From assembly GCA_963281255.1 (NCBI GenBank), contig OY725499.1:2054096-2118095 (forward strand): a stretch of 64,000 bases of DNA, read 5' to 3'. Position numbers and translations under genes: made by a program. Origin of the DNA: Aphrocallistes beatrix. Its lineage: Eukaryota > Porifera > Hexactinellida > Sceptrulophora > Aphrocallistidae. The notes below the pieces were generated by a model, which worked only from the letters and a program-made list of their open reading frames with translations, did no database searches and was not told where the DNA came from. Of this stretch, positions 1 through 64,000 are shown in pieces; the stretch's first letter is position 1, and every line of letters starts with the position of its first letter.

Positions 1-42
1 TTCAGAGGCGGTTTAAGGACAGTTCTGAGTGTTTTTATTATA
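1..42. repeat. Foldback-family fragment, interrupted by a Tigger insertion
   Basis: The first 40 bases match the arm of the long foldback family seen at 12.4, 16.8 and 60.7 kb (shared CAGAGGCGGTTTA-type block followed by TTCTAAGTG-like sequence). The match resumes just after the Tigger element, at about 529 (TTTTTCGCGTAAAACTGAG, then ATGGGTTAA). The older foldback copy was therefore split by the later Tigger insertion. The copy runs off the left edge. Confidence 0.7.
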
Positions 43-526
43 CAGTCGAAACCGGGTTTTTTTGACAATCGTATTTTTTGACATATTTTGTTGCAGATTG
101 TTTTTTTCATGTTTCTACTATCTAATTTCCATCGGGTTTCTTTGACACTGGGTTTATTTGACAATCGGTATTTTTTGACAATTGTTGGTGTAAAAATCTG
201 AATTTTATGTACAGTTGACACCGTGTCTTTTTGACACCCAATTTTCAGCAATTAGTTCATGACATCCATAACAAAACAGAAACGTCTGACACTGACGGAA
301 ATGCACGAGATAGTCCTGCGTCTCGACAAGGGTCACCCTCTGACGGCAATTGTCAAGGACTACGGAGTCTAGAAATTAACCTTTACATACTTAATAATTC
401 TTACTATGACCTCTAAAATATATTTTCTTCGTAGTGGGATGCGCAACACTGGGTTTTTTTGACAATCGGTTTTTTTTGACATTTTTTCGTGCAAATGGGG
501 TGTCAAAAAAAACCCGGTTTCAACTG
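43..526. mobile_element. pogo/Tigger-type DNA transposon remnant
   Basis: Inverted ends read CAGTCGAAACCGGGTTTTTT on the left and the complement of CAGTTGAAACCGGGTTTTTT on the right, flanked by TA on both sides (41-42 and 527-528). TA target sites with CAGT...ACTG ends fit the pogo/Tigger branch of Tc1/mariner. A transposase N-terminus remains inside. Two further inner copies of the end motif lie near 125-180 and 450-480. The element sits inside an older foldback repeat. Confidence 0.85.
271..372 (+). pseudogene. Tigger transposase N-terminal helix-turn-helix fragment
   Basis: Read from 271 the frame gives about 33 residues starting TKQKRLTLTEMHEIVLRLDK and ending IVKDYGV before a TAG at 370. 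This is the CENP-B N-terminal/Psq helix-turn-helix: basic start, LTLxE helix, conserved tyrosine-glycine at the end of the recognition helix. In the family it binds the transposon ends. The rest of the transposase (CENP-B HTH, DDE domain) is absent, so this is an internally deleted non-autonomous element. Confidence 0.75.
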
Positions 527-734
527 TACAGTTTTTCGCGTAAAACTGAGTTGTAAATGGGTTAATTTTTTTAGGTCATCAAATTTACTTACTAAACCAG
601 AGGATTTGAGTGGAATTCTATTCATTACTCCAGTCGTGTCAAAATAACCTATTAGAGTAATCCACTCTGTCAATCAATTGATAATGATGTAATTATTAGG
701 TTATATTGCTACGAAATAGCAGAATAAAAGCTCA

Positions 735-1118
735 ATCAATACAAGGTGCCAGGATATCGAATTTATAATATTACAAAAGCTAATCTGTGGTCAGAACTTA
801 GTGGAGCCGCCATAGCCAAAAGAACATGGAAAAGATCAGCTTTCTGTGCCTTGCAGTTTCTTCGATCAATTCGTTACAGAGATATATAGATACAGTCGAC
901 TCCGCTTAATAGGGTCACTGTTTAATCGAGTCAACCGCCACTTTTGACAGGACCGGAATAACTCTCACACATAGAAACTAATACAAAATATTTTCGGTTA
1001 ATAGGGTTCTCCGCTTAATCGGGGCAAAATGTCCTCTGACCGATGTGACCCTATTAAGCGGAGTCGACTGTATATATACAAATATATATACACACATTAA
1101 TCGAGTTTTAATTGTATG
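735..1118 (+). repeat. Dispersed repeat X, copy E (split by a MITE)
   Basis: Bases 780-890 match repeat X copies at 45.3 and 49.5 kb (GAGCC...CATAGCC...AAAAG..., then TTTCTTC.ATCAATTCGT and a TA microsatellite). The shared 3' end, CACATTAATCGAGTTTTAAT, is at 1093-1112. A pogo MITE has been inserted into the microsatellite. No coding capacity is visible. Confidence 0.65.
893..1070. mobile_element. pogo-like MITE, 178 bp
   Basis: Near-perfect inverted ends CAGTCGACTCCGCTTAATAG and its complement at the right end, flanked by TA. It has no transposase and was probably mobilised by a pogo/Tigger relative. It interrupts repeat X copy E. Confidence 0.9.
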
Positions 1119-1404
1119 GATTTCAGTGAAATGATAAAATTGTTGCAATGTTGCATTCTTCCACATTCAAACTAATTTAGGAAATGAAGTACGTATTATC
1201 AAAAAGATTCCTTCTTATAATCGCTCTGTTTGCATAATAATGTCTAGGGACATTATACCAATCATTAAAACAAATGTCTATCGACGCCTGTATCACTGTG
1301 TACGAGATGAGTTACAGTATACTGGTACTAGTAAGTCAGTAATTTGATACAAGTAAAACTAAATTAGGAAGATGGCAATCTAAAAGAATGCATAACAAAC
1401 ATAC
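1119..1404. other. No recognisable feature
   Basis: AT-rich DNA downstream of the last visible cadherin exon, probably intron. I see no exon, RNA gene or clear repeat here. Confidence 0.4.
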
Positions 1405-4158
1405 CAGTGGTAGGGTTGATAGCGAAACTATCTGCACCATTAATCTGTCCGTTTCCAAAAGTAATAGAATAAGTAAACGTAGTGGCAATTAATGGGTGAT
1501 CAGTGTCCTCAGCCTGAAACGTGAAGAGAGATCCAGTACTGGTCTCGCTGATAGTGATAGCTTGGTCCGATGAAGAGGCAGAGAAGATTGGGACCTCATC
1601 GTTGATATCAATGAGAAGAACTGTAACATTGATCTAGAGGATGTACCGTAAATCCACAAACATTTAGTGTAGAATTGTCATTTAAATCTGAACACTGTAA
1701 AATCAATTTTAAATTAATTAACAATGTAAAGCAATGCAAATCAAGGTTAAACTGTTTTAAGTAGTAACAATATAGAAATAAATCTTCACATGAATAACAA
1801 TTAAATGTATTTGATCATAATATGTCGTAATATAAATCAAACCTCAGAAAAAACGGAATCCCCTAAAGGCCCACTCTCACTGTTGGTTGCTCTGACGGTC
1901 AATTCGTAGGCAGGCTTCGTCTCGTAGTCTAGGATCCTGTTGACCCCAGCACTCTCGTCGAGGTCAGTGATGATGTTTCCATCGGGATCAATGGTAAAAC
2001 GTCCATCAGCCCCTGCCACTATGCTGAAGAGCGAGTTCTCGTTGTTACCAATGTCTTGGTCCGTGACGGCTATTGGCACATTCCCAGGATTAACCTACAA
2101 GGTTGGTAAGCACATGTTTTCAAAAAATCTCTAGCCCATCCATCCATTGAAATAAATTGATGGTTTATATATAAGTTGTATGTGTTCGAATTGTGTGTAT
2201 ATAACTGCTGGAAAATCCAGTTCACTGTTAAAATGATAGAATCTAGCATTTTAACAGTGAACAGCTTGATAAGAATAATTACCTCCAATTCGCAATATAG
2301 GAATATCTGATTAGGTTGATTCACTGATTAGTATTGGTTGGCCCTGTCACTACGCCAAAGGACTTCTGATCTGGTTTATAATCCCAAATGAATCATACAG
2401 TAACACATGTGAACATGCAAGTATAAACAACAAGTATCTAGGAATATGGCTATTTGCTTAACTTCATAAGTAAATTAACTTGGCTGCAGTGGCTTACCAT
2501 CTTCATATATGTTATTAAGGTTACAAGTTACAACCGAATAGTTCAATATTCGGTTCGACCAAATACTATTTGGCAAGTACATAGTTGATATTCGGTTGGA
2601 AACCGAATATCAGTATTCGTACTCGGTTAGGGAATATTCATGAATACTGATATCCTGTTCAATCGGCTTCAACCTTGGCGATAATACATTTTCTAACTAA
2701 TTTACTGATCGTATCCAGTCACTATCTGTGAAATAGTCAATACAGTACTATAACAATTTACAGTTTATCTCAGCCGCACAGTATTGTAATTTATGAAGTA
2801 TCCGAATATTATCAGTATTCGTATTCGGTTGGAGTAACTGAATATTATCAGTATTCGTATTCGGTTAGGGAACTATTCATGAATACTGATATTCGGTTCA
2901 ATCGGTTTCAACCCTTAGTTATTTACAATACATGACTCACAATTCAATTTCTTATCCCTACGACCAGTTTATCAATGAATTCGTACAACAAAAAGAAAAT
3001 GCTAGCATTTTAATATAATGTGTATAGTAATAATTGTATCAGTGAGGCCGCTATTTCCCTTCCTATGCAACATATGTATATGGTCTGTGACACAACTCTA
3101 TAGCAAATAACTAAGAACAACCTGATGTCCGTTGCTGACGCCCTCTTCGATGGAGAAGGAGTACAGAGAATTCACAAATACAGGTTTGTTGTCGTTTACA
3201 TCGAGTACCACAACCTGTACACTGACTGTAGGCAGGAATGCCCCTCCTCTATTCCCGTCGTTAGCAACAATCGGGAAGGAATAGAATGATGTGGTTTCTC
3301 TATCCAGAACGCTTCCCACCATAAGTGCGCCTGAGGTTGAGTTTAGTAGAATTTGAGGAGCATCTGATTCACTCACCTTCTGATACACAACCGAACTATC
3401 GTCTTCATCAGTTGCATTGATCTATAGTAGAAATTACTAGAAATATAATGCTTTGGTACACTCATTATTGCAATATACAAGTATTTTCAATGTAAGAAAT
3501 TTATATAACCTGTGTAAAAATTGAAAATAAATTAGTGAGTTAGCTGGGGGGGCGTTTATCGGACCTTATAGTACTTGTAACAAATTGATTAGGGAACCAG
3601 AACGACGCACAGGAGCAAGACTGAGGAGTAAATTAGAGAAAGGCGAAGTCAGCGAATATTCAGAGGCAGATCCAGGGATTTGACAGGGGTAACAGAGCGA
3701 GCGTAGCGTGCGACGGTAGGGGAATCTTCTGGGAAGCAAGAGGGCTTGGTTCCCCAAAAAATATTTGATGCTATATGACGTGTATTGAATAATAGTGGCA
3801 TTATTAAATGTAATCCTTTTTAAATTGCGCTACTAACGTGTTGATTCCAATACAGAGGAGGAGAAAGTGAGGCATTTGTGTACCTCTTTTAGTTCGCTTC
3901 CGCCGGGAATTGGTATATCCGTAATTAGAATGATGATAGTCTAGAACTCACCACGCCTCCAGTGATAGGAGTGAGGGTTGAGCCAATCGTAGCATTTTCA
4001 GTAACAGAGAACACATATTGCGTAGCTGTGAAAGTGGGTGGCTTGTTGTCTTGAGAAGAGACCAGATTTAATAATATCAACACCAAGATGAGAATAAGTT
4101 GGAAGGGATAGCATCGAGGTAATAATTGAGGAAATCTTAGAATCAACCCAACTTGCAT
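1405..4158 (-). CDS. Cadherin-repeat protein, 5' part (four exons)
   Basis: Calcium-dependent adhesion-type surface protein. Exons deduced by eye: 4158-3952, 3421-3122, 2094-1843 and 1633-1405, each with GT donor and AG acceptor; the first three joins are in phase. The spliced product has about 329 residues. It starts with a signal peptide (hydrophobic LILILVLILLNLVSS, cleaved near residue 36) and goes straight into cadherin repeats. Visible motifs: INATDEDD, LDRE, VVVLDVNDNKPVF, TDQDIGNNE, LDYETKPAYELTVRATN, VLLIDINDEVPIF. These DxND, LDRE and DxD motifs are the calcium-binding signatures. The ends of exons 2 and 3 join in the middle of repeats, as expected. The last visible exon ends in phase 1, and the rest of the gene (more repeats, membrane segment, tail) lies left of the window. 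A hAT repeat lies in intron 2. Confidence 0.88.
2519..2916. mobile_element. hAT-type non-autonomous element, composite
   Basis: The block is rich in the motif ATATTCGGTT and its complement. The right end reads GGTTTCAACCCTTA, the complement of the end of the 55.2-kb element. Flanks GTTATTAA (left) and GTTATTTA (right) look like a slightly decayed 8-bp target duplication. A second internal end (CGGCTTCAACCTTGG, about 2660-2675) suggests nested copies. It lies in a cadherin intron. Confidence 0.6.
3570..3770. repeat. Dispersed GC-rich repeat in cadherin intron
   Basis: The segment around 3685-3765 (GCGAGCGTAGCGTGCGACGG, then AGCAAGAGGGCTTGG.TCCCC) resembles the complement of the inner part of the MITEs at 37.1 and 41.9 kb (TCGCTCGC and GGGGGCAAGCC blocks). 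No intact ends are visible, so it is probably an old fragment. Confidence 0.45.
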
Positions 4159-6491
4159 ATTTAGAATGGAAAGAATTTAAGAAAATACAAACAAAGTGAA
4201 AGTAGAGAGAACAATCGCAATCATATACTAGCAACGTAAGAAACTCTAATGACCACCCATGTCGCGTAGAATAATTAATTCACTTTCAGCAAGCTAAGCC
4301 TATTGTCTTGAAACTTTAACACCAGCACAATGACGAAAATCAATAATCCTAATAATAGGACAGTGTGTTAGTTGGTACAGATATTTCTCTACGATTAGTA
4401 GCAGTAATTATGTGAGCAGATATTTCCTTACACAGTCAGCAGCAATCTGATAGTGCAAGTTCTCGTCGTAAGAGAGGTATTTAACTAGTAGCAAGTAATA
4501 CTACTCTTCGTTCATTGATTCAGAATCAAACGTAGTTTCTTATTTGCTCTCTTTCTTTCCAAGATATTAAGATGTTATTTTGATTCTAGTCGGTTCAAAT
4601 TTAATCTCTGATGATTAAATTGGAGCAAGGTTGAGACCAGTTTCATTACCATCATGCATGAAAACTATTTTCTTCTCCCACAAATTCATAGTTTATATTT
4701 ACTTAGATCGTTCAAAATAGGATTCCTACCAATAGTTTATTTGTACTTGGTGTGCTTTTAAATTGTCATACTAACGAATATAGTTTTATTCCAGCTCTAT
4801 TTTCAAGAGAAACATGCACTGCAGCTGAATTTTATCAATAAATCAAATACGAAGCAAAAATTATTTGTTCGAAAAATATATTCCGGCGTAAAAATTGTTC
4901 GGTCGGACATATTTTTCGAAATCTTATACTCTTTCGTAAAAACTGTCCGGATCCAAAAAATTTCATGTTTAATCAATTATAGAGCATGAGAAGTCAATTT
5001 AGTCGTCGTCAAATCATCATATAATTTCCGTTTTCTCATCAAAGATGACAATTATTTTTATCAAGGTATTATACAGGCAACATGTCTACAATGCACTCTT
5101 CTAATATTAATAAATCCCGATGAATCTCATAGATCTAATCACTGAATGACAGTATAAGAGAGAAGATTATTACTGAATACTTCGAACTACTGAATACGTC
5201 TATTATTGATAAGATAGACGACCGTACTCGGATCTAATTAAGGGATGATTCTCTTTGCATATCTTCGGATGTCTAATTAAAAGTGACCCACTCCAATGGT
5301 GAATACACAGAGTATCCGAGAAGAGAGTATTTCAGTGATTTGTTTTTGTGCTGGAGATGAATCGTTTTTGAGGTTTCTTATTCACAATACATTTATATAT
5401 TAACTAATTATAATTTGATAGAATCTTAAAAACTATATTCTTCATTCAAACCTTTACGATACAGCGCAGATTTCGAATTATATTTTTCAAAATGAAGATT
5501 CATCAGTGATTGATTTGCAAGAAGTGGAAGTAATGGACACTACAATAGCAGATGATGTATTGATTAAATTGATTGCAATGAAAGGAGAGAAGCAACAGTA
5601 TTTATAAAGGATATTGCCTCTCCAAAATGCAAATTGACGACGAGCAAATTAACTTTCCAATATGTGAATTTGTGGATTGGAAAAGCCTTCCCTAGTGCAA
5701 GCGTTCTGCCTGAGCATTTATCTGTTTTTTAGTTAGAAATAAGTGAAATGTTAATCTCCTGGTATAAAGAAGCAAATGAAGTAGATAAGATCGTGATAAA
5801 GCTACTTCTGGGATAAAAAGGTCATCGAATATGTCATTAAGGTTTTATATGTAGTCATTGATCCATTACTACAGGAGCAAGGTACAGAACCGATAGAATG
5901 TGTGTACAACCAGTGACTTAGAGGATCTTTGTGTCAACTGAGGTGGATGGTGCAATAAAATATCCATTGAAAACACATGTACAGTCGACAATACAGTCGA
6001 CAAAATATAAGATGCGATCACTAAAAGCGGTATAGATATAAACGTAGATACAGTTAAGCTGTTAGATATGTTGCATGACAGTTTTACGAGCCGTTATCTG
6101 TATTCAGAAGTTAGTAGAATTATCCTATTTTCGATTTGTCCATTGTATAGCTCGGGATCAGCTTTAGATTTGCATACATAATTACTGTGATAGGACAATC
6201 ATTGTGGTTCCTACATCCGATTTAAGTACATCAGTTTAGGATACTGCTTTTTGTATCCCAGGAAGCAATCCAGGGTATTAATAAATCCTAAAACATGCTC
6301 AACATTAATTGAGAAAATTGCACAAGCAGGATCAGTTTCTACATCTATGATATTCTGTTAAGTTTAATATGTAATTTAAGATAAGGTATAATATGCATTT
6401 CATAGAACTCAGAATAGTTATATATGCCCATTGGAATAAAGTAGCTTCAGATTATTTCATTATTTTATTATTTTTAAAATTTATGATTGAG
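4159..6491. other. Intergenic, no gene recognised
   Basis: AT-rich interval between divergent genes (cadherin minus, TRAF-like plus), so both promoters must lie here. Around 5490-5990 there are short protein-like stretches with many stops in all frames; I could not tie them to a family. Two TACAGTCGAC pogo-like end motifs stand at about 5981-6002 without a partner. Confidence 0.4.
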
Positions 6492-8012
6492 ATGGCCAGC
6501 ATAAAAACGTACAATGCAACTGAATCGATAGAACAACTTCTGTTTATCAAAATTAAGCAAGGTGAGTTTGGAGGTTACAAACAAGATTGGTTAATTAATA
6601 ATCTGAGTGAATTAGAGATAGAATTCTATATTTGTATGAGATGTAACGGAGTCATGAGAAGCGCTTGTCAAATCGGAGAAGAACAGATGTTAGTCTGTGA
6701 GGCTTGTGCACCACTGGATCACAAACCTCAACCGTTGGCTAAATCCCGAAAGAAAATATTTGAACTGAGAGCTAAATGTCCTCTGGAGGGTAGAGGCTGT
6801 GAATGGAATGGAACAATCGCTGAGATATATGCACATTTATATTCAGAATGTTCAGAATTAATAATGAGGTGTGTGAAAAGGTGTGGAGTGATAATGGGGC
6901 GAGCTAAGTTATCAAATCACTACATAAATGAGTGTCAGAATCGAATAATCAGCTGTGAGCATTGTAGGATAAAAATACAATACAAAATGTTAGAAAATCA
7001 TTACTCAACTTGTATTGAATTGCCTCTACTGTGTCCGAACGAATGTCTGAGGAATCTTATTCGGAACGAAATAGAGTCGCACATCCAAAATGAATGTCCC
7101 AATACTCTTTTCAATTGTGAAAATAAATGCGGACTTAAAATAAAACGAAGTGGAAAACAAAATCACTGCAAAAACGAATGTCCAAACCGAAAAATACACT
7201 GCAAGCATTGCAGTGTAATAATCCTCTACAAAGAGATAACTACTCATAACGAAATATGCCACGAGTTTCCATTATTGTGTCCTCTCGGGTGTTTAAAAGT
7301 TATTTTTCGAAAAGAATTAAAGTCACACATTGAAAATGACTGTCATAATACGCTCGTAGAATGTCCATATAAGAAGATGGGATGCGAAGATGTGATGAAA
7401 CGATGTGAGAAAATGGAGCACGAAAAAATCTCAGAATCCAAACACCTGAAAAACGTTGTAATATACTTTTCAAATGAAATGGAACAAATGAAGAGCACTT
7501 TCAAGTTAGAAATTAAAGCACTTAAAAGTGAAAATGAAAAATTAAAGACTAATGGACAGAAAATGGCTGATGAAATTAAAGATTTGGCAGAACAACTATC
7601 CTACCCAATCGTGCTAAGAAACCAAATCGGAGAAGTAATAATGAGACCTATTTTAGATAGAAGAGCTTCTTTTTTCAAAGAAACATTGACAGATAAAAAT
7701 GAATTTTGGTGGAATCAAAATGCATTTTTTCTACAATTCAAATACAAAAGGGATCAAGCACTGATTATTGCGAATGTTACCACAGTTTCAATAAAAAGAC
7801 CATCATTACGTGTTAAATTTAAAATAAAGTTTTTAGATATGCAAAATGCATACAATTCATGTGTGTTCGAGTCGACTGAATCGCCTTTGTCGAAAGGTAC
7901 ATTTCATCTAGCTGAATTTCACGAGGATTTGTTACTTGAAGAAAGATTAAGAAATATACATGAGTCAGTTTCATTCACGCTCCAAGTACAAGAAATAAAT
8001 GACTTCTGGTAA
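6492..8012 (+). CDS. TRAF-type zinc-finger protein with coiled coil and MATH-like C-terminus
   Basis: Intact single-exon gene, 506 residues from the chosen ATG. An in-frame ATG 33 codons upstream exists, but the start at 6492 (MASIKTYN) matches the paralogue at 20782 (MASQQHV). Order: degenerate RING-like region with C48MRC51 and C69EAC72; a run of TRAF-type C-H-C fingers at about 96-310; coiled coil at about 322-368; a C-terminal domain (370-506) in the place of a TRAF-C/MATH domain. In this family the coiled coil and C-terminus oligomerise and bind receptors, and RING/zinc parts act in ubiquitin signalling. The RING lacks a full ligand set, so ligase activity is doubtful. The three-finger block is duplicated with an 82-residue period (C127/C209, C155/C237, C181/C263). 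The paralogues lie 13-15 kb away on the same strand. Confidence 0.85.
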   Translation: MASIKTYNATESIEQLLFIKIKQGEFGGYKQDWLINNLSELEIEFYICMRCNGVMRSACQIGEEQMLVCEACAPLDHKPQPLAKSRKKIFELRAKCPLEGRGCEWNGTIAEIYAHLYSECSELIMRCVKRCGVIMGRAKLSNHYINECQNRIISCEHCRIKIQYKMLENHYSTCIELPLLCPNECLRNLIRNEIESHIQNECPNTLFNCENKCGLKIKRSGKQNHCKNECPNRKIHCKHCSVIILYKEITTHNEICHEFPLLCPLGCLKVIFRKELKSHIENDCHNTLVECPYKKMGCEDVMKRCEKMEHEKISESKHLKNVVIYFSNEMEQMKSTFKLEIKALKSENEKLKTNGQKMADEIKDLAEQLSYPIVLRNQIGEVIMRPILDRRASFFKETLTDKNEFWWNQNAFFLQFKYKRDQALIIANVTTVSIKRPSLRVKFKIKFLDMQNAYNSCVFESTESPLSKGTFHLAEFHEDLLLEERLRNIHESVSFTLQVQEINDFW

Positions 8013-9420
8013 TATGAGAATAGATACAGTTGGTTTCAACACAATACAAAAAGTATTTGCCTAAAAAAATCAGTTTCATATATAATTTCTAGCATCTATT
8101 ATGTTAACCTATCGTGTAGTTTGTATTACTATTTGTTTTTCCCTATGTTGTATCGTTGAACAAAATAATATTTTACAAATTTTAAAACTAAATTTCAATT
8201 TATTTACAATAAGTACTTTCTTATATTAAAAAAAAATAGGGATAGTAAAACCCGCATTCGAACTGAAATATGAATTTCTCTCAAATACGTAAATCTGATA
8301 GTTATAATAGCTAATTGATTTCATCATAATTAGTTCGAAATATTTATTAAAAATATAATTATTGTGTGTCATTTGTAAACAAGAACCATTCAATTTGCCT
8401 CGAAATACTTTAAGGATTCAAGAAATAGCATTTTAGTGGGAATAAATTTTATAAATTTTCTTGGGACATGGCAAGGATTCTCTAGTAACCCACATTGCAA
8501 AAAATATAGAAACCAAGATTGGGAAAATACTAATACCAAACCTGGATAGGACAGCCCGGCTCCCAGAATCATAAACTTGTTGGCTATGGTACCTAGGTAA
8601 CTGGTAACTAAGTGACCCGCATTAGGATCGGGACCTATGCTTCGGAAGCTAGTCTCTAGCCTATTTTTGGAGTTTGTTTACTTGATGTAACTATTGTAAA
8701 AATATAAAATATAAGATTAAAAAATCCTAGCGTTTTAATATGTATGATATGGTAAATCATCACAATTACGTACGCAGTAGTTTTTCTTTCGCTCATGTCT
8801 AGAAAACTATTCAAAATAAAATTTCATACCAAAAGTAGATTGCGACATCATCTAAAACTTAATCATGCTCAATTTAATTACACTCCCCAGAGCAAAATTA
8901 TTCTTAAAAATTTGAACGTATTATCATAATCTAATCCAATACATATTTTATGATTGGAAGGGATAGAACAAGTGCATCCATGTTAATGGACTTTTTTACA
9001 ATGGAGCTTGGTAAAACAAACTTTGGGCATTCCAAATCCTCCGGATACCTTTTTAGACATTCCCTTGATTTCACATAATTCACTACATGCGCGCTTCGCA
9101 TACCTGTGTAGTGAGGCTAGCGAATGCTCACTGTTCGCAGAGTCGCCGGAATATTAACAAATTCAGAAGTCATTTCGGGGACCAAATATTAATTACTTTC
9201 ACTAATCCATTTCTAAATTGCTTACAAGGAAAAATGAACAAATAATGAATTATATATTCGAAATCTACACGCCTCAAAACTAGTCTCTAGCATATTTTGT
9301 ATATTTATTACTTTATTAACTTTTGTAAACAAAAGTAAGCAAATAAGTTATCATATAAATTCAAATGACAGTATATTGTCGTGTCGTAAAATTTTTCTAT
9401 TATGAGAGTGAAGTTAGATA
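8013..9420. other. Intergenic, no gene recognised
   Basis: AT-rich. Contains an isolated CCTAGCGTTTTAATATGTAT block (about 8725) that recurs near 12070, and a small GC-rich patch at 9090-9145 (GCGCGCTTCGC...) resembling the start of repeat X. Nothing coding is seen. Confidence 0.4.
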
Positions 9421-9422
9421 TA

Positions 9423-10883
9423 CAGTATGTGGCCATACTTATTTAGAATTCTAGACTCAAAGTGTACACATAATTTTTGAACCATTCAAGTCTATTTACA
9501 TATGCATCAAAAAGTTCTCATCCCAAATCTGTATCTCAAATGATAGTGAAAATAGGATATTTTCGATTTGTCCATTGTATTCCTTAGGGGATAAGCTTCC
9601 AATTTGTATATTGGTATATTTTAAAATTTAGTTTTAAGCCATTTTCAATGGGAAGTTTCCAACTATTCGACACTACTCTAAACCTATGTACAAAAATCTA
9701 ATGTAGGAACCACAATAATTGTCCTCTTAAAATGAACCAATATATAAATTGGGAGCTGATCCCCTAAGGAACAATGAACAATTCGAAAATATCTTAGTTT
9801 CACTAACATTGGTGATACAGATATGGGATGAGAACTTTTTGAATGCCCTATGTAATATCAATACTTACAATGTAACCACACAACAAATGGATGTTAATAT
9901 ATACTTTTAATATTTTTGTCAAAAAATTGCCCTCGTCATCATGATGATGTCATTTAATTTCATAAGTCTTATTTAATGTATTATTCAAACCAATAATTTC
10001 ATTCAATTAGCCTAAATGTCTCAAACCTCAAAGAGAAAAGAAATACTTGTTCTATTAGCAGGAAAGACATACTCCCAAGGAGATCTCCAAGTGTTTAAGA
10101 ATCTCTTTGGCGACAGTCTATAAGACGAAAAAGAGAATCAGCAGCGGCCAAACGCTCGAATATCGGAAAGGAGGTGGAAGACCCCTAACTGTTTTTAATT
10201 CAATTAAATAAAAGTTGTCCAACAGATACGTCGAAGTAGTGGAACTATCACATTGCACGAAATGCATTCAAATTTACTATCTTTAGGTGCCTCAACATCA
10301 ATACGAACTGTACGACGCTGTACAAGAAAACTCAATTATAGTGAGAGTTTTCCAAAGCCAGTTCCCATGCTAAATCGTATCGAGAGAATTCGCTGGGCAA
10401 AGGCAGACAAGAAATACAAAGTGGGAACATGCAATTTGCTGACGAAGCGTCTGTATGACTGTCACGGGGACGTGTGAGGATGTGGACAAAGGGGAACAAG
10501 AAGCGGTACTTTCCAAAAGTAAAACATAGTGCTAAAGTTCACATTTCGTCCGCTTTTTCTTCATGTGGAACATTCCCTCTTTGCATCTTTAGTCAGAATG
10601 TGACTGGGAACTTCTTCTGTAAAATCTTGGAGTGGAATTTACTTGCGCAGCTAATGTTTCCATAAGAACAAGTGGTTTATGGTGCAGGACAATGACCCCA
10701 AGCATACATCAAAGGTTACGAAAAAATGGAAGGAAAGAATGCCTAATCACATATTTGAGTTAAGATTAAATGTTAGTGAACCCCTATCGAACGTTAGTTT
10801 TTCGCAATTATTTTGTATTAAAATAGATTCAAATTATTTCTCTAACTGTTTAACCAATTCTAAATAATTATTGCCACATACTG
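9423..10883 (+). mobile_element. Tc1-like transposon, degraded, about 1.46 kb
   Basis: Ends are CAGTATGTGGCCATACTTAT on the left and the complement of CAGTATGTGGCAATAATTAT on the right, with TA on both sides. A broken Tc1 transposase on the plus strand (about 10018-10760) begins MSQTSKRKEILVLLAGKTYS. It keeps the Tc1 N-terminal layout and the second catalytic block (VQDNDPKHTSKVTKKW). Several stops and frameshifts make it dead. A foldback MITE of about 350 bp sits in its 5' part. Confidence 0.85.
9501..9850. mobile_element. Foldback MITE nested in the Tc1 element
   Basis: Left arm from about 9501 (GCATCAAAAAGTTCTCATCC, later GATATTTTCGATTTGTCC) pairs with the right arm ending near 9846. Arms are about 110 bp around a 120-bp centre. 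A related single arm occurs at 6120-6225. It has no coding content and postdates the host Tc1 copy. Confidence 0.8.
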
Positions 10884-10916
10884 TACATATTATTTAATTA
10901 AAAAGTGTAAAAATTG

Positions 10917-11996
10917 TTTACCATTTTTTTCGAGGTATGAAAAGTTTTTTGAACTTAATCGTAGGGGCAAGGTCAGGACTATTAGGAGGCCAATCAATCC
11001 TAAGGGGGACAAATTCGGACTTCCACCCCTTCGCGGCCTTTCCTGTGTGGATTGGGCTATTATCTTCTTGCAATACCCAATTTTGACCATAGAGTGCCCT
11101 AACTGGTTCAATTAGATGGCTATTTAGGGTGGAGATGTAGACCTGTTGGTTGAAATTCTCAGTAAATATGCAAAGTGGTGTAGCGCCCATCATAGAAATC
11201 CCACCCCAACATGAACTTTGGAAGGATGCCTGTAAGAGGGTAAATTTACACGCTGGCCCCTCTTAGTCCAGACTTTAACTTTCCCTGAGTCTAGCCAGAT
11301 TGAACATTCGTCGGTAAAGAATGTTTTTGACCAATCAAATCCCTTCATTTCTTTGCACCAATTAATACGCTTCTGGACATGCAAATCTGTCAGGGCTGGA
11401 ACTCGAATCACCGGGGATTTGACGAAGTTCTCTCTCTTAAGGTATCGATGTGTCGAGCTTTTCCCACATCGGTCTCCAGTCGGCTAGTCAATCGTCGTAT
11501 TGATATCCTAGGCGTAGATTTGAGGATATTTGAAATCCTTCTCTTGTCATTAGGGTGGATTTTACTTGGACGACCAGCACCACTTTTATGTTCCAGCCCC
11601 TTGTTGTTTTTTATGCTATTAATAATCCGGTAAACTGTCCGCTCAGGAATTAGCGATCGCAAAGAAATATCCCTAGCATTTGTGATTCCCGCATTGTAAA
11701 GTGTCTGGACTTATCGATTCTGCGTTTTTGTTGGGATAGTGGACATGCCATGACAAAAAATATTAGTCGATTAATAGAAAAAACAGGTAAAATGAAAATG
11801 GACCAATTCTCGAAAAAAATTGTTAACAAATTGAAAACTGAAGTAGTTGGCTTTCACGAAAACAGTCAAAAAATCGTTTTGATATTTAGCTTTATGGGTG
11901 TATTTATTATAGCATTGATTTGAAAATCCTACCTTGAAAACTACCAGAGCTGATTACTGAAATTAATGATACTGCCAATAATTTCGGGACATACTG
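10917..11996 (-). mobile_element. Second Tc1-like transposon relic
   Basis: The minus strand encodes a frameshifted Tc1 transposase from about 11751 to 10917. N-terminal DNA-binding part: SLIPERTVYRIINSIKNNKG and the GAGRPSK linker. First DDE aspartate: FFTDECSIWLDSGKVKVW. Second: WVLQEDNSPIHTGKAAKGWK. Then WPPNSPDLAP. At least three frame changes show it is dead. The right end carries a Tc1-type terminus (complement of CAGTATGTCCCGAAATTATT) next to TA at 11997. The left end is not clear and may abut the neighbouring Tc1 copy. Confidence 0.85.
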
Positions 11997-12085
11997 TACA
12001 TGACAATTTTCATATATCTACGACTTGCCAAATCTTTAATCAATTCAGACAAACAAACAAACAAAAATCCTAGCGTTTTAATATA

Positions 12086-12154
12086 TAGTGGGGTTTGTTT
12101 ATTAGCAACCTTTTTGTGAGCAAAACCCGAGTTCCTAATAAGCAAATTCCACTG
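12086..12154. mobile_element. Very short pogo-like MITE (about 70 bp)
   Basis: TAGTGGGGTTTGTTTATTAG on the left pairs with the complement of CAGTGGAATTTGCTTATTAG on the right, with TA flanks. It is almost entirely inverted ends. Confidence 0.7.
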
Positions 12155-12406
12155 TATAAGATTAAGATACTAATCTGGGCGGTGCTAGAAATTGTTCTAT
12201 ATTTCATGATATTGGGTATTTAGCACGTTAAAATTAGGGTCCCTGGTGAAAATATAAAGGGCCTTTTTCACTAAATTCCTTTTGAGAAAATAAACTTGAT
12301 ACTGCAATGGCGTAGAAAAGGGGGCTAGGAGGCTAAAGTTCCTCAGATTTTAGCCAAAACTATGAAAGTGATAATTCAATGATTCGAATATATTGTCCAA
12401 ATATGT

Positions 12407-13445
12407 GCCTCACAGTAACTCGAGGATTTGGGACTAGGGATGCGATAGAAGATGGTTGAACTACGTAATACATGAGCTGCCTCAAATGATTAACAAAGCA
12501 CAATAGAGCCTAGGAATGTATTACCAGCATATATAAATATGGTGTCAAAGTACCCATATCCGTTGTTAAAATTTAAATTAGTCACCATTGGTTGCGCAAT
12601 ATGTTATATTTGTGACAAATTTGGTGATTTTCAGAGCCGTTTAGGGGCACTTCTAAGTGTCTTTATATAAGATTTTTCGCATAGAACTAAGATGTGAATG
12701 GGTTAATACGAAAAATTTGGAATTTTTTAATGGAATGTTGCTACATTCCAGTGTTGCTATGGAAACGTGTTTTGGTCAGTTGGGATTATATCTTGAAAAC
12801 TGCAATAGCTAAACATTCAATGTAATTTCATTTGATAGCGAATATACTACTTACTATTAAGCAATAATACAATTTCTACGTCTAAATTCAATGGTTTACG
12901 AGATATTCGACAAATTACCAAATGTGACCAATATGATAAATCGTCGAATATCTCGCAAAACATTGAATTTGGACGTCGAAATTATATTATCGCTTAATAG
13001 GAAGTAGTATAATCGCTATCAAATGGAATTACATTTGAATGTTTAGCTATTGCAGTTTTTAAGATATAACCCCAACTGACCAAAACACGTTTCCATAGCA
13101 ACACTGGAATGTAGCAACATTCCATTAAAAAATTCCAAATTTTTCGTATTAACCCATTCACATCTTAGTTCTATGCAAAAAATCTTATAATAAAGACACT
13201 TAGAAGTGCCCCTAAACGGCTGAAAATCACCAAATTTGTCACAAATATAACCTATTGCGCAAATACATGGTGACTTATCTAAAATTTAACAACGGATATG
13301 GGTACTTTGACACCATATTTATATATGCTGGTAATACATTCCTAAGCTCTATTGTGCTTTGTTAATTATTTAAGGAAGTTCATGTATTAGTTCAACCATC
13401 TTCTACCGCATCCCTAGTCCCAAATCCGCGAGTTACTGTGAGGCC
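12407..13445. repeat. Foldback repeat, 1.04 kb, arms of about 500 bp
   Basis: Starting GCCTCACAGTAACTCG, the left half pairs almost base for base with the right half, ending at CGAGTTACTGTGAGGCC near 13445. The axis is near 12926, with a loop of under 30 bases. Landmarks in both arms include GGTGTCAAAGTACCCATATC, CACTTCTAAGTG, GGAATGTTGCTACATTCCAG and TTGCTATGGAAACGT. Other copies lie at 16.8 kb (internally deleted) and 60.7 kb, with fragments at 1-40/529 and 34.4 kb. No coding sequence was found. The end type and target duplication are unclear. Confidence 0.9.
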
Positions 13446-14123
13446 TTTTATACAGTAGGCTGTGGATGTGCATTCTACTATTATATTACGTTTATATAAT
13501 AAACTAATTCACAGTGTATTCTTGACAGTCTAACCAAACCTAGTATTGATAGTGGATACTAGGCTTGATTTCAAGCAGGGACGTCGCTATGTGGGGGGAA
13601 GGGGGGAAATGTCCAACTGACAAAGTTTATATCTAGTTTCTTGTATTTCGTACTCCAAACAGCATTTAATAATCTACAATTTTGAACAATTTTACAAGTA
13701 CATTTATTTGTCTGAATTTGAGGAATCTGAGCATATTTTTAGATAAATACTTTCAGCTCCCAGGGACTCTGCCCTTGGAATCTACTCCAGGCCCCCCAAC
13801 TAGGCGTTGTGTCCACCATCATAATTTTATTTTGTGGTTTGACCCCCTAGAGGAAAATCAGGTGCCTCCTGATTTCAATCCTCCACCCTCCCCCAGGTGA
13901 CAGAAGTTATATATGCCACTCCACTGTAAATTGTTATATCAACCTTAATTCCTTGATATATTAAGAAATTAGGCAATACTAATGGTTAAATAAAATAAAT
14001 TCTTAAATTTAATGTCAGCACAAGTATAGTGAACTGCAAAGCGTGCAAAAATGAGCCAGCAAACATTTACGAAAATTCAAAATTAATCATTGCAAAATCT
14101 GGAAATTTTGAAGCAAGGTCTGT
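13446..14123. other. Intergenic, no gene recognised
   Basis: AT-rich. A CAGGGACGTCGCTATG motif at about 13577 resembles a hAT end, but no partner was found. Confidence 0.35.
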
Positions 14124-14543
14124 TCAAGTTTCCTTTGATAAGAACTTCTTATACTTTTCAATTTCATCTAAAAGGTATATCCTTTCATTCTCCAAGCATC
14201 GTTTCGTACAGGTTAGGAGTTCAATCTCCTTCTCTTCAACTCCTTCGAGATGAGAACTGCTTATTTCCTTCTTCTTCTTATCTGCATATTTCTGAGAGGC
14301 CACTCTATTTTTTAACGTCCTCCGAAGTTCCCTAATGTCTACAACTGCCCTAGAATCCAATATGCCGGATTGTTCATTCTCTGTAATTAGTTCGTTTAGC
14401 TCAGATAGTTGGATACTACACAACTTCGATTCATCCAACTGCTTCCTTATTGTTTCAGGATTTACTATCGAAACACCATCTTTTAGAATTGATTTTATTA
14501 GATTTTTACTTGAATTATTGGTGTTGTATGTTGAGTGAGACAT
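14124..14543 (-). CDS. Small Maf-like bZIP transcription factor
   Basis: 139 residues from the ATG at 14543. Upstream frame is open from a TTG only, so I start at this ATG. Around residues 45-62 there is an SELNELITENE segment in the place of the Maf extended homology region. The basic region follows (RRTLKNRVASQKYADKKKKE, with the diagnostic Asn), then a leucine-zipper-like heptad stretch running through ENERIYLLDEIEKYKKFL to the C-terminus. The family binds DNA as dimers through the basic region, in the nucleus. There is no separate activation domain, as in small Mafs. The basic region is divergent (S-Q-K in place of the usual A-x-S-C/R), so DNA specificity cannot be guessed. Single exon, isolated, AT-rich codons. 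Confidence 0.75.
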   Translation of the reverse strand: MSHSTYNTNNSSKNLIKSILKDGVSIVNPETIRKQLDESKLCSIQLSELNELITENEQSGILDSRAVVDIRELRRTLKNRVASQKYADKKKKEISSSHLEGVEEKEIELLTCTKRCLENERIYLLDEIEKYKKFLSKET

Positions 14544-16822
14544 TTTACTATTCAATTATCAAAATCCTTTCTTTTTATACATATCAATATCAATTTTTCC
14601 TACCATATCTAAAAAATCCGAGGGATGGATGTTCAAGAAACATTTAAATTATTAATCTTAGATTTCGAAGTCTAGTTTCACTTAGGATAATGCTATCCAA
14701 TATATGAGTGCATTTAATACGTTACGGAGCATTATGAAGTCTAAAAGAATAGATTAATCACCAATCCGATTTGATTCTAACCATTGCATATAATCAGTGC
14801 AGGTTTAATGTTTCTGTGTATAATCATCAGTATACATAGTACCATGCTATTACGCATAGCATTATCGTGCAGTTTAGTTTGCATTCTAAGGTACAAAATT
14901 GAAATATATACCTTTTATCTCAAATGTGCATGTTAAAAAATGATATGATCTGATGTGCATATTAAAAAATGACATGATACATACCTGAATTTGATATTAT
15001 ATAATCAATTTTAATCAGTAAGAAAGTGCTCTTACGCAGAAACACTAGTAGTCAAATAACTATCTCTTATTTCTATTTACAGTAGATATTGGATATAGTT
15101 TTATTAGATATGTGACGAAACTAGATTATGCCGGGATACTTAGCAGACTTAAGTTTGTGAAAAATCTAATTTGAATAACAAAGACAATACAAAGAAACGA
15201 GTACATAACAATACTTATACGTATGACTATAAATACTATTTGTCTTGTTGCTACGAGTAACCATGACTCCTAATTATAAACGATGCTATCCCCCACGAGG
15301 GTAAATCCAGTTACCTGACAGATATAGTGATATATTGAATACAGTGATAATTTTGTTCGGTTTTAGGTGCTCTAGTCGATGATATTCCATACTAATTTAT
15401 TGGATATACGATAATTTGACCTAAAATTCACTATCCCCGACACCCTCACTATATCCAAATCTTATGTATGTGGAAATGTGATTATATACACCAAAAGTGT
15501 GAAAAAACAGTGCAATTCTATTAGAAAAACAGCTGTGTAAAAATTATGTATATTATTTTTTAAATATCCCTCCGAATAGAAGCCGTATCTGCTTGACATA
15601 AAAAACAAGCAATACAACAAATTAGAAAGCGAGAGGGATTTGAGATTTCAATGAGCAAAACAGATCTTCAGTTAACAGATTTACATAGTAAACAGGTTGG
15701 AACCCCCTGGTCTAGGCGCATGTTAAAACTGACCGAACGTCCTTAGGGCCTCGGAATTGAATTTTAAGCATAGGACCAATTTTCTATGAAAAATTGGTCC
15801 ATTGTAGGACCAATATTTTCATGGAAAATTGGTCCCCCGGACCAATATTCCTTATGGAAAATTGGTCCATTATAGGACTCAAATTTTGCATAGGATCAAT
15901 TTTCCAGGGTCCGAAATTTTCGTTACAATGGCCCAATAATCAAGCCTGTTCATAATGGGCCTAGTATAGACATATAAGCATATAGTGTGTTGCTAGGTCA
16001 TCTGAAATATCTAGTAAATGATATTTTGAATTTTCTCCGAAAGATAATGCTTGAGGTTGATCTTTCTAATTTTGAGAGTATTGCTTTTCTGAGGAAGTAA
16101 TCAAAATATCTTTCAAATAACCTTTTTCCTAATGTCACTGTATTGCCTAATTCTTTATTTAATTCTGATAATTAACTCAGCCGATTGCATTCTCAAGTTC
16201 ATATTTTTAATTTGAAAATATGGGCAAAACATACATATACGCGTATGAATAACTGTTTTTATAAGATAAGGATTACAATTTTCTTCAGTAATTTTTGTCA
16301 ACAAGTATTCAAATATACAAGTACAATATCTCTCATAGGCGCCGAACCATCAGTGTTAATGTCGTTTCTAATTTATAGATTGCTATTACTGACATTACTT
16401 ATAATATCACTAAGTTCATTCGACACGAGATATTTTTGATACAAACAAGTTTTGCTTGCTTGCGGACACTTTATATGAACCACATCTGCCTTTGGACAGC
16501 CCTTGATTAATGCAAACCCTCCGTTGCCCTTGGAATGTGTCGCGTCATTTCCGGTTTAAGCCATTTTCGGCGGGGAAGACATAAAAATTCGGGGTATCTA
16601 CAATAAATTGAAAAAACCCAAACCATCCGGGGGTTTTAATGCGAATTAGTGTTTCCTCTATTTTTAGGAGGTTTATTAAGTTATTTGATTAAAGAAATGA
16701 ATGCATATTTTAAAGTTTTGCCAACTCTCCCCCCCTATTTCTAGAAGTTCAATTGTAGTATATAGTTTAAGAAAGTTGTAAACTTCTACCTCACTTCAAC
16801 AGAAGACTTTCTCTTAGCCCAC
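14544..16822. other. Intergenic with a small inverted-repeat cluster
   Basis: No gene recognised. At about 15770-15905 the motif GGACCAAT..TTTTC and its complement alternate five times (GAAAATTGGTCC), giving a set of hairpins. At 16445-16575 are fragments of other dispersed repeats: a GCTTGCTTGCGGACAC block like repeat X, and CATTTCCGGTTTAAGCCATT, also found reversed at about 53805. A single CATAGGCGCCGA end motif lies at 16337. Confidence 0.4.
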
Positions 16823-17372
16823 GCCTAACAGTAACTTGTGTATTTTGGACTATGGATGCGATAGAAGATGGTTGAACTAATACACGAGCTACCTTAAATA
16901 ACCACGCAGAATAGACCTTAGGAATGTATTACCAGTATATATAAATATGGTATCAAAGAAACTCAAATCCGTTGCAAAAATCTATGAAAATTTAGTGATT
17001 TTCAGAGGCGGTTTACGGACACTTCTAAGTGTTTTAAATATAAAGTATTTCGCATAAAACTAAGCTGTGAATGTTCATGTGAAAAATTTGTAATTTTTTC
17101 ATGGAACATTGCTACATTCCAGCGTTGCTATGGAAACGTATTTTGGTCGGTGGGGTCATATCTTGATAGCCAATAAACTACTTCCTAGTAAGCGATAATA
17201 TAATTGCTATGTCTTATTACAATTTATCTTAATAGTCATATTTTTATATTGCGACTAATCAAACTTTTGCAACGGATATGAGTACTGTGATACCATATTT
17301 ATATAGACTGGTAATACATCCCAAGGTCTTTTCTACGTGGTTAATGATTTAAGGTAGCTCATGTCTATTTTG
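16823..17372. repeat. Foldback repeat, internally deleted copy
   Basis: Same family as 12407-13445. The left arm (GCCTAACAGTAAC..., ATGGATGCGATAGAAGATGG, CTACATTCCAGCGTTGCTAT) is nearly complete, but the right arm is short. The sequence jumps from the centre to TTTTGCAACGGATATGAGTAC, then runs outward. It has diverged more than the 12.4-kb copy. Confidence 0.8.
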
Positions 17373-17820
17373 AATAACTCAAATTCATTTAATAAAATTG
17401 AATATACGTAGTATATGATAAATTTTCATATTTAAAAAGTATTTCCTATTTCATTTACCGTTGAATTAGTAGAAATACTAGACTGGATGAATATCCTGGG
17501 GGGGTTCACCTTGTTGACTAAATCCATGTATTATAAGATGGGATACGCTGACTTGCCTAGTTAACAAGATCATTAAATACCTAAGATTCGATCCATCGGT
17601 ATTCCAATACCCCTGAAGCAGAAATCCCCATTACAAACTCATATGTAAGCATCGTCTATACCAGTGGCGGGCAACCTTAATCCTTAAGTGGGCCCCAAAT
17701 CTGTCAGTTCTTGTTATGGTCAGACGTAGCAAGAACTGACATTAGAAACCTATATCGAAACAATGTAACAACTAAAATTATTAGTCAGGTCAATATGATG
17801 CATGACCCCAAAAAATTGCA
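17373..17820. other. No gene recognised
   Basis: AT-rich. CCAGTGGCGGGCAACCTTAATC at about 17661 looks like a hAT-type end without a partner. A short local repeat of GTCAG.TCTTG and its complement occurs at 17703-17740. Confidence 0.35.
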
Positions 17821-18433
17821 AGAAATTGTTTTATTGCATTTTTCCGTTGTATCATGTCTTAGGAGTAACATACTAAAAGTTTACCGAAATCAGAATATCA
17901 GAAAGTGATTTGACACGACCCTGTCGTTGACCCCGGACTATAAAAATCGCCGGTTTTGAAAACTGAGATATAACCTTTCAAATGATTACAAATCACTTTT
18001 TATGTCATATTCGTGCTCAGCATCGAAATCCCGGCAATTTGAAATATATATTGACTATATTTTGAGCAAAGAATTTTGGGCCTTACCCTAGCAACAACCT
18101 GGAATGTAAAAATTCCGATCTCCAAATTGGCGAAAACGATATCGAGTGAGCCCTTGTTTTTCTCGGCTATGCTTGCTGAGTACGAATTTCTTAATATAAA
18201 TAGTCTACACGTTAGTTTTAAAATATTTTGGTTTGCGGCTGGTGGTATTCATGTATTTTTAACGGTAAACATACTCATAAATGTTTGTTTTGTCCCTTTA
18301 ACTCCTATGAAATAAAAGAATGGAAAATTTAGGTGGCATAGATGGATTGATATGTTCACATTTCAATTTCATCTTCGGTTTCATCATCCGATGCAATTCC
18401 TTCTTTCATATGACCACAGTTGTCATCTTGGCA

Positions 18434-18690
18434 TCATCCGTATGCTTGGGAACAGTTGAGTCCTTGTTTTCTGCAGCTACATCTACATCTGAGACTGCTA
18501 CAGCCCGTGGAACAGTTACAGTGGATCATTTTCAGGAGTGCTTCGGGTGCAGGGTTACTGTCCAACATGACTGGGATTAGGCTGTTATCTTGGCAGCTCC
18601 ATCCCCATTCGGTGACCTCCATACCATCAGCCATGCCCATCCACATCATCAGCTGGAAATAGCACCTCAGAGAGTGAAATTTCGTGGCGG
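18434..18690 (-). pseudogene. Inverted C-terminal copy of the same unnamed protein
   Basis: The minus strand reads KFHSLRCYFQLMMWMGMADG, then VTEWGWSCQDN and the same cysteine cluster as the plus copy. It keeps about 20 residues (RCYFQLMMWMG...) deleted from the right-hand copy, so together the two arms show the original order. The frame reads on past 18434 through the acid-rich tail. Upstream of 18690 the protein similarity stops abruptly at the junction with the plus copy. Confidence 0.75.
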
Positions 18691-18699
18691 AAGCAGTAG

Positions 18700-19618
18700 T
18701 AATAAGGAGGATTCCCTTTCCAATCAAGCCAACAAACAGGCCCTCATCCGTCTCATTTCTGAACCCATGAGAGAAAGAGGGTGCCATGTAATACAGGCTG
18801 AGGAGGATGCCGATGTTGACATTGTGAAGGCAGCAGTATCAATGGCATCCTTCAAGACAACAACTCTCATAGGCGAGGACATGGATCTATTGGTTCTGTT
18901 GCTGCACTACACTCCTAACACAATGCTAAGAAGATATACTTCCGCTCGGATAAAGGGAAACCAACCGTAGTGTCTGATATCAAGGTGATAAAGCAGGTGC
19001 TTGGGGACGAAATCTGCCACAGCCTGCTTTTTCTGCATGCATTCACCGGGTGTGACACCACTTCCAGCATTTTCTAGTTCGAAAGAAGTCTGCTCTGTAC
19101 AAGTTCAAAGAGGATTCCATCAGCTATGCTAGGGTGTTTTCTGCACCAAACCAAGACCCAGTTGTGAAAGAAAGCACTGGTTATAAGTCATGATTGCGTT
19201 GTTCAATGCAAAACCTGGGGACAGTCTTCGCGACTTGAGATACACTATCCTCTGCAAGAAAGTGAGTGCAGCCAAAAGCTTCGATATCCGAAAGACTGCC
19301 ACTTACAGCCTCCGCCACGAAATTTCACTCTCTGAGGTGCTATATGGAGGTCACCGAATGGGGAATTGGGGATGGAGCTGCCAAGATAACAGCCTAATCC
19401 CAGTCATGTTGGACAGTAACCCTGCACCCGAAGCACTCCTGAAAATGATCCACTGTAACTGTTCCACGGGCTGTAGCAGTCTCAGATGTAGATGTAGCTG
19501 CAGAAAACAAGGACTCAACTGTTCCCAAGCATACGGACGATGCCAAGATGACAACTGTGGTCATATGAAAGAAGGAATTGCATCGGATGATGAAACCGAA
19601 GATGAAATTGAAATGTGA
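18700..19618 (+). pseudogene. Unnamed repeat-borne protein: PIN-like motif region plus CXC-like cysteine cluster
   Basis: Reading through several frame changes gives a protein with an acidic motif series (EEDADVDIVKAA, then LIGEDMDLLVLLL, then LLFLHAFTGCDTTSSIF) and a C-terminus with WGW..., DSNPAPEALLKMIHCNCSTG and a cysteine cluster (CRCSCRKQGLNCS...C..D.C). The spaced acidic residues resemble the D/E clusters of PIN/FEN-type nucleases. The cysteine spacing resembles a Tesmin/TSO1 CXC zinc domain. I recognise the protein as an uncharacterised family common in invertebrate genomes, but know no name or proven function. Stops at 19071 and 19191 and frame changes make this copy dead. The N-terminal half is missing because the inverted left copy begins there. 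Confidence 0.7.
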
Positions 19619-20156
19619 ACATATCAATCCATCTATGCCACCTAAATTTTCCATTCTTTTATTTCATAGGAGTTAAAGGGACAAAACAAACATTTATGAG
19701 TATGTTTACCGTTAAAAATACATGAATACCACCAGCCGCAAACCAAAATATTTTAAAACTAACGTATAGACTATTTATATTAAGAAATTCGTACTCAGCA
19801 AGCATAGCCGAGAAAAACAAGGGCTCACTCGATATCGTTTTCGCCAAATTTGGAGATCGGAATTTTTACATTCCAGGTTGTTGCTAGGGAGGGCCCAAAA
19901 TTCTTTGCTCAAAATATAGTCAATATATATTTCAAATTGCCGGAATTTCGATTCTTAGCACGAATATGACAATAAAAAGTGATTTGTAATCATTTGAAAG
20001 GTTATATCTCCGTTTTCAAAACCGGCGATTTTTATAGTCCGGGGTCAACGACGGGTTCGTGTCAAATCACTTTCTGATATTCCGATTTCGGTAAACTTTT
20101 AGTATGTTACTCCTATGACATGATACAACGGAAAATGCAATATAAAACAATTTCTT

Positions 20157-20781
20157 TCTTACAATAAAAACAAAAATAACGAAGTAAAATAAATTGAATC
20201 ATTATATAATTATTATAGAAAATACTATATTGATATTTAGCATCAATTTCAACACCAAAATTAGGCGGGTCCATTTTGTATTACAATCACTCTATTACAA
20301 TTACTAGCATCAATGTTGACTTATCACTTCTGCATACTTGCCAACTGTCCCGCTTTTACATGAAATTTCCCCATTATGTCCCGCTTTTTTTTTACTCATG
20401 TATAATAATTTTCTATTGCGTCCCGCCATGTCCCGCGAAATTCAACGCTGCGTCCCGTTTTTTATCATGGCTCAAGTTGACATGTATGCTTCTGGTTCAT
20501 GAAACTAATTTAAATGGGGAATATTATTATACACCTGATGCAAATCTTTTTCTCAGAATAATAGTACAACTTTGCCATTAGAGCATCTTCATATAGTGGC
20601 TGCTAGCTGCCATTAGTTCTACATCAACAATTCAACACGTAGGGCAGCTCTAGTGATGTATACTGTATAAGTAATATGACTCCTTACTTTCATGGTTTAT
20701 TTTCACAATACCATAACCTTCTAATATGGAACTAGAACCGTAACAGTGTTTATTTTTATTCATTTACTTTCATACTTCATA
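20157..20781. other. Intergenic, possible old MITE
   Basis: The stretch 20325-20500 has five TCCCGC/GTCCCG blocks (CTGTCCCGCTTTTACATG, CGTCCCGCCATGTCCCGCG). Outer sequences CATACTTGCCAACT and the complement of CATACATGTCAACTTG could be decayed ends. The TRAF-like promoter must lie in the last few hundred bases. Confidence 0.35.
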
Positions 20782-21948
20782 ATGGCATCTCAACAACATG
20801 TGGCTGACACCATGGATGATCTCCTCTACGTGAAGAGGTCTGTAGGAGGTAAGACTAAGTACTGTGGGTATAGGAGGGAGTATTTAAACCGAGATCTAAT
20901 TGAATTCGAGAAAGAAATTTCCATTTGTAAGCTTTGTGAAGGAATAATGAGGAAAGCTAGTCTTGTGAACGAAGAAACAACTTGTCAGTTGTGAAGTGAG
21001 ACTCCAAACAAATTGAGTGCTGTTAAATTGGTTGAGAATTGCGTTAATAAACTAGAAATAAAATGTCCTCTTCTCAGAGATTGCCAATGGAAAGGGAAAC
21101 TATCAGAAGCTGAAAATCATTTGAAAGAATGCGCTCGCTTTCGTATTGGTTGTAAAGATTGCAAAGAAATTGTTACAAGAAGTGACATGAAGGCGCATAC
21201 ACAAAATGACTGTCCAATGCGAAACATTAAATGCTTATTTTGTATAAAAGTTTTACATGCAAAGGATTTAGAAATGCACCACAGCGAATGTTCACTCTTT
21301 CCTATTAAATGTCCCAAAGAATGTAGCAAAGAATTCCCAAGAAAGAGATTATCTCAACACAAAACTGAATGTCCATTAATTGAAGTGAATTGTCCTTATA
21401 CTAAATACGGATGTAAAGCTAAACCAATGAAGAGAAAAGACCTCCTATCTCACAAGAAGGAGTTTATAATAGAACATATGGACATGGTTGAAACCAAGAA
21501 TCAAGAATTAGAGGTAGAAATGAATGTGTTGAAATCAGAGCTGAAAATAATGAGGAGAACTGATGGACAGGAATGGAAGTTATGTGATGTAGATCAAATG
21601 ACCGATAGACGAACTGTTACGAGTCCAGATTTCTGCGTAAAAAATTACAAACTAAAATGTTTTTGTATGTTCAATACCTGGTTTGGTGGTGTTCTTAGTT
21701 TCTCGATACAACGAGTTAAAGGAGACCGTGATGCTAACCTGGGAGTAGCAGCTATTACAGAATGTCATATCATACTTCAAAAGAGTGATGGGACACAGAG
21801 ATCCTATGACAGGTCAATCGGTTACCCATTACAGATTGGTACAGTTAGCGAGGTCTTTTATAATTTGAATAGTTTGGACTACGAACGATTTGTAACTGTA
21901 GATAAGTCCTTAAAAGTCGTACTCTACTTCGATATTAAGGATCTTTAG
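20782..21948 (+). pseudogene. TRAF-type zinc-finger gene with one in-frame TGA
   Basis: Paralogue of the gene at 6492, 388 codons plus stop. The frame is open throughout except for TGA at codon 71 (20992-20994). Order: degenerate RING-like N-terminus (C49KLC52 and C68QL-stop), one set of TRAF-type fingers (about 93-210: CPLLRDCQWKG, C..C...H...C repeats), coiled coil (about 230-255), and a MATH-like C-terminus (SPDFCVKNYKLKCF ... FYNLNSLDYERFV). The TGA replaces exactly the second cysteine of the CxxC that the intact paralogue keeps as C69EAC72. All else looks functional, so this is a very recent null allele, an assembly error, or a read-through codon. A re-start at the Met at 21013 would give a 311-residue form without the RING-like part. 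AATAAA lies at 22014. Confidence 0.85.
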
Positions 21949-23129
21949 ATCAGTTGTGACGGAGGATTATTTCTTTTTTATTTAGATTAATCTTAAAATA
22001 ATGCCTAACTAGAAATAAATCCTGTTAGTCCATTTCTTTTGGCGCTTTGATGCTCAAATACTATGTAATACTATCATGGATGTTTGTATATTATTGTTTT
22101 GCTATTTTGTATAAAATGTATAATCAATATTTTAACCAGCAATGCCCGCGCCCATTTAGATTTTGCCCACCACTATTTTTTTCATCTAGGGCGGGAATGT
22201 GCCCACCCAAAAAAAATGGAGATGCGCCTATGCTCACTTCTACTCCAATATATCATATACAAATGCTACCTACAAATAGAATCGAATCATTATTGCAATA
22301 CCGAGCTAAAATCGAGTTTCTTATAGACTAATGATTTAAAAGTTTTTCTCGCTTCAATTTATAAAATGCTTGCTGTTTTATTAATTTTAACTGTACAGAA
22401 AACTGAAATAAAACCTCTCGTTGTAAGGGAATTATTAGATCAGCAGCAGAGTCATTCAATTTATCAATTTGTCGTGGTGGCTGTCTATTGGTGAATTTTC
22501 ACGCTTTATTTTGCGACTAAATAAGAAGTTTTTACCTCTACTTCGAATCTCCTCACAAAAAACAGATTCTCCTTCTGATGGTATTTGAAATAGATTCACC
22601 GTCCCAGAAATCCCGCTGAATGCTGGATGTGATCAAAATGTGATTAATTTAGCATCTCTGAGCAAGAAATATAATATAATAGAAATGTTGATAGTTAGTT
22701 CTTAGTTATTGTATTTAGAAAGTAATTTGAATCGACTATTATTTTTAAAGGCCATTTGAACAACTAGATAATTTAATGATCTAATTAGTTCATTATATTT
22801 TAAAATAATCCCGAATCGATTCGAGTTAATAATTATGCACATAAATAAATTCTTAGTGAATACGGCCTCAGATCATGACCTTTGAGTGACCGGAACCAAT
22901 GTTGTCACGGGTAACCACCATTGTATATGATGGCATTGGTGGTACGAGGTGGCACAATTTGAAAATGTTTAACCTTGTGGTAGAGTGATCGAGTGGAAAC
23001 AATGTAAATGAGTATTTTGAATGTGGAGAATTCGAATTTAAAGTTATATTAAGTTTATCTCTAACAAATTAAATGCCATTGACTTGCTAAATTGCTTAGT
23101 ATTATAACTATTTACATGGTTAATTTTAA
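21949..23129. other. Intergenic between TRAF-like copies
   Basis: Polyadenylation signal AATAAA at 22014-22019 follows the upstream gene. At 22137-22230 lies a CCCGCGCCCATTTAG/GGGCGGGAATGTGCCCACC patch that resembles decayed inverted ends. The rest is AT-rich without a recognisable gene. Confidence 0.4.
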
Positions 23130-23530
23130 TCAGAGCTGAAAACAATGAGGAGAACTGATGGACAGATGTGGGAGTTATGGTAGACAAAATGGCTGATGGA
23201 CGAACTGTAATGAGCCCAGATTTCTACGTAAAAAAATGTAAACTAAAATCTTTTTGCAAATTTGAATCTTTATATGGTGACGTTCTCCATTTCTCGATAG
23301 AGATTTAAAGGAGAGAATGATGCTAATTTGGGAGCAGCAGTTATCACAGAATGTCGAATCATACTTCAGAAGAGTGATGGAACACAAAAATTATTTCATG
23401 GCTATATCAATTATCAACTAAAGATTGGTGCAGTTGGTAAGGTCTTCTACAATATATTTAGTTTGGATTACGAGCCATTTCTAGCTGCAGATAAGTCTTT
23501 AAGTTAACAGTCATACTGGAGTTTAGGACA
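23130..23530 (+). pseudogene. Degraded third TRAF-like copy (C-terminal part)
   Basis: Nucleotide similarity to 21535-21940 is clear (GAGGAGAACTGATGGACAG, GACGAACTGT, CCAGATTTCT.CGTAAAAAA, GTTTGGATTACGA). Translation follows the MATH-like C-terminus (ITECRIILQKSDGTQK) but is broken by stops and frameshifts, and the zinc-finger part is missing. It is also followed by an AATAAA (23609). It records tandem duplication of the TRAF-like gene. Confidence 0.85.
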
Positions 23531-23758
23531 GGCTATGTTGGAGGGTTGTTTGCTCACTGATTCTGACTATTATTCTTAACTTTATGTTATAGCGAATCAA
23601 ACCAGAAATAAATTCTGCTTTATTTCTTTGTATGTTTGATTTTCTAATTCCTCAACTGTGTAATATTACTTGGAAGTTTGTTTATCATATAATATCTATT
23701 CTATGTTTCTTTGTAGCCTTTTTCATATTGAAACCTTTTAGGGAAAGTTACTTCAATG

Positions 23759-23900
23759 CAGTGGTTCCCAACCTTTTTGAACCCGCGCACCCCTCCCCTG
23801 TAAGCAAAAAAATTGAGGCTGCACCCCCAAGGCCTAGTTTTAAATTCAATTCGGAGTTTGCTTTAATAATAGACACATGCAAATATTCACATATTAATCG
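23759..23900. mobile_element. hAT-type end, truncated
   Basis: CAGTGGTTCCCAACCTTTTT followed by a C-rich CACCCCTCCCC block is a common hAT MITE terminus. No right end or 8-bp duplication was found. Confidence 0.5.
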
Positions 23901-24189
23901 GACTCTTTAGGATGCTGGCCCTCTATCATAGTTGTGTAAAGAATTGACAAAATTCTGACCGGTCAAAAAGTCCTTTTCCTAAGTAGTGTTTTAGGAATAA
24001 GGCAATAATTTATCCGATATGTGTCATTTAATAAGCTAACTGCTTGCAACCAGGAATTTATTTGATTCTCACGAAAAAAGGTTATAAAACAATAAGCACG
24101 CTGATATCACCGAGCAGCTTGCAATCTTGAATTATCACAGGCGTATTTACACTTTTGGAATACCTGAAAGGTATAAGCAACACAATTCG

Positions 24190-24435
24190 AAATATAAACG
24201 GTGTAGAATTTGAATATTCTGATATTTCAGACGAGTCAGAAACAGAAGAATAATCATTCTCTAATGATACAAACAAATGCGTTGTTTGTTTAAATCCTCG
24301 TACAGCTACATGGCTTTTCTTACCATGTAGACACGCAAACTGTTGGACTGGAGACAGCAAACGCATTGAAGAACTTGGACAACCAAGCCCCGTATGTTGT
24401 CCCCCAATAGAAAAACTGTTTTCAAATATACTATA
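24190..24435 (+). pseudogene. RING-finger protein remnant
   Basis: The frame gives an acidic linker (GVEFEYSDISDESETEE), one TAA, then a C3HC4-like RING: KCVVCLNPRTATWLFLPC, RHANC, and GQPSPVCCPP before a TAA at 24435. Ligands C-x2-C, C-x-H-x2-C are visible, but the next C-x2-C is lost (WTGD) and the last pair is altered (SPVCC). RINGs of this kind belong to E3 ubiquitin ligases. With the stop and lost ligands this is a relic, host-gene or transposon-derived. Confidence 0.6.
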
Positions 24436-24680
24436 ATCTTAATTTATCCTTCTACAAATTATTATTCAGCTTATAACCATATGGTTTATCAGATTTATTC
24501 AACATATTTTTCAACTATTACAATCGTTATTATATTTATCAGTCTGACTAATGACAACCTCAGAAATTCGAACAAATGCATGCACCCCGCTAGAAGCATT
24601 AGAACGTGAAATTTTAAATATCTAGATTCAAAATCTCACGAATATTAGTTATCTTTATTTTTTTTTAATGGATGCGAAAT

Positions 24681-24950
24681 CAGAGTTGCACGCGGGCCGA
24701 CTTTTGGTTTGCGGGCTCCGCGGGCCGGAAATCTTGGCAGGACTCCCCGCGATGACAACCGAGATGTTTTTAACTGTCACGAGGTACCAATTAAGGAATA
24801 CTTACGTAAATGGAACTAGGTTAGTTTCCACTTATTTGTGTTTGCAAAAACTCACTCCCATAAAAGGATTCCCTAAGTGTCTCTCTATAGTTAGTAACTT
24901 ACAAAGTGGGCCAAAAATATTTATGCGGGCTTCTTGCGGGCCGAATAATT
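24681..24950. mobile_element. hAT MITE, copy 2, right end missing
   Basis: Matches the complete copy at 34029-34353 over about 260 bases (CAGAGTTGCACGCGGGC at the left, ACGAGGTACCAATTAAGGAA, TTATGCGGGCTTCTTGCGGG). The last 30 or so bases, including the right inverted end, are lost next to the mariner relic. Confidence 0.8.
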
Positions 24951-24959
24951 TAGTTTTCG

Positions 24960-25300
24960 TAATGTAGAAGATTTTCAGAACATTCTACCCTCTGTTTCAT
25001 CTGTCCTCTGACAGCGAGAGTAGAGCAGCAAGGGTCATTTCGAAAAAATTCACCAACCAACTCAATTAAGGGTTCACAGGTTGCAGATTTAGGCCTACCA
25101 GCCCGAGGCTCATCTTCAATGCTGTCTCTTCCCTCTCTAAATAGTCGAACCCATCTTCTAACCGTGGAATAAGCAAGTGCTTGATCTCCACAAACTCCCA
25201 CGAGATCATTGTGGATGTTCCTGTTCGAATCTTTAAGCAGTGAACGAAACTTAATATACGCCCTTTGCTCTTGCTCAATAATTGACGATTTTGAAGCCAT
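24960..25300 (-). pseudogene. mariner transposase N-terminal relic
   Basis: From the ATG at 25300 the protein starts MASKSSIIEQEQRAYIKFRS and continues through the two helix-turn-helix motifs of mariner transposases (YSTVRRWVRLFREGRDSIED, then EPRAGRPKSAT). The catalytic DD34D part is missing: similarity ends at the junction with the hAT copy near 24960. The frame itself is intact over about 110 codons. Confidence 0.85.
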
Positions 25301-25710
25301 AAATGTATAAGTAGCCATAACTGAAAAGATTGAAATGATGATTATAAGAAACATAATTATGCTATCTTAAAAATTCTTTTAGATATTAGGAGAGAATGGG
25401 TAATGCTATCTGGATTATATTAATTGGTACATTAGATATACACTAGCTCTCAAAAATCAATAGTGATCAGTACTTTTGAAATGACCTAAGTAGTGTAATT
25501 TTTCTTTTTGTGAAGCAAAGTAAGAAAAATTATTGCTGATTATTGTATGAATACTGAGGAAATTCGATTTTGAAATTTTCAAAATCGACCCATTCACTAA
25601 ATGTTAACCTTGAGAACATATTTTGGTCGGATGGATGGTTCATTATAAACGACCCTGATGTATTTACATGTGATTACAAACAAACTAAACGAATTATTTG
25701 AATATATTAA
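25301..25710. other. Intergenic; shared block with 46.97 kb
   Basis: The segment 25446-25490 (CAAAAATCAATAGTGATCAG, then TACTTTTGAAATGACCTAAG) recurs right after the assembly gap at 46966. It may be the outer part of the mariner element or a separate repeat. Otherwise AT-rich; the THADA 3' end lies at the right. Confidence 0.5.
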
Positions 25711-28700
25711 TTAACTGAACACAATATCAAAGGGTAAAATCGCTAAATATTTGTGAATATTCTCATTCGAACTCTCATCAAAATTGAGTGTCTGTATTCC
25801 TGTACAATGTTTCCATTTAGTTAAGATAGACATGAGAAGAGCACACTTTAAATTGTTTATATATTTCCTTCCATTCCATTGTAACTTAAAGGCATCTCCA
25901 TCTAATTCTTGTTTATCGTATTCCTCATATTTCAAACGGACTGCTTCAATCAACAACTGCACTTGCTGAGAAGCTGCAATCAAACTCTCCATCGACTTGT
26001 AGATAGACAGCAGTACCATGTCTGGTTGATTGCATTCATTGTGAGTTGTCTCTTCGAAAATTATCTCAGATTCCCTCTCCTCCTCTCTCCCACTATCCGA
26101 TTCTCCGGGGAAGTTTCCAAATAGGAAGAGGAAGATATTTATAGTCTTAACGTCATCATACATTATAGACACAACTTCTAATAGCAAATTTGTTAAGATA
26201 TTTGGGTGAGGATTTTGAGGGAACTCAGAATGAGAGATTTGTGAATTGTTTTTGTAGGTTGAAATTATTAATGAAGATAGCTTTGAATTTTGGATGTTAT
26301 ATTGTTGAAGTATAGAAAATAGCAGAAAATACCACTCAACAAGAGTCTCGATATCCGAGACATGAGGCATAATTACATTATATATAGCACTGGCCGTGGA
26401 AGAGATACAATTCAGAGTTGATGGATCTTGAAACTCTGTAACTGTCTCATACATAAAATGAATTATAGTTGTCACGCTGGTATATTCAATTTTATTCTGT
26501 GAATTTAGTGCTAATAGGAGGCAGCCGGAGAACATGATGATGCTGTGGAGAGAGCTCCCGAACAAAGAAGATTCTGCTGTTGGTTTGACAGGGAGAACGA
26601 TATTTAAGGCTCCTTTTATATCAAGTGATGTTTCTGATAAATCATGTGCCAATGCTTCCAAGTCGTAATCATGAATTAGTAACATCGCCTCTACACACAT
26701 GACATGCAACTGTTCGGAGGTCATTATAAGACGAAACAGCTTCAGTAGCAGGGGTGAACTTCTAAAAAGATGAACTGGGTGATCTATCAACTCCCGAATA
26801 CAATAATACATTGTGTCAGGACGATCGATGAAATCGACTACAATGGCAACTAGTGTATTATAATTATTCGGCTGTTGATTGGAATCTGACTTGCTCAGGA
26901 GAGTGAGTGTGAGGTCTAAGTTTGATGTGATTTGGGTTTGCATTAACAGATTATCTCCCCAAGATTTCAGTCTTGAGTCTCCAATAATAGCAGCACAACT
27001 AACTGATAAATGAGAGCAGAGAGCGTCTAGGTTTGTTTCAAAGAGAGTAATCAGATTGGCAGAAGATTGGGAAAGCATAGCAGAGAGTATTTGCAATAGG
27101 AGGCAATGGTTTGCTACCCCAGTAACACAGTTTTGTATGAATTCAGTACAAAATGTGAAAAGAGTTATTGCTTCTTCGACCGATAACTGCGAATATCGAA
27201 CTTGAATGAAATCCTTCACGATTAACAGAAATCCATGAGTTCTATTTAGAGGAGTGGAATTAGTTAAATTATCTGAATGTTGCAGAAACGTCTGAAATAT
27301 TTCTGAGAACGGGTGTGAGTAGAGAAGCGAACATATGGCATGGGCACACATCTCACGAAGCTTCCAGGAAGGATTCTCCGAGAGAGAGAAGAGAGGCAGC
27401 ACGAACACATTCTCTGAGGGTGAGCCAGCTTCCGATTTGGATATATACAGCCGAGACAATATCGTAAGTATAATAAAGACAGAATAATCTGACTGAATTT
27501 CGCAAGAGTTTCGAGCCGAATTATTAAGCTTTTGAATAAATATTTCCAGAAGATTAGAATACCTCGTAAAGAAACTATTCAGGGTTAGTTTGTTCTGCCA
27601 TGCGTGTTCATCCTGAATTCTCTTAACCCCGAATACTCTGGATAAGATACTGCTGAAAAGCAGGTGGCTCGCATTCCTGATAGGCCAGTGTCTCGAGACG
27701 ACGCAGGATATCACCAACTTGATCGCAGCCGCTACAAACTGGTGCATTGAGTCACGTAACTTGTTATCTTTAAACAGAGCCCGCATAATATTCAGGCAGT
27801 GAACTTGAACGATGATATCTTCAGAAGAGTGGGGGGTGTTTGCTGCTAGCAGAGATAGCGTGTCCATGGTGAGGAGCAGGTGCTTGTTATTGAGATGCTG
27901 CGGTTCATTCGCAAGGATGGCTAGAACTAGGAAGGGGAGACCTGCACTGCGTCGAGTAGCGCAAGAGAGCAGCATCAGCTGTGTCGCCACACTCTCCTTG
28001 CTACTCAAGCTATTCAGCACACTCTCCAGCCAGATGGACGGGAGCCGGTTTACACGCGTAGTCGAAGAAAGCCATACAACTCTACAGAGCTTTAAGAATC
28101 CTGAGTAAGTCAGCTCAAATGCACCCCTGTGCCGAGCCTCCATCAAGTAATTCAGAAAGAATTCATATACCCTGTCCATAATAACGGAATCAGATAGAGA
28201 CAGGGTAGTCGGAATAATTAATTCTACGATTTCCGAGTAGAGAAGGGATATCTCTTTCAAGGATTGCCACGAACAGAGCAAGAGCGCCCTGCTATCGGAA
28301 GGAAGAACATCTACCTCGTCTACTCGGGTATCCGGCGGTTGGAGCAGCCCCTCAGGAGAACTGCTGCAGACAATGGGGCCAGTGATTGCCAGCACTCGTG
28401 TACACATGAGTGTGAGCTTATCAAAGGAGTACTGGAGAATGCTAGTCGGACAGGAAACTACTGAATTCTCATCCAACAGGAGTCTCCTAATGCAACGTAA
28501 TATCGGGTAGAAAGAGTTCCGAATAGGGTCCCATTGATCTTGACTGGCGCTTAACTGAAGAGCTAGCAGCTCCATCAAAACGAGCAGACAGTCTATTTGG
28601 ATGGGAGCAAGATTTTCTTTTGTATATAAGTCGGGTGTTATCTGTGGATACTTCTTCCTAATCGAATCGTGCAGGCGATTGGGATCAATCGTGAACAGCA

Positions 28701-30945
28701 ACCTGAGATAGTAGCTGGCAGAGATGGAGTGCACAGAGACAGGACTGAGCATTAAGCTGAACATCTCATCGAGTATTAGAGAGTAATTCGAATCCCCCAA
28801 CCAGAGTAAGAGCCTGTCTTTCAAGATGAGGAGAGAATCAAGCGCCATTCTGCAGTGAGACTCATAGGTATCCTTCAAAACTGACAACAGACGTTCCAGG
28901 TTAAGGTCATTTATCGAAAAGTCTGCAGGGAACAGTTGAGGAGTTGATGAGTACAGAAGGAGCATTGGAGGAAAGAGGGTCAATGCAACTTCTATGACTC
29001 CAAATGAAGACCCAGGATTGAGATAAGCGAACAAGAGAGAAGAAAACTTAGACAAGAAATCCGAATAATAACTAATGCAACATGAACTGAATCGATTCTC
29101 ATCCAAATTTCTGTGCTGAATATATTTACGAGCACTTTTTTCCATCCGGTCAATCAAGACCTTCAGTATAGAAATTAGATTTTTCCTACACGAGGCTGAA
29201 TCGGTGCTGATCAGTAACGCAAACCCTCTGAGAATTAGACTGAGGTCATCTTCACTAACAACTGCAGTAGACTTGTGAGATTTAGAAATAAATTCTAGAA
29301 CTGAGAGAGATAAATCTGGCGAAGAGGTTTTGAGAGAGAAGTTGAGTTGTTCCGAACTCAGATGAAGCGCAACCTCGCAGTGGACAAGTTGCTTTTGAGC
29401 CTGTTTGTGGCACTGCACCAGGAACAGCAGTCCCTGGTCTGTAGCAGGAGTGTGCCCAGCTATGTACTGTAGGATGTCGGGGTGAGAGGAGATCAGACCC
29501 CTCTTGCAGTAGTCATGTATATTCTGAGCATGCCTATCGCCAACTCGAGGAATTGTGCTCAAGAGAGAGTCAATCCAAGGTTGGATGTCTGAAAATTCTA
29601 GATTTTCTTGGTTCACCAGTCTAGACCAAAACTCCCCCGCGTGGGTGGCGAGAGCATTCTCATCCATGACAGAGAGCAGAGTGTCAGGTAGAAGAGCGTC
29701 TAATGCGATCCATCTGTGCAGTGGAATGTAGTTAGAGAGCAGACTCAGATACTTGTACTTGGTGGTCAACTTGACATCTAGAACTAAGAAACTGTTCGCA
29801 AGCTCCTCAAAGCAAGTCTGAGATTCAGATGCAAGTACACGACTCAATAGAGCGAGGAACTCTTCAAATACCGATTTGATTAAGTGGCGAATAAGCTCGC
29901 TATACGAATCCCAGTTGTTCATTATAATGCCAACAACAGTCTCCATAATGCCGTTCGTAGCTGCAATGTATTGCAGGAGTATCGCCTTGCAGGCAGAGTC
30001 TGCCGCACTCCTGCTCAACGCTACAATGCACGAGTGTAAGCAGCGACAGAGCAGTAGACGAGGCCTTACCTGCTGCTCAGTAGCTAGAGATGTGCGCACC
30101 ATCTCAGTGAGTGTTACGAAAAGAGGACATTCTGCATTGTTAGGTGTGAGATATATGACTTCAGACGGACTTGCATAAAATATTCCTAATATGATTCTCA
30201 GATTGTGAACATGTACTTTTGCTTTGATAGAATTGAAAATCACTTCAATGTGTTGTAGGAATTCATTCTTTCCGTCTAATAACCGCAACAGCAAAACGAC
30301 CACAGAAATGGCAGTCTGAGAAGCGTCCTCTCCTTCACTGTACATTAACCTCGCTACTCCCCCGAACAGCTCGCTAGACGCTTGCTCATTAAGGTCAGAC
30401 AGTCTGCGACCTCTGCTAAGATTAATCAAGTTCTCTCTTACGAAATTATATTCCCGAGTAACGGAGGCGCGGGTAGATACACACTCCTGAAGGAAGGACT
30501 GGCATTTTACTATAGTCTTGTGATAGGATTTTAACCTTGGAAGGAGAGTGGAATGCTGTGATGTATCATTCAGGAACAACGAATTCATCCCAGTTAGAAT
30601 GACATGGAATTCATTTTCAATACACTTTAGTCCGCCAGGTAGGTTTTCCACGCATTCCTCGACAGCAATGAACAGATCATCAGAAAGAGAGGCTGCCTTC
30701 TCGGTCACCACTTCGCTCAGGTACGGAAGAAGGCTGGTGTGAATATCCGCATCTTTCAGAAGGAGTCGCAGGGGCCTTTTCAGGGGGGATTTTAATGGGA
30801 GAGTCAGGTAGTAAGGAATAAGTTGGCTTATCACTGAGTCTATGTTAGTACATATTCCAGATTGTATTTTATTATGGCATGCACGAATTTCTTCTATCGA
30901 TAACGGAATTTTGCTTTTTTCCAAAGAATTTTCTTTTATTTCCAT
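25711..30945 (-). CDS. THADA: THADA / Trm732-type tRNA 2'-O-methylation cofactor
   Basis: Single exon, 1744 residues (human protein about 1950). Mostly helical, HEAT/ARM-like. The diagnostic part is the DUF2428 region at about 880-1110: ATRRSAGLPFLVLAI at about 990-1005, VQVHCLNIMRALFKDNKLRD at about 1048, and HWPIRNASHLLFSS...RVFGVKR at about 1085-1110. In the family, Trm732/THADA pairs with the Trm7/FTSJ1 methyltransferase to methylate position 32 of the tRNA anticodon loop; animal THADA has also been tied to calcium pumping and energy balance. The start ATG at 30943-30945 is the first in frame. No frameshift is visible, so it should be functional. It is transcribed divergently from the ARL-like gene 2.4 kb away. 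Such a long intronless THADA is unusual for an animal. Confidence 0.95.
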   Translation of the reverse strand: MEIKENSLEKSKIPLSIEEIRACHNKIQSGICTNIDSVISQLIPYYLTLPLKSPLKRPLRLLLKDADIHTSLLPYLSEVVTEKAASLSDDLFIAVEECVENLPGGLKCIENEFHVILTGMNSLFLNDTSQHSTLLPRLKSYHKTIVKCQSFLQECVSTRASVTREYNFVRENLINLSRGRRLSDLNEQASSELFGGVARLMYSEGEDASQTAISVVVLLLRLLDGKNEFLQHIEVIFNSIKAKVHVHNLRIILGIFYASPSEVIYLTPNNAECPLFVTLTEMVRTSLATEQQVRPRLLLCRCLHSCIVALSRSAADSACKAILLQYIAATNGIMETVVGIIMNNWDSYSELIRHLIKSVFEEFLALLSRVLASESQTCFEELANSFLVLDVKLTTKYKYLSLLSNYIPLHRWIALDALLPDTLLSVMDENALATHAGEFWSRLVNQENLEFSDIQPWIDSLLSTIPRVGDRHAQNIHDYCKRGLISSHPDILQYIAGHTPATDQGLLFLVQCHKQAQKQLVHCEVALHLSSEQLNFSLKTSSPDLSLSVLEFISKSHKSTAVVSEDDLSLILRGFALLISTDSASCRKNLISILKVLIDRMEKSARKYIQHRNLDENRFSSCCISYYSDFLSKFSSLLFAYLNPGSSFGVIEVALTLFPPMLLLYSSTPQLFPADFSINDLNLERLLSVLKDTYESHCRMALDSLLILKDRLLLWLGDSNYSLILDEMFSLMLSPVSVHSISASYYLRLLFTIDPNRLHDSIRKKYPQITPDLYTKENLAPIQIDCLLVLMELLALQLSASQDQWDPIRNSFYPILRCIRRLLLDENSVVSCPTSILQYSFDKLTLMCTRVLAITGPIVCSSSPEGLLQPPDTRVDEVDVLPSDSRALLLCSWQSLKEISLLYSEIVELIIPTTLSLSDSVIMDRVYEFFLNYLMEARHRGAFELTYSGFLKLCRVVWLSSTTRVNRLPSIWLESVLNSLSSKESVATQLMLLSCATRRSAGLPFLVLAILANEPQHLNNKHLLLTMDTLSLLAANTPHSSEDIIVQVHCLNIMRALFKDNKLRDSMHQFVAAAIKLVISCVVSRHWPIRNASHLLFSSILSRVFGVKRIQDEHAWQNKLTLNSFFTRYSNLLEIFIQKLNNSARNSCEIQSDYSVFIILTILSRLYISKSEAGSPSENVFVLPLFSLSENPSWKLREMCAHAICSLLYSHPFSEIFQTFLQHSDNLTNSTPLNRTHGFLLIVKDFIQVRYSQLSVEEAITLFTFCTEFIQNCVTGVANHCLLLQILSAMLSQSSANLITLFETNLDALCSHLSVSCAAIIGDSRLKSWGDNLLMQTQITSNLDLTLTLLSKSDSNQQPNNYNTLVAIVVDFIDRPDTMYYCIRELIDHPVHLFRSSPLLLKLFRLIMTSEQLHVMCVEAMLLIHDYDLEALAHDLSETSLDIKGALNIVLPVKPTAESSLFGSSLHSIIMFSGCLLLALNSQNKIEYTSVTTIIHFMYETVTEFQDPSTLNCISSTASAIYNVIMPHVSDIETLVEWYFLLFSILQQYNIQNSKLSSLIISTYKNNSQISHSEFPQNPHPNILTNLLLEVVSIMYDDVKTINIFLFLFGNFPGESDSGREEERESEIIFEETTHNECNQPDMVLLSIYKSMESLIAASQQVQLLIEAVRLKYEEYDKQELDGDAFKLQWNGRKYINNLKCALLMSILTKWKHCTGIQTLNFDESSNENIHKYLAILPFDIVFS

Positions 30946-32220
30946 TTTTCGTTATCCTATACCTACTATATTAGAAAGTTCCTATTGTCACAAAATATAA
31001 GCAAATTAGAAAAGTAGCCTCTTCTTGTAAGAAGTACAAGCGAAAGTTATTTCTTCAATTTATTTTTCGCGGGGAACCTCCGGGATTCAACATTCTAAAC
31101 ATAAGAAATTTTGCAATTATAATTCAGTAAAATGGCAGTGCCTGAAGATTCGAATCCCCAAAAGCTAACTACACATTCCATTATTCCACTAAGTCTATAC
31201 AAAGTAATGTGGGGGCTGATTAAAGAGTAGGGACATATATGTATGTATTTGAAAATTGTAAAAATCCCACTTTGTACGATTTTCAAGATAGGTCTCTTTG
31301 GCGTAATTTACCCTCAAAGGAGTGTTTCATTTTCTATTTCTTAACACTGATATGAGAGCTGAACATTTCGAAGTGTTGAACTTATATTAATGAATACTGT
31401 TCTCACCTGTTTCATGCATTATGGCATCATTAATGTGTAAATAGCTCACTACGGACAATTTGTTTCAAAATATGTAGAAATGTCCATTAGAATGTTCACA
31501 CATTCCTGCGTTGCTAGGTATATGCACATAATTGGACTAACTTTGGCTTTGTAACTACGGATCCCCACCACTTTTCAGTGTGAATAGTTTTTATTCCTAT
31601 ACCATCTTTGTTTATCTCTCATTTTGGTAAAATATATGCTTCATCATGTCATATCATATCAGCAAAAAAATTAATATAAAATTTTCTCTCCACGGGTGAC
31701 AAAAATATGTGGATCAGTATTTATGCTTCTAGTGGTAAATAATTTCTGAGGCAAGCTCCCATACCGTCACAGTTGCCTTCTCACATAAAAAAACCCCATC
31801 TCACATAAATTCTGATTTATTCGATTTCCTAGATTTGAAACAGATATAATCATTTAATTGGAGTTTAATTTTGAATTAATATGACCTCCATGCCAAACCA
31901 TACTTTGTAATTTTTCGAAATTGATATTTTAGAGTGCTTATACAGTATTATCAAATTAGCAGAGAAAAGCAAGGGGTCACTCGATCATAGGCGTAGCTCG
32001 TTTGGAGTGTTAGAGAACCTCATTTGGGGTTTCCGACGGTGGAAAGCATTGATTACTGGGGTTGCGGATTTTTTTGAAGTAAACAGTGGTTGCCAGCATT
32101 AGCAATCTATATCAACCCATTAGCTACGTATATGCTTTCGGAAAAGTTTGAAGATCGAATGTTGTCACATTTCAACCGTTGCTAGGGAATTGCAAAAAAT
32201 TCTCTAAATATGGTTTAAGG
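30946..32220. other. Intergenic, THADA promoter side
   Basis: AT-rich. No gene or full repeat recognised. Short fragments resembling the foldback family occur near 31500 (CATTCCTGCGTTGCTAGG) and the 18-kb element near 31968 (AGCAAGGGGTCACTCGAT). Confidence 0.35.
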
Positions 32221-32578
32221 CAGTTTTTCTCAAACTAATTTAGCACACCGCCCCCTAATCAGGATTTTACTGTCGACACCGCCCCCTCCCCTTACTCATG
32301 ATCCGTAAGCCATCAACAGTGTAATTATTGTATTAATTAGTCACGGGAAACCATTGACAGTGTGATTATTGTACTTTCTAGCTCTAACAACTACAGTGAA
32401 TGTTGAAATTTGTTTCAAAGATTGACCATCAATATTCTGGAATACACATTTTTTTTGAGGTTCAAATATCGTAGATGTATTGCTAACAAAACACATTAGC
32501 GCCCCCTTACATTATAGCGCCCCCCAACAACCTTTCAGCGCCCCCCGGGGGGCTCTACGGCCACTTTGAGAATCACTG
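32221..32578. mobile_element. hAT MITE, 358 bp
   Basis: Ends CAGTTTTTCTCAAA and the complement of CAGTGATTCTCAAAG, with a perfect 8-bp target duplication GTTTAAGG (32213-32220 and 32579-32586). The interior has CCGCCCCCT-type blocks. No coding sequence. Confidence 0.92.
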
Positions 32579-33320
32579 GTTTAAGGTAATACACAATCAA
32601 AAGTCTGGAAATTGAATACTGAATACGAATCTGCATTAAAAGTTTAATTAACAAAAGCATCTGAAAAGGATAAAATCCAGAAAACCAGTGATATTAACAG
32701 GATGTTAAATTTTTGACTCGGGAAATTTCAAAAAAAGATGAAGATGATAAAAGATGTATTTTTTCAAGAACATTTTGGTCTATTATACACAACATAGCTA
32801 CTCTATACGTACAAGTCAATTTCACTAAACCATTTGTACCGGTATCAGGATAAGATAAAGAGAAGCGATTAACAGTATCGATAAAATTATTCATTTCGCG
32901 ACCCCCAGGTTGAAACCCTTGGTATAGAGGAATCCACATATATGAACGTCCAATAATTTTAGATATGTAGTGTAATGTGTTTGTCAATCGAAAGTTGATT
33001 ACATACTAATTAGTGCCTATATAAACATTGTTCATTAATGTATTGAATAATTTTATTTTAGTTCACTCTTCATCATAGTTCAAATATTTTAATAAAGGAT
33101 TTCTTTGTACATACATAGTAAGTAATTAAACCTTAATTGTGTTTCTATTATATTTTGTATGTAGAATGATTTGCATTATAATCAGTATATTACCGAACTT
33201 TGAAACAAAAAGGAACTCTACAAGAATCGAGACACATGTGGTTGAACAAACTATATAAATACTACCAACAGATAGTCACACCTAAATCAATCTGTATTAT
33301 TTTGAATTGGAAACTCAATA
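32579..33320. other. Intergenic upstream of ARL-like gene
   Basis: AT-rich, no repeat or gene recognised. The ARL-like promoter should be in the last few hundred bases. Confidence 0.35.
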
Positions 33321-33887
33321 ATGGGTAAAGAAATGAGCAAAATGACTTCTAAATCCAAGAGCGCATCTAACTTCAATGTACTCTTACTAGGACTCACTAA
33401 TAGTGGAAAAAGTTCCCTGTTCTCTGTGCTAGAAGGTGGATCAAAACCAGAGGAGCATTCTCCTACAGAAGGGTTCAACTTGATGAGGTATCAGGATCCG
33501 GAATACTCCAACTCTTCACTATTCGTCTGGGATTTAGGCGGGAGAGAACTTCAGAGAAAGGGTTGGCACTATTTCTATCCCGCGACTGATGGCATAATTT
33601 ATGTCATAGACAGTGCAGACAAGTCGAGTTTAAAAGAAAATAAAAGTCAAATCGAATCACTCTTCAAGAACAGCAAATTGCAAAGAATCCCAATCATCAT
33701 CCTGGCAAACAAGCAGGACAAGATTGGAGCAATGAACGAAATCGAGCTTAAGAATATTCTGGAATTAGATAACTCTAATCGGAGACTGTGGCGAATATTC
33801 GGATCAAGTCACTCATCCAGCAGTTCATTAATATCGTCTCTTCAAGTTCTAACCAATGGGATGGAAGGAAGGAATAAAGAACGCTAA
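33321..33887 (+). CDS. Divergent Arf/Arl-family small GTPase
   Basis: Intact single exon, 188 residues, ATG at 33321. It has Gly2 (possible myristoylation), P-loop G24LTNSGKS31, switch-I Thr49 (PTEGFN), W70DLGG74 as the G3 motif, and N130KQD133 for guanine. Residue 75 is Arg where Arf/Arl proteins have the catalytic Gln (GGQ). The G5 SAK-like segment is replaced by a serine run (161-170), and the C-terminal helix is altered. GTP binding is likely; intrinsic hydrolysis is probably weak, so it may stay GTP-bound or depend on a GAP. The closest relatives by eye are ARL3/ARL13-like; ARL13 also lacks the Gln, but its coiled tail is not here. AATAAA is at about 33957. Confidence 0.85.
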   Translation: MGKEMSKMTSKSKSASNFNVLLLGLTNSGKSSLFSVLEGGSKPEEHSPTEGFNLMRYQDPEYSNSSLFVWDLGGRELQRKGWHYFYPATDGIIYVIDSADKSSLKENKSQIESLFKNSKLQRIPIIILANKQDKIGAMNEIELKNILELDNSNRRLWRIFGSSHSSSSSLISSLQVLTNGMEGRNKER

Positions 33888-34028
33888 CCTTAATTAGATT
33901 TGTGCATTGAATCAAGTTTTATGTGATAGGATTAAGTTAAATTAATATGACTGGATAAAATAAATTTATTTTGATTTAATTAACTGATGCCCCAAGGAGT
34001 AATATAGCAGGGCTGGATGGATCTGGAC

Positions 34029-34353
34029 CAGAGTTGCACGCGGGCTGACTTTTCTTATCGGCGTGCGGGCCGAATATAATAGTTTGTGGTCTCCACGGGC
34101 CGGAAATCTTGACAGGGCTCCCCGCGATGGCAACCGAGACGATGTTTTTAATTGTCACGAGGTACCAATTAAGGAATACTTACGTAAATGGAACTTTGTT
34201 AGTTTCCACTTATTTGTGTTTGCAGAAACTCACTCCCATAAAAGGATTCCCTAAGTGTCTCTCTATAGTTAGTAACTTACAACGTGGGCCAAAAATATTT
34301 ATGCGGGCTTCTTGCGGGCCGCGGTTACAAATTTCGGCCCGCGTGCAACTCTG
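34029..34353. mobile_element. hAT MITE, 325 bp, complete
   Basis: Perfect inverted ends CAGAGTTGCACGCGGGC and a perfect 8-bp target duplication ATCTGGAC (34021-34028 and 34354-34361). It matches the truncated copy at 24681 closely. The ends and GC-rich GCGGGCC blocks contrast with the AT-rich surroundings. Confidence 0.95.
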
Positions 34354-35629
34354 ATCTGGACAAGAGTAGATGTACGATGAAATGAGAATTTTAGAAATTC
34401 ACAAAATCCAGTACGCAGTTGATACAAAAAGCTCGAAATTTTTCATGGAATGCTGTTACATTCCAGCGTTGCTATGGATATCTTTTTCAGCAATGGGGTA
34501 GTGTAATAGCTGGAACTGGACTCACTTGGTAAGGGTTATTTGAGTGGACTGTTGGAGTCAGAAGTCCATGATCCTTTTGACTAATTCATTAAAAATGATG
34601 ATGAAATATAAATTATTAAATGTTAGAATAATTCAAAAACCTCAAAAAGTAGTGCAAGTTTGAAACCAAAAGTAATTGAAAAACTGCTTACGATCGTTTA
34701 CTTATATTTTATTACCAAAAAATGTTCTGAAGGTCGAATAATTAATTTCTAATTCATGCACTACTCAACTAGGGAGTAACAATTCCATAACTATGATACC
34801 ACAATCAGTCCTTACGCATTACTCAACAATAAGGATCAGATCGTCGAATTTGCAGGTCGCTGTAACATTACCATAAATGTCTATACATTGAATACTGAAT
34901 TGATTATCCTTTGCAATATAATCATTTCAGAAAATGCAAAAAATTTCTATGGAAAAATCATTCATCATTTCCAACATTGCTCAATGTTTAGGATCAGTAG
35001 TCGATGTGAAACGGTGGCGTGGTGATTGAAAGTTCACGAATCCCTCATTTAGGTTGTGACATAGCATATTAGCATGAATCGAAATCGAGTCAAACTGTGT
35101 CAGGTTGGAATAATGTTAAAAAAAAATGAAATTGTCCGGCGGAAAATTTTTGTCCAGTTTCACTCAGTTTTTGTCCAGTTTCACTCAATATTGTTGAGTA
35201 GGCCCATATTCCATACATCATTAACCGCAACAAATTATATCACACTCTTGCAGCCGTTATGTCTATTGACTTTGACATATTCCTACTTAATGAGTTGTTC
35301 ACGGTCCTCTTCGAAATATTCAGACTAATTAATCTAAGTTCAAGGAAATACCTACAGAAAAAGGAAATGCCACAGCTGAAAGTATTCTTTGGGTTGTTAC
35401 TAGCCATGTACTCAGACATATGAAAGCTAAGTGATAAATTAGATGGTATGTTCAGCTTTGTAGATCGTGTAATTGTGGTCGAATCAAAGTCTACTTGAAC
35501 TAAATAACAATTGTATTATAGCGCTGGACAAATTGACTTCAAATAGAATAGAAGTGTACTGATGCATTATTTGAATCAAAAGAGATAGAAATAGACTGAA
35601 CCTCAACATGATACTGAGTTTAGGATTAA
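34354..35629. other. Intergenic with possible piggyBac scrap
   Basis: A fragment of the foldback arm lies at 34437-34495 (TTCATGGAATGCTGTTACAT, GCGTTGCTATGG). At 35258-35425 the plus strand reads SIDFDIFLLNELFTVLFEIF, then KKEMPQLKVFFGLLLAMYSD. This resembles the N-terminal part of a piggyBac-type transposase (xELKxFFGLLLxM) but is too short to be sure. The rest is AT-rich. Confidence 0.4.
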
Positions 35630-36934
35630 TCATAGCAGCAGCTCCATCTCTTTCATAAAGTCCGAGTAAGCTTCATCCTGAGTCCTGACTGGTTTCGCTT
35701 TATTCTCGCTATAAGTCAGTCCGTACGAGTGGGCGGGGGGAGCGTTACTGAGCGGCGCTGGAGTCCCAGGGGAGCTGATAGCAGCGTCACGCCTCACCCG
35801 GATCGAAGTAGGAACGAACTTGGTCACCTCTGCGTACGTGTCTCTGAGCTGGGGCTTGGCTGAGATGACGCTGGGGGGCGGGATGGAGCTGCTGGTTCGG
35901 GCGGAGAGGCTGGCGGCGAGCGGCGGAGCTGTGGAAGTGGCAGAGAGTTGTGGCGCGTTGAGGACCGCACTGGCCTGAAAGTGGGGCTGCAGCCCAGGGC
36001 CTTTGAAAGGTGTGGCAGCGCTGCTGGGGATGGAAGGGGGGAGTAGGAAGGAAGATCTGAGAGGAGGGGGCGCAGAGAGGAGGGAAGGGGGCAGGAGGGA
36101 GGAGTATCCAGTGGGAGGGGGGAGAGGAGCGGGGGGAGGGATGGAGGCATACTGAGGTGTCAGGCGAGTAGGCTGACTGTCAGCTTCTGCAGTTCCGTCT
36201 AATTCTGTAATCGGGGCGAATGAAACCTTCTTTTCTGTGGCTTTATTGAGCAGGTCAATCTCGGTGAGGCCGAGCGGCTTCTGTCTCCTCAGCAGTGCGG
36301 GGGGCAGCCCTGGGGGCGGACCGGGCGGCTTCCTGGGAAGGTGCGCGTTCCTCTCCTGAATGAGGTGTGCCTGGAGGGGGTAGGGGTACCTGGAGGAGGC
36401 GTGGGCCGGTTTCAGGATGGCTGGCGGTAGGAGGGCGTCCGGCTCCGGCAGGGGGATGTCCTCGGGGAGAGTGTCGGCGGGGACGGAGTCAGAGGGCAGC
36501 GGGATGAGGGAGAGGCGCTCTCGCTGCTCCGCCGTGTCTGCGATGCTGGAGCTGAAGGCGTAGGTCTGCTTCATCCGCCGCCTCCGCTCCTCGCTCTCCC
36601 GCACCAGGCGCTTCAGGTCGTGGAACTGCGCCGGGCTCTCCTTCTCCCAGTACACCTGCAGCCGGTGCACCGTGTCCTGCAGCTTCTTCTTGCGCTCCTT
36701 GATCCCCTTCTCGTTGGGCAGGCCTTTCAGGGAGGACTCCATGTCCTGCTGCTCCAGCTCCTCCAGCTCTCGCAGCAGCTCGCGCGGCTCTTTGGACTTT
36801 ATGACCGCTTCCCGCACGATCTGCCGCTGCTTCTTGTTCTTCTTCAACTCCTTGCGCCGCGCCTCTTTGCGCGCCTGGTCCGTTGGGTTCATGAACCTAC
36901 CACCCTTGGTGGTCTTCATAGAACGGCGACCCAT
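35630..36934 (-). CDS. WBP11: WW domain-binding protein 11 (splicing factor)
   Basis: Single exon, 434 residues (human 641). N-terminus MGRRSMKTTKGGRF, then MNPTDQARKEARRKELKKNK, the family hallmark. Next a basic coiled-coil region (about 35-125), IPLP motifs (LSLIPLPSD at about 140, DIPLPEPDALLPPAILK at about 158), and the proline motif PGPPPGLPP near 205 that binds WW domains and PP1. The C-terminal signature is ISAKPQLRD...AEVTKFVPTSIRVRRD, and it ends with FMKEMELLL. WBP11 acts in the nucleus with PQBP1 in pre-mRNA splicing and recruits PP1. The middle is shorter than in vertebrates. The coding DNA is strikingly GC- and purine/pyrimidine-skewed compared with the AT-rich surroundings. SLC33A1 follows on the same strand 1.3 kb to the right. 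Confidence 0.95.
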   Translation of the reverse strand: MGRRSMKTTKGGRFMNPTDQARKEARRKELKKNKKQRQIVREAVIKSKEPRELLRELEELEQQDMESSLKGLPNEKGIKERKKKLQDTVHRLQVYWEKESPAQFHDLKRLVRESEERRRRMKQTYAFSSSIADTAEQRERLSLIPLPSDSVPADTLPEDIPLPEPDALLPPAILKPAHASSRYPYPLQAHLIQERNAHLPRKPPGPPPGLPPALLRRQKPLGLTEIDLLNKATEKKVSFAPITELDGTAEADSQPTRLTPQYASIPPPAPLPPPTGYSSLLPPSLLSAPPPLRSSFLLPPSIPSSAATPFKGPGLQPHFQASAVLNAPQLSATSTAPPLAASLSARTSSSIPPPSVISAKPQLRDTYAEVTKFVPTSIRVRRDAAISSPGTPAPLSNAPPAHSYGLTYSENKAKPVRTQDEAYSDFMKEMELLL

Positions 36935-37094
36935 CTACAATCGTGCTGCAGGTGTGAACTGAGGACAGTGAAGCTATGGCATAGACAGGATGGTATAAAC
37001 TCATTTTTAGTGCATTTCCTGTAGGGAGATGCCCTTACAGTCCGATTATTACCTAATTTCGCATGTAGGATTTCCTTATGGTGTAGGTATGCAC

Positions 37095-37382
37095 CATAGG
37101 CGCCAAGTGTGGGTACCTGGGGGGACCGTGGTGCTGGGCAATGGGGTAGTGGAGGAAGCTGTGGTATGGCAGGACTCCACACAAACTTATAGCTTACCAC
37201 CAAACCCCAAAATTATGCTAATTGAGTCTAAATATATATCCCAATTACATTTTTAGTCTGAGATTTTCTTTTCTTTAGGTAACAACAATAGTTGTATATC
37301 GATATTTGAATCAAACATTTTTCTGGGGGGCAAGCCCCCCAGACCCCCTACCCATTAACGTCGCTCGCTCTTGGCGCCTATG
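37095..37382. mobile_element. MITE with CATAGGCGCCAAG ends, copy 1
   Basis: Perfect 13-base inverted ends CATAGGCGCCAAG...CTTGGCGCCTATG. Flanks GTATGCAC (37087-37094) and GTATACAC (37383-37390) look like an 8-bp duplication with one change, which suggests a hAT-like mover. The interior matches copy 2 at 41924-42295 (TGTGGTATGGCAGGACTCCA). It lies just upstream of WBP11. Confidence 0.85.
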
Positions 37383-37648
37383 GTATACACCTCAATTTTT
37401 TTTCACTCATCACTTAAGGTTTTTATATATAACGTATATTCATATTTAAAACCTCCATTTCACTGCAAAGCTTTGTTTAAACCTTAAAAATAAGTTCTTG
37501 ACTAATTTAGGGTAGTTCACCCTGTAGAATGCGATTTTCGCAGTTTGAAAGTAATACTGTAAGGTGATTTTTTTAATGAGTTCTTAACATATATGTATGT
37601 ATTTATACATTTTAAATAAGCTTAAATTTTCTCAACGGCAAGATAGAG
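37383..37648. other. No feature recognised
   Basis: AT-rich spacer between two MITEs, in the upstream flank of WBP11. Confidence 0.3.
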
Positions 37649-38024
37649 CAGGGCTGGGGTTGGTTAACCGATATTCGGGGTCGGTTATTTTGGTTTCCTC
37701 CTGGGCGGTTAACCGGTTAACCGGTTAACCGATGTCAATATTTATTAGTATAATTATGGATTTGTCGACTAATATTTAACCTGATATTGAAGAATTTACA
37801 ATCTTCAGTGGTCTCGAAATATACTATTTGGTTAGAAAAATTGTAATAATATTGTAATATCAAAATTTTAGAACTAATATTCACGAATCTTCATCGAAAA
37901 ACAATGAAATTAGTCTAAATATTTAGAAAATAAAGCAGAACGGCTAACCGATCCAAAATTTTCTTAACCGTTAACCGTGATTAACGGCGGTTAGCCGGTT
38001 AACCGGTTAACCGAATCCAGCCTT
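37649..38024. mobile_element. hAT MITE with GGTTAACC repeats
   Basis: Left CAGGGCTGGGGTTGGTTAAC pairs with the complement of the right end (AACCGAATCCAGCCTT). Both ends hold several tandem GGTTAACC palindromes. Flanks AGATAGAG and GGATAGAG are an 8-bp duplication with one change. Confidence 0.8.
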
Positions 38025-38258
38025 GGATAGAGTAAATCAATGTGATGATCTTGTGAAGGAAAAATTCGTCAAAAATGTTACTAAAACTGTGAGTCTGGGA
38101 CTGAATTTAAAAAAATACTAGTGCAACTTAATATGCCATTGGTCTCTAGTAGACTGAAATTTGAGATAGTGGAATTTAATTCTATGAAATAAAGCATTTC
38201 CTATAACATTGATGCAATGGATTTAATACAACAATATAGAACTGAGCTGCAGTGTATG

Positions 38259-39629
38259 CTAGTGGGAAGAGAGAGAACACTTCCACAGCTCTCTGTCCCT
38301 CCTCTGGATCCTCTCCAGCCTCTTCCCCATCACGCAGAGCCAGAGAACGCCCGCCACCACCCCCAGGCCCACCAGCAGGTAGTACCCGTCCAGGACTGTC
38401 TCGCAGGTCTGCTCGCCGCAGCGCTGCAGAGTGGCGCGGTCGACCAGCCAGAGGGAGAGCGTGGACGGCCAGTTGCCGCTGAGGTTGAACAGCGTGTTGA
38501 GTAGCGTCATGTAGGTGCCCCCGATCAGCGGGTCGCTCACCACGTTGTGGTAGGCCATGCTGGCCACGAACATGGGGATGACGGTGAGCTGGTGCAGCAG
38601 GGAGAAGAGCAGGAGAACCAGGTAGTAAGTGGGACCCAGCTCAGATCCCAGCTGCACCGTAGCATAGACGATGACGGCGTTAACGATGTTGAATGCCAGG
38701 CGGTAAGGATACGCCTTGAGGAAGAGATCCATGGGGTAGGGCCCTACCGTGTATCTGCTGAAGTACCAGGGTAGGATCAGCTGCAAGGGGGCGATGGGGA
38801 CAGCGAGGAGGGCGAGGTTCTGCTTGGGGACGCCGGCCTTGATCAATTTGAGGTGGCTGATGGAGTCAGTGGCGCCGAAGGCTATCTTGCAGGTGAACAC
38901 GACGAGGCAGTACTCCAGCACCACCTCCTTGCTCAGGATCTTCCCCAGCTGCCGGTACGCCTCCGGCAGCGAGAGCGCGGTCTCGTCCTCCGCCTCCCTC
39001 TTCAGCAGGGCGAGGCTGGACGTGAGGACGAGGAAGACCACGCCCCAGAAGAAGAGGAACCCGCCCAGCGTCACCACCCCTCCCTCCGCCGGGGCCGCTC
39101 GCAGGTAGGCGTTGCTGAAGTCCTCGGACTCCAGCGCGAGCAGCACCATGAACCCCACGAAGTAGCCCGCCGTCTGCCCCACAGAGTTGCAGGTGGAGGC
39201 GTATCCCACGAGCTTGGAGTCCAGCAGAGAGAGCGCCCACCCGTCCACTGCGATGTCCTGGGTGGCGGCGAGGAAGTTGACCAGGAAGAAGCAGCCGGCG
39301 AGAGAGGAGATGCTGAACTCCACGGCACTCCCGTCCCCGCCCATCTCCCGGCCGAGGAGGATGAGCACGGCCCCCAGCAGCAGCTGCACCGGAATCAGCC
39401 ACGACTTCCGCCGGCCTACGCCCCTGACGTACAGAACGTCCACGATCGGCGCCCACAGCAGCTTGATGCTGAAGGGCCAGTACACGAGGGAGAAGAGGGC
39501 CTGCTGGCTGTACGAGATGTCCCTCGTCGCGAGGATCATGGGGATCGCGGCGGAAATGCCGAGGGGGATGCCCTGCAGGAAGTAGAGGCAGAGGAGGAGG
39601 GCGATATTCCACAGCTGTCTGGAATCCAT
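38259..39629 (-). CDS. SLC33A1: Acetyl-CoA transporter (AT-1, SLC33 family)
   Basis: Single exon, 456 residues from the ATG at 39629 (human 549; the shorter N-terminus is the main difference). About 11-12 membrane helices of the major-facilitator type. Family motifs: LQGIPLGISAAIP (18-30), WPFSIKLLWAPIVD (51-64), GRRKSWLIP (72-80), FLAATQDIAVDGWAL (119-133), GYASTCNSVGQTAGYF (142-157), SDPLIGGTYMTLLNT (365-379), GNWPSTLSLWLVD (385-397). The family moves acetyl-CoA from the cytosol into the ER/Golgi for lysine and glycan acetylation. No frame break; likely functional. It is very GC-rich against AT-rich flanks, which also produces long spurious frames on both strands. WBP11 lies upstream in coordinate, same strand. 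Confidence 0.95.
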   Translation of the reverse strand: MDSRQLWNIALLLCLYFLQGIPLGISAAIPMILATRDISYSQQALFSLVYWPFSIKLLWAPIVDVLYVRGVGRRKSWLIPVQLLLGAVLILLGREMGGDGSAVEFSISSLAGCFFLVNFLAATQDIAVDGWALSLLDSKLVGYASTCNSVGQTAGYFVGFMVLLALESEDFSNAYLRAAPAEGGVVTLGGFLFFWGVVFLVLTSSLALLKREAEDETALSLPEAYRQLGKILSKEVVLEYCLVVFTCKIAFGATDSISHLKLIKAGVPKQNLALLAVPIAPLQLILPWYFSRYTVGPYPMDLFLKAYPYRLAFNIVNAVIVYATVQLGSELGPTYYLVLLLFSLLHQLTVIPMFVASMAYHNVVSDPLIGGTYMTLLNTLFNLSGNWPSTLSLWLVDRATLQRCGEQTCETVLDGYYLLVGLGVVAGVLWLCVMGKRLERIQRRDRELWKCSLSSH

Positions 39630-40470
39630 CAAACACGAGTGTGCGTGTTTGGAATATTATAACCTTTGAATCAGATACATAATTTGTTTGGGCATATCAG
39701 TAGGTTTGACAAACTTGTGAAATAACAAACTAAGTTGACAATATTTTATGCAAAATTCTACTCTAAAGTCATAGAGTCCACTTTTACAGAAGTAAGTTCT
39801 ACTTGCTCCACTCAAAGGTGTGAAAATATGATTACATAATTGCTCGAATAACCTAGATCAGGGGTTGGTAAAGTGCGGTCGCATGGATATCAGAAACCAT
39901 CAACAAAATCCTCAATTTTGTGTTATAACTAACTCCAGTAGACCCTGGATTATAGTCCGACAACTTATTCCAAGATACTAGAATAACAAATGATATAAAT
40001 ATATTTTCATTGGACTATTGTTATTGTGTGAGTAAAATGGAACAAGACACTTCCACTAATATTATATTCTAGTTTCAAAGTACCACAGAGATTCGCCGAC
40101 CTCAGACTTAGATGAACCGCTGGATACTAATCTCGATCACATACTCGAAAACTCGCTATTAAAGGTGTGAAAATATACAGATTAAAGGCTTAAAATATAC
40201 ATACTTATGGTTCATTGCTATCATAATCATAAAATTAATAATATTATCATTATTATGTACTTTGAACTATTAAATTCAAGTTCGGTACATTGTATATAAT
40301 GGACCATTGCAATTGGTCGCACACAGCGTAATAAGGCAAAGTGTGCTGTATTTAAACATTGCCATAAACTCCTCTCAGAAGAATGTATCTACGTTGAATG
40401 ATTCTTAATTTGCTGTTATATCAGGATCCAAAACACAAACGAAAAGAAAGTCAACAAAAAGCGTTTATCT
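39630..40470. other. Intergenic, no gene recognised
   Basis: AT-rich. CAGGGGTTGGTAAAGTGCGG at 39859 is a hAT-like end without a visible partner or target duplication. SLC33A1 promoter side is at the left; NHL gene 3' flank at the right. Confidence 0.4.
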
Positions 40471-41379
40471 TTATGAGAATATCTGAAGTCTATGATGAGG
40501 ATGTCCTGAAACAGTGACTAGCTTGAGATCTGCGGTGAGCGCTAATCCCTGAGAGCGATCAAACATTCCCACTTCCCACCCAGATCCCCCCAGTGTATGG
40601 AGGAGATCGCCATTATTCGAGAAAAAATTAATCTCATCAGAGCAGAAGTCGCTGATGATTACTCCTGCGTCGGCATCGAGACAGAAGAAGATAGGAATAG
40701 CTACATGCATCCTATCGCCACGTGAGATCAGGGAACGTAGCTTGTGTCCGGAGTGAGAAAACACGTGTAAACAAGGAGAGTCGATATCGCTCAGTACGTA
40801 CATCTCTTCTCTCGTTAGCTTCACATCGCGAGGTCTATGCATAGTTGGATGTGTTACTACTCGAATCGGGTGAAGGGAACTATCCAGGATTTGAATCCTT
40901 CCATTCTCACAATCAGCTACATAGATGTCTCCCGTAGTAGAGACGGAGAGCTGGCGCGGATCATCAAATTGTCCAACGCCAGAGCCTCTGCTCCCTAAAC
41001 ACGTCACCAGACGAAGGTCAGTCTCTCCCTCTAAGTGGAACAGTGCGTGCACTCTAATGTCCGTTACATACACTCGGTTTCTGTGTATGGCAATACCCCA
41101 TAATGATCTCATACGCTGATGAGTGAAGCAATTTATAAACTCGCCTGCCTCAGAAAATATCGACACTCGAGCGAATTGTTTTCGTGTAGAACAGCATTCA
41201 AATCCTTCAGCTATATATATGCGTTCATTCTCCGGGTCTACGGCAATGCCGTGAGGAGAATCGAGCTGACCAGGAGCTTCGCCGGGCTTGACACATGCGA
41301 TGAGGCTGTCGAAGAAATGACTGCTTTGTTTCTCTGACAGATTTACGCCTCGTTTAATTTCGGAAAATCGAACTGCCAT
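40471..41379 (-). CDS. NHL-repeat beta-propeller protein without RING or B-box
   Basis: Intact, single exon, 302 residues, ATG at 41379. Six NHL-type blades cover about residues 37-302: GQLDSPHGIAVDPENERIYI, then SLWGIAIHRNRVYVTDI, GQFDDPRQLSV..GDIYVADC, RPRDVKLTREEMYVLSD, IPIFFCLDADAGVIISDF, and MFDRSQGLALTADLKLVTVS. The N-terminus (about 35 residues) has no domain. NHL propellers bind RNA or protein, often behind a TRIM module; here the TRIM part is missing, so the role is unknown. The blade style resembles a family I recall from glass sponges. GC content is intermediate. Confidence 0.85.
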   Translation of the reverse strand: MAVRFSEIKRGVNLSEKQSSHFFDSLIACVKPGEAPGQLDSPHGIAVDPENERIYIAEGFECCSTRKQFARVSIFSEAGEFINCFTHQRMRSLWGIAIHRNRVYVTDIRVHALFHLEGETDLRLVTCLGSRGSGVGQFDDPRQLSVSTTGDIYVADCENGRIQILDSSLHPIRVVTHPTMHRPRDVKLTREEMYVLSDIDSPCLHVFSHSGHKLRSLISRGDRMHVAIPIFFCLDADAGVIISDFCSDEINFFSNNGDLLHTLGGSGWEVGMFDRSQGLALTADLKLVTVSGHPHHRLQIFS

Positions 41380-41923
41380 ATCTCAGAGTATAAATTATGT
41401 ATAATATAATATCTAAAGATAAGAAATATATTTGTTAGAAATACTAATAAATGAATCATATCAATTATACGTGGGATACTCGAAAAGGTTTTTTTTCAAA
41501 AGTTCAAGACATTTCTTTCAAGGCCGTCTCAAAGTATCTTCTCGCATATGCTTCTGATACAAACCCTTGGAATTATGCAATTGCTGGTCTTCACGGATGT
41601 GGGTTGAGGGATGAAGATTAAGTGAGTGTATTCGGTCGAATGATCCGGAGAAAAATGCAGTACATACAAGAAACTGACAAAAAATTGCCACTGTCAATTG
41701 ACGGATTTATACAAAAACTGGACAAAGGACCTCTTCCTGAGCTTTATAATGCTATATATCAAACGGTTAAGGATAATGCGAAGAAAAACGACTATGGCGT
41801 TGTGTTACAAGCACAAAATTGGCAGCAACAAAAATTTGGTCTATTGCTAGTGACTGGTAATCGTTGATTACAAAGCAACCTTCTCCAAAACAAGCCAGTC
41901 TTGTTTTTCGTGGTGTTGTTTCC

Positions 41924-42295
41924 CATAGGCGCCAAGTGTGGGTACCTGGGGGGAGCCGGTCCCCCCAGGTTTGGAGCCTGTGGAGGCCGTGGTGCTGAGC
42001 AGTGGAGCAGTGGAGGAAGCTGTGGTATGGCAGGACTCCACACAAACTTATAGGTTCAACTAAACTGCAAAATTATGTTAATTGAGTCTAAATATATATC
42101 CCAATTATATATCCCAATTACATCTTCCACTATAGTCCGAGATTTTCTTTCCCCTAGGTAACAACAATAGCTGAATATCATATTTGAGCATCTAATATTT
42201 ATTTTTCTGGGGGCAAGCCACCAACCCCCCCCCTTACCGTCGCTCGCACTTCGCCCCCCAGGTTTTATTCTATTTTCCAAAACTTGGCGCCTATG
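41924..42295. mobile_element. MITE with CATAGGCGCCAAG ends, copy 2
   Basis: Same ends as 37095-37382 and the same interior, plus an extra block (GAGCCGGTCCCCCCAGGTTT) missing in copy 1. It is inserted in the intron-like gap of the unnamed-family relic. The flanking duplication is not clean (TTGTTTCC versus ATGTTGCC). Confidence 0.85.
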
Positions 42296-42961
42296 ATGTT
42301 GCCCTTTACTTTTTTCATATATTTAATTTAGAAAATAGATGAGTGAGCAGAAATAAATAAATTGTTATCTGAAATATCTTCCTTTTCAGGTTTGATTGTT
42401 CACAGGATGACTGGAAGCAAGGAAACTATTGATTACTAACACAAATGCAATCATTCTGCATCGTACAATGCTATCCGCCTGCAAAACCAGGCTTGGACCC
42501 GAATGGTAATTGCAGGAGGATGTTCGTATCCAAGTATGCGGAAAGGTGTAGTATGTCACAGTACTCTTGATAATAATGATAGCCGTCAAAATATATTAAC
42601 AGGTTCGGGAACAACACACGATACAAATGTAACATTATTCAAATACCATCCAAGACAGAAGAGATATCACCAACTTTTGGTGAGCAAATTGAACTCCCTC
42701 TAGCTTTTTCAAGTGCAGCTGAAGATCTATAAAATGAAACTGCCCCTTACATGATTGGAAAAAAAGTAGAACCATCTATATTTAAGATTCACGTTGAAAT
42801 GAATTTCAAGGGAGAATTAGAATGATGTCTCCGGAAAGGCATAGCTTGGTCAGTAGCATAGCAAACATTTCTGATGATTTCGACCCACTTGGCTCGTGGA
42901 CTGCCTTCAACAAGCAGGTAATAATAATACAGTCACTTGCAGTCACTCTTAAATTTTAGTA

Positions 42962-43027
42962 CAGTAGATATCAGTTATAAGAACATCTATTACTACTCCC
43001 AAGGGTTCTTATAACCTGCATCCACTG
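42962..43027. mobile_element. Tiny pogo-like MITE, 66 bp
   Basis: CAGTAGATATCAGTTATAAG pairs with the complement of CAGTGGATGCAGGTTATAAG, with TA flanks (42960-42961 and 43028-43029). It is nearly all inverted ends. Confidence 0.75.
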
Positions 43028-44892
43028 TATGAATATTTCCCAGGTTTTTTAGAATATTATCAAATATGTTTGCATATCTTATAGGTATCTGACTCTATGC
43101 ACGAAATGAATCCAAGAGTACCTACCAGTTAAATCTGAACCTCCAGACTATCCTGTGCTCAAAGAGTATATATGGATTCCATGCTAGATTTAATCAAGGA
43201 TTTAGAGATTGACCATGTATTTGTTCATGCTGACGACTCAGTCGACGCCAAGCTATGCCACATACTGCGGAAGGACAAAGAACTTTACAAGAATATTCTA
43301 TTGTTGATAGGTGGGTTTCACCAATTACGAGTGACGCAACAATTATTATATATGCGTTACCATTGCAGAGGCATGCAACAGTGGCATGTTGATGCAAAAA
43401 TAACTGCCAAGGGTTCTGCAGAGCAAGCGTTTGAGGGACGTCACTATAACTGATGCATGCATATACATAAATAATGCTTTGATGCATTCGTTCAGTTCCG
43501 CATTGAACAAATCACAATGCAGAACAACAAAATTAACGCTGACTTAAAAGAAAAGATCAAAATTCTTAGACAAAATCCAAGCGTAGAATCCTTGAATCAG
43601 GTTTTATACCATGATTCTTTCAGTGCTCTGGTCTCTGATGTTCTTAGTTTGAGGCTGAGGGGGAAATGCACTCCTTACCTTTGCATTCAATCATCAAAAT
43701 TATGCCCATTACTGTAGTTACCAGCATGTTTTTCTAGAGAACATGTGCACAGAAAACAAACAAGCTTTTCAACACTTGTCAGAATGGGGTTTTGGTGCAA
43801 GCCTCTCCGGGAAAAGTTTACATCTATTCAATGGAGAATTGATTACGGAGCATTTTAATAAACTAACAAAGGATACTGCATGTCCATTACTTGCGATTGC
43901 AACAACTGAATGCAGTCTTAGGCAGTCAGACAAAGCTCATTTCAGAAATCACTTGATATCTGCATCACTGTCGTATACTAACAACATTCCTCAGCATTGT
44001 GCATGGTTTGTTAATGGAATGGCTGCTATAAGATCAACGAAACCAAAGACAACATTCAAAGAATTTATACTGAGCCTCATTGATTTTGTCACACCACAAA
44101 AGGAACAAAACCATCTTGTATAGGAATCATCAACGACAATTACAAAGATACGAGCGTGAAAGAAGGACCAAGACAAGAGAGAGGGGAGCAAGGTCCAAGA
44201 GTCCACATTCAAAGTGTCGACGTGTCGAAAATGCTACAAGGCTACGCTGGGATGATTTTCTTCATCGAGGCGACAACAAGGAGGATCTAATAGCGATAAT
44301 TTCAGACTTTCTTCAATCACCAGAGGGAAGATCTAAATTGCCATGCCTCTTTATCGTCACATCCAAAGAGCACACACACATTCAGGAGATAGATAGTCTT
44401 GGTAACCGTTTGCTTCTCGATTGCAACCACGAAGAGGTGGATACACGACTTGTACTGCATGCAATCCTGTCAGGCCAAGATGTGGTAGTGGTATCAAAGG
44501 ACACAGACGTTCTGATTCTTTTTGTGTGGATATACAGCCATTTCTCTATTACTAACAAATGGTATATGAAATATAGCCACGAAAAGTTTGCTGATATTGG
44601 TTTGATTGTATTTTTTTGGTAAGACAGTATGTATACAATTTTCTCAGCATTCCATTCGTGTGAGTTTTAAATGTAATATTAATTTTTATAACCATAATAT
44701 GTATTGGAATAAATTAATGCGATATTCTATCAAATTTAACAATGAACTGAATATACAAAACTATAAACAATAAATGTTAACAATCTAAGCATTGGATTGA
44801 CGAATTTCGAGAGCCACGCAGAACATACTCGCGAGCTACAGTTTGAAGACCCCTGGTTTAGAGAAACAAACTCTTCATTCTACAATTATAAG

Positions 44893-45410
44893 TAACAAGC
44901 GCGCTTCGCTTGCTTGCGCTGCGCGGCTGGCGGAGACTTTGTGTCCGCCGGAGGATCCTTTCGGTCGCCTGGGGTCACATTGGTTAATTATAAGGTGGTT
45001 AACATCTCTAAATACGTCTGTCCTACTGTGATAATCGATATCGCACGAAAAATCAACAAATTTATCAATTTTTAAAATTTTGATGAGTAATGATGACGTC
45101 ATAACAAAGTGATGAGTCATCATTTTTGATGATAGTTGCGTCATATGTGAGATATGTTAGTATACAGATTCTATTAAAATTTCAGCCTTCTATCTCCTAT
45201 AATGGCTGAGTTATGCTCGAATAATTGTATTGCTTAACTTTTAAAAATGTGACAATGACGTCATAATTCCATGATTAGTCGACATTTTGCTCTGAGCTCA
45301 GAACTTGCTGGAGCCATAACCAAAAAACTCCCACATGCCAAAAATCAAGTTTCTGGGCCCGACAGTTTCTTCAATCAATTCGTGACAGATATATATATAT
45401 ATATATATGG
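44893..45410 (+). repeat. Dispersed repeat X, copy A
   Basis: Starts with a GC-rich block (GCGCGCTTCGCTTGCTTGCG, CTGCGCGGCTGGCGGA), then GATGACGTCATAACAAAG, AAATTTCAGCCTTCTATC, CGACATTTTGCTCTGAGCTC, TTTCTTCAATCAATTCGTGA, and ends in a TA microsatellite. Copies: 49167-49735 (same strand), 47027-47520 (reverse), 54338-56110 (reverse, split), 735-1118 (split). No coding capacity or clear target duplication, so its class is unknown. Confidence 0.85.
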
Positions 45411-46762
45411 GTCATTCCATGTGAAATCGACCAATTCGACTAACTGTTCCACGTCGAGCATCTCAGAAATTCTTGTAATTTTGCCTGTAAGTTTTGCATA
45501 TTAGTGCATGATCATTTGTACAATATCAGTTTTCAATACCTTTTGGTTTTATAATTATAGCCATTTCAAAATTTGACGATTTTCATAGTTCGGACACTTT
45601 TGTTTTAGAGGCCCCTTAATCAAATTTGACATATATCTTTCAATTCTTAACTTAGATGTCCAGTTTTTTTACTGGTTGTTAATCATATAGTTACCTAATA
45701 TTATTAGCTAAATTGGGTATTTTTATTGCCTAGTTTAGATTTAATTATTATCTAAACATATATTTTCATCAATTTATCAAAAAAATTTCAAAATAATAAT
45801 TCTTCATGTCTCCAATGGTTTAGAATTTGCCCATTTACTTTTTAATTTTGCTCTATATATGTACAATCTTCCTGGTAAATTTCATGGCTTACATAAGTTC
45901 TTTTACTGTTAAATTCCAACCTATTTTAAATCATTCAAAATTTTAATTGTTATCAAATTTTTCAAATTTTCCTGATGCCTACGAATGAAGAACTCTGAAA
46001 TAATTGATATTTGTTTCTATTTCTTAGTCCTACAATTATATAGATCTACTTCTCCAGTTGTGCGAATTGTAGTTGAAATTTGTGTGTGTTTTTATCACTT
46101 GTACAATATATTAGAAGTATTTGTACAAGTACTAATAATCTTCGTTTTTCCAAATATTGTAGAACGATTATCTACTTAATGTCTTTAGTTATCAATATGC
46201 CTAGCTTTCTATTGACAAAATAATTAATATATTGTTCTGTTTATACACATAGCATGGCAACGTTTCGTTACATCCAAAACTTGTCAAATGTGGTTTCTAA
46301 TTCGGGATCAAATTTCACCTGCACAACTTTGCATATAATTAAGTATTGTAATAGTAATCCATCTAAGGGTTCAGTTTATTTCGCATAGCATGGCAAGTTT
46401 ATGTTGTTATGTAAAACATGCCAAATGCGGTTTCTATTTCGGGATCGAATTCCAGCTGCACTAATTTGCAGATAATGAATTAATTTTTATTGCAATCCAA
46501 TTAATTTCTTTGCTAAGTGAAATTTTTTAAATTCGCAAAGAAAATTTACCGAAGCATTGATAGCACAACTTTTGACCTGGCTTTATAGTAAACTCATTTG
46601 TTGTTGGGATGATTTTGTTTAGAGCGTCTGCTAATGAAGTATTCAGAGTTTTAAGGTATTTGTACTATTTTGTTGTTGTGCAACTGCCATGGGTCACAGC
46701 AAGCTAACTGCCAACTGGACTACTTTGAGATATAAACTTTTTCATGATGAAGACAGATTGCA
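45411..46762. other. AT-rich intergenic with a 136-bp tandem duplication
   Basis: GGGTCATTCCATGTGAAATC at 45409 has the look of a transposon end, but no partner was found. At 46249-46510 two diverged copies of a 136-bp unit follow each other (CATAGCATGGCAA...; GGTTTCTA.TTCGGGATC; CTGCAC.A.TTTGCA.ATAA). No gene recognised. It ends at the assembly gap. Confidence 0.45.
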
Positions 46763-46962
46763 NNNNNNNNNNNNNNNNNNNNNNNNNNNNNNNNNNNNNN
46801 NNNNNNNNNNNNNNNNNNNNNNNNNNNNNNNNNNNNNNNNNNNNNNNNNNNNNNNNNNNNNNNNNNNNNNNNNNNNNNNNNNNNNNNNNNNNNNNNNNNN
46901 NNNNNNNNNNNNNNNNNNNNNNNNNNNNNNNNNNNNNNNNNNNNNNNNNNNNNNNNNNNNNN
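46763..46962. other. Assembly gap, 200 N
   Basis: Exactly 200 undetermined bases, so the length is probably a placeholder. Frames running through it have no meaning. The right side begins with a block shared with 25446-25490, so a repeat probably caused the gap. Confidence 0.99.
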
Positions 46963-47026
46963 TGTCAAAAATCAATAGTGATCAGTACTTTTGAAATGAC
47001 CTAAGTATAGTTCAATTATATTCTTA

Positions 47027-47520
47027 CCATTAAAACTCGATTCATGTTTGTGTATATTTATATATCTCTGAAATGAATTTATTGAAGGAACTGCCTGCCA
47101 CAGAGAGCTGATTCTTGACTTGTTGGAGTCCTTTGGCTATGGCTTCAATCTGATCTGACCTCAGATGAAAATGTCGACCCATCATGGAATTATAACCATT
47201 GTCACCTGTTTTTATTATTAGAAATTTAGCTTTTTAACTATAACTCGTTATTTCGGAGATAAAAGCCTGAATTTTTAATAGAATGTGTATATTACTATAT
47301 CTCAAATATGATACAACTTTCATCAAAAAATGAAGACTCTACACTCTGTTATGACGTCATCATTACGTATTAAAGTTTGGAAAATTGTCAGACTTTGTGA
47401 TTACTTCGATTATCACAATAAGACAGACGTATTTTGACTGTGAGCCTAGGCTCTAAAGGACGTCATTGGTGGACACTGTGTCCGCCATCCGCGCAGCACT
47501 AGCAAGCAAAGTGTGCTTAT
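47027..47520 (-). repeat. Dispersed repeat X, copy C
   Basis: Complement of copies A and B: the 3' end (complement of ATCGAGTTTTAATGGTAAG) at 47027, GATGACGTCATAACAGAG at about 47340, and the GC-rich start (TGCTGCGCGGATGGCGGACA) at 47470-47500. More diverged than A and B. Confidence 0.8.
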
Positions 47521-47678
47521 GTCCTTGAAGTTGCATTTCTTTTATTCGTACCTTATTTTTTTCCAGAAAATTGTTGCGCAATCAACGATGGACATGGAGA
47601 GCAATTATAGTGCAATATCTGTTCAGCTATCTTTTAATAGTTGAAAGTCTAGACCCGTTCATATTTGTCTATTCGTAC

Positions 47679-47798
47679 TTGTATCATTGGTAATAAATAT
47701 TTCAATAATAAATTTAGCTCTCTCATAATCTCAACTAGCTTCTGGTAATTAGTGCTAAACTTCAAACAAATAATATGGGTTGCATCACATAGTGTGAA
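47679..47798 (-). CDS. Possible exon (CFAP46-like?), 40 codons
   Basis: An open stretch between an acceptor (AATTATTCAG, next to 47798) and a donor (GTACGA, next to 47679) reads FTLCDATHIICLKFSTNYQK, then LVEIMRELNLLLKYLLPMIQ: exactly 40 codons, phase 0 on both sides, like the exon at 50447. Its hydrophobic pattern loosely matches a later part of CFAP46. It could equally be chance in AT-rich DNA. Confidence 0.25.
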
Positions 47799-48269
47799 CT
47801 GAATAATTATTTTTATAATAAAGATTGCACAAATGGTGCTAGAAATCAATTGCAGTAGTGCTGAAATATGCTTATGAACCAAAATATTCTAGGGCTGCTA
47901 TAATGAACTTGGAGTTTAATACCTTTTCTGGACCTTAATAAGTGTTTCACTATGCTATTTAGTGCAAATCGAGAATCGTATAGTAACCTCGTCTGATCAT
48001 AAACATTCTACACCTTGTTACCAATTTTCATTCGTCTCACACATTTTGGTACTCCGGAAAAACTCGTTATGTAGGAAAATACGAAAGAAGAAAAATATAG
48101 GGAGGCACTAATTTCAGAAGTAGAGGATTATTTATAGTATAGTTGGTAAAAAAAATTTATTTATTTATACTTAGGACGTTCAATAAGTTCCAGGCCCAAC
48201 TTTATATGTCAAAAGGTAACAAAGACAAAGTATTTTCAATTCGTTTAATGAATTCGTTGCAGGATTATG

Positions 48270-48800
48270 CTTCGACTGGTATGTTGGTTGGTGTGATAAT
48301 TATTAATATAATTACTGTGGTTAGCACACACGATTATAGACCAGGTTTACGGTCCTTATAAAAAATTTCAATTTTGCCATTGAAAAATCCTGGAAAACAA
48401 TTTGTATCGATAAAATTCCTCAAAATTGTTAAATAATATCGTTGAAATGTAAATAATCAAGAAGTCATGGAGAAGATGCAAACGGGAGGTGTTCAGTTGA
48501 GTATTTTGTGATAAAAGATGTTATACTAATTATGGTGCCACTTAAAAGTGGGACAAAAGTGTCAGTGAATTGCAAAAAAACCCACATTATTCCCCCAGCT
48601 TAAAATTAGAAGAGTTCAAAGAAGTCAATCTCTATGTTATTTGATTTGCAGAATTCAATGGTTTAATCTAAGTTTGCTCAGAACCGAAATACATCAAATA
48701 TTAAGCTAAAACTCTCCATAAGTACAAGGACCGTTAACCGGGTGTATAAATCGTGTGTGCTAACCACAATAATTATATTATCATAGCAAATCAAATTGCC
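48270..48800. repeat. Inverted repeat, arms of about 85 bp
   Basis: ATTACTGTGGTTAGCACACA at 48312 pairs with its complement near 48770; the arms continue through ACGGTCCTT. A spacer of about 370 bp lies between. There is no coding content; probably a MITE, ends unresolved. Confidence 0.6.
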
Positions 48801-49166
48801 AGTAGAAAGATAATCCTCTAACGAATACAATAAAATAATTTAAAATACATTGTTTCAGTCTTGGTTATGTTTCTCACTTAATATAGTTATTTAAACCACG
48901 TAGTCTCATTTCAAATCTTCAAACATTTTGCTTCATTATTTCTAAAGTCACCAATATTAGACTTGGAACTGTTTAATAGGATTACGTTTGTGGTTTAAAA
49001 AAGCTCTAAATACATACATACTAGTAAACAACTTCCTTAAACTAAATTAAAAAATTAATCTGCCTAAAACTGGAGGTTGACAGCATTTGTTTATACTATG
49101 CCCAGATACCTCAATTTGGACATAATAAATCGTACAATACTTTTCAAAGATCTAGTATATTAAATC
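48801..49166. other. No gene recognised
   Basis: AT-rich spacer. Neither exon nor repeat ends seen. Confidence 0.3.
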
Positions 49167-49735
49167 CTAACAAGTGCGCTTCGCTTGCTTGCGCTGCGCG
49201 GCTGGCGGATACTTTGTGTCAGCCGGAGGCACCCTGCGGCCGCCTGGGTTCACATAGATTAATTATAAGGGATATGACATCTCTCAATACGTCCATTCTA
49301 CTGTTATAATCGATATTGCACAAAAATCATCAAATTTGTCAATTTTTAATTTTTTTTGATGCGATATGATGACGTCATAACAAAGTGATGAGTAATCATT
49401 TTTTCATGATAGTTGTATCACGTGTGTAGTATATTAATATACATATTCAATTAAAATTTCAGCCTTCAATCACTTAAAATTAAGTTATGCTCGAAAAACT
49501 GAAATTTCTAACTAGGTGACAATGACGCCATAATCCCATGATGAGTCGACATTTTCGTCTGAGCTCAGAACTTACTGGAGCCATATCCAAAAGATTCCCA
49601 CATGCCAAAAATCAGCTTTCTGGGCCTGACAGTTTCTTCAATCAATTCGTTACAGATATATATATATACTATACTATATATATATATATATATACATATA
49701 TATATACACATTACTCGAGTTTTAATAGTAAGGAT
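49167..49735 (+). repeat. Dispersed repeat X, copy B
   Basis: The most complete copy: GC-rich start (GTGCGCTTCGCTTGCTTGCG), ATGATGACGTCATAACAAAG, TA microsatellite (49654-49705), and the defined 3' end CACATTACTCGAGTTTTAAT at 49708-49727. Confidence 0.85.
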
Positions 49736-49811
49736 GTAGTACAAATATTAGAAAAATCATTTTGCCAGGGGTGTATTGCTCCCATGCGGCGACGTCCCTA
49801 TAGTACACATA

Positions 49812-50275
49812 CAGTGCCCGGACAAAAGTATTTGCACACTTCATTATCTCACGTTGTTTTAATACTAAACGGGTCTATTTATGAAGATTAAAACTCCGAA
49901 ACGCTAAGTGATACAACTAATCGGGATCTTCGCATTCGAAATAGTTATTGTAGGATATTTCTAATCAATTATTAATTCCCAATGTTTTCAAATTATCAAT
50001 CACTGCCACTTTGGGCCACATATGTCCCTTTTTATCACTATACATGATGGTGATGTACTACCCCTGTGCCACAGGTTGATAATTTTACTCATTGGGTTGA
50101 ACAATTTATTAGAAATCTTCAACTATTACTAATTCGAATGTGAAGATTTCGAATCTGAATCCCGATTAGTTGTATCACTTCGCGTTTCAGAGTTTTAATC
50201 TTCATAAATAGACCCATTTTAGTATTAAATCAACGTGAGATAATGAAGTGTGCAAATACTTTTGTCCGGGTACTG
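49812..50275. mobile_element. Tc1/mariner-type foldback MITE, 464 bp
   Basis: Ends CAGTGCCCGGACAAAAGTAT and the complement of CAGTACCCGGACAAAAGTAT, TA on both sides. Arms of about 120 bp pair (AAACTCCGAAACGC, CAACTAATCGGGAT). The CGGACAAAAGTATTTGCAC-type end is typical of Tc1 elements. Confidence 0.9.
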
Positions 50276-50446
50276 TATATAATGGAATAATCAAATAAAC
50301 AATTTTAGTTATCAGCCTCATTACTACAATACACTTGCTTTTAGACTAAAATAAAAATCAAGCAGGAAGTAGTAATTTGTCGCAGATTCGATAATGATAC
50401 TGTTTTATGTACAGGTATACATATAAGTTTCATTTCAGGAAATTAC

Positions 50447-50773
50447 CTTTTTATCATCAATATCTTGAATTTGAAAATCATCTTCAGACACTTTATTTGG
50501 ATGTTTCAAATTAAAGATTTCCATTGCAGATAAATTATCCGGAGATTTATAGTAAAATAGGCAAAATCGTGCTGCGGCCCTTCCAATGTTCCAATATTTC
50601 AATTTCCTTGAGACTTTTGCCAATTCAAGCCATAATTGACATCGTAATATAATGTTATCATTTGAGAGGTGTATTGTGTGAGTTTCTAAAAGTGCTTCAT
50701 GATAAATTGAAACGGTTTTGTCGAGTAAATCCAAAGCAGAAATAGAAATGTCACTCGTATTCTCAATTCTCAC
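50447..50773 (-). CDS. CFAP46: Exon of a CFAP46-like axonemal protein
   Basis: A 327-nt stretch flanked by an acceptor (TTAATTTTTAG) and donor (AAAG then GTAATT), open in phase 0/0 for 109 codons. The segment QLWLELAKVSRKLKYWN, followed by RAAARFCLFY, matches by memory the TPR-rich N-terminal third of CFAP46, a C1d central-apparatus protein of motile cilia. Helix-turn-helix pairs of TPR type fit the rest. Neighbouring exons must lie up to several kb away, on either side; a possible downstream one is at 47679. It shows the organism should have motile cilia, if the gene is intact. Confidence 0.65.
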
Positions 50774-51108
50774 CTAAAAATTAAAAATTATAAATAACAA
50801 AAATTCCATTAAAACGAAATGAAGATGCAATAGCAATAATTATATGAAATTCCGTTAGTTTATTTCCCTTAAAACCTTTTGAATATATGACAAATATATT
50901 AAACAATATAATATCCCGCTAGGAGTAAAATGATTATGTTCGAGGAAGACAATTTCACAAAGTACATTATCAGCTACTAGTATACAAATAGATGATTTCA
51001 ATTTATATTATTTCTGTCTAATAGAATATATTGAATATATGTACAATACTCAATCGATGGGGGTTTGAGATTATGCATATATATTATAGATTGGTCACTA
51101 TACCTATA

Positions 51109-51857
51109 CAGGGTGGCTCATAGCTTCTGTGACAAGCTTTATTATATATAAAATGTCTTATGCTCAAACAATCTTAGTTATTATGGTCTTTAGAGATTCA
51201 AATTCGAATATTCTCAATGATTTCAAAAATTTTCCAGCCTAAGACCTGGAACTGTGTTTTGTATGGCGATTTTTATGGGGGAAAAATGTGTCCTAGCACG
51301 CAACAAAATCGAGTATCAGGGCCAACTGCTTTTCAAAAATGAACTTTCTAGAGTCTTCAAATTCTAGGAAAAATTGGCGCTCACATTTCCCTCGAACACC
51401 CTAAATTTGTAAAAATATAAGATGTTTATAACAGTACATATTGAAACCATTTGGCTCAGATTTTTGGTGATGTGAAAAAAATTGCAATTTTGGGTGATTT
51501 GCAAAATGTACCTAATTTGATCTCGGGAAATAATAACTCTCATTTCTGATAATGAATTCAATGGATTTATGAAATATTTCCAAGGTGAATGAAAGGTATC
51601 TGGCACTAAATCGTCATAGAACATCGATTATGAAGACATTTTTACAGAATTCTCGACTTTCGCTGCGTGCTAAGACACATTTCCCCAACATAAAACTCAC
51701 CATACAAAACACACTTCCAGGTCTTAGACTCAAAAAGTCTTTTAAAATCATTGAGAACATTCGAATTAGAATATCTAAAGATCATAATAGCTAAGACTGT
51801 TTGAGGATAAGACATTTTATACTCAATGAAGAATGTATCATAACTTATGAGCCACCG
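51109..51857. mobile_element. Foldback MITE, 749 bp
   Basis: Arms of about 250 bp: CAGGGTGGCTCATAGCTTCT left against ATGAGCCACCG right, with internal pairs AAGACCTGGAA/TTCCAGGTCTTAG and TGTCCTAGCACGC/GCGTGCTAAGACA. TA flanks at 51107-51108 and 51858-51859. The ends are Tc1/mariner-like. No transposase. Confidence 0.85.
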
Positions 51858-51959
51858 TATAAGATGAACAGCAATAATTTGTACATTGTGCTATAAGCAA
51901 AATGTGGAATATTATATTTTTTTGGCGGCTTTTAAGTATTTCGAAAATACACTTTTTAT

Positions 51960-52400
51960 CAGGTGGTGCAGTGGTTAGGGAGTTTGAACACCGTGACTTA
52001 GGTCATGAGTTCTAACCTCGCCCTAGTCATTTGCATTTGCTCTCAATTACTTTGCTTCGGTATTGTAATCTGAGCCTACCAGGGTTGCCGTGGGAATGGA
52101 ATTTCAATACCCATCCCATTCCCACAGGATTTTTGTGGGAATACCCACAATAACCCACAATAACCCACAGAAACACGCAGAAAAACCACAAAACCCACAG
52201 GAAAACCCATAGAAACCCACAGAAACCCATTGAACTCACATGTGGGAATACCATTGGCTTAAAGTCATTCCCATGGGAATTCCCACAGATTCCCATTCCC
52301 ACGGCAACCCTGGAGCCTACACTCTTGCAGAACTTTAGTGAGCTGAAACCACTAAGGATGTCATCTTGCTATAGGTAAAGTTAGGTGCTATCTTTCTTGC
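51960..52400 (+). repeat. tRNA-derived SINE, split by a hAT MITE
   Basis: The head GGTGGTGCAGTGGTTAGGGA resembles a tRNA 5' half with box A, and GAGTTCTAACCTCGCC at about 52009 resembles box B. A tRNA-unrelated body follows, interrupted at 52080-52312 by a hAT MITE, and resumes at about 52321. Box B has a change from the consensus (TTCTAAC for TTCGAAT), so this copy is old. Confidence 0.6.
52080..52312. mobile_element. hAT MITE, 233 bp, young-looking
   Basis: Inverted ends CAGGGTTGCCGTGGGAATGG, perfect at both sides, with a perfect 8-bp target duplication GAGCCTAC (52072-52079 and 52313-52320). The interior is a tandem array of ACCCACA/AACCCAC motifs. It sits inside the SINE. Confidence 0.95.
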
Positions 52401-53119
52401 CTACTGATAGCCGAGTTTTTCTCTGTAACACGCTATCATATGCACACAGACAAGTCATCAAGGTTTCATCCAGCTTTCCAAAGTCATACGCCTAATTATG
52501 ATCCATGGGATCAAATACGCACCTCTAGGCGCGCCCAGTACGCCTGGATGAAAGCCTTCATGCCATCATATGAATACAGACACGCAGCATGCACACATTC
52601 AATAATTATCAATAGGTTTAGCACCTCACCTAGATTGTGAACACCCTGAGACAAAACATATTAGCATGAATTCGGGGAGCATATAATTCTATAAACTTTT
52701 ACTATACTTAATGATGTTGAATTGTTCAAATTTTCAACGTTCTATCATCCCTTGAAATCTAGCTTCACCAGTTCTAAATTCCTCTATTATATCCTATATT
52801 AAGGATATTAAGGATATTAAGACTTTAGAGTTGCCCTGGTCTGGTCTCAAATCTTGGGCACATATATTATTTTATTTGATTGAACGCTGTATATGAAATA
52901 TCGTGCTCAAAAGATATTTCATATCATTCCAAGTCTTATTTTTCAAAATATGACATATGAACTATTCTAATATGATAATCATATTGGGATATTTCATATC
53001 CCATATTTTGAAAAACTATTAATCGGAAAGATATGAAGTTTCGTTTGTAGCATAAAAGCAGCGGTTTATTTAATAAAATAAGCTCAGCGAGTCCGTTTAG
53101 TAAGTAGATTTAGTTGAAT
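52401..53119. other. No gene recognised
   Basis: AT-rich. Short tandem TTAAGGATA occurs three times at 52798-52820; near 52880-53000 several inverted ATATTTCATATC words form a weak palindrome. Confidence 0.35.
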
Positions 53120-53320
53120 AGTAAGATGGACAGCCAGGTAATAAACTTGGATCAGTACCATTCTTCAGTAATGACTTCACACGTGGTATTTCAGTAAAAG
53201 TACCATCTCCTTTTGACACTTTGAAAATAAAGTCTACGTCTTCTCATGAATATGCATGATACATCCATAAACAGCCTTGAGGTCACCTATATCCCTACGC
53301 AGAAGAGTATGTGTCCGGAC
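53120..53320 (-). pseudogene. THAP-domain protein relic (minus)
   Basis: Reads LRRDIGDLKAVYGCIMHIHE, then after a stop and frame change KGDGTFTEIPRVKSLLKNG, and ends LLPGCPSY. This follows the C-terminal half of a THAP zinc finger (the C-x2-H pair) and the conserved segment behind it in transposon-encoded THAP proteins. A second copy lies opposite at 53955. Confidence 0.6.
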
Positions 53321-53426
53321 ATATTTTAGGTGGAATTCGGCATCTTGAAAACTGGAATCCGATCACTAAATTGTAGTTCTCTTGCATGGAACAGAACAAT
53401 AGTAAAGCATGTCGTAATGATTCAGA

Positions 53427-53586
53427 AGCTAATATGAATTAAAAGAGCAGAGGGAGACAAATATGATGTGTAATATAAGAGTTTTAAATAATACTTGATC
53501 GAATACTACTATCGGCAAGATATTCTACAAACTCTTTAATGATACATTATATTTGTCTCCCTCTGCTTTTTTAATTCATATTAGCT
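53427..53586. mobile_element. Short MITE, 160 bp
   Basis: AGCTAATATGAATTAAAAGA and its complement form arms of about 38 bp (with GCAGAGGGAGACAAATAT). It lies in the spacer between the two THAP relics. Confidence 0.75.
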
Positions 53587-53954
53587 CATATCATACAGGC
53601 CTATTTAAATCAAGCCTCACAGTAGAATGGAAATATTGGAAGCCGGTAAATGTTAATTAGCCACAATGTTAGATTTAGATTTATCTATTCAGATTTCCCA
53701 CAGCATTTCAGTACACACATGTTCGTGTATAATTTAACCCTTGGAAGCATTTGGGAATTTTATTTACAGTAGTAAACCCAACATACATGGCTTCCCAATT
53801 GAAAATGGCTTAAACCGGAAATGACGCAAAAAATTTCTGTGGTGAGCGTGGATAAATCACAAAAAATTATTTCATACATTTCTTTTTTGCACTAGCTACT
53901 TACATTTGAAGTAGCAAAAGTAACTACTATAAGTCTGAAGAACGTGTGACTCTT

Positions 53955-54292
53955 TTTGATATCCAAGAAACCAGATCAACTCAGATACGCTAGGGTTCGG
54001 GCACTCCGTAGAGAAGATATTGGCGAGTTAAAGGCAGTGTACGTCTGCATGATGCATTTTAGGATACTTAGAACCCTCTGTGTGAGTACACACACAGAGG
54101 GCTCACAAAGGAGAGGGTACTTTTCGCGAAATCCCTGGAATGAACCATAAGCTGAAGAATAGTGCTACACCAGTTTGCTACCGGGAAGTCCATCATACTA
54201 TTTCTAATCTGCAACTAAGCGAAGTTATTGGTTTCTTGACTCAAAAGATGATGAGTTACTCAATCAAGCATTGACACTTAGCCTGAGATCCG
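53955..54292 (+). pseudogene. THAP-domain protein relic (plus)
   Basis: Reads VRALRREDIGELKAVYVCMM then HFR (THAP C-x2-H), and after an inserted 24-bp palindrome (CTCTGTGTGAGTACACACAC) HKGEGTFREIPGMNHKLKNS, ending at TGA 54290. Same family as the minus relic; together they form a head-to-head pair separated by about 630 bp. Frame breaks show it is dead. Confidence 0.6.
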
Positions 54293-54405
54293 ATACATAA
54301 GAAAAAGAGAGATTCAAAGTTAACTGCACCCAGATTATCTATCCTTACTATTAAAACTCGATTAAAGTGTATATATGTATGTGTGCATATATAATATATA
54401 TGTTA

Positions 54406-55220
54406 CAGGGTATCTCTAAAATCAGGGTAATTGTAATTACCCTGATTTTTTTAGGGTAATTGTAATTACCCTGGTTCAATCAGGGTAATTGTAATTACCC
54501 TGACTTTTTCAGGGTAATTGTAATTACAGTATAACCTCCATAAGTGGGGGAGCATGGGACGGGATAAAACTGGTTTATCCCCCATTCCCCGGTTAAAATT
54601 CAATTATAATTTTCTAGATGAGAATATCTAACAGCCTATTTGAAACTTGTAGAATTTCAGAAAATACATAGTACATAGTACATATAACACACCCATTAAT
54701 GTATCAGTTGAGTTTTATAAGTTACACAATTACATTTAGAAAACTCCACTTCCTAATATGGTACTTAGGTGGTATAATTGTTAACTTATAGTATGGAAGG
54801 GGGCGAATTCAGGGGGGGAAATTCAGGGTGGGCAATGTTACCTGTTACAATGCAACTGTCAATTGAGGAATCCTATTAATTGGACAATTGCTCTTAGGTG
54901 AGCTAAATTGTGTTTCCCGTACTTGTGTATTACAGGCTGAGCAAATCTGGATGGACATGTGAAAATGGCCCAAGTAGCGCCTATACAAATGATCCACTAT
55001 ACAATGAGTGGTCACTATAATTAACCTAAAAAAACAAAGTAATTACAATTACCCTGAAAAAAGTCAGGGTAATTACAATTACCCTGAAAAAAGTCAGGGT
55101 AATTACAATTACCCTGAAAAAGTCAGGGTAATTACAATTACCCTGATTGAACCAGGGTAATTACAATTACCCTAAAAAAATCAGGGTAATTACAATTACC
55201 CTGATTTTACAGATACCCTG
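54406..55220. mobile_element. DNA transposon with arrays of AGGGTAATTGTAATTACCCT palindromes
   Basis: Ends CAGGGTATCT and its complement, with TA on both sides. Behind each end stands an array of a 20-base perfect palindrome (AGGGTAATTGTAATTACCCT): about four units on the left and six on the right, separated by 7-10 base AT-rich spacers that differ between units but repeat in the same order on both sides. The centre (54530-55020) has no coding sequence; a CAGTATAACCTCCATAAGTG pogo-like end is at 54527. A non-autonomous member of an unidentified TA-inserting family. Confidence 0.75.
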
Positions 55221-55240
55221 TAACATATATATATATATAT

Positions 55241-55878
55241 CAGGGTTGAAACCGAATAATTGATTATTCGGTTTAACCAAATATTATTTGCAAATAATTG
55301 ATATTTGGTTTGTAACCAAATATCATTATTTGGTATTCGGTTGAGAACCAAATAATTTGGTCAACCGAATAATTTGGTCAACCAAATAATTTGGTCAACC
55401 GAATAATTTGGTCAACCGAATAATTTGGTCAACCAAATAATTTGGTCAACCGAATAATTTGGTCAACCAAATAATTTGGTCAACCAAATAATTTGGTCAA
55501 CCAAATAATTTGGTCAATCGAATAATTTGGTCAACCGAATAATTTGGTCAACCGAATATTTGGCCAAACAAATAATTTGCATGCTTTCCCAACACAATAA
55601 TCGCATGTTCTTACATGAAGTGGTCCGAACACAAATAAATATAATTGGCTTACTTATACTTGAATATATTTTTGTATAAATATTTATATAAACATTTATG
55701 CAAAAATATAATCAAGTATTATTTGGTTAACCAAATTATTCGGTTGACCAAATTATTTGGTCTGACCATTATTCGGTTAACCAAATTATTCGGTTTGACC
55801 ATTATTCGGTTAACCAAATTATTTGGTCTGACCATTATTCGGTTAAAATGGTATTTGGTTGAAGGGGTTTCAACCTTG
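55241..55878. mobile_element. hAT MITE with expanded 17-bp minisatellite
   Basis: Ends CAGGGTTGAAACC and the complement of CAAGGTTGAAACC; flanked by ATATATAT on both sides. Its left part holds about 12-13 tandem units of a 17-base motif (AATAATTTGGTCAACCG/A) at 55345-55560; the right part holds the inverted form (TTATTCGGTTAACCAAA and TTTGGTCTGACCA). Related to the repeat at 2519-2916. Confidence 0.8.
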
Positions 55879-56263
55879 ATATATATATATATATATACGA
55901 ATTGATTGAAGAAACTGCAGGTCATAGAAAGCTGATCTTTGGCATGTGGGGGTCTTTTGGCTATGGCTCCACTTTGTTCTGAGCTCAGACGAAAATGTCG
56001 ACTCAAATTAGAAATTTCAGTTTTTCGGCTAGAACAGCCATTTTAGGTGATAGAAGGCTGAAATTTTAATTAGATTAAGCATTTATCATTAAATTTAAGT
56101 TATGGTGACATGACAACATTTTCAACCCCAATTTTTATTGCTTATCCTATTCGAGCAATCTAAATATACTCAGAAAGTTACTTTGGTAAATTATTTGTAT
56201 TTATTATGTGCATAATATTCTTCTAGATTTTTTTCAATTATTTTTACTGAAAACCTATCTCAG

Positions 56264-57815
56264 TTGATTCTCCAAATGACAAATATCAAATTAAATGAGT
56301 ATTTACATCTACACCCTGATAATAAATCTCAATATTTTGGTGAATTTTCAATGGTGGAATTGAATGCTTTTTATGGATTGATAACTTTGTCGGGTGTATT
56401 TCACTCTAACAAGGAATCGATCTCCGAATTATTTTCAGAAGATGTGAATAAAGCTAAACCTATTTTTAAATCAACAATGGCTCGCGAAAGACAAAGCTTT
56501 TTTCAAATTTTTGCGTTTTGATAATTGCGGTACGCGTGTTCAACGATATTCACTTGACAAATTAGCTCCTATCCGTGAAGTCTATGAATTAATTAATAAT
56601 TATTTGAGAACGTTTTACGTCCCAGGTACCTTTGTGACTGTGGACGAGCACCTTGCAAGGTATCGAGATGTCCATTCAAACAATATATACCCAGTAAGCA
56701 GGACCGTTATGGCATAAAAATTTTTGTATTGGCAGATGCGAAAACATTCTATCAAAATTAATTTGGAAATTTATACTGGAAAATCGAAATTAAATAACTC
56801 ACCTGAAGAGATTGTTATGCGATTGGCAACTGTATTAGATCCCGGTCACATTATTACTGGGGCCAATTTTTTCACCTCTTTAAAACTCTCTCACCGTCTC
56901 TTAAATGAAAGAAAAGTGGGGTACTTAGGGACAATCCGAAAAATTAGAAAATAGGTTCCCCGATCCCTTCATCCAACCATTGCACGTCCTCTTTTCTCAA
57001 CTAAATATCTATATACTAATAATAACATCCTCATTTCATGCATCCCCAAAAAGAATAGAAACATATTTTCACTCAGTAGCATCCACAAAAAAGTCCTTTT
57101 CTCTGAAGGATATAAGAAAAAAAGTAATGTGATTTTAGATTATAACAAATCTAAATCTGGGGTCGATAAATTAGATCAACAATTAAAGGAATATAGAAGT
57201 TATAGGGTAACTTCAAGATGGCCCTGTGTTGTATTCTATGATTTATTAGGTTTTACAACTATTGCTGCATGGGTCCTGTACTATCTTAAATTCCCGGACT
57301 GTGGTTTAGTAAAACGAAAAAATAGAAAGGAATTCTTGTATCAACTTGGTAAACAATTGTGTAACCCTTTGATTTTACATAGAACAGAATCTCCAGGATT
57401 TAAATATTGTAAAAGTGCACTAAAGTCGGCTATTAGTTCTTCAGCTATTAGAACTCAATCCGATTCTCTTGAGAAGAATCCTACAAATTTGCAAACATAT
57501 AATCGTCCTGAACATTCTAATTGTACCGAAAGATATCCCGGACAATCTATTTCTCCCGAATTATCCCATATTGATAATTTGATGCCAACCTCATCTCTTC
57601 ATTCTGCTATATCACCAGAAATTCAAATTGAAATTATAGCAACTCACAAATTCCTCCGATTTAGATTTTCAGAAACCTAAATTAAAAAGGAAGAGGTGTG
57701 CAATTTGCGAGAGGAACTCTGATAAAAAATATATTAAATCGTGTCATTTTTGTGGAAAAATTATTTGTCCTCAACATGCTAAAATATTTTCCGTCTGCAC
57801 GCACATGTTGTGAAG
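56264..57815 (+). pseudogene. piggyBac-type transposase relic
   Basis: Only a few breaks: frame change near 56515, stop at 56715, stop at 56952. Order: MVELNAFYGLITLSGVF, LRFDNCG..., DKLAPIREVYELINNYL, TVDEHLARYRD (first catalytic Asp), ANFFTSLKL, VGYLGTIRK, YNKSKSGVDKLDQQLKEYR (third catalytic Asp), RWPCVVFYDLLG, and a C-terminal cysteine-rich finger (CAICERNSDKKYIKSCHFCG, ICPQHAK). At the second catalytic position the family DNxFTS is ANFFTS, so the Asp is lost. TTAA ends were not located. Confidence 0.88.
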
Positions 57816-58437
57816 ATTCGCTAATGTAGCAGCACATTTTAATTTTTATAATTATTTAATGTAGTACTACTGCATTAACATCATAGCCAATTCTCTATGC
57901 CTAATGGTAGTATTTGGTAATTTTTATTTTATTATTTTTATATCCTTATTGTTTTTTATTTTTTTAATTGGTGACAACGCGTTTCGCTTGCTTGCGCTGC
58001 GCTTTTGCTGGACACTTGGAGTCCGCAGGAGGCGCCCAACGTATTCCTAACTATAGTTGAAGAATAAAATTATAAATTTTGCAATTGAATCGTCAACCAC
58101 TAGTATATAGAATATTTTTGACATTTGTTTACGTTATGAAACTATTTTAAACAAAAATAAACAAACATTTTATCATGGACCCTCGAAACACAATATTCGG
58201 AATCTACATTTTAGAAACTTCCATATGATCCGTTAAAAGCAAATCTCTAGCTAATTTTAAAATTTGTATACTTTATGAACCTATTGTAAACAAAAACAAA
58301 CAAATTACTTATCATGAACCCCTGAAAACACAATATTCGGAATATACACCCTCGAAAACCCTATTTGAATCGTTGAAACGTAATCTCTTCCTTTTGTTTG
58401 AAAATTACTTTAAAGGTGTGAAAATATGGTACATTGT
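57816..58437. other. Intergenic with a repeat-X fragment
   Basis: The GC-rich start of repeat X is at 57966-58040 (GCGTTTCGCTTGCTTGCGCT), followed by unrelated AT-rich DNA in which two diverged copies of an about 170-bp segment recur (TTAAACAAAAATAAACAAA..., CACAATATTCGGAAT; 58140 and 58290). No gene recognised. Confidence 0.45.
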
Positions 58438-58930
58438 ACGAGGGTCACTCAATATGTTTTGAGCCTGGAGTAGTTGCATCCGTTCGATTTTGTTGAAAAT
58501 TTCTAGGATTATTCACCTACCTATTATTATCTTTGACTTTGAGTTTGATTTCAATCGGACAAGTTTCTAAAATATTGTGATGAAGAAATTGTCTAAGATA
58601 TTTCGTATTAGCATCTATGAAAAGACACAAGTGTTGAATTGGGATATCTTTGAACATTTATTTATGTTTTGCAAACGAAATTTAAATATGATAATCATAG
58701 AATCCTTGTGAATATATCGCATCATTGATAATATTGAATTATCAAAAGTTTGTTTCCAACTATCATTTTTCCATAAAGAGAATAAATAAAATTCCATAGG
58801 AAATGACTTGAAAATGTGTCGGAGTCCACAAGGACACTCCATTATATGTGGTATAATATTTTAGAAACTTGTCCAATCTAACTCAAAGCCAAAGATACAA
58901 ATAATAATAGGTAGATGAATAATCATATTC
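58438..58930. mobile_element. mariner-end foldback MITE
   Basis: Starts CGAGGGTCACTCAATATGTT, a typical mariner terminus. Internal arms of about 70 bp pair (ATTATTCACCTACCTATTAT at 58510 against its complement at 58905; ACAAGTTTCTAAAATATT against 58860). The right terminus is not clear. Confidence 0.65.
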
Positions 58931-59232
58931 AAAGCACAGGGCGCACATTAGACACTGGGATTTGACATTTGAACTTACTCCAGGGTGGGGCTTTTGAAAA
59001 ATTGTCGTGTCAAACCCCCACATATGCCCGGACTGGGGGATGTAGGGATGGCAATTGATAGGTGCATTATTGTCCGGCTCTTCGAACATGTGAATGTTGC
59101 CATTTTCCATCTTTCTTTTCCAATTCTGAAGTTTCATTTGAAAAGTTTGTCATTCAAATCGAAAACGTATTTACAAGTATTTTGCCCTGTAGAGAGAGAT
59201 TTAAGCTATTAATGTGATCAAAATAATCAACA

Positions 59233-59460
59233 AGTATTCTGTGTAGTGTTTTGTATGGGGTCAAAAACGACCCCAAAGTATTCCGTGTAGTGTTTCGTAT
59301 GGGGTCAAAAGGGACCCCAAAGTATTCCGTGTAGTGTTTCGTATGGGGTCAAAAGGGACCCCAAAGTATTCCGAGTAGTGTTTCGTGTGGGGTCAAAAAG
59401 GACCCCAAAGTATTCCGTGTAGTGTTTCGAGTGGGGTCAAAAAGGACCCCAAAGTTTTCT
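59233..59460. repeat. 44-bp tandem repeat, five units
   Basis: Unit begins AGTATTCCGTGTAGTGTTTC and ends GGGGTCAAAAAGGACCCC, a hairpin (GGGGTC/GACCCC) in each unit. Five nearly identical units plus a partial one. Confidence 0.92.
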
Positions 59461-59541
59461 GTGAGGGATTTATTACCTATGTCACAGGGGGTTAAATAAC
59501 TTAATCATATCCATAGGCGTAGGCTATGGTAGGGTTGGAGG

Positions 59542-60094
59542 TAGGGGTTACAATCCCGGTCCATTTTACCTCCGGGATTCAATCCCGGGATTAGTTTTAT
59601 AATCCCGATCCCGATATTTCAATCCCGGGATTACCTTCTCAATCCCGGGATCCCGAAACTTTAGTCAATTGAACAATTTCCTTACAATTACCAATCACAC
59701 TACTTGGAAACAAGATCCTATTTACAATGGTAACTTACAAATACACTATTCAGTGTCAAATAACAACAATACGATTTATAAGTATGTACTGTATTACTAT
59801 TTACTAATCTATAAATAGACTTTCTATAATAATAAATAATCAAAAATTACGATTATCTCATATTTTTATGGCAGAAAGTACATCCCTTGTTTTCAAAGAG
59901 TTTGTCAAGAATTAAATTAAATAATATCTTCCTTCTCTAAATTTTCAAAATTAAAATTTAAATAAATTTTGCTGCAAGATACAATCCCGAAAAATCCCGG
60001 GATCCCGGGATTGGAAAGATCTTGAATCCCGGGATTAAAAATATCAATCCCGAAATCCCGGGATTGAGAAATTTGGCCGGGATTGGAATCCCTA
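59542..60094. mobile_element. hAT MITE with ATCCCGGGAT arrays, 553 bp
   Basis: Ends TAGGGGTTACAATCCCGG and the complement of TAGGGATTCCAATCCCGG; perfect 8-bp target duplication GTTGGAGG (59534-59541 and 60095-60102). Both ends carry multiple AATCCCGGGATT palindromes around an AT-rich centre. Confidence 0.93.
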
Positions 60095-60102
60095 GTTGGA
60101 GG

Positions 60103-60651
60103 GCCATGACCTGACCAATAATTTCTCGAAGGCTATTAAATTAGCCATATGCTTTCTCCAAAATGGCCCACCAATCCTCAGCCAGAGTCTACGCCCTTGC
60201 CAGGCGCGGATTATGTAGACTTGATTCAGAATAGGATTTCTAGTTCGAGTAAATGCTACTTGAACCTCTCGTCACGAAATTAAAATGCCAATTTTACACT
60301 CAATTGGACAATATTTCGAACTTACAAAGCTCCCTCCCTTTCACACTTTTCTTATATATATAATCTCCAAAATGTTGACTTTTAATCTCCATTCATTCCA
60401 AAAAAACTAAAATGCCACTCCACCACCTTCTCACGAAACTAGAGTAAAACTCGCATTCTGACAAAGTCTCGATAAATTTATTCTGACTAATGACTACTTC
60501 AAGATCCTGAAAAATACAGCGTCCCAATTTCGTACAATTGACAATATTCCAAATTACGATTCGGACAAATGACAATATTCCAAAAAATCGATCCGGACAA
60601 ATGACAGTTAATGCAGTTCGGACAAATGCTGGGTCCCCTAACCATGCATAA
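60103..60651. other. No gene recognised; short local repeats
   Basis: At 60535-60630 the motif CGGACAAATGACA(A/G)T recurs three times at about 40-base spacing. No coding sequence seen. Confidence 0.4.
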
Positions 60652-61480
60652 TAGAAATGTATTACCAGCATATATAAATATGGTGTCAAAGTACCCATAT
60701 CCATTGTTAAAATTTAGATTAGTCATCATATGATTGCGCATTAGGTTATATTTGTGACAAATTTTAGTGATTTTCAGAGACCGTTAAAGAGCACTTCTAA
60801 GTGTTTTTATTATAAATTTTGTTGCATGGAAGTGAGCCGTGAATGGGCTCATGCGAAAATTTGGATTTTTTCATGGAATGTTGCTACATTTCAGTGTTGC
60901 TATGGAAACGTATTTTGGCCAGTTGGGGTCATATCTTGAAAACCGCAAGAGCTATACACTAAAATTTTATTCTATTTGATAACCAATATACTACTCCTCA
61001 TTATGCGATAATATAATTTTATGTCGAAATTTAATGGTTTACGAAATATTCGACAAATTACCAGATGTGACCAATATGATAAATTGTCTAATAACTCGTA
61101 AACCATTGAATTTAGACATATAAATTATATTATCGCATAATGAGAAGTAGTATATTGGTTATCAAATAGAATAAAATTTGAGTGTCTAGCTCTTGCGGTT
61201 TTCAAGATATGACCCCAACTGGCTAAAATACGTTTCCATTAGCAACACTGGAATGTAGCAACATTCGATGAAATATTCCAAATTTTTCGCATCAACCCAT
61301 TCACGGCTCACTTCTATGCGCCAAAATTTATAATAAAAACACTTAGAAGTGCCCTTAAACGGTTTCTGAAAACCACTAAATTTGTCTCAAATATAACCTA
61401 TTGCGCAATCATTGATAACCGATCTAAATTTTAACATTTGTGGGTACTTTGACACCATATATATATATATATATATATAC
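60652..61480. repeat. Foldback repeat, second near-complete copy
   Basis: Same family as 12407-13445: axis near 61065, arms of about 400 bp, with TACCAGCATATATAAATATG at the left and a TA microsatellite at the right where the 12.4-kb copy has ATATTTATATATGCTGG. Arms pair well, so the structure is maintained or was recently formed. Confidence 0.88.
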
Positions 61481-61529
61481 TATTGTATAGGATTCTAGAT
61501 GAATTGGATGTTGAAATATCCATTTGGCT

Positions 61530-61975
61530 TGCTCGAGGGAAGATCGAAATGTGGACAAAATCTGACAAAAAAAGAATAGTCCCAACAACTACTAAGTATA
61601 CACCAAAATCAATGTATGGGCGGGGTTTAGTTCAATAGGAACGTTTCCTCTCTGTATTTACCGAAAATATAAACAGTAAAATGTTTATTGATAAGGGACA
61701 TTCTTTTGACTCAGGCAGAGGGTTTTGAATGGCGTATAGTCAGGGACAATGATCCAAAACATACTTCTAAAGTTTTCAAGGCATATCGCTCATATATCCC
61801 GAGTCAACTACAGTAGAAAGTCAGTTATCCGAACTTGATGGGACCAAAGGTGATTTGGATAAGTGAAATGTTCGGAAAACTGAAGTTTGTAAAACTGAGT
61901 TCAGATAAGTGACTTTCTACTACAGGACTATCCTAATCAGATTTTCTATCCTTGCTACAAGTAAATATCAACCAA
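61530..61975 (+). pseudogene. Tc1 transposase relic
   Basis: Broken frames on the plus strand include GTFPLCIY at 61630, EWRIVRDNDPKHTSKVFKAY (second catalytic Asp block) near 61725-61785 and SYIPSQLQ before a TAG. A pogo-like MITE inserted just after. Confidence 0.7.
61811..61922. mobile_element. pogo-like MITE, 112 bp
   Basis: CAGTAGAAAGTCAGTTATCC against the complement of TAGTAGAAAGTCACTTATCT at the right. TA flank at the left; the right flank is decayed. Confidence 0.75.
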
Positions 61976-62213
61976 GAAACGAGAATTCAACGAATTTTTG
62001 AAGAAAAATAGAAAGAGTTGATTACAAATCTGATTCTCAGCAGTCACATTCGATTCTATATGCACCACCTCAATGAACAGTACACAACCATAGATGTATC
62101 ATCCAATAGGCTAAGTAGGCCGTAGCCTAGGGGCCCGTGGGTTCTGGGAGCCCCACGAAATCTGTAATTTTACTGTAATTACTTCATTTTAGATCTATTT
62201 CATCCTAGATTGA

Positions 62214-62430
62214 CACACACCATGGATATTCATCAGTCTATCGCAACTTAACACTCACTAGAGCAAATATTATGGATTCTATCATTTTTGAGACATTTTG
62301 TCAAATATATATGCAGACCAATCAAGTCAGACGATTATTAATTGTAATGCCGAGTATGATAGAATCCCTACAGCTTACTCTAGTGAGTTTGTCAAGTTAC
62401 GATAACTAATGAATATCCATGGTGTGTTTA
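62214..62430. repeat. Inverted repeat, arms of about 70 bp
   Basis: ACACACCATGGATATTCAT at 62215 pairs with ATGAATATCCATGGTGTGT at 62408; the arms continue through CTCTAGTGAGT and TATTATGGATTCTATCA. Probably a MITE. Confidence 0.7.
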
Positions 62431-63465
62431 AGTTACAATTAAACAGATCTATCAAAGTGTTATTCTTCTTTTCTTCCAATTCCATTAGTTCTGAATAACG
62501 AATCGAAGTTTGTAAATCTAAAATAAGTCAATGAGTATATTGTATTCTATTACTGGTCTTTAGTTTTAAACATTTAATGAGTTCAAATAATTCAAGTTGC
62601 ATAAATTATATATTGTTGACTTATTTTTGTTAGAAATAAGTACTTATGTTTGGAAATAATGAAAGAAATGTTATCAACTTCACAGCTGCTTTGCCTCTAG
62701 ACGCACTGGAGAAGCATACAGTGCCTCCAGATCTCCAGCTGTTTGGTTAACCTCACCCCTCCCCCTCCCAATCAAAGTGTTCTTACCCCGATGCATTCAT
62801 ATATATGTTGAAAGGAAAGGAGCCCATAATTCTACACAGCATATTACAGTGTGTTTCATAATTATTGGCACTAGACTTTAACTTAATGTAGTAGTATCAA
62901 ACCTGTACTTGGAAAGAGTATTATAATTTCAGTATAACCTCATGTATGTATTTTATATAGTACATTGTTTTGAATCTATATATATAGTACATTGTTTTGA
63001 ATCCCACTATCATACCATGTGATTACCCAGCATCTTTTTTAGAATGCAAACTCATTCTTTGTCTCAGTTTTATCATAATTCCAACCACAGTTTGCTATGG
63101 TATAGCAAAGTTTTCTTCTTTACCCTTAATTTATTTATAGAAATATCTAAGCATGTATACTACTATATCTTGTAGCTATGCAATTCTTGAGGATTTGTTC
63201 AAAGTATTCAGCAAGATATAGGTTCTGAAAGTCAGAATTAGGGGTGTGATTGAGGCCCGCAGAGAATAACAATGTAAAAAGTGGAATTTAGCCCATAAAA
63301 TTCACAATTTTGAACTTAACTAAAAGTAATGGTTTAACTAATAATTAGTGCTATTTGTGGGTATTGACCACAAATACAATTATTTTTCAGAGCCTACATC
63401 TTTCCGATTCCCTTGAACAAATACGCAAGAATTGCACAACTACAAGATGTATATGTTAGAACAAA
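62431..63465. other. No gene recognised
   Basis: AT-rich. CAGTGTGTTTCATAATTATT at 62848 is a Tc1-like end without a partner. CATTGTTTTGAATC is doubled at 62964-63001. Confidence 0.35.
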
Positions 63466-63469
63466 TTTG

Positions 63470-63738
63470 CGAAATCAACAATTATGCATAATTGTTCATT
63501 TTACAACAATTATGCATAATTGTTCATCTAATGTAACAATTATGCACAATTGTTGTGAAATGAACAGTTTTACATAATTGTTAATAATGTAAGCAACAAT
63601 TATGCATAATTGTTGTGAAATGAACAGTTTTACATAATTGTTAAAAATGGAAGCAACAATTATGCATAATTGTTGTGAAATGAACAGTTTTACATAATTG
63701 TTAAAAATGGAAGCAACAATTATGCATAATTATTAATG
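63470..63738. repeat. 60-bp tandem repeat of ATTATGCATAAT palindromes
   Basis: From 63534 the period is exactly 60 bases: CAACAATTATGCATAATTGT, TGTGAAATGAACAGTTTTAC, then ATAATTGTTAAAAATGGAAG. Three full units plus irregular units upstream (63470-63533). Each unit carries the palindrome ACAATTATGCATAATTGT. Confidence 0.92.
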
Positions 63739-63795
63739 GTGCTACTGAGTTCCAAAGAAAAACCAATTTATTGAACAAAAAAATAATTGGTAGTA

Positions 63796-64000
63796 CAGTC
63801 CACTCCCCGAAAACCGGGGCACCTCGGGACCAGAGCTCAGCCTTCAGCCATTGTATAGTATATACGTATATGTACACACTACACAGTCAGTCTGTCACAT
63901 AAATAACTATAATTTCACTATAACACAACAAGCATAACCGTATGGAGCAAAGTAAGGCTCAGTCTAACACACGAAATTCCAAAATTTCTCTTCCGACGGT
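63796..64000. mobile_element. pogo-like element, left end only
   Basis: CAGTCCACTCCCCGAAAACC, GGGGCACCTCGGGACC after TA (63794-63795) is a pogo/Tigger-type end with an internal hairpin. No right end within the window. Confidence 0.5.

Follow-up and report, generated by a model that had tools for sequence, protein, structure and literature searches.

A palindromic repeat in Aphrocallistes beatrix is probably a broken copy of a nonautonomous, AcademX-like fold-back DNA transposon family

A 2.38-kb palindrome in the genome of the hexactinellid sponge Aphrocallistes beatrix is most likely a broken member of a fold-back DNA transposon family that is nonautonomous and derives from an AcademX-like element. 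It was found in a 64,000-nucleotide stretch of contig OY725499.1, called the window here, and coordinates refer to the window unless a copy is named. The palindrome is real, and it is the mobile unit itself, not a local accident. Judged by its sequence, the family appears to be a known kind of transposon in fold-back form.

Layout of the window palindrome

A repeat search placed the inverted arms at 17820–18698 and 19304–20156, matching in blocks of 484 nt (99% identity), 164 nt (97%), 91 nt (92%), 54 nt (91%) and 40 nt (95%). In one gapped alignment of the window arms, 17820–18623 and 19343–20156 were 96.9% identical over 816 columns, and an extra arm block of 40 bp pairs 18659–18698 with 19304–19343 at 95%. 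The 2.38-kb unit is mostly arm (816 + 40 columns), and 20 further copies are similar. Long terminal inverted repeats that form the bulk of an element define fold-back (long-TIR) elements, and the window unit is built in this way. The features of the palindrome are as follows.

17779..17781, no strand: left half (TAT) of a presumed 3-bp target-site duplication, the right half being gone with the right end; based on the 3-bp duplications in other copies
17782..17823, plus: terminus A, adjoining the antisense arm, TAGTCAGGTCAATATGATGCATGACCCC...; 0 mismatches to the A pattern
17820..18698, minus: antisense arm, an inverted duplicate of the 3' end of the element, with C-terminal coding part and 3' flank; repeat search and gapped alignment
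18434..18838, minus: frame with the protein C-terminus of the antisense arm, including the cysteine cluster; open reading frame
18699..19303, plus: unique centre between the arms, starting at a junction common to 19 of 20 copies; copy alignments
18713..18970, plus: XPG-I-like half of a putative FEN/XPG-type nuclease domain with DADVDIVKAA and GEDMDLLVL; near its end the open frame departs from the protein frame; profile comparison
19045..19065, plus: TGCDTTS, occupying the position that GCDY has in EXO1/XPG and read in another frame; family alignments
19187..19618, plus: open frame of the sense C-terminus, 143 aa; open reading frame
19304..20156, plus: sense arm, C-terminal coding part and 3' flank; repeat search and gapped alignment
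19454..19558, plus: CXC-like cysteine cluster (CNCSTGCSSLRCRCSC...C); translation, by eye
20157..20160, no strand: break-off point; about 50 bp of terminus B are missing, together with the target duplication; best fit to the B pattern has 13/32 mismatches

The C-terminal frame is present in both window arms (plus, 19187–19618; minus, 18434–18838), in agreement with the preliminary description of two opposite copies of one protein's C-terminal region with arms of about 850 bp. That description also had the central plus-strand copy extend toward three acidic motifs. DADVDIVKAA and GEDMDLLVL do share one plus frame (18581–18970), but TGCDTTS (19045–19065) sits in a different one, and the window copy is therefore frameshifted. 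The left edge of the element is at 17782, about 40 bp to the left of the start given earlier. The right terminus, end B, is absent from the window copy, the best fit to its pattern over 17001–23000 having 13 mismatches in 32 positions. A tandem repeat search of 17782–20156 returned only three two-copy rows with units of 10–11 bp, and no direct repeats of at least 30 nt were found in the window arms by the repeat search.

Copies across the genome share a junction, ends and target-site duplications

The genome searched was an assembly of 100.5 Mb in 28 contigs. The centre peptide gave 92 match rows, from which the best 20 places besides the window (L009–L028) and five further places were compared. 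In 19 of the 20 copies a single alignment spans the antisense arm into the centre across 18699, so that these copies have a common inner junction; L026 is the one copy without it. Among the 150 C-terminal peptide matches listed (281 candidates), 82 form 41 divergent inverted pairs that lie 755–1798 bp apart, and no convergent or same-strand (tandem) pairs were present within 2.5 kb. Because the layout recurs across the genome, the pattern in the window is far beyond chance.

The family has two constant, slightly unlike ends, A (TAGTCAGGTCAATATGATGCATGACC...) and B (TAGTCAGGTCAAAATAGGAAGCAAATAGTCCC...). At no more than 3 mismatches the A pattern matched 103 places in the genome and the B pattern 99, with no match for either pattern written backwards. 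All 99 B places and 100 of the A places were typed for opposite-facing pairs within 9 kb. An opposite B place was found in this distance for 52 A places, and 29 of these 52 pairs span one of 79 listed nuclease centres. The centre-spanning pairs range from 1.4 to 5.1 kb in length, 17 of the 29 falling between 2.0 and 2.45 kb, and end pairs longer than 5 kb exist in the genome. Two such long pairs that have no centre hit lie at C2:1953527–1960171 and C2:2886847–2892625. From a set of 1.9-kb end pairs without a centre hit, the one sampled (L055) has the same layout reduced by deletion, its arms being 479 bp long at 96%.

Both ends could be read in 10 of 22 copies (L009–L030). A 3-bp target-site duplication was present in all ten and a 4-bp duplication in none; in 10,000 permutations of the flanks, 3-bp duplications appeared in 2.0 of 10 copies on average and in 8 at most. 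L016 and L024 have mutated end bases, and their edge was therefore placed by the end pattern. The common junction, the 41 divergent pairs and the 3-bp duplications together point to a fold-back, nonautonomous DNA transposon family. The genome-wide collection of copies thus upholds the earlier proposal of a mobile element, since common ends and target-site duplications are present, and it excludes single-copy, syntenic host genes without common ends. The picture of two mere neighbouring copies of one protein has to be given up, as the palindrome is itself the mobile unit and encodes no complete protein. Palindromes are liable to assembly and library artefacts, but an artefact or a chance inverted duplication was rejected as extremely improbable here on the unequal ends, the unique centre, the duplications in 10 of 10 copies and the 41 recurrent pairs.

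In some copies an open frame is long enough to cross from the antisense arm over the junction into the nuclease half (L013, 3504–4292; L019, 3547–4146; L028, 3866–4459; L030, 3753–4403), and the frame in L013 has an ATG start and 263 aa. Estimates of dN/dS were 0.51 for the centre (23 copies, mostly picked by similarity to the window protein, which biases the value low), 0.96 for the sense arms and 0.54 for the antisense arms (21 copies each). As the three values disagree, the selection test was not used in the conclusions.

History of the arms

An arm tree was made from 39 arms, with both arms present in 17 copies. The two arms of a copy are sisters in 9 of the 17, including the window copy (support 0.86–1.0), compared with a maximum of 3 and a mean of 0.31 when labels were shuffled. 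With gaps omitted, identity between the window arms is 98.6% over 767 positions, and their best match to the other sampled copies is 95.7%. The remaining 8 copies have no sister arms, and left and right arms group separately in L015, L019, L021, L027 and L028. Averaged over 18 copies, identity was 0.958 to the own arm, 0.972 to the best arm of another copy and 0.926 to other copies in the mean. Since the own-arm value lies below the best other-copy value, conversion between arms would be frequent but not general.

The centre does not keep one orientation relative to the ends. Of the 29 end-paired copies with a centre, 17 have end A on the side of the antisense arm and 12 have it on that of the sense arm. 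The division is 16 to 4 for the 20 copies whose ends are readable, and a tree of their centres requires at least 3 changes, near the value for shuffled labels (mean 3.8). The occurrence of end A on both sides and the changes on the tree suggest that the centre was turned round, or that tips were exchanged, several times. Sister arms in 9 of 17 copies and a reversed centre in 12 of 29 indicate that the arms recombine with each other. Copies with the centre reversed relative to ends A and B include L014, L016, L026 and L030; L026 also has no antisense arm.

Like arms within a copy could also have arisen if each palindrome had formed independently at its locus, for instance by hairpin or template-switch repair. 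The sister arms in 9 of 17 copies agree with such an origin, as do the window arms, which resemble each other (98.6%, gaps left out) more than any other sampled copy (95.7%). Separate formation is nevertheless unlikely, for it would have to produce one inner junction in 19 of 20 copies and put the same A and B ends on the copies (10 of 22 copies; 52 pairs). In addition, the separate grouping of left and right arms in the five copies named above is what one palindromic ancestor would be expected to leave. The lack of a fixed side for each end (17 to 12) is explained by arm-to-arm recombination within one palindromic family. With dozens of dispersed members that have matched arms and flipped centres, the family is a natural system in which to study inverted-repeat conversion.

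A probable half domain of an XPG/FEN-type nuclease

A family profile was made from eight family pieces and compared with a profile of host EXO1, XPG and GEN1 pieces over the XPG_I cut-off, these names having been assigned by reading of the sequences. With columns set by the first row, the two profiles aligned over 106 columns with a score of 50.0 (E 1.1e-6, probability 91); 200 column shuffles reached at most 26.9, and a reversed control 12.0. The same comparison with the server's settings was weaker (104 columns, probability 72, E 3.4e-5). The alignment pairs the acids, an EDSD-type motif and the GCD motif, which is followed by G-x-G as in FEN1, EXO1, XPG and GEN1. Ordered acidic active-site motifs with a GCD motif, as seen in the family alignments and the profile, are the mark of PIN/FEN-type nucleases. 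These comparisons support the reading of the acidic motifs as half of an XPG/FEN-type nuclease domain, and the earlier suggestion that the acids belong to a PIN/FEN-class active site gains from a score of 50.0 against a shuffled maximum of 26.9. The family protein resembles the PIN-like (XPG-I) enzymes FEN1, EXO1, XPG and GEN1 in the order of its acid motifs and in GCD followed by G-x-G, but unlike them it is transposon-borne and is missed by the Pfam XPG_I model.

Run over the genome at E ≤ 10, that model gave 5 matches, none of them in the palindrome family. The protein pieces had no XPG match by sequence in Pfam, NCBIfam or the PDB, and their Pfam and NCBIfam scans returned chance-level matches only, apart from the neighbouring TRAF gene. 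A structure model of an 87-aa window fragment had a mean pLDDT of 55.8 and a helix-strand-helix-strand order, and the model of a second window fragment had a mean pLDDT of 35.9. A PDB fold search with the low-confidence 87-aa model gave no match at E ≤ 0.001, and none of its 50 listed chains is of FEN type.

The palindromic unit begins inside the nuclease domain, and a frame that reaches the GCD region was found in only 5 of 21 distinct copies (L009, L010, L013, L021 and L029, from 28 frames). A complete nuclease encoded by the palindromic unit itself was rejected. The cysteine cluster had been proposed to be a DNA-binding CXC domain. Its spacing does resemble, by eye, that of a CXC (tesmin/TSO1-like) domain, but no Pfam family was found for the 143-aa C-terminal frame.

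Distant relatives

The distant members L031–L033 are broken and are 36–41% identical to the family in the nuclease part. L031 and L033 are 89–92% identical to each other in DNA over three stretches of 414–1715 bp and 79% identical over 537 bp at the right end. Both carry upstream protein regions, and their right ends (TAGTCTGGTCAA... and TTGTCTGGTCAA...) are similar to the ends of the window family. Judging by the upstream regions and the similar right ends, elements with such ends would be the ones that carry the full protein. The upstream part of L033 includes a VFDG-type region, which resembles the N-terminal motif of XPG. No full-length relative with the same ends and the N-terminus was found, as upstream and N-terminal probes gave only distant, mostly broken members.

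The upstream protein regions of L031–L033 and L050 had at best a weak match to DUF6589 (E 0.073, in L032). The use of DUF6589 as a marker of Academ was set aside, a literature search for the term having found no papers. Searches for relatives in viral contigs and prokaryote genomes gave 148 and 111 pattern stretches, respectively, and host EXO1 as a query for such relatives gave 1 stretch; none was confirmed. Spacer-less palindromes of about 1 kb lie near two distant nuclease members, at 4188–5265 on the reverse strand of L032 (79%) and at 4977–5979 of L051 (74%).

In the preliminary description the palindrome was tentatively assigned to an undescribed mobile element, which on this view would be moved by its own PIN-type protein. 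The nuclease domain is real by profile and many copies have common ends, which agrees with that account. It is nonetheless unlikely, for the mobile unit starts inside the nuclease domain while a VFDG-type region lies upstream in the distant L033, and few copies (5 of 21 distinct ones) have a frame that reaches the GCD region. The word undescribed also fails, since AcademX, a nuclease-bearing lineage with a duplication of 3–4 bp, is in print (PMC10045372). Derivation of the palindrome from an AcademX-like element is preferred.

Classification and comparison with known fold-back elements

The nuclease of the AcademX lineage is XPG-like. According to PMC10045372, AcademX is a lineage of Academ with a 3–4 bp target-site duplication and an encoded nuclease, and PMC10294476 names Academ as one of 17 DDE/D superfamilies, with a mean length of 5565 bp for its curated elements. 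The 3-bp duplications in 10 of 10 copies fall in the range of AcademX. A nuclease of XPG type was detected as a half domain by profile, though Pfam XPG_I gave no match, and the DDE/D transposase of Academ is absent from the nonautonomous palindromic unit. As duplication length and nuclease fit AcademX, the two characters on which the assignment is based, the family is called AcademX-like. The palindrome family is like AcademX in its 3-bp duplication and nuclease gene, and the distant members found here have a similar right end. It differs in being nonautonomous, in the coding sequence contained in its arms of about 860 bp and in carrying half a nuclease domain with two C-termini.

Elements of the P superfamily have a P-type transposase and a longer target duplication. 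Membership in this superfamily, that of Galileo, was ruled out by the 3-bp duplication and by Pfam searches in which no transposase domain was found. According to PMC3573991, the arms of Galileo in Drosophila are 98–100% identical within a copy, and repair from the other arm, which extends the repeats inward, has been proposed; the same paper describes Galileo and FB arms as internally repetitive. The Galileo elements there termed 'two recombinant TIR' resemble the palindrome family in having long TIRs with recruited internal sequence. The palindrome family is unlike Galileo in its superfamily, its 3-bp duplication, its arms, which are not internally repetitive, and the absence of any transposase domain found. 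No description of fold-back Academ elements was found among the papers listed in searches of the open-licence literature.

Proposed origin

An ancestral full-length element with a transposase, an XPG nuclease and the cysteine cluster would have lost its 5' part, and a repair event may then have put an inverted copy of its 3' end onto the other end. By analogy, the other-arm repair proposed for Galileo would yield such a palindrome from an AcademX-like 3' end. The palindrome could subsequently have been mobilised in trans, with ends A and B as the sites at which the transposase of a full-length relative acted. Its arms would have recombined following insertions or in the time between them, conversion making many arm pairs alike and crossovers, or tip exchange, reversing the centre with respect to the ends. 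The window copy would later have lost its right terminus and gained frameshifts. With the right terminus lost and the frame shifted, it is presumably immobile and without a nuclease product.

A more elaborate scheme, in which the palindromic state is part of the life cycle, seems decidedly unlikely. An XPG-class nuclease from a full-length relative would act on hairpins or cruciforms of the arms, which would be re-copied or exchanged with each excision or repair; the arms would thereby be kept matched and the centre flipped, while tips A and B would persist as transposase sites.

The origin preferred above suggests that a nuclease-bearing transposon lineage is able to spawn fold-back elements with arms taken from the tail of its own gene. 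Such gene-tail fold-back would parallel that of Galileo, which belongs to an unrelated superfamily. Transposon debris may also account for one set of protein fragments known as uncharacterised and present in many copies.

Neighbouring features

Two other palindromes in the window have no spacer, at 12407–13444 (1038 bp, 92% self-complementarity) and at 60670–61468 (799 bp, 89%). Both share sequence with an inverted-repeat element at 16882–17364 and represent a second, unrelated fold-back family. The element at 16882–17364 is MITE-like, about 480 bp long, with terminal inverted repeats of about 100 bp at 86%.

The dispersed palindromes of the transposon family are candidate sources of double-stranded RNA, and the window palindrome, if transcribed through, would give a long hairpin from arms of more than 800 bp with 97% complementarity. 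That the inverted repeat serves to silence the family by giving rise to small RNAs is very unlikely, given that here the shape is the mobile form of the family. Unrelated spacer-less palindromes also occur elsewhere in the window, and the palindromic shape alone therefore says little about silencing.

A TRAF-type zinc-finger gene lies at 20995–21948, and an apparent second, damaged copy at about 23128–23507. The two TRAF copies share 52-nt stretches that are 90% identical, at a spacing of 1595 bp.
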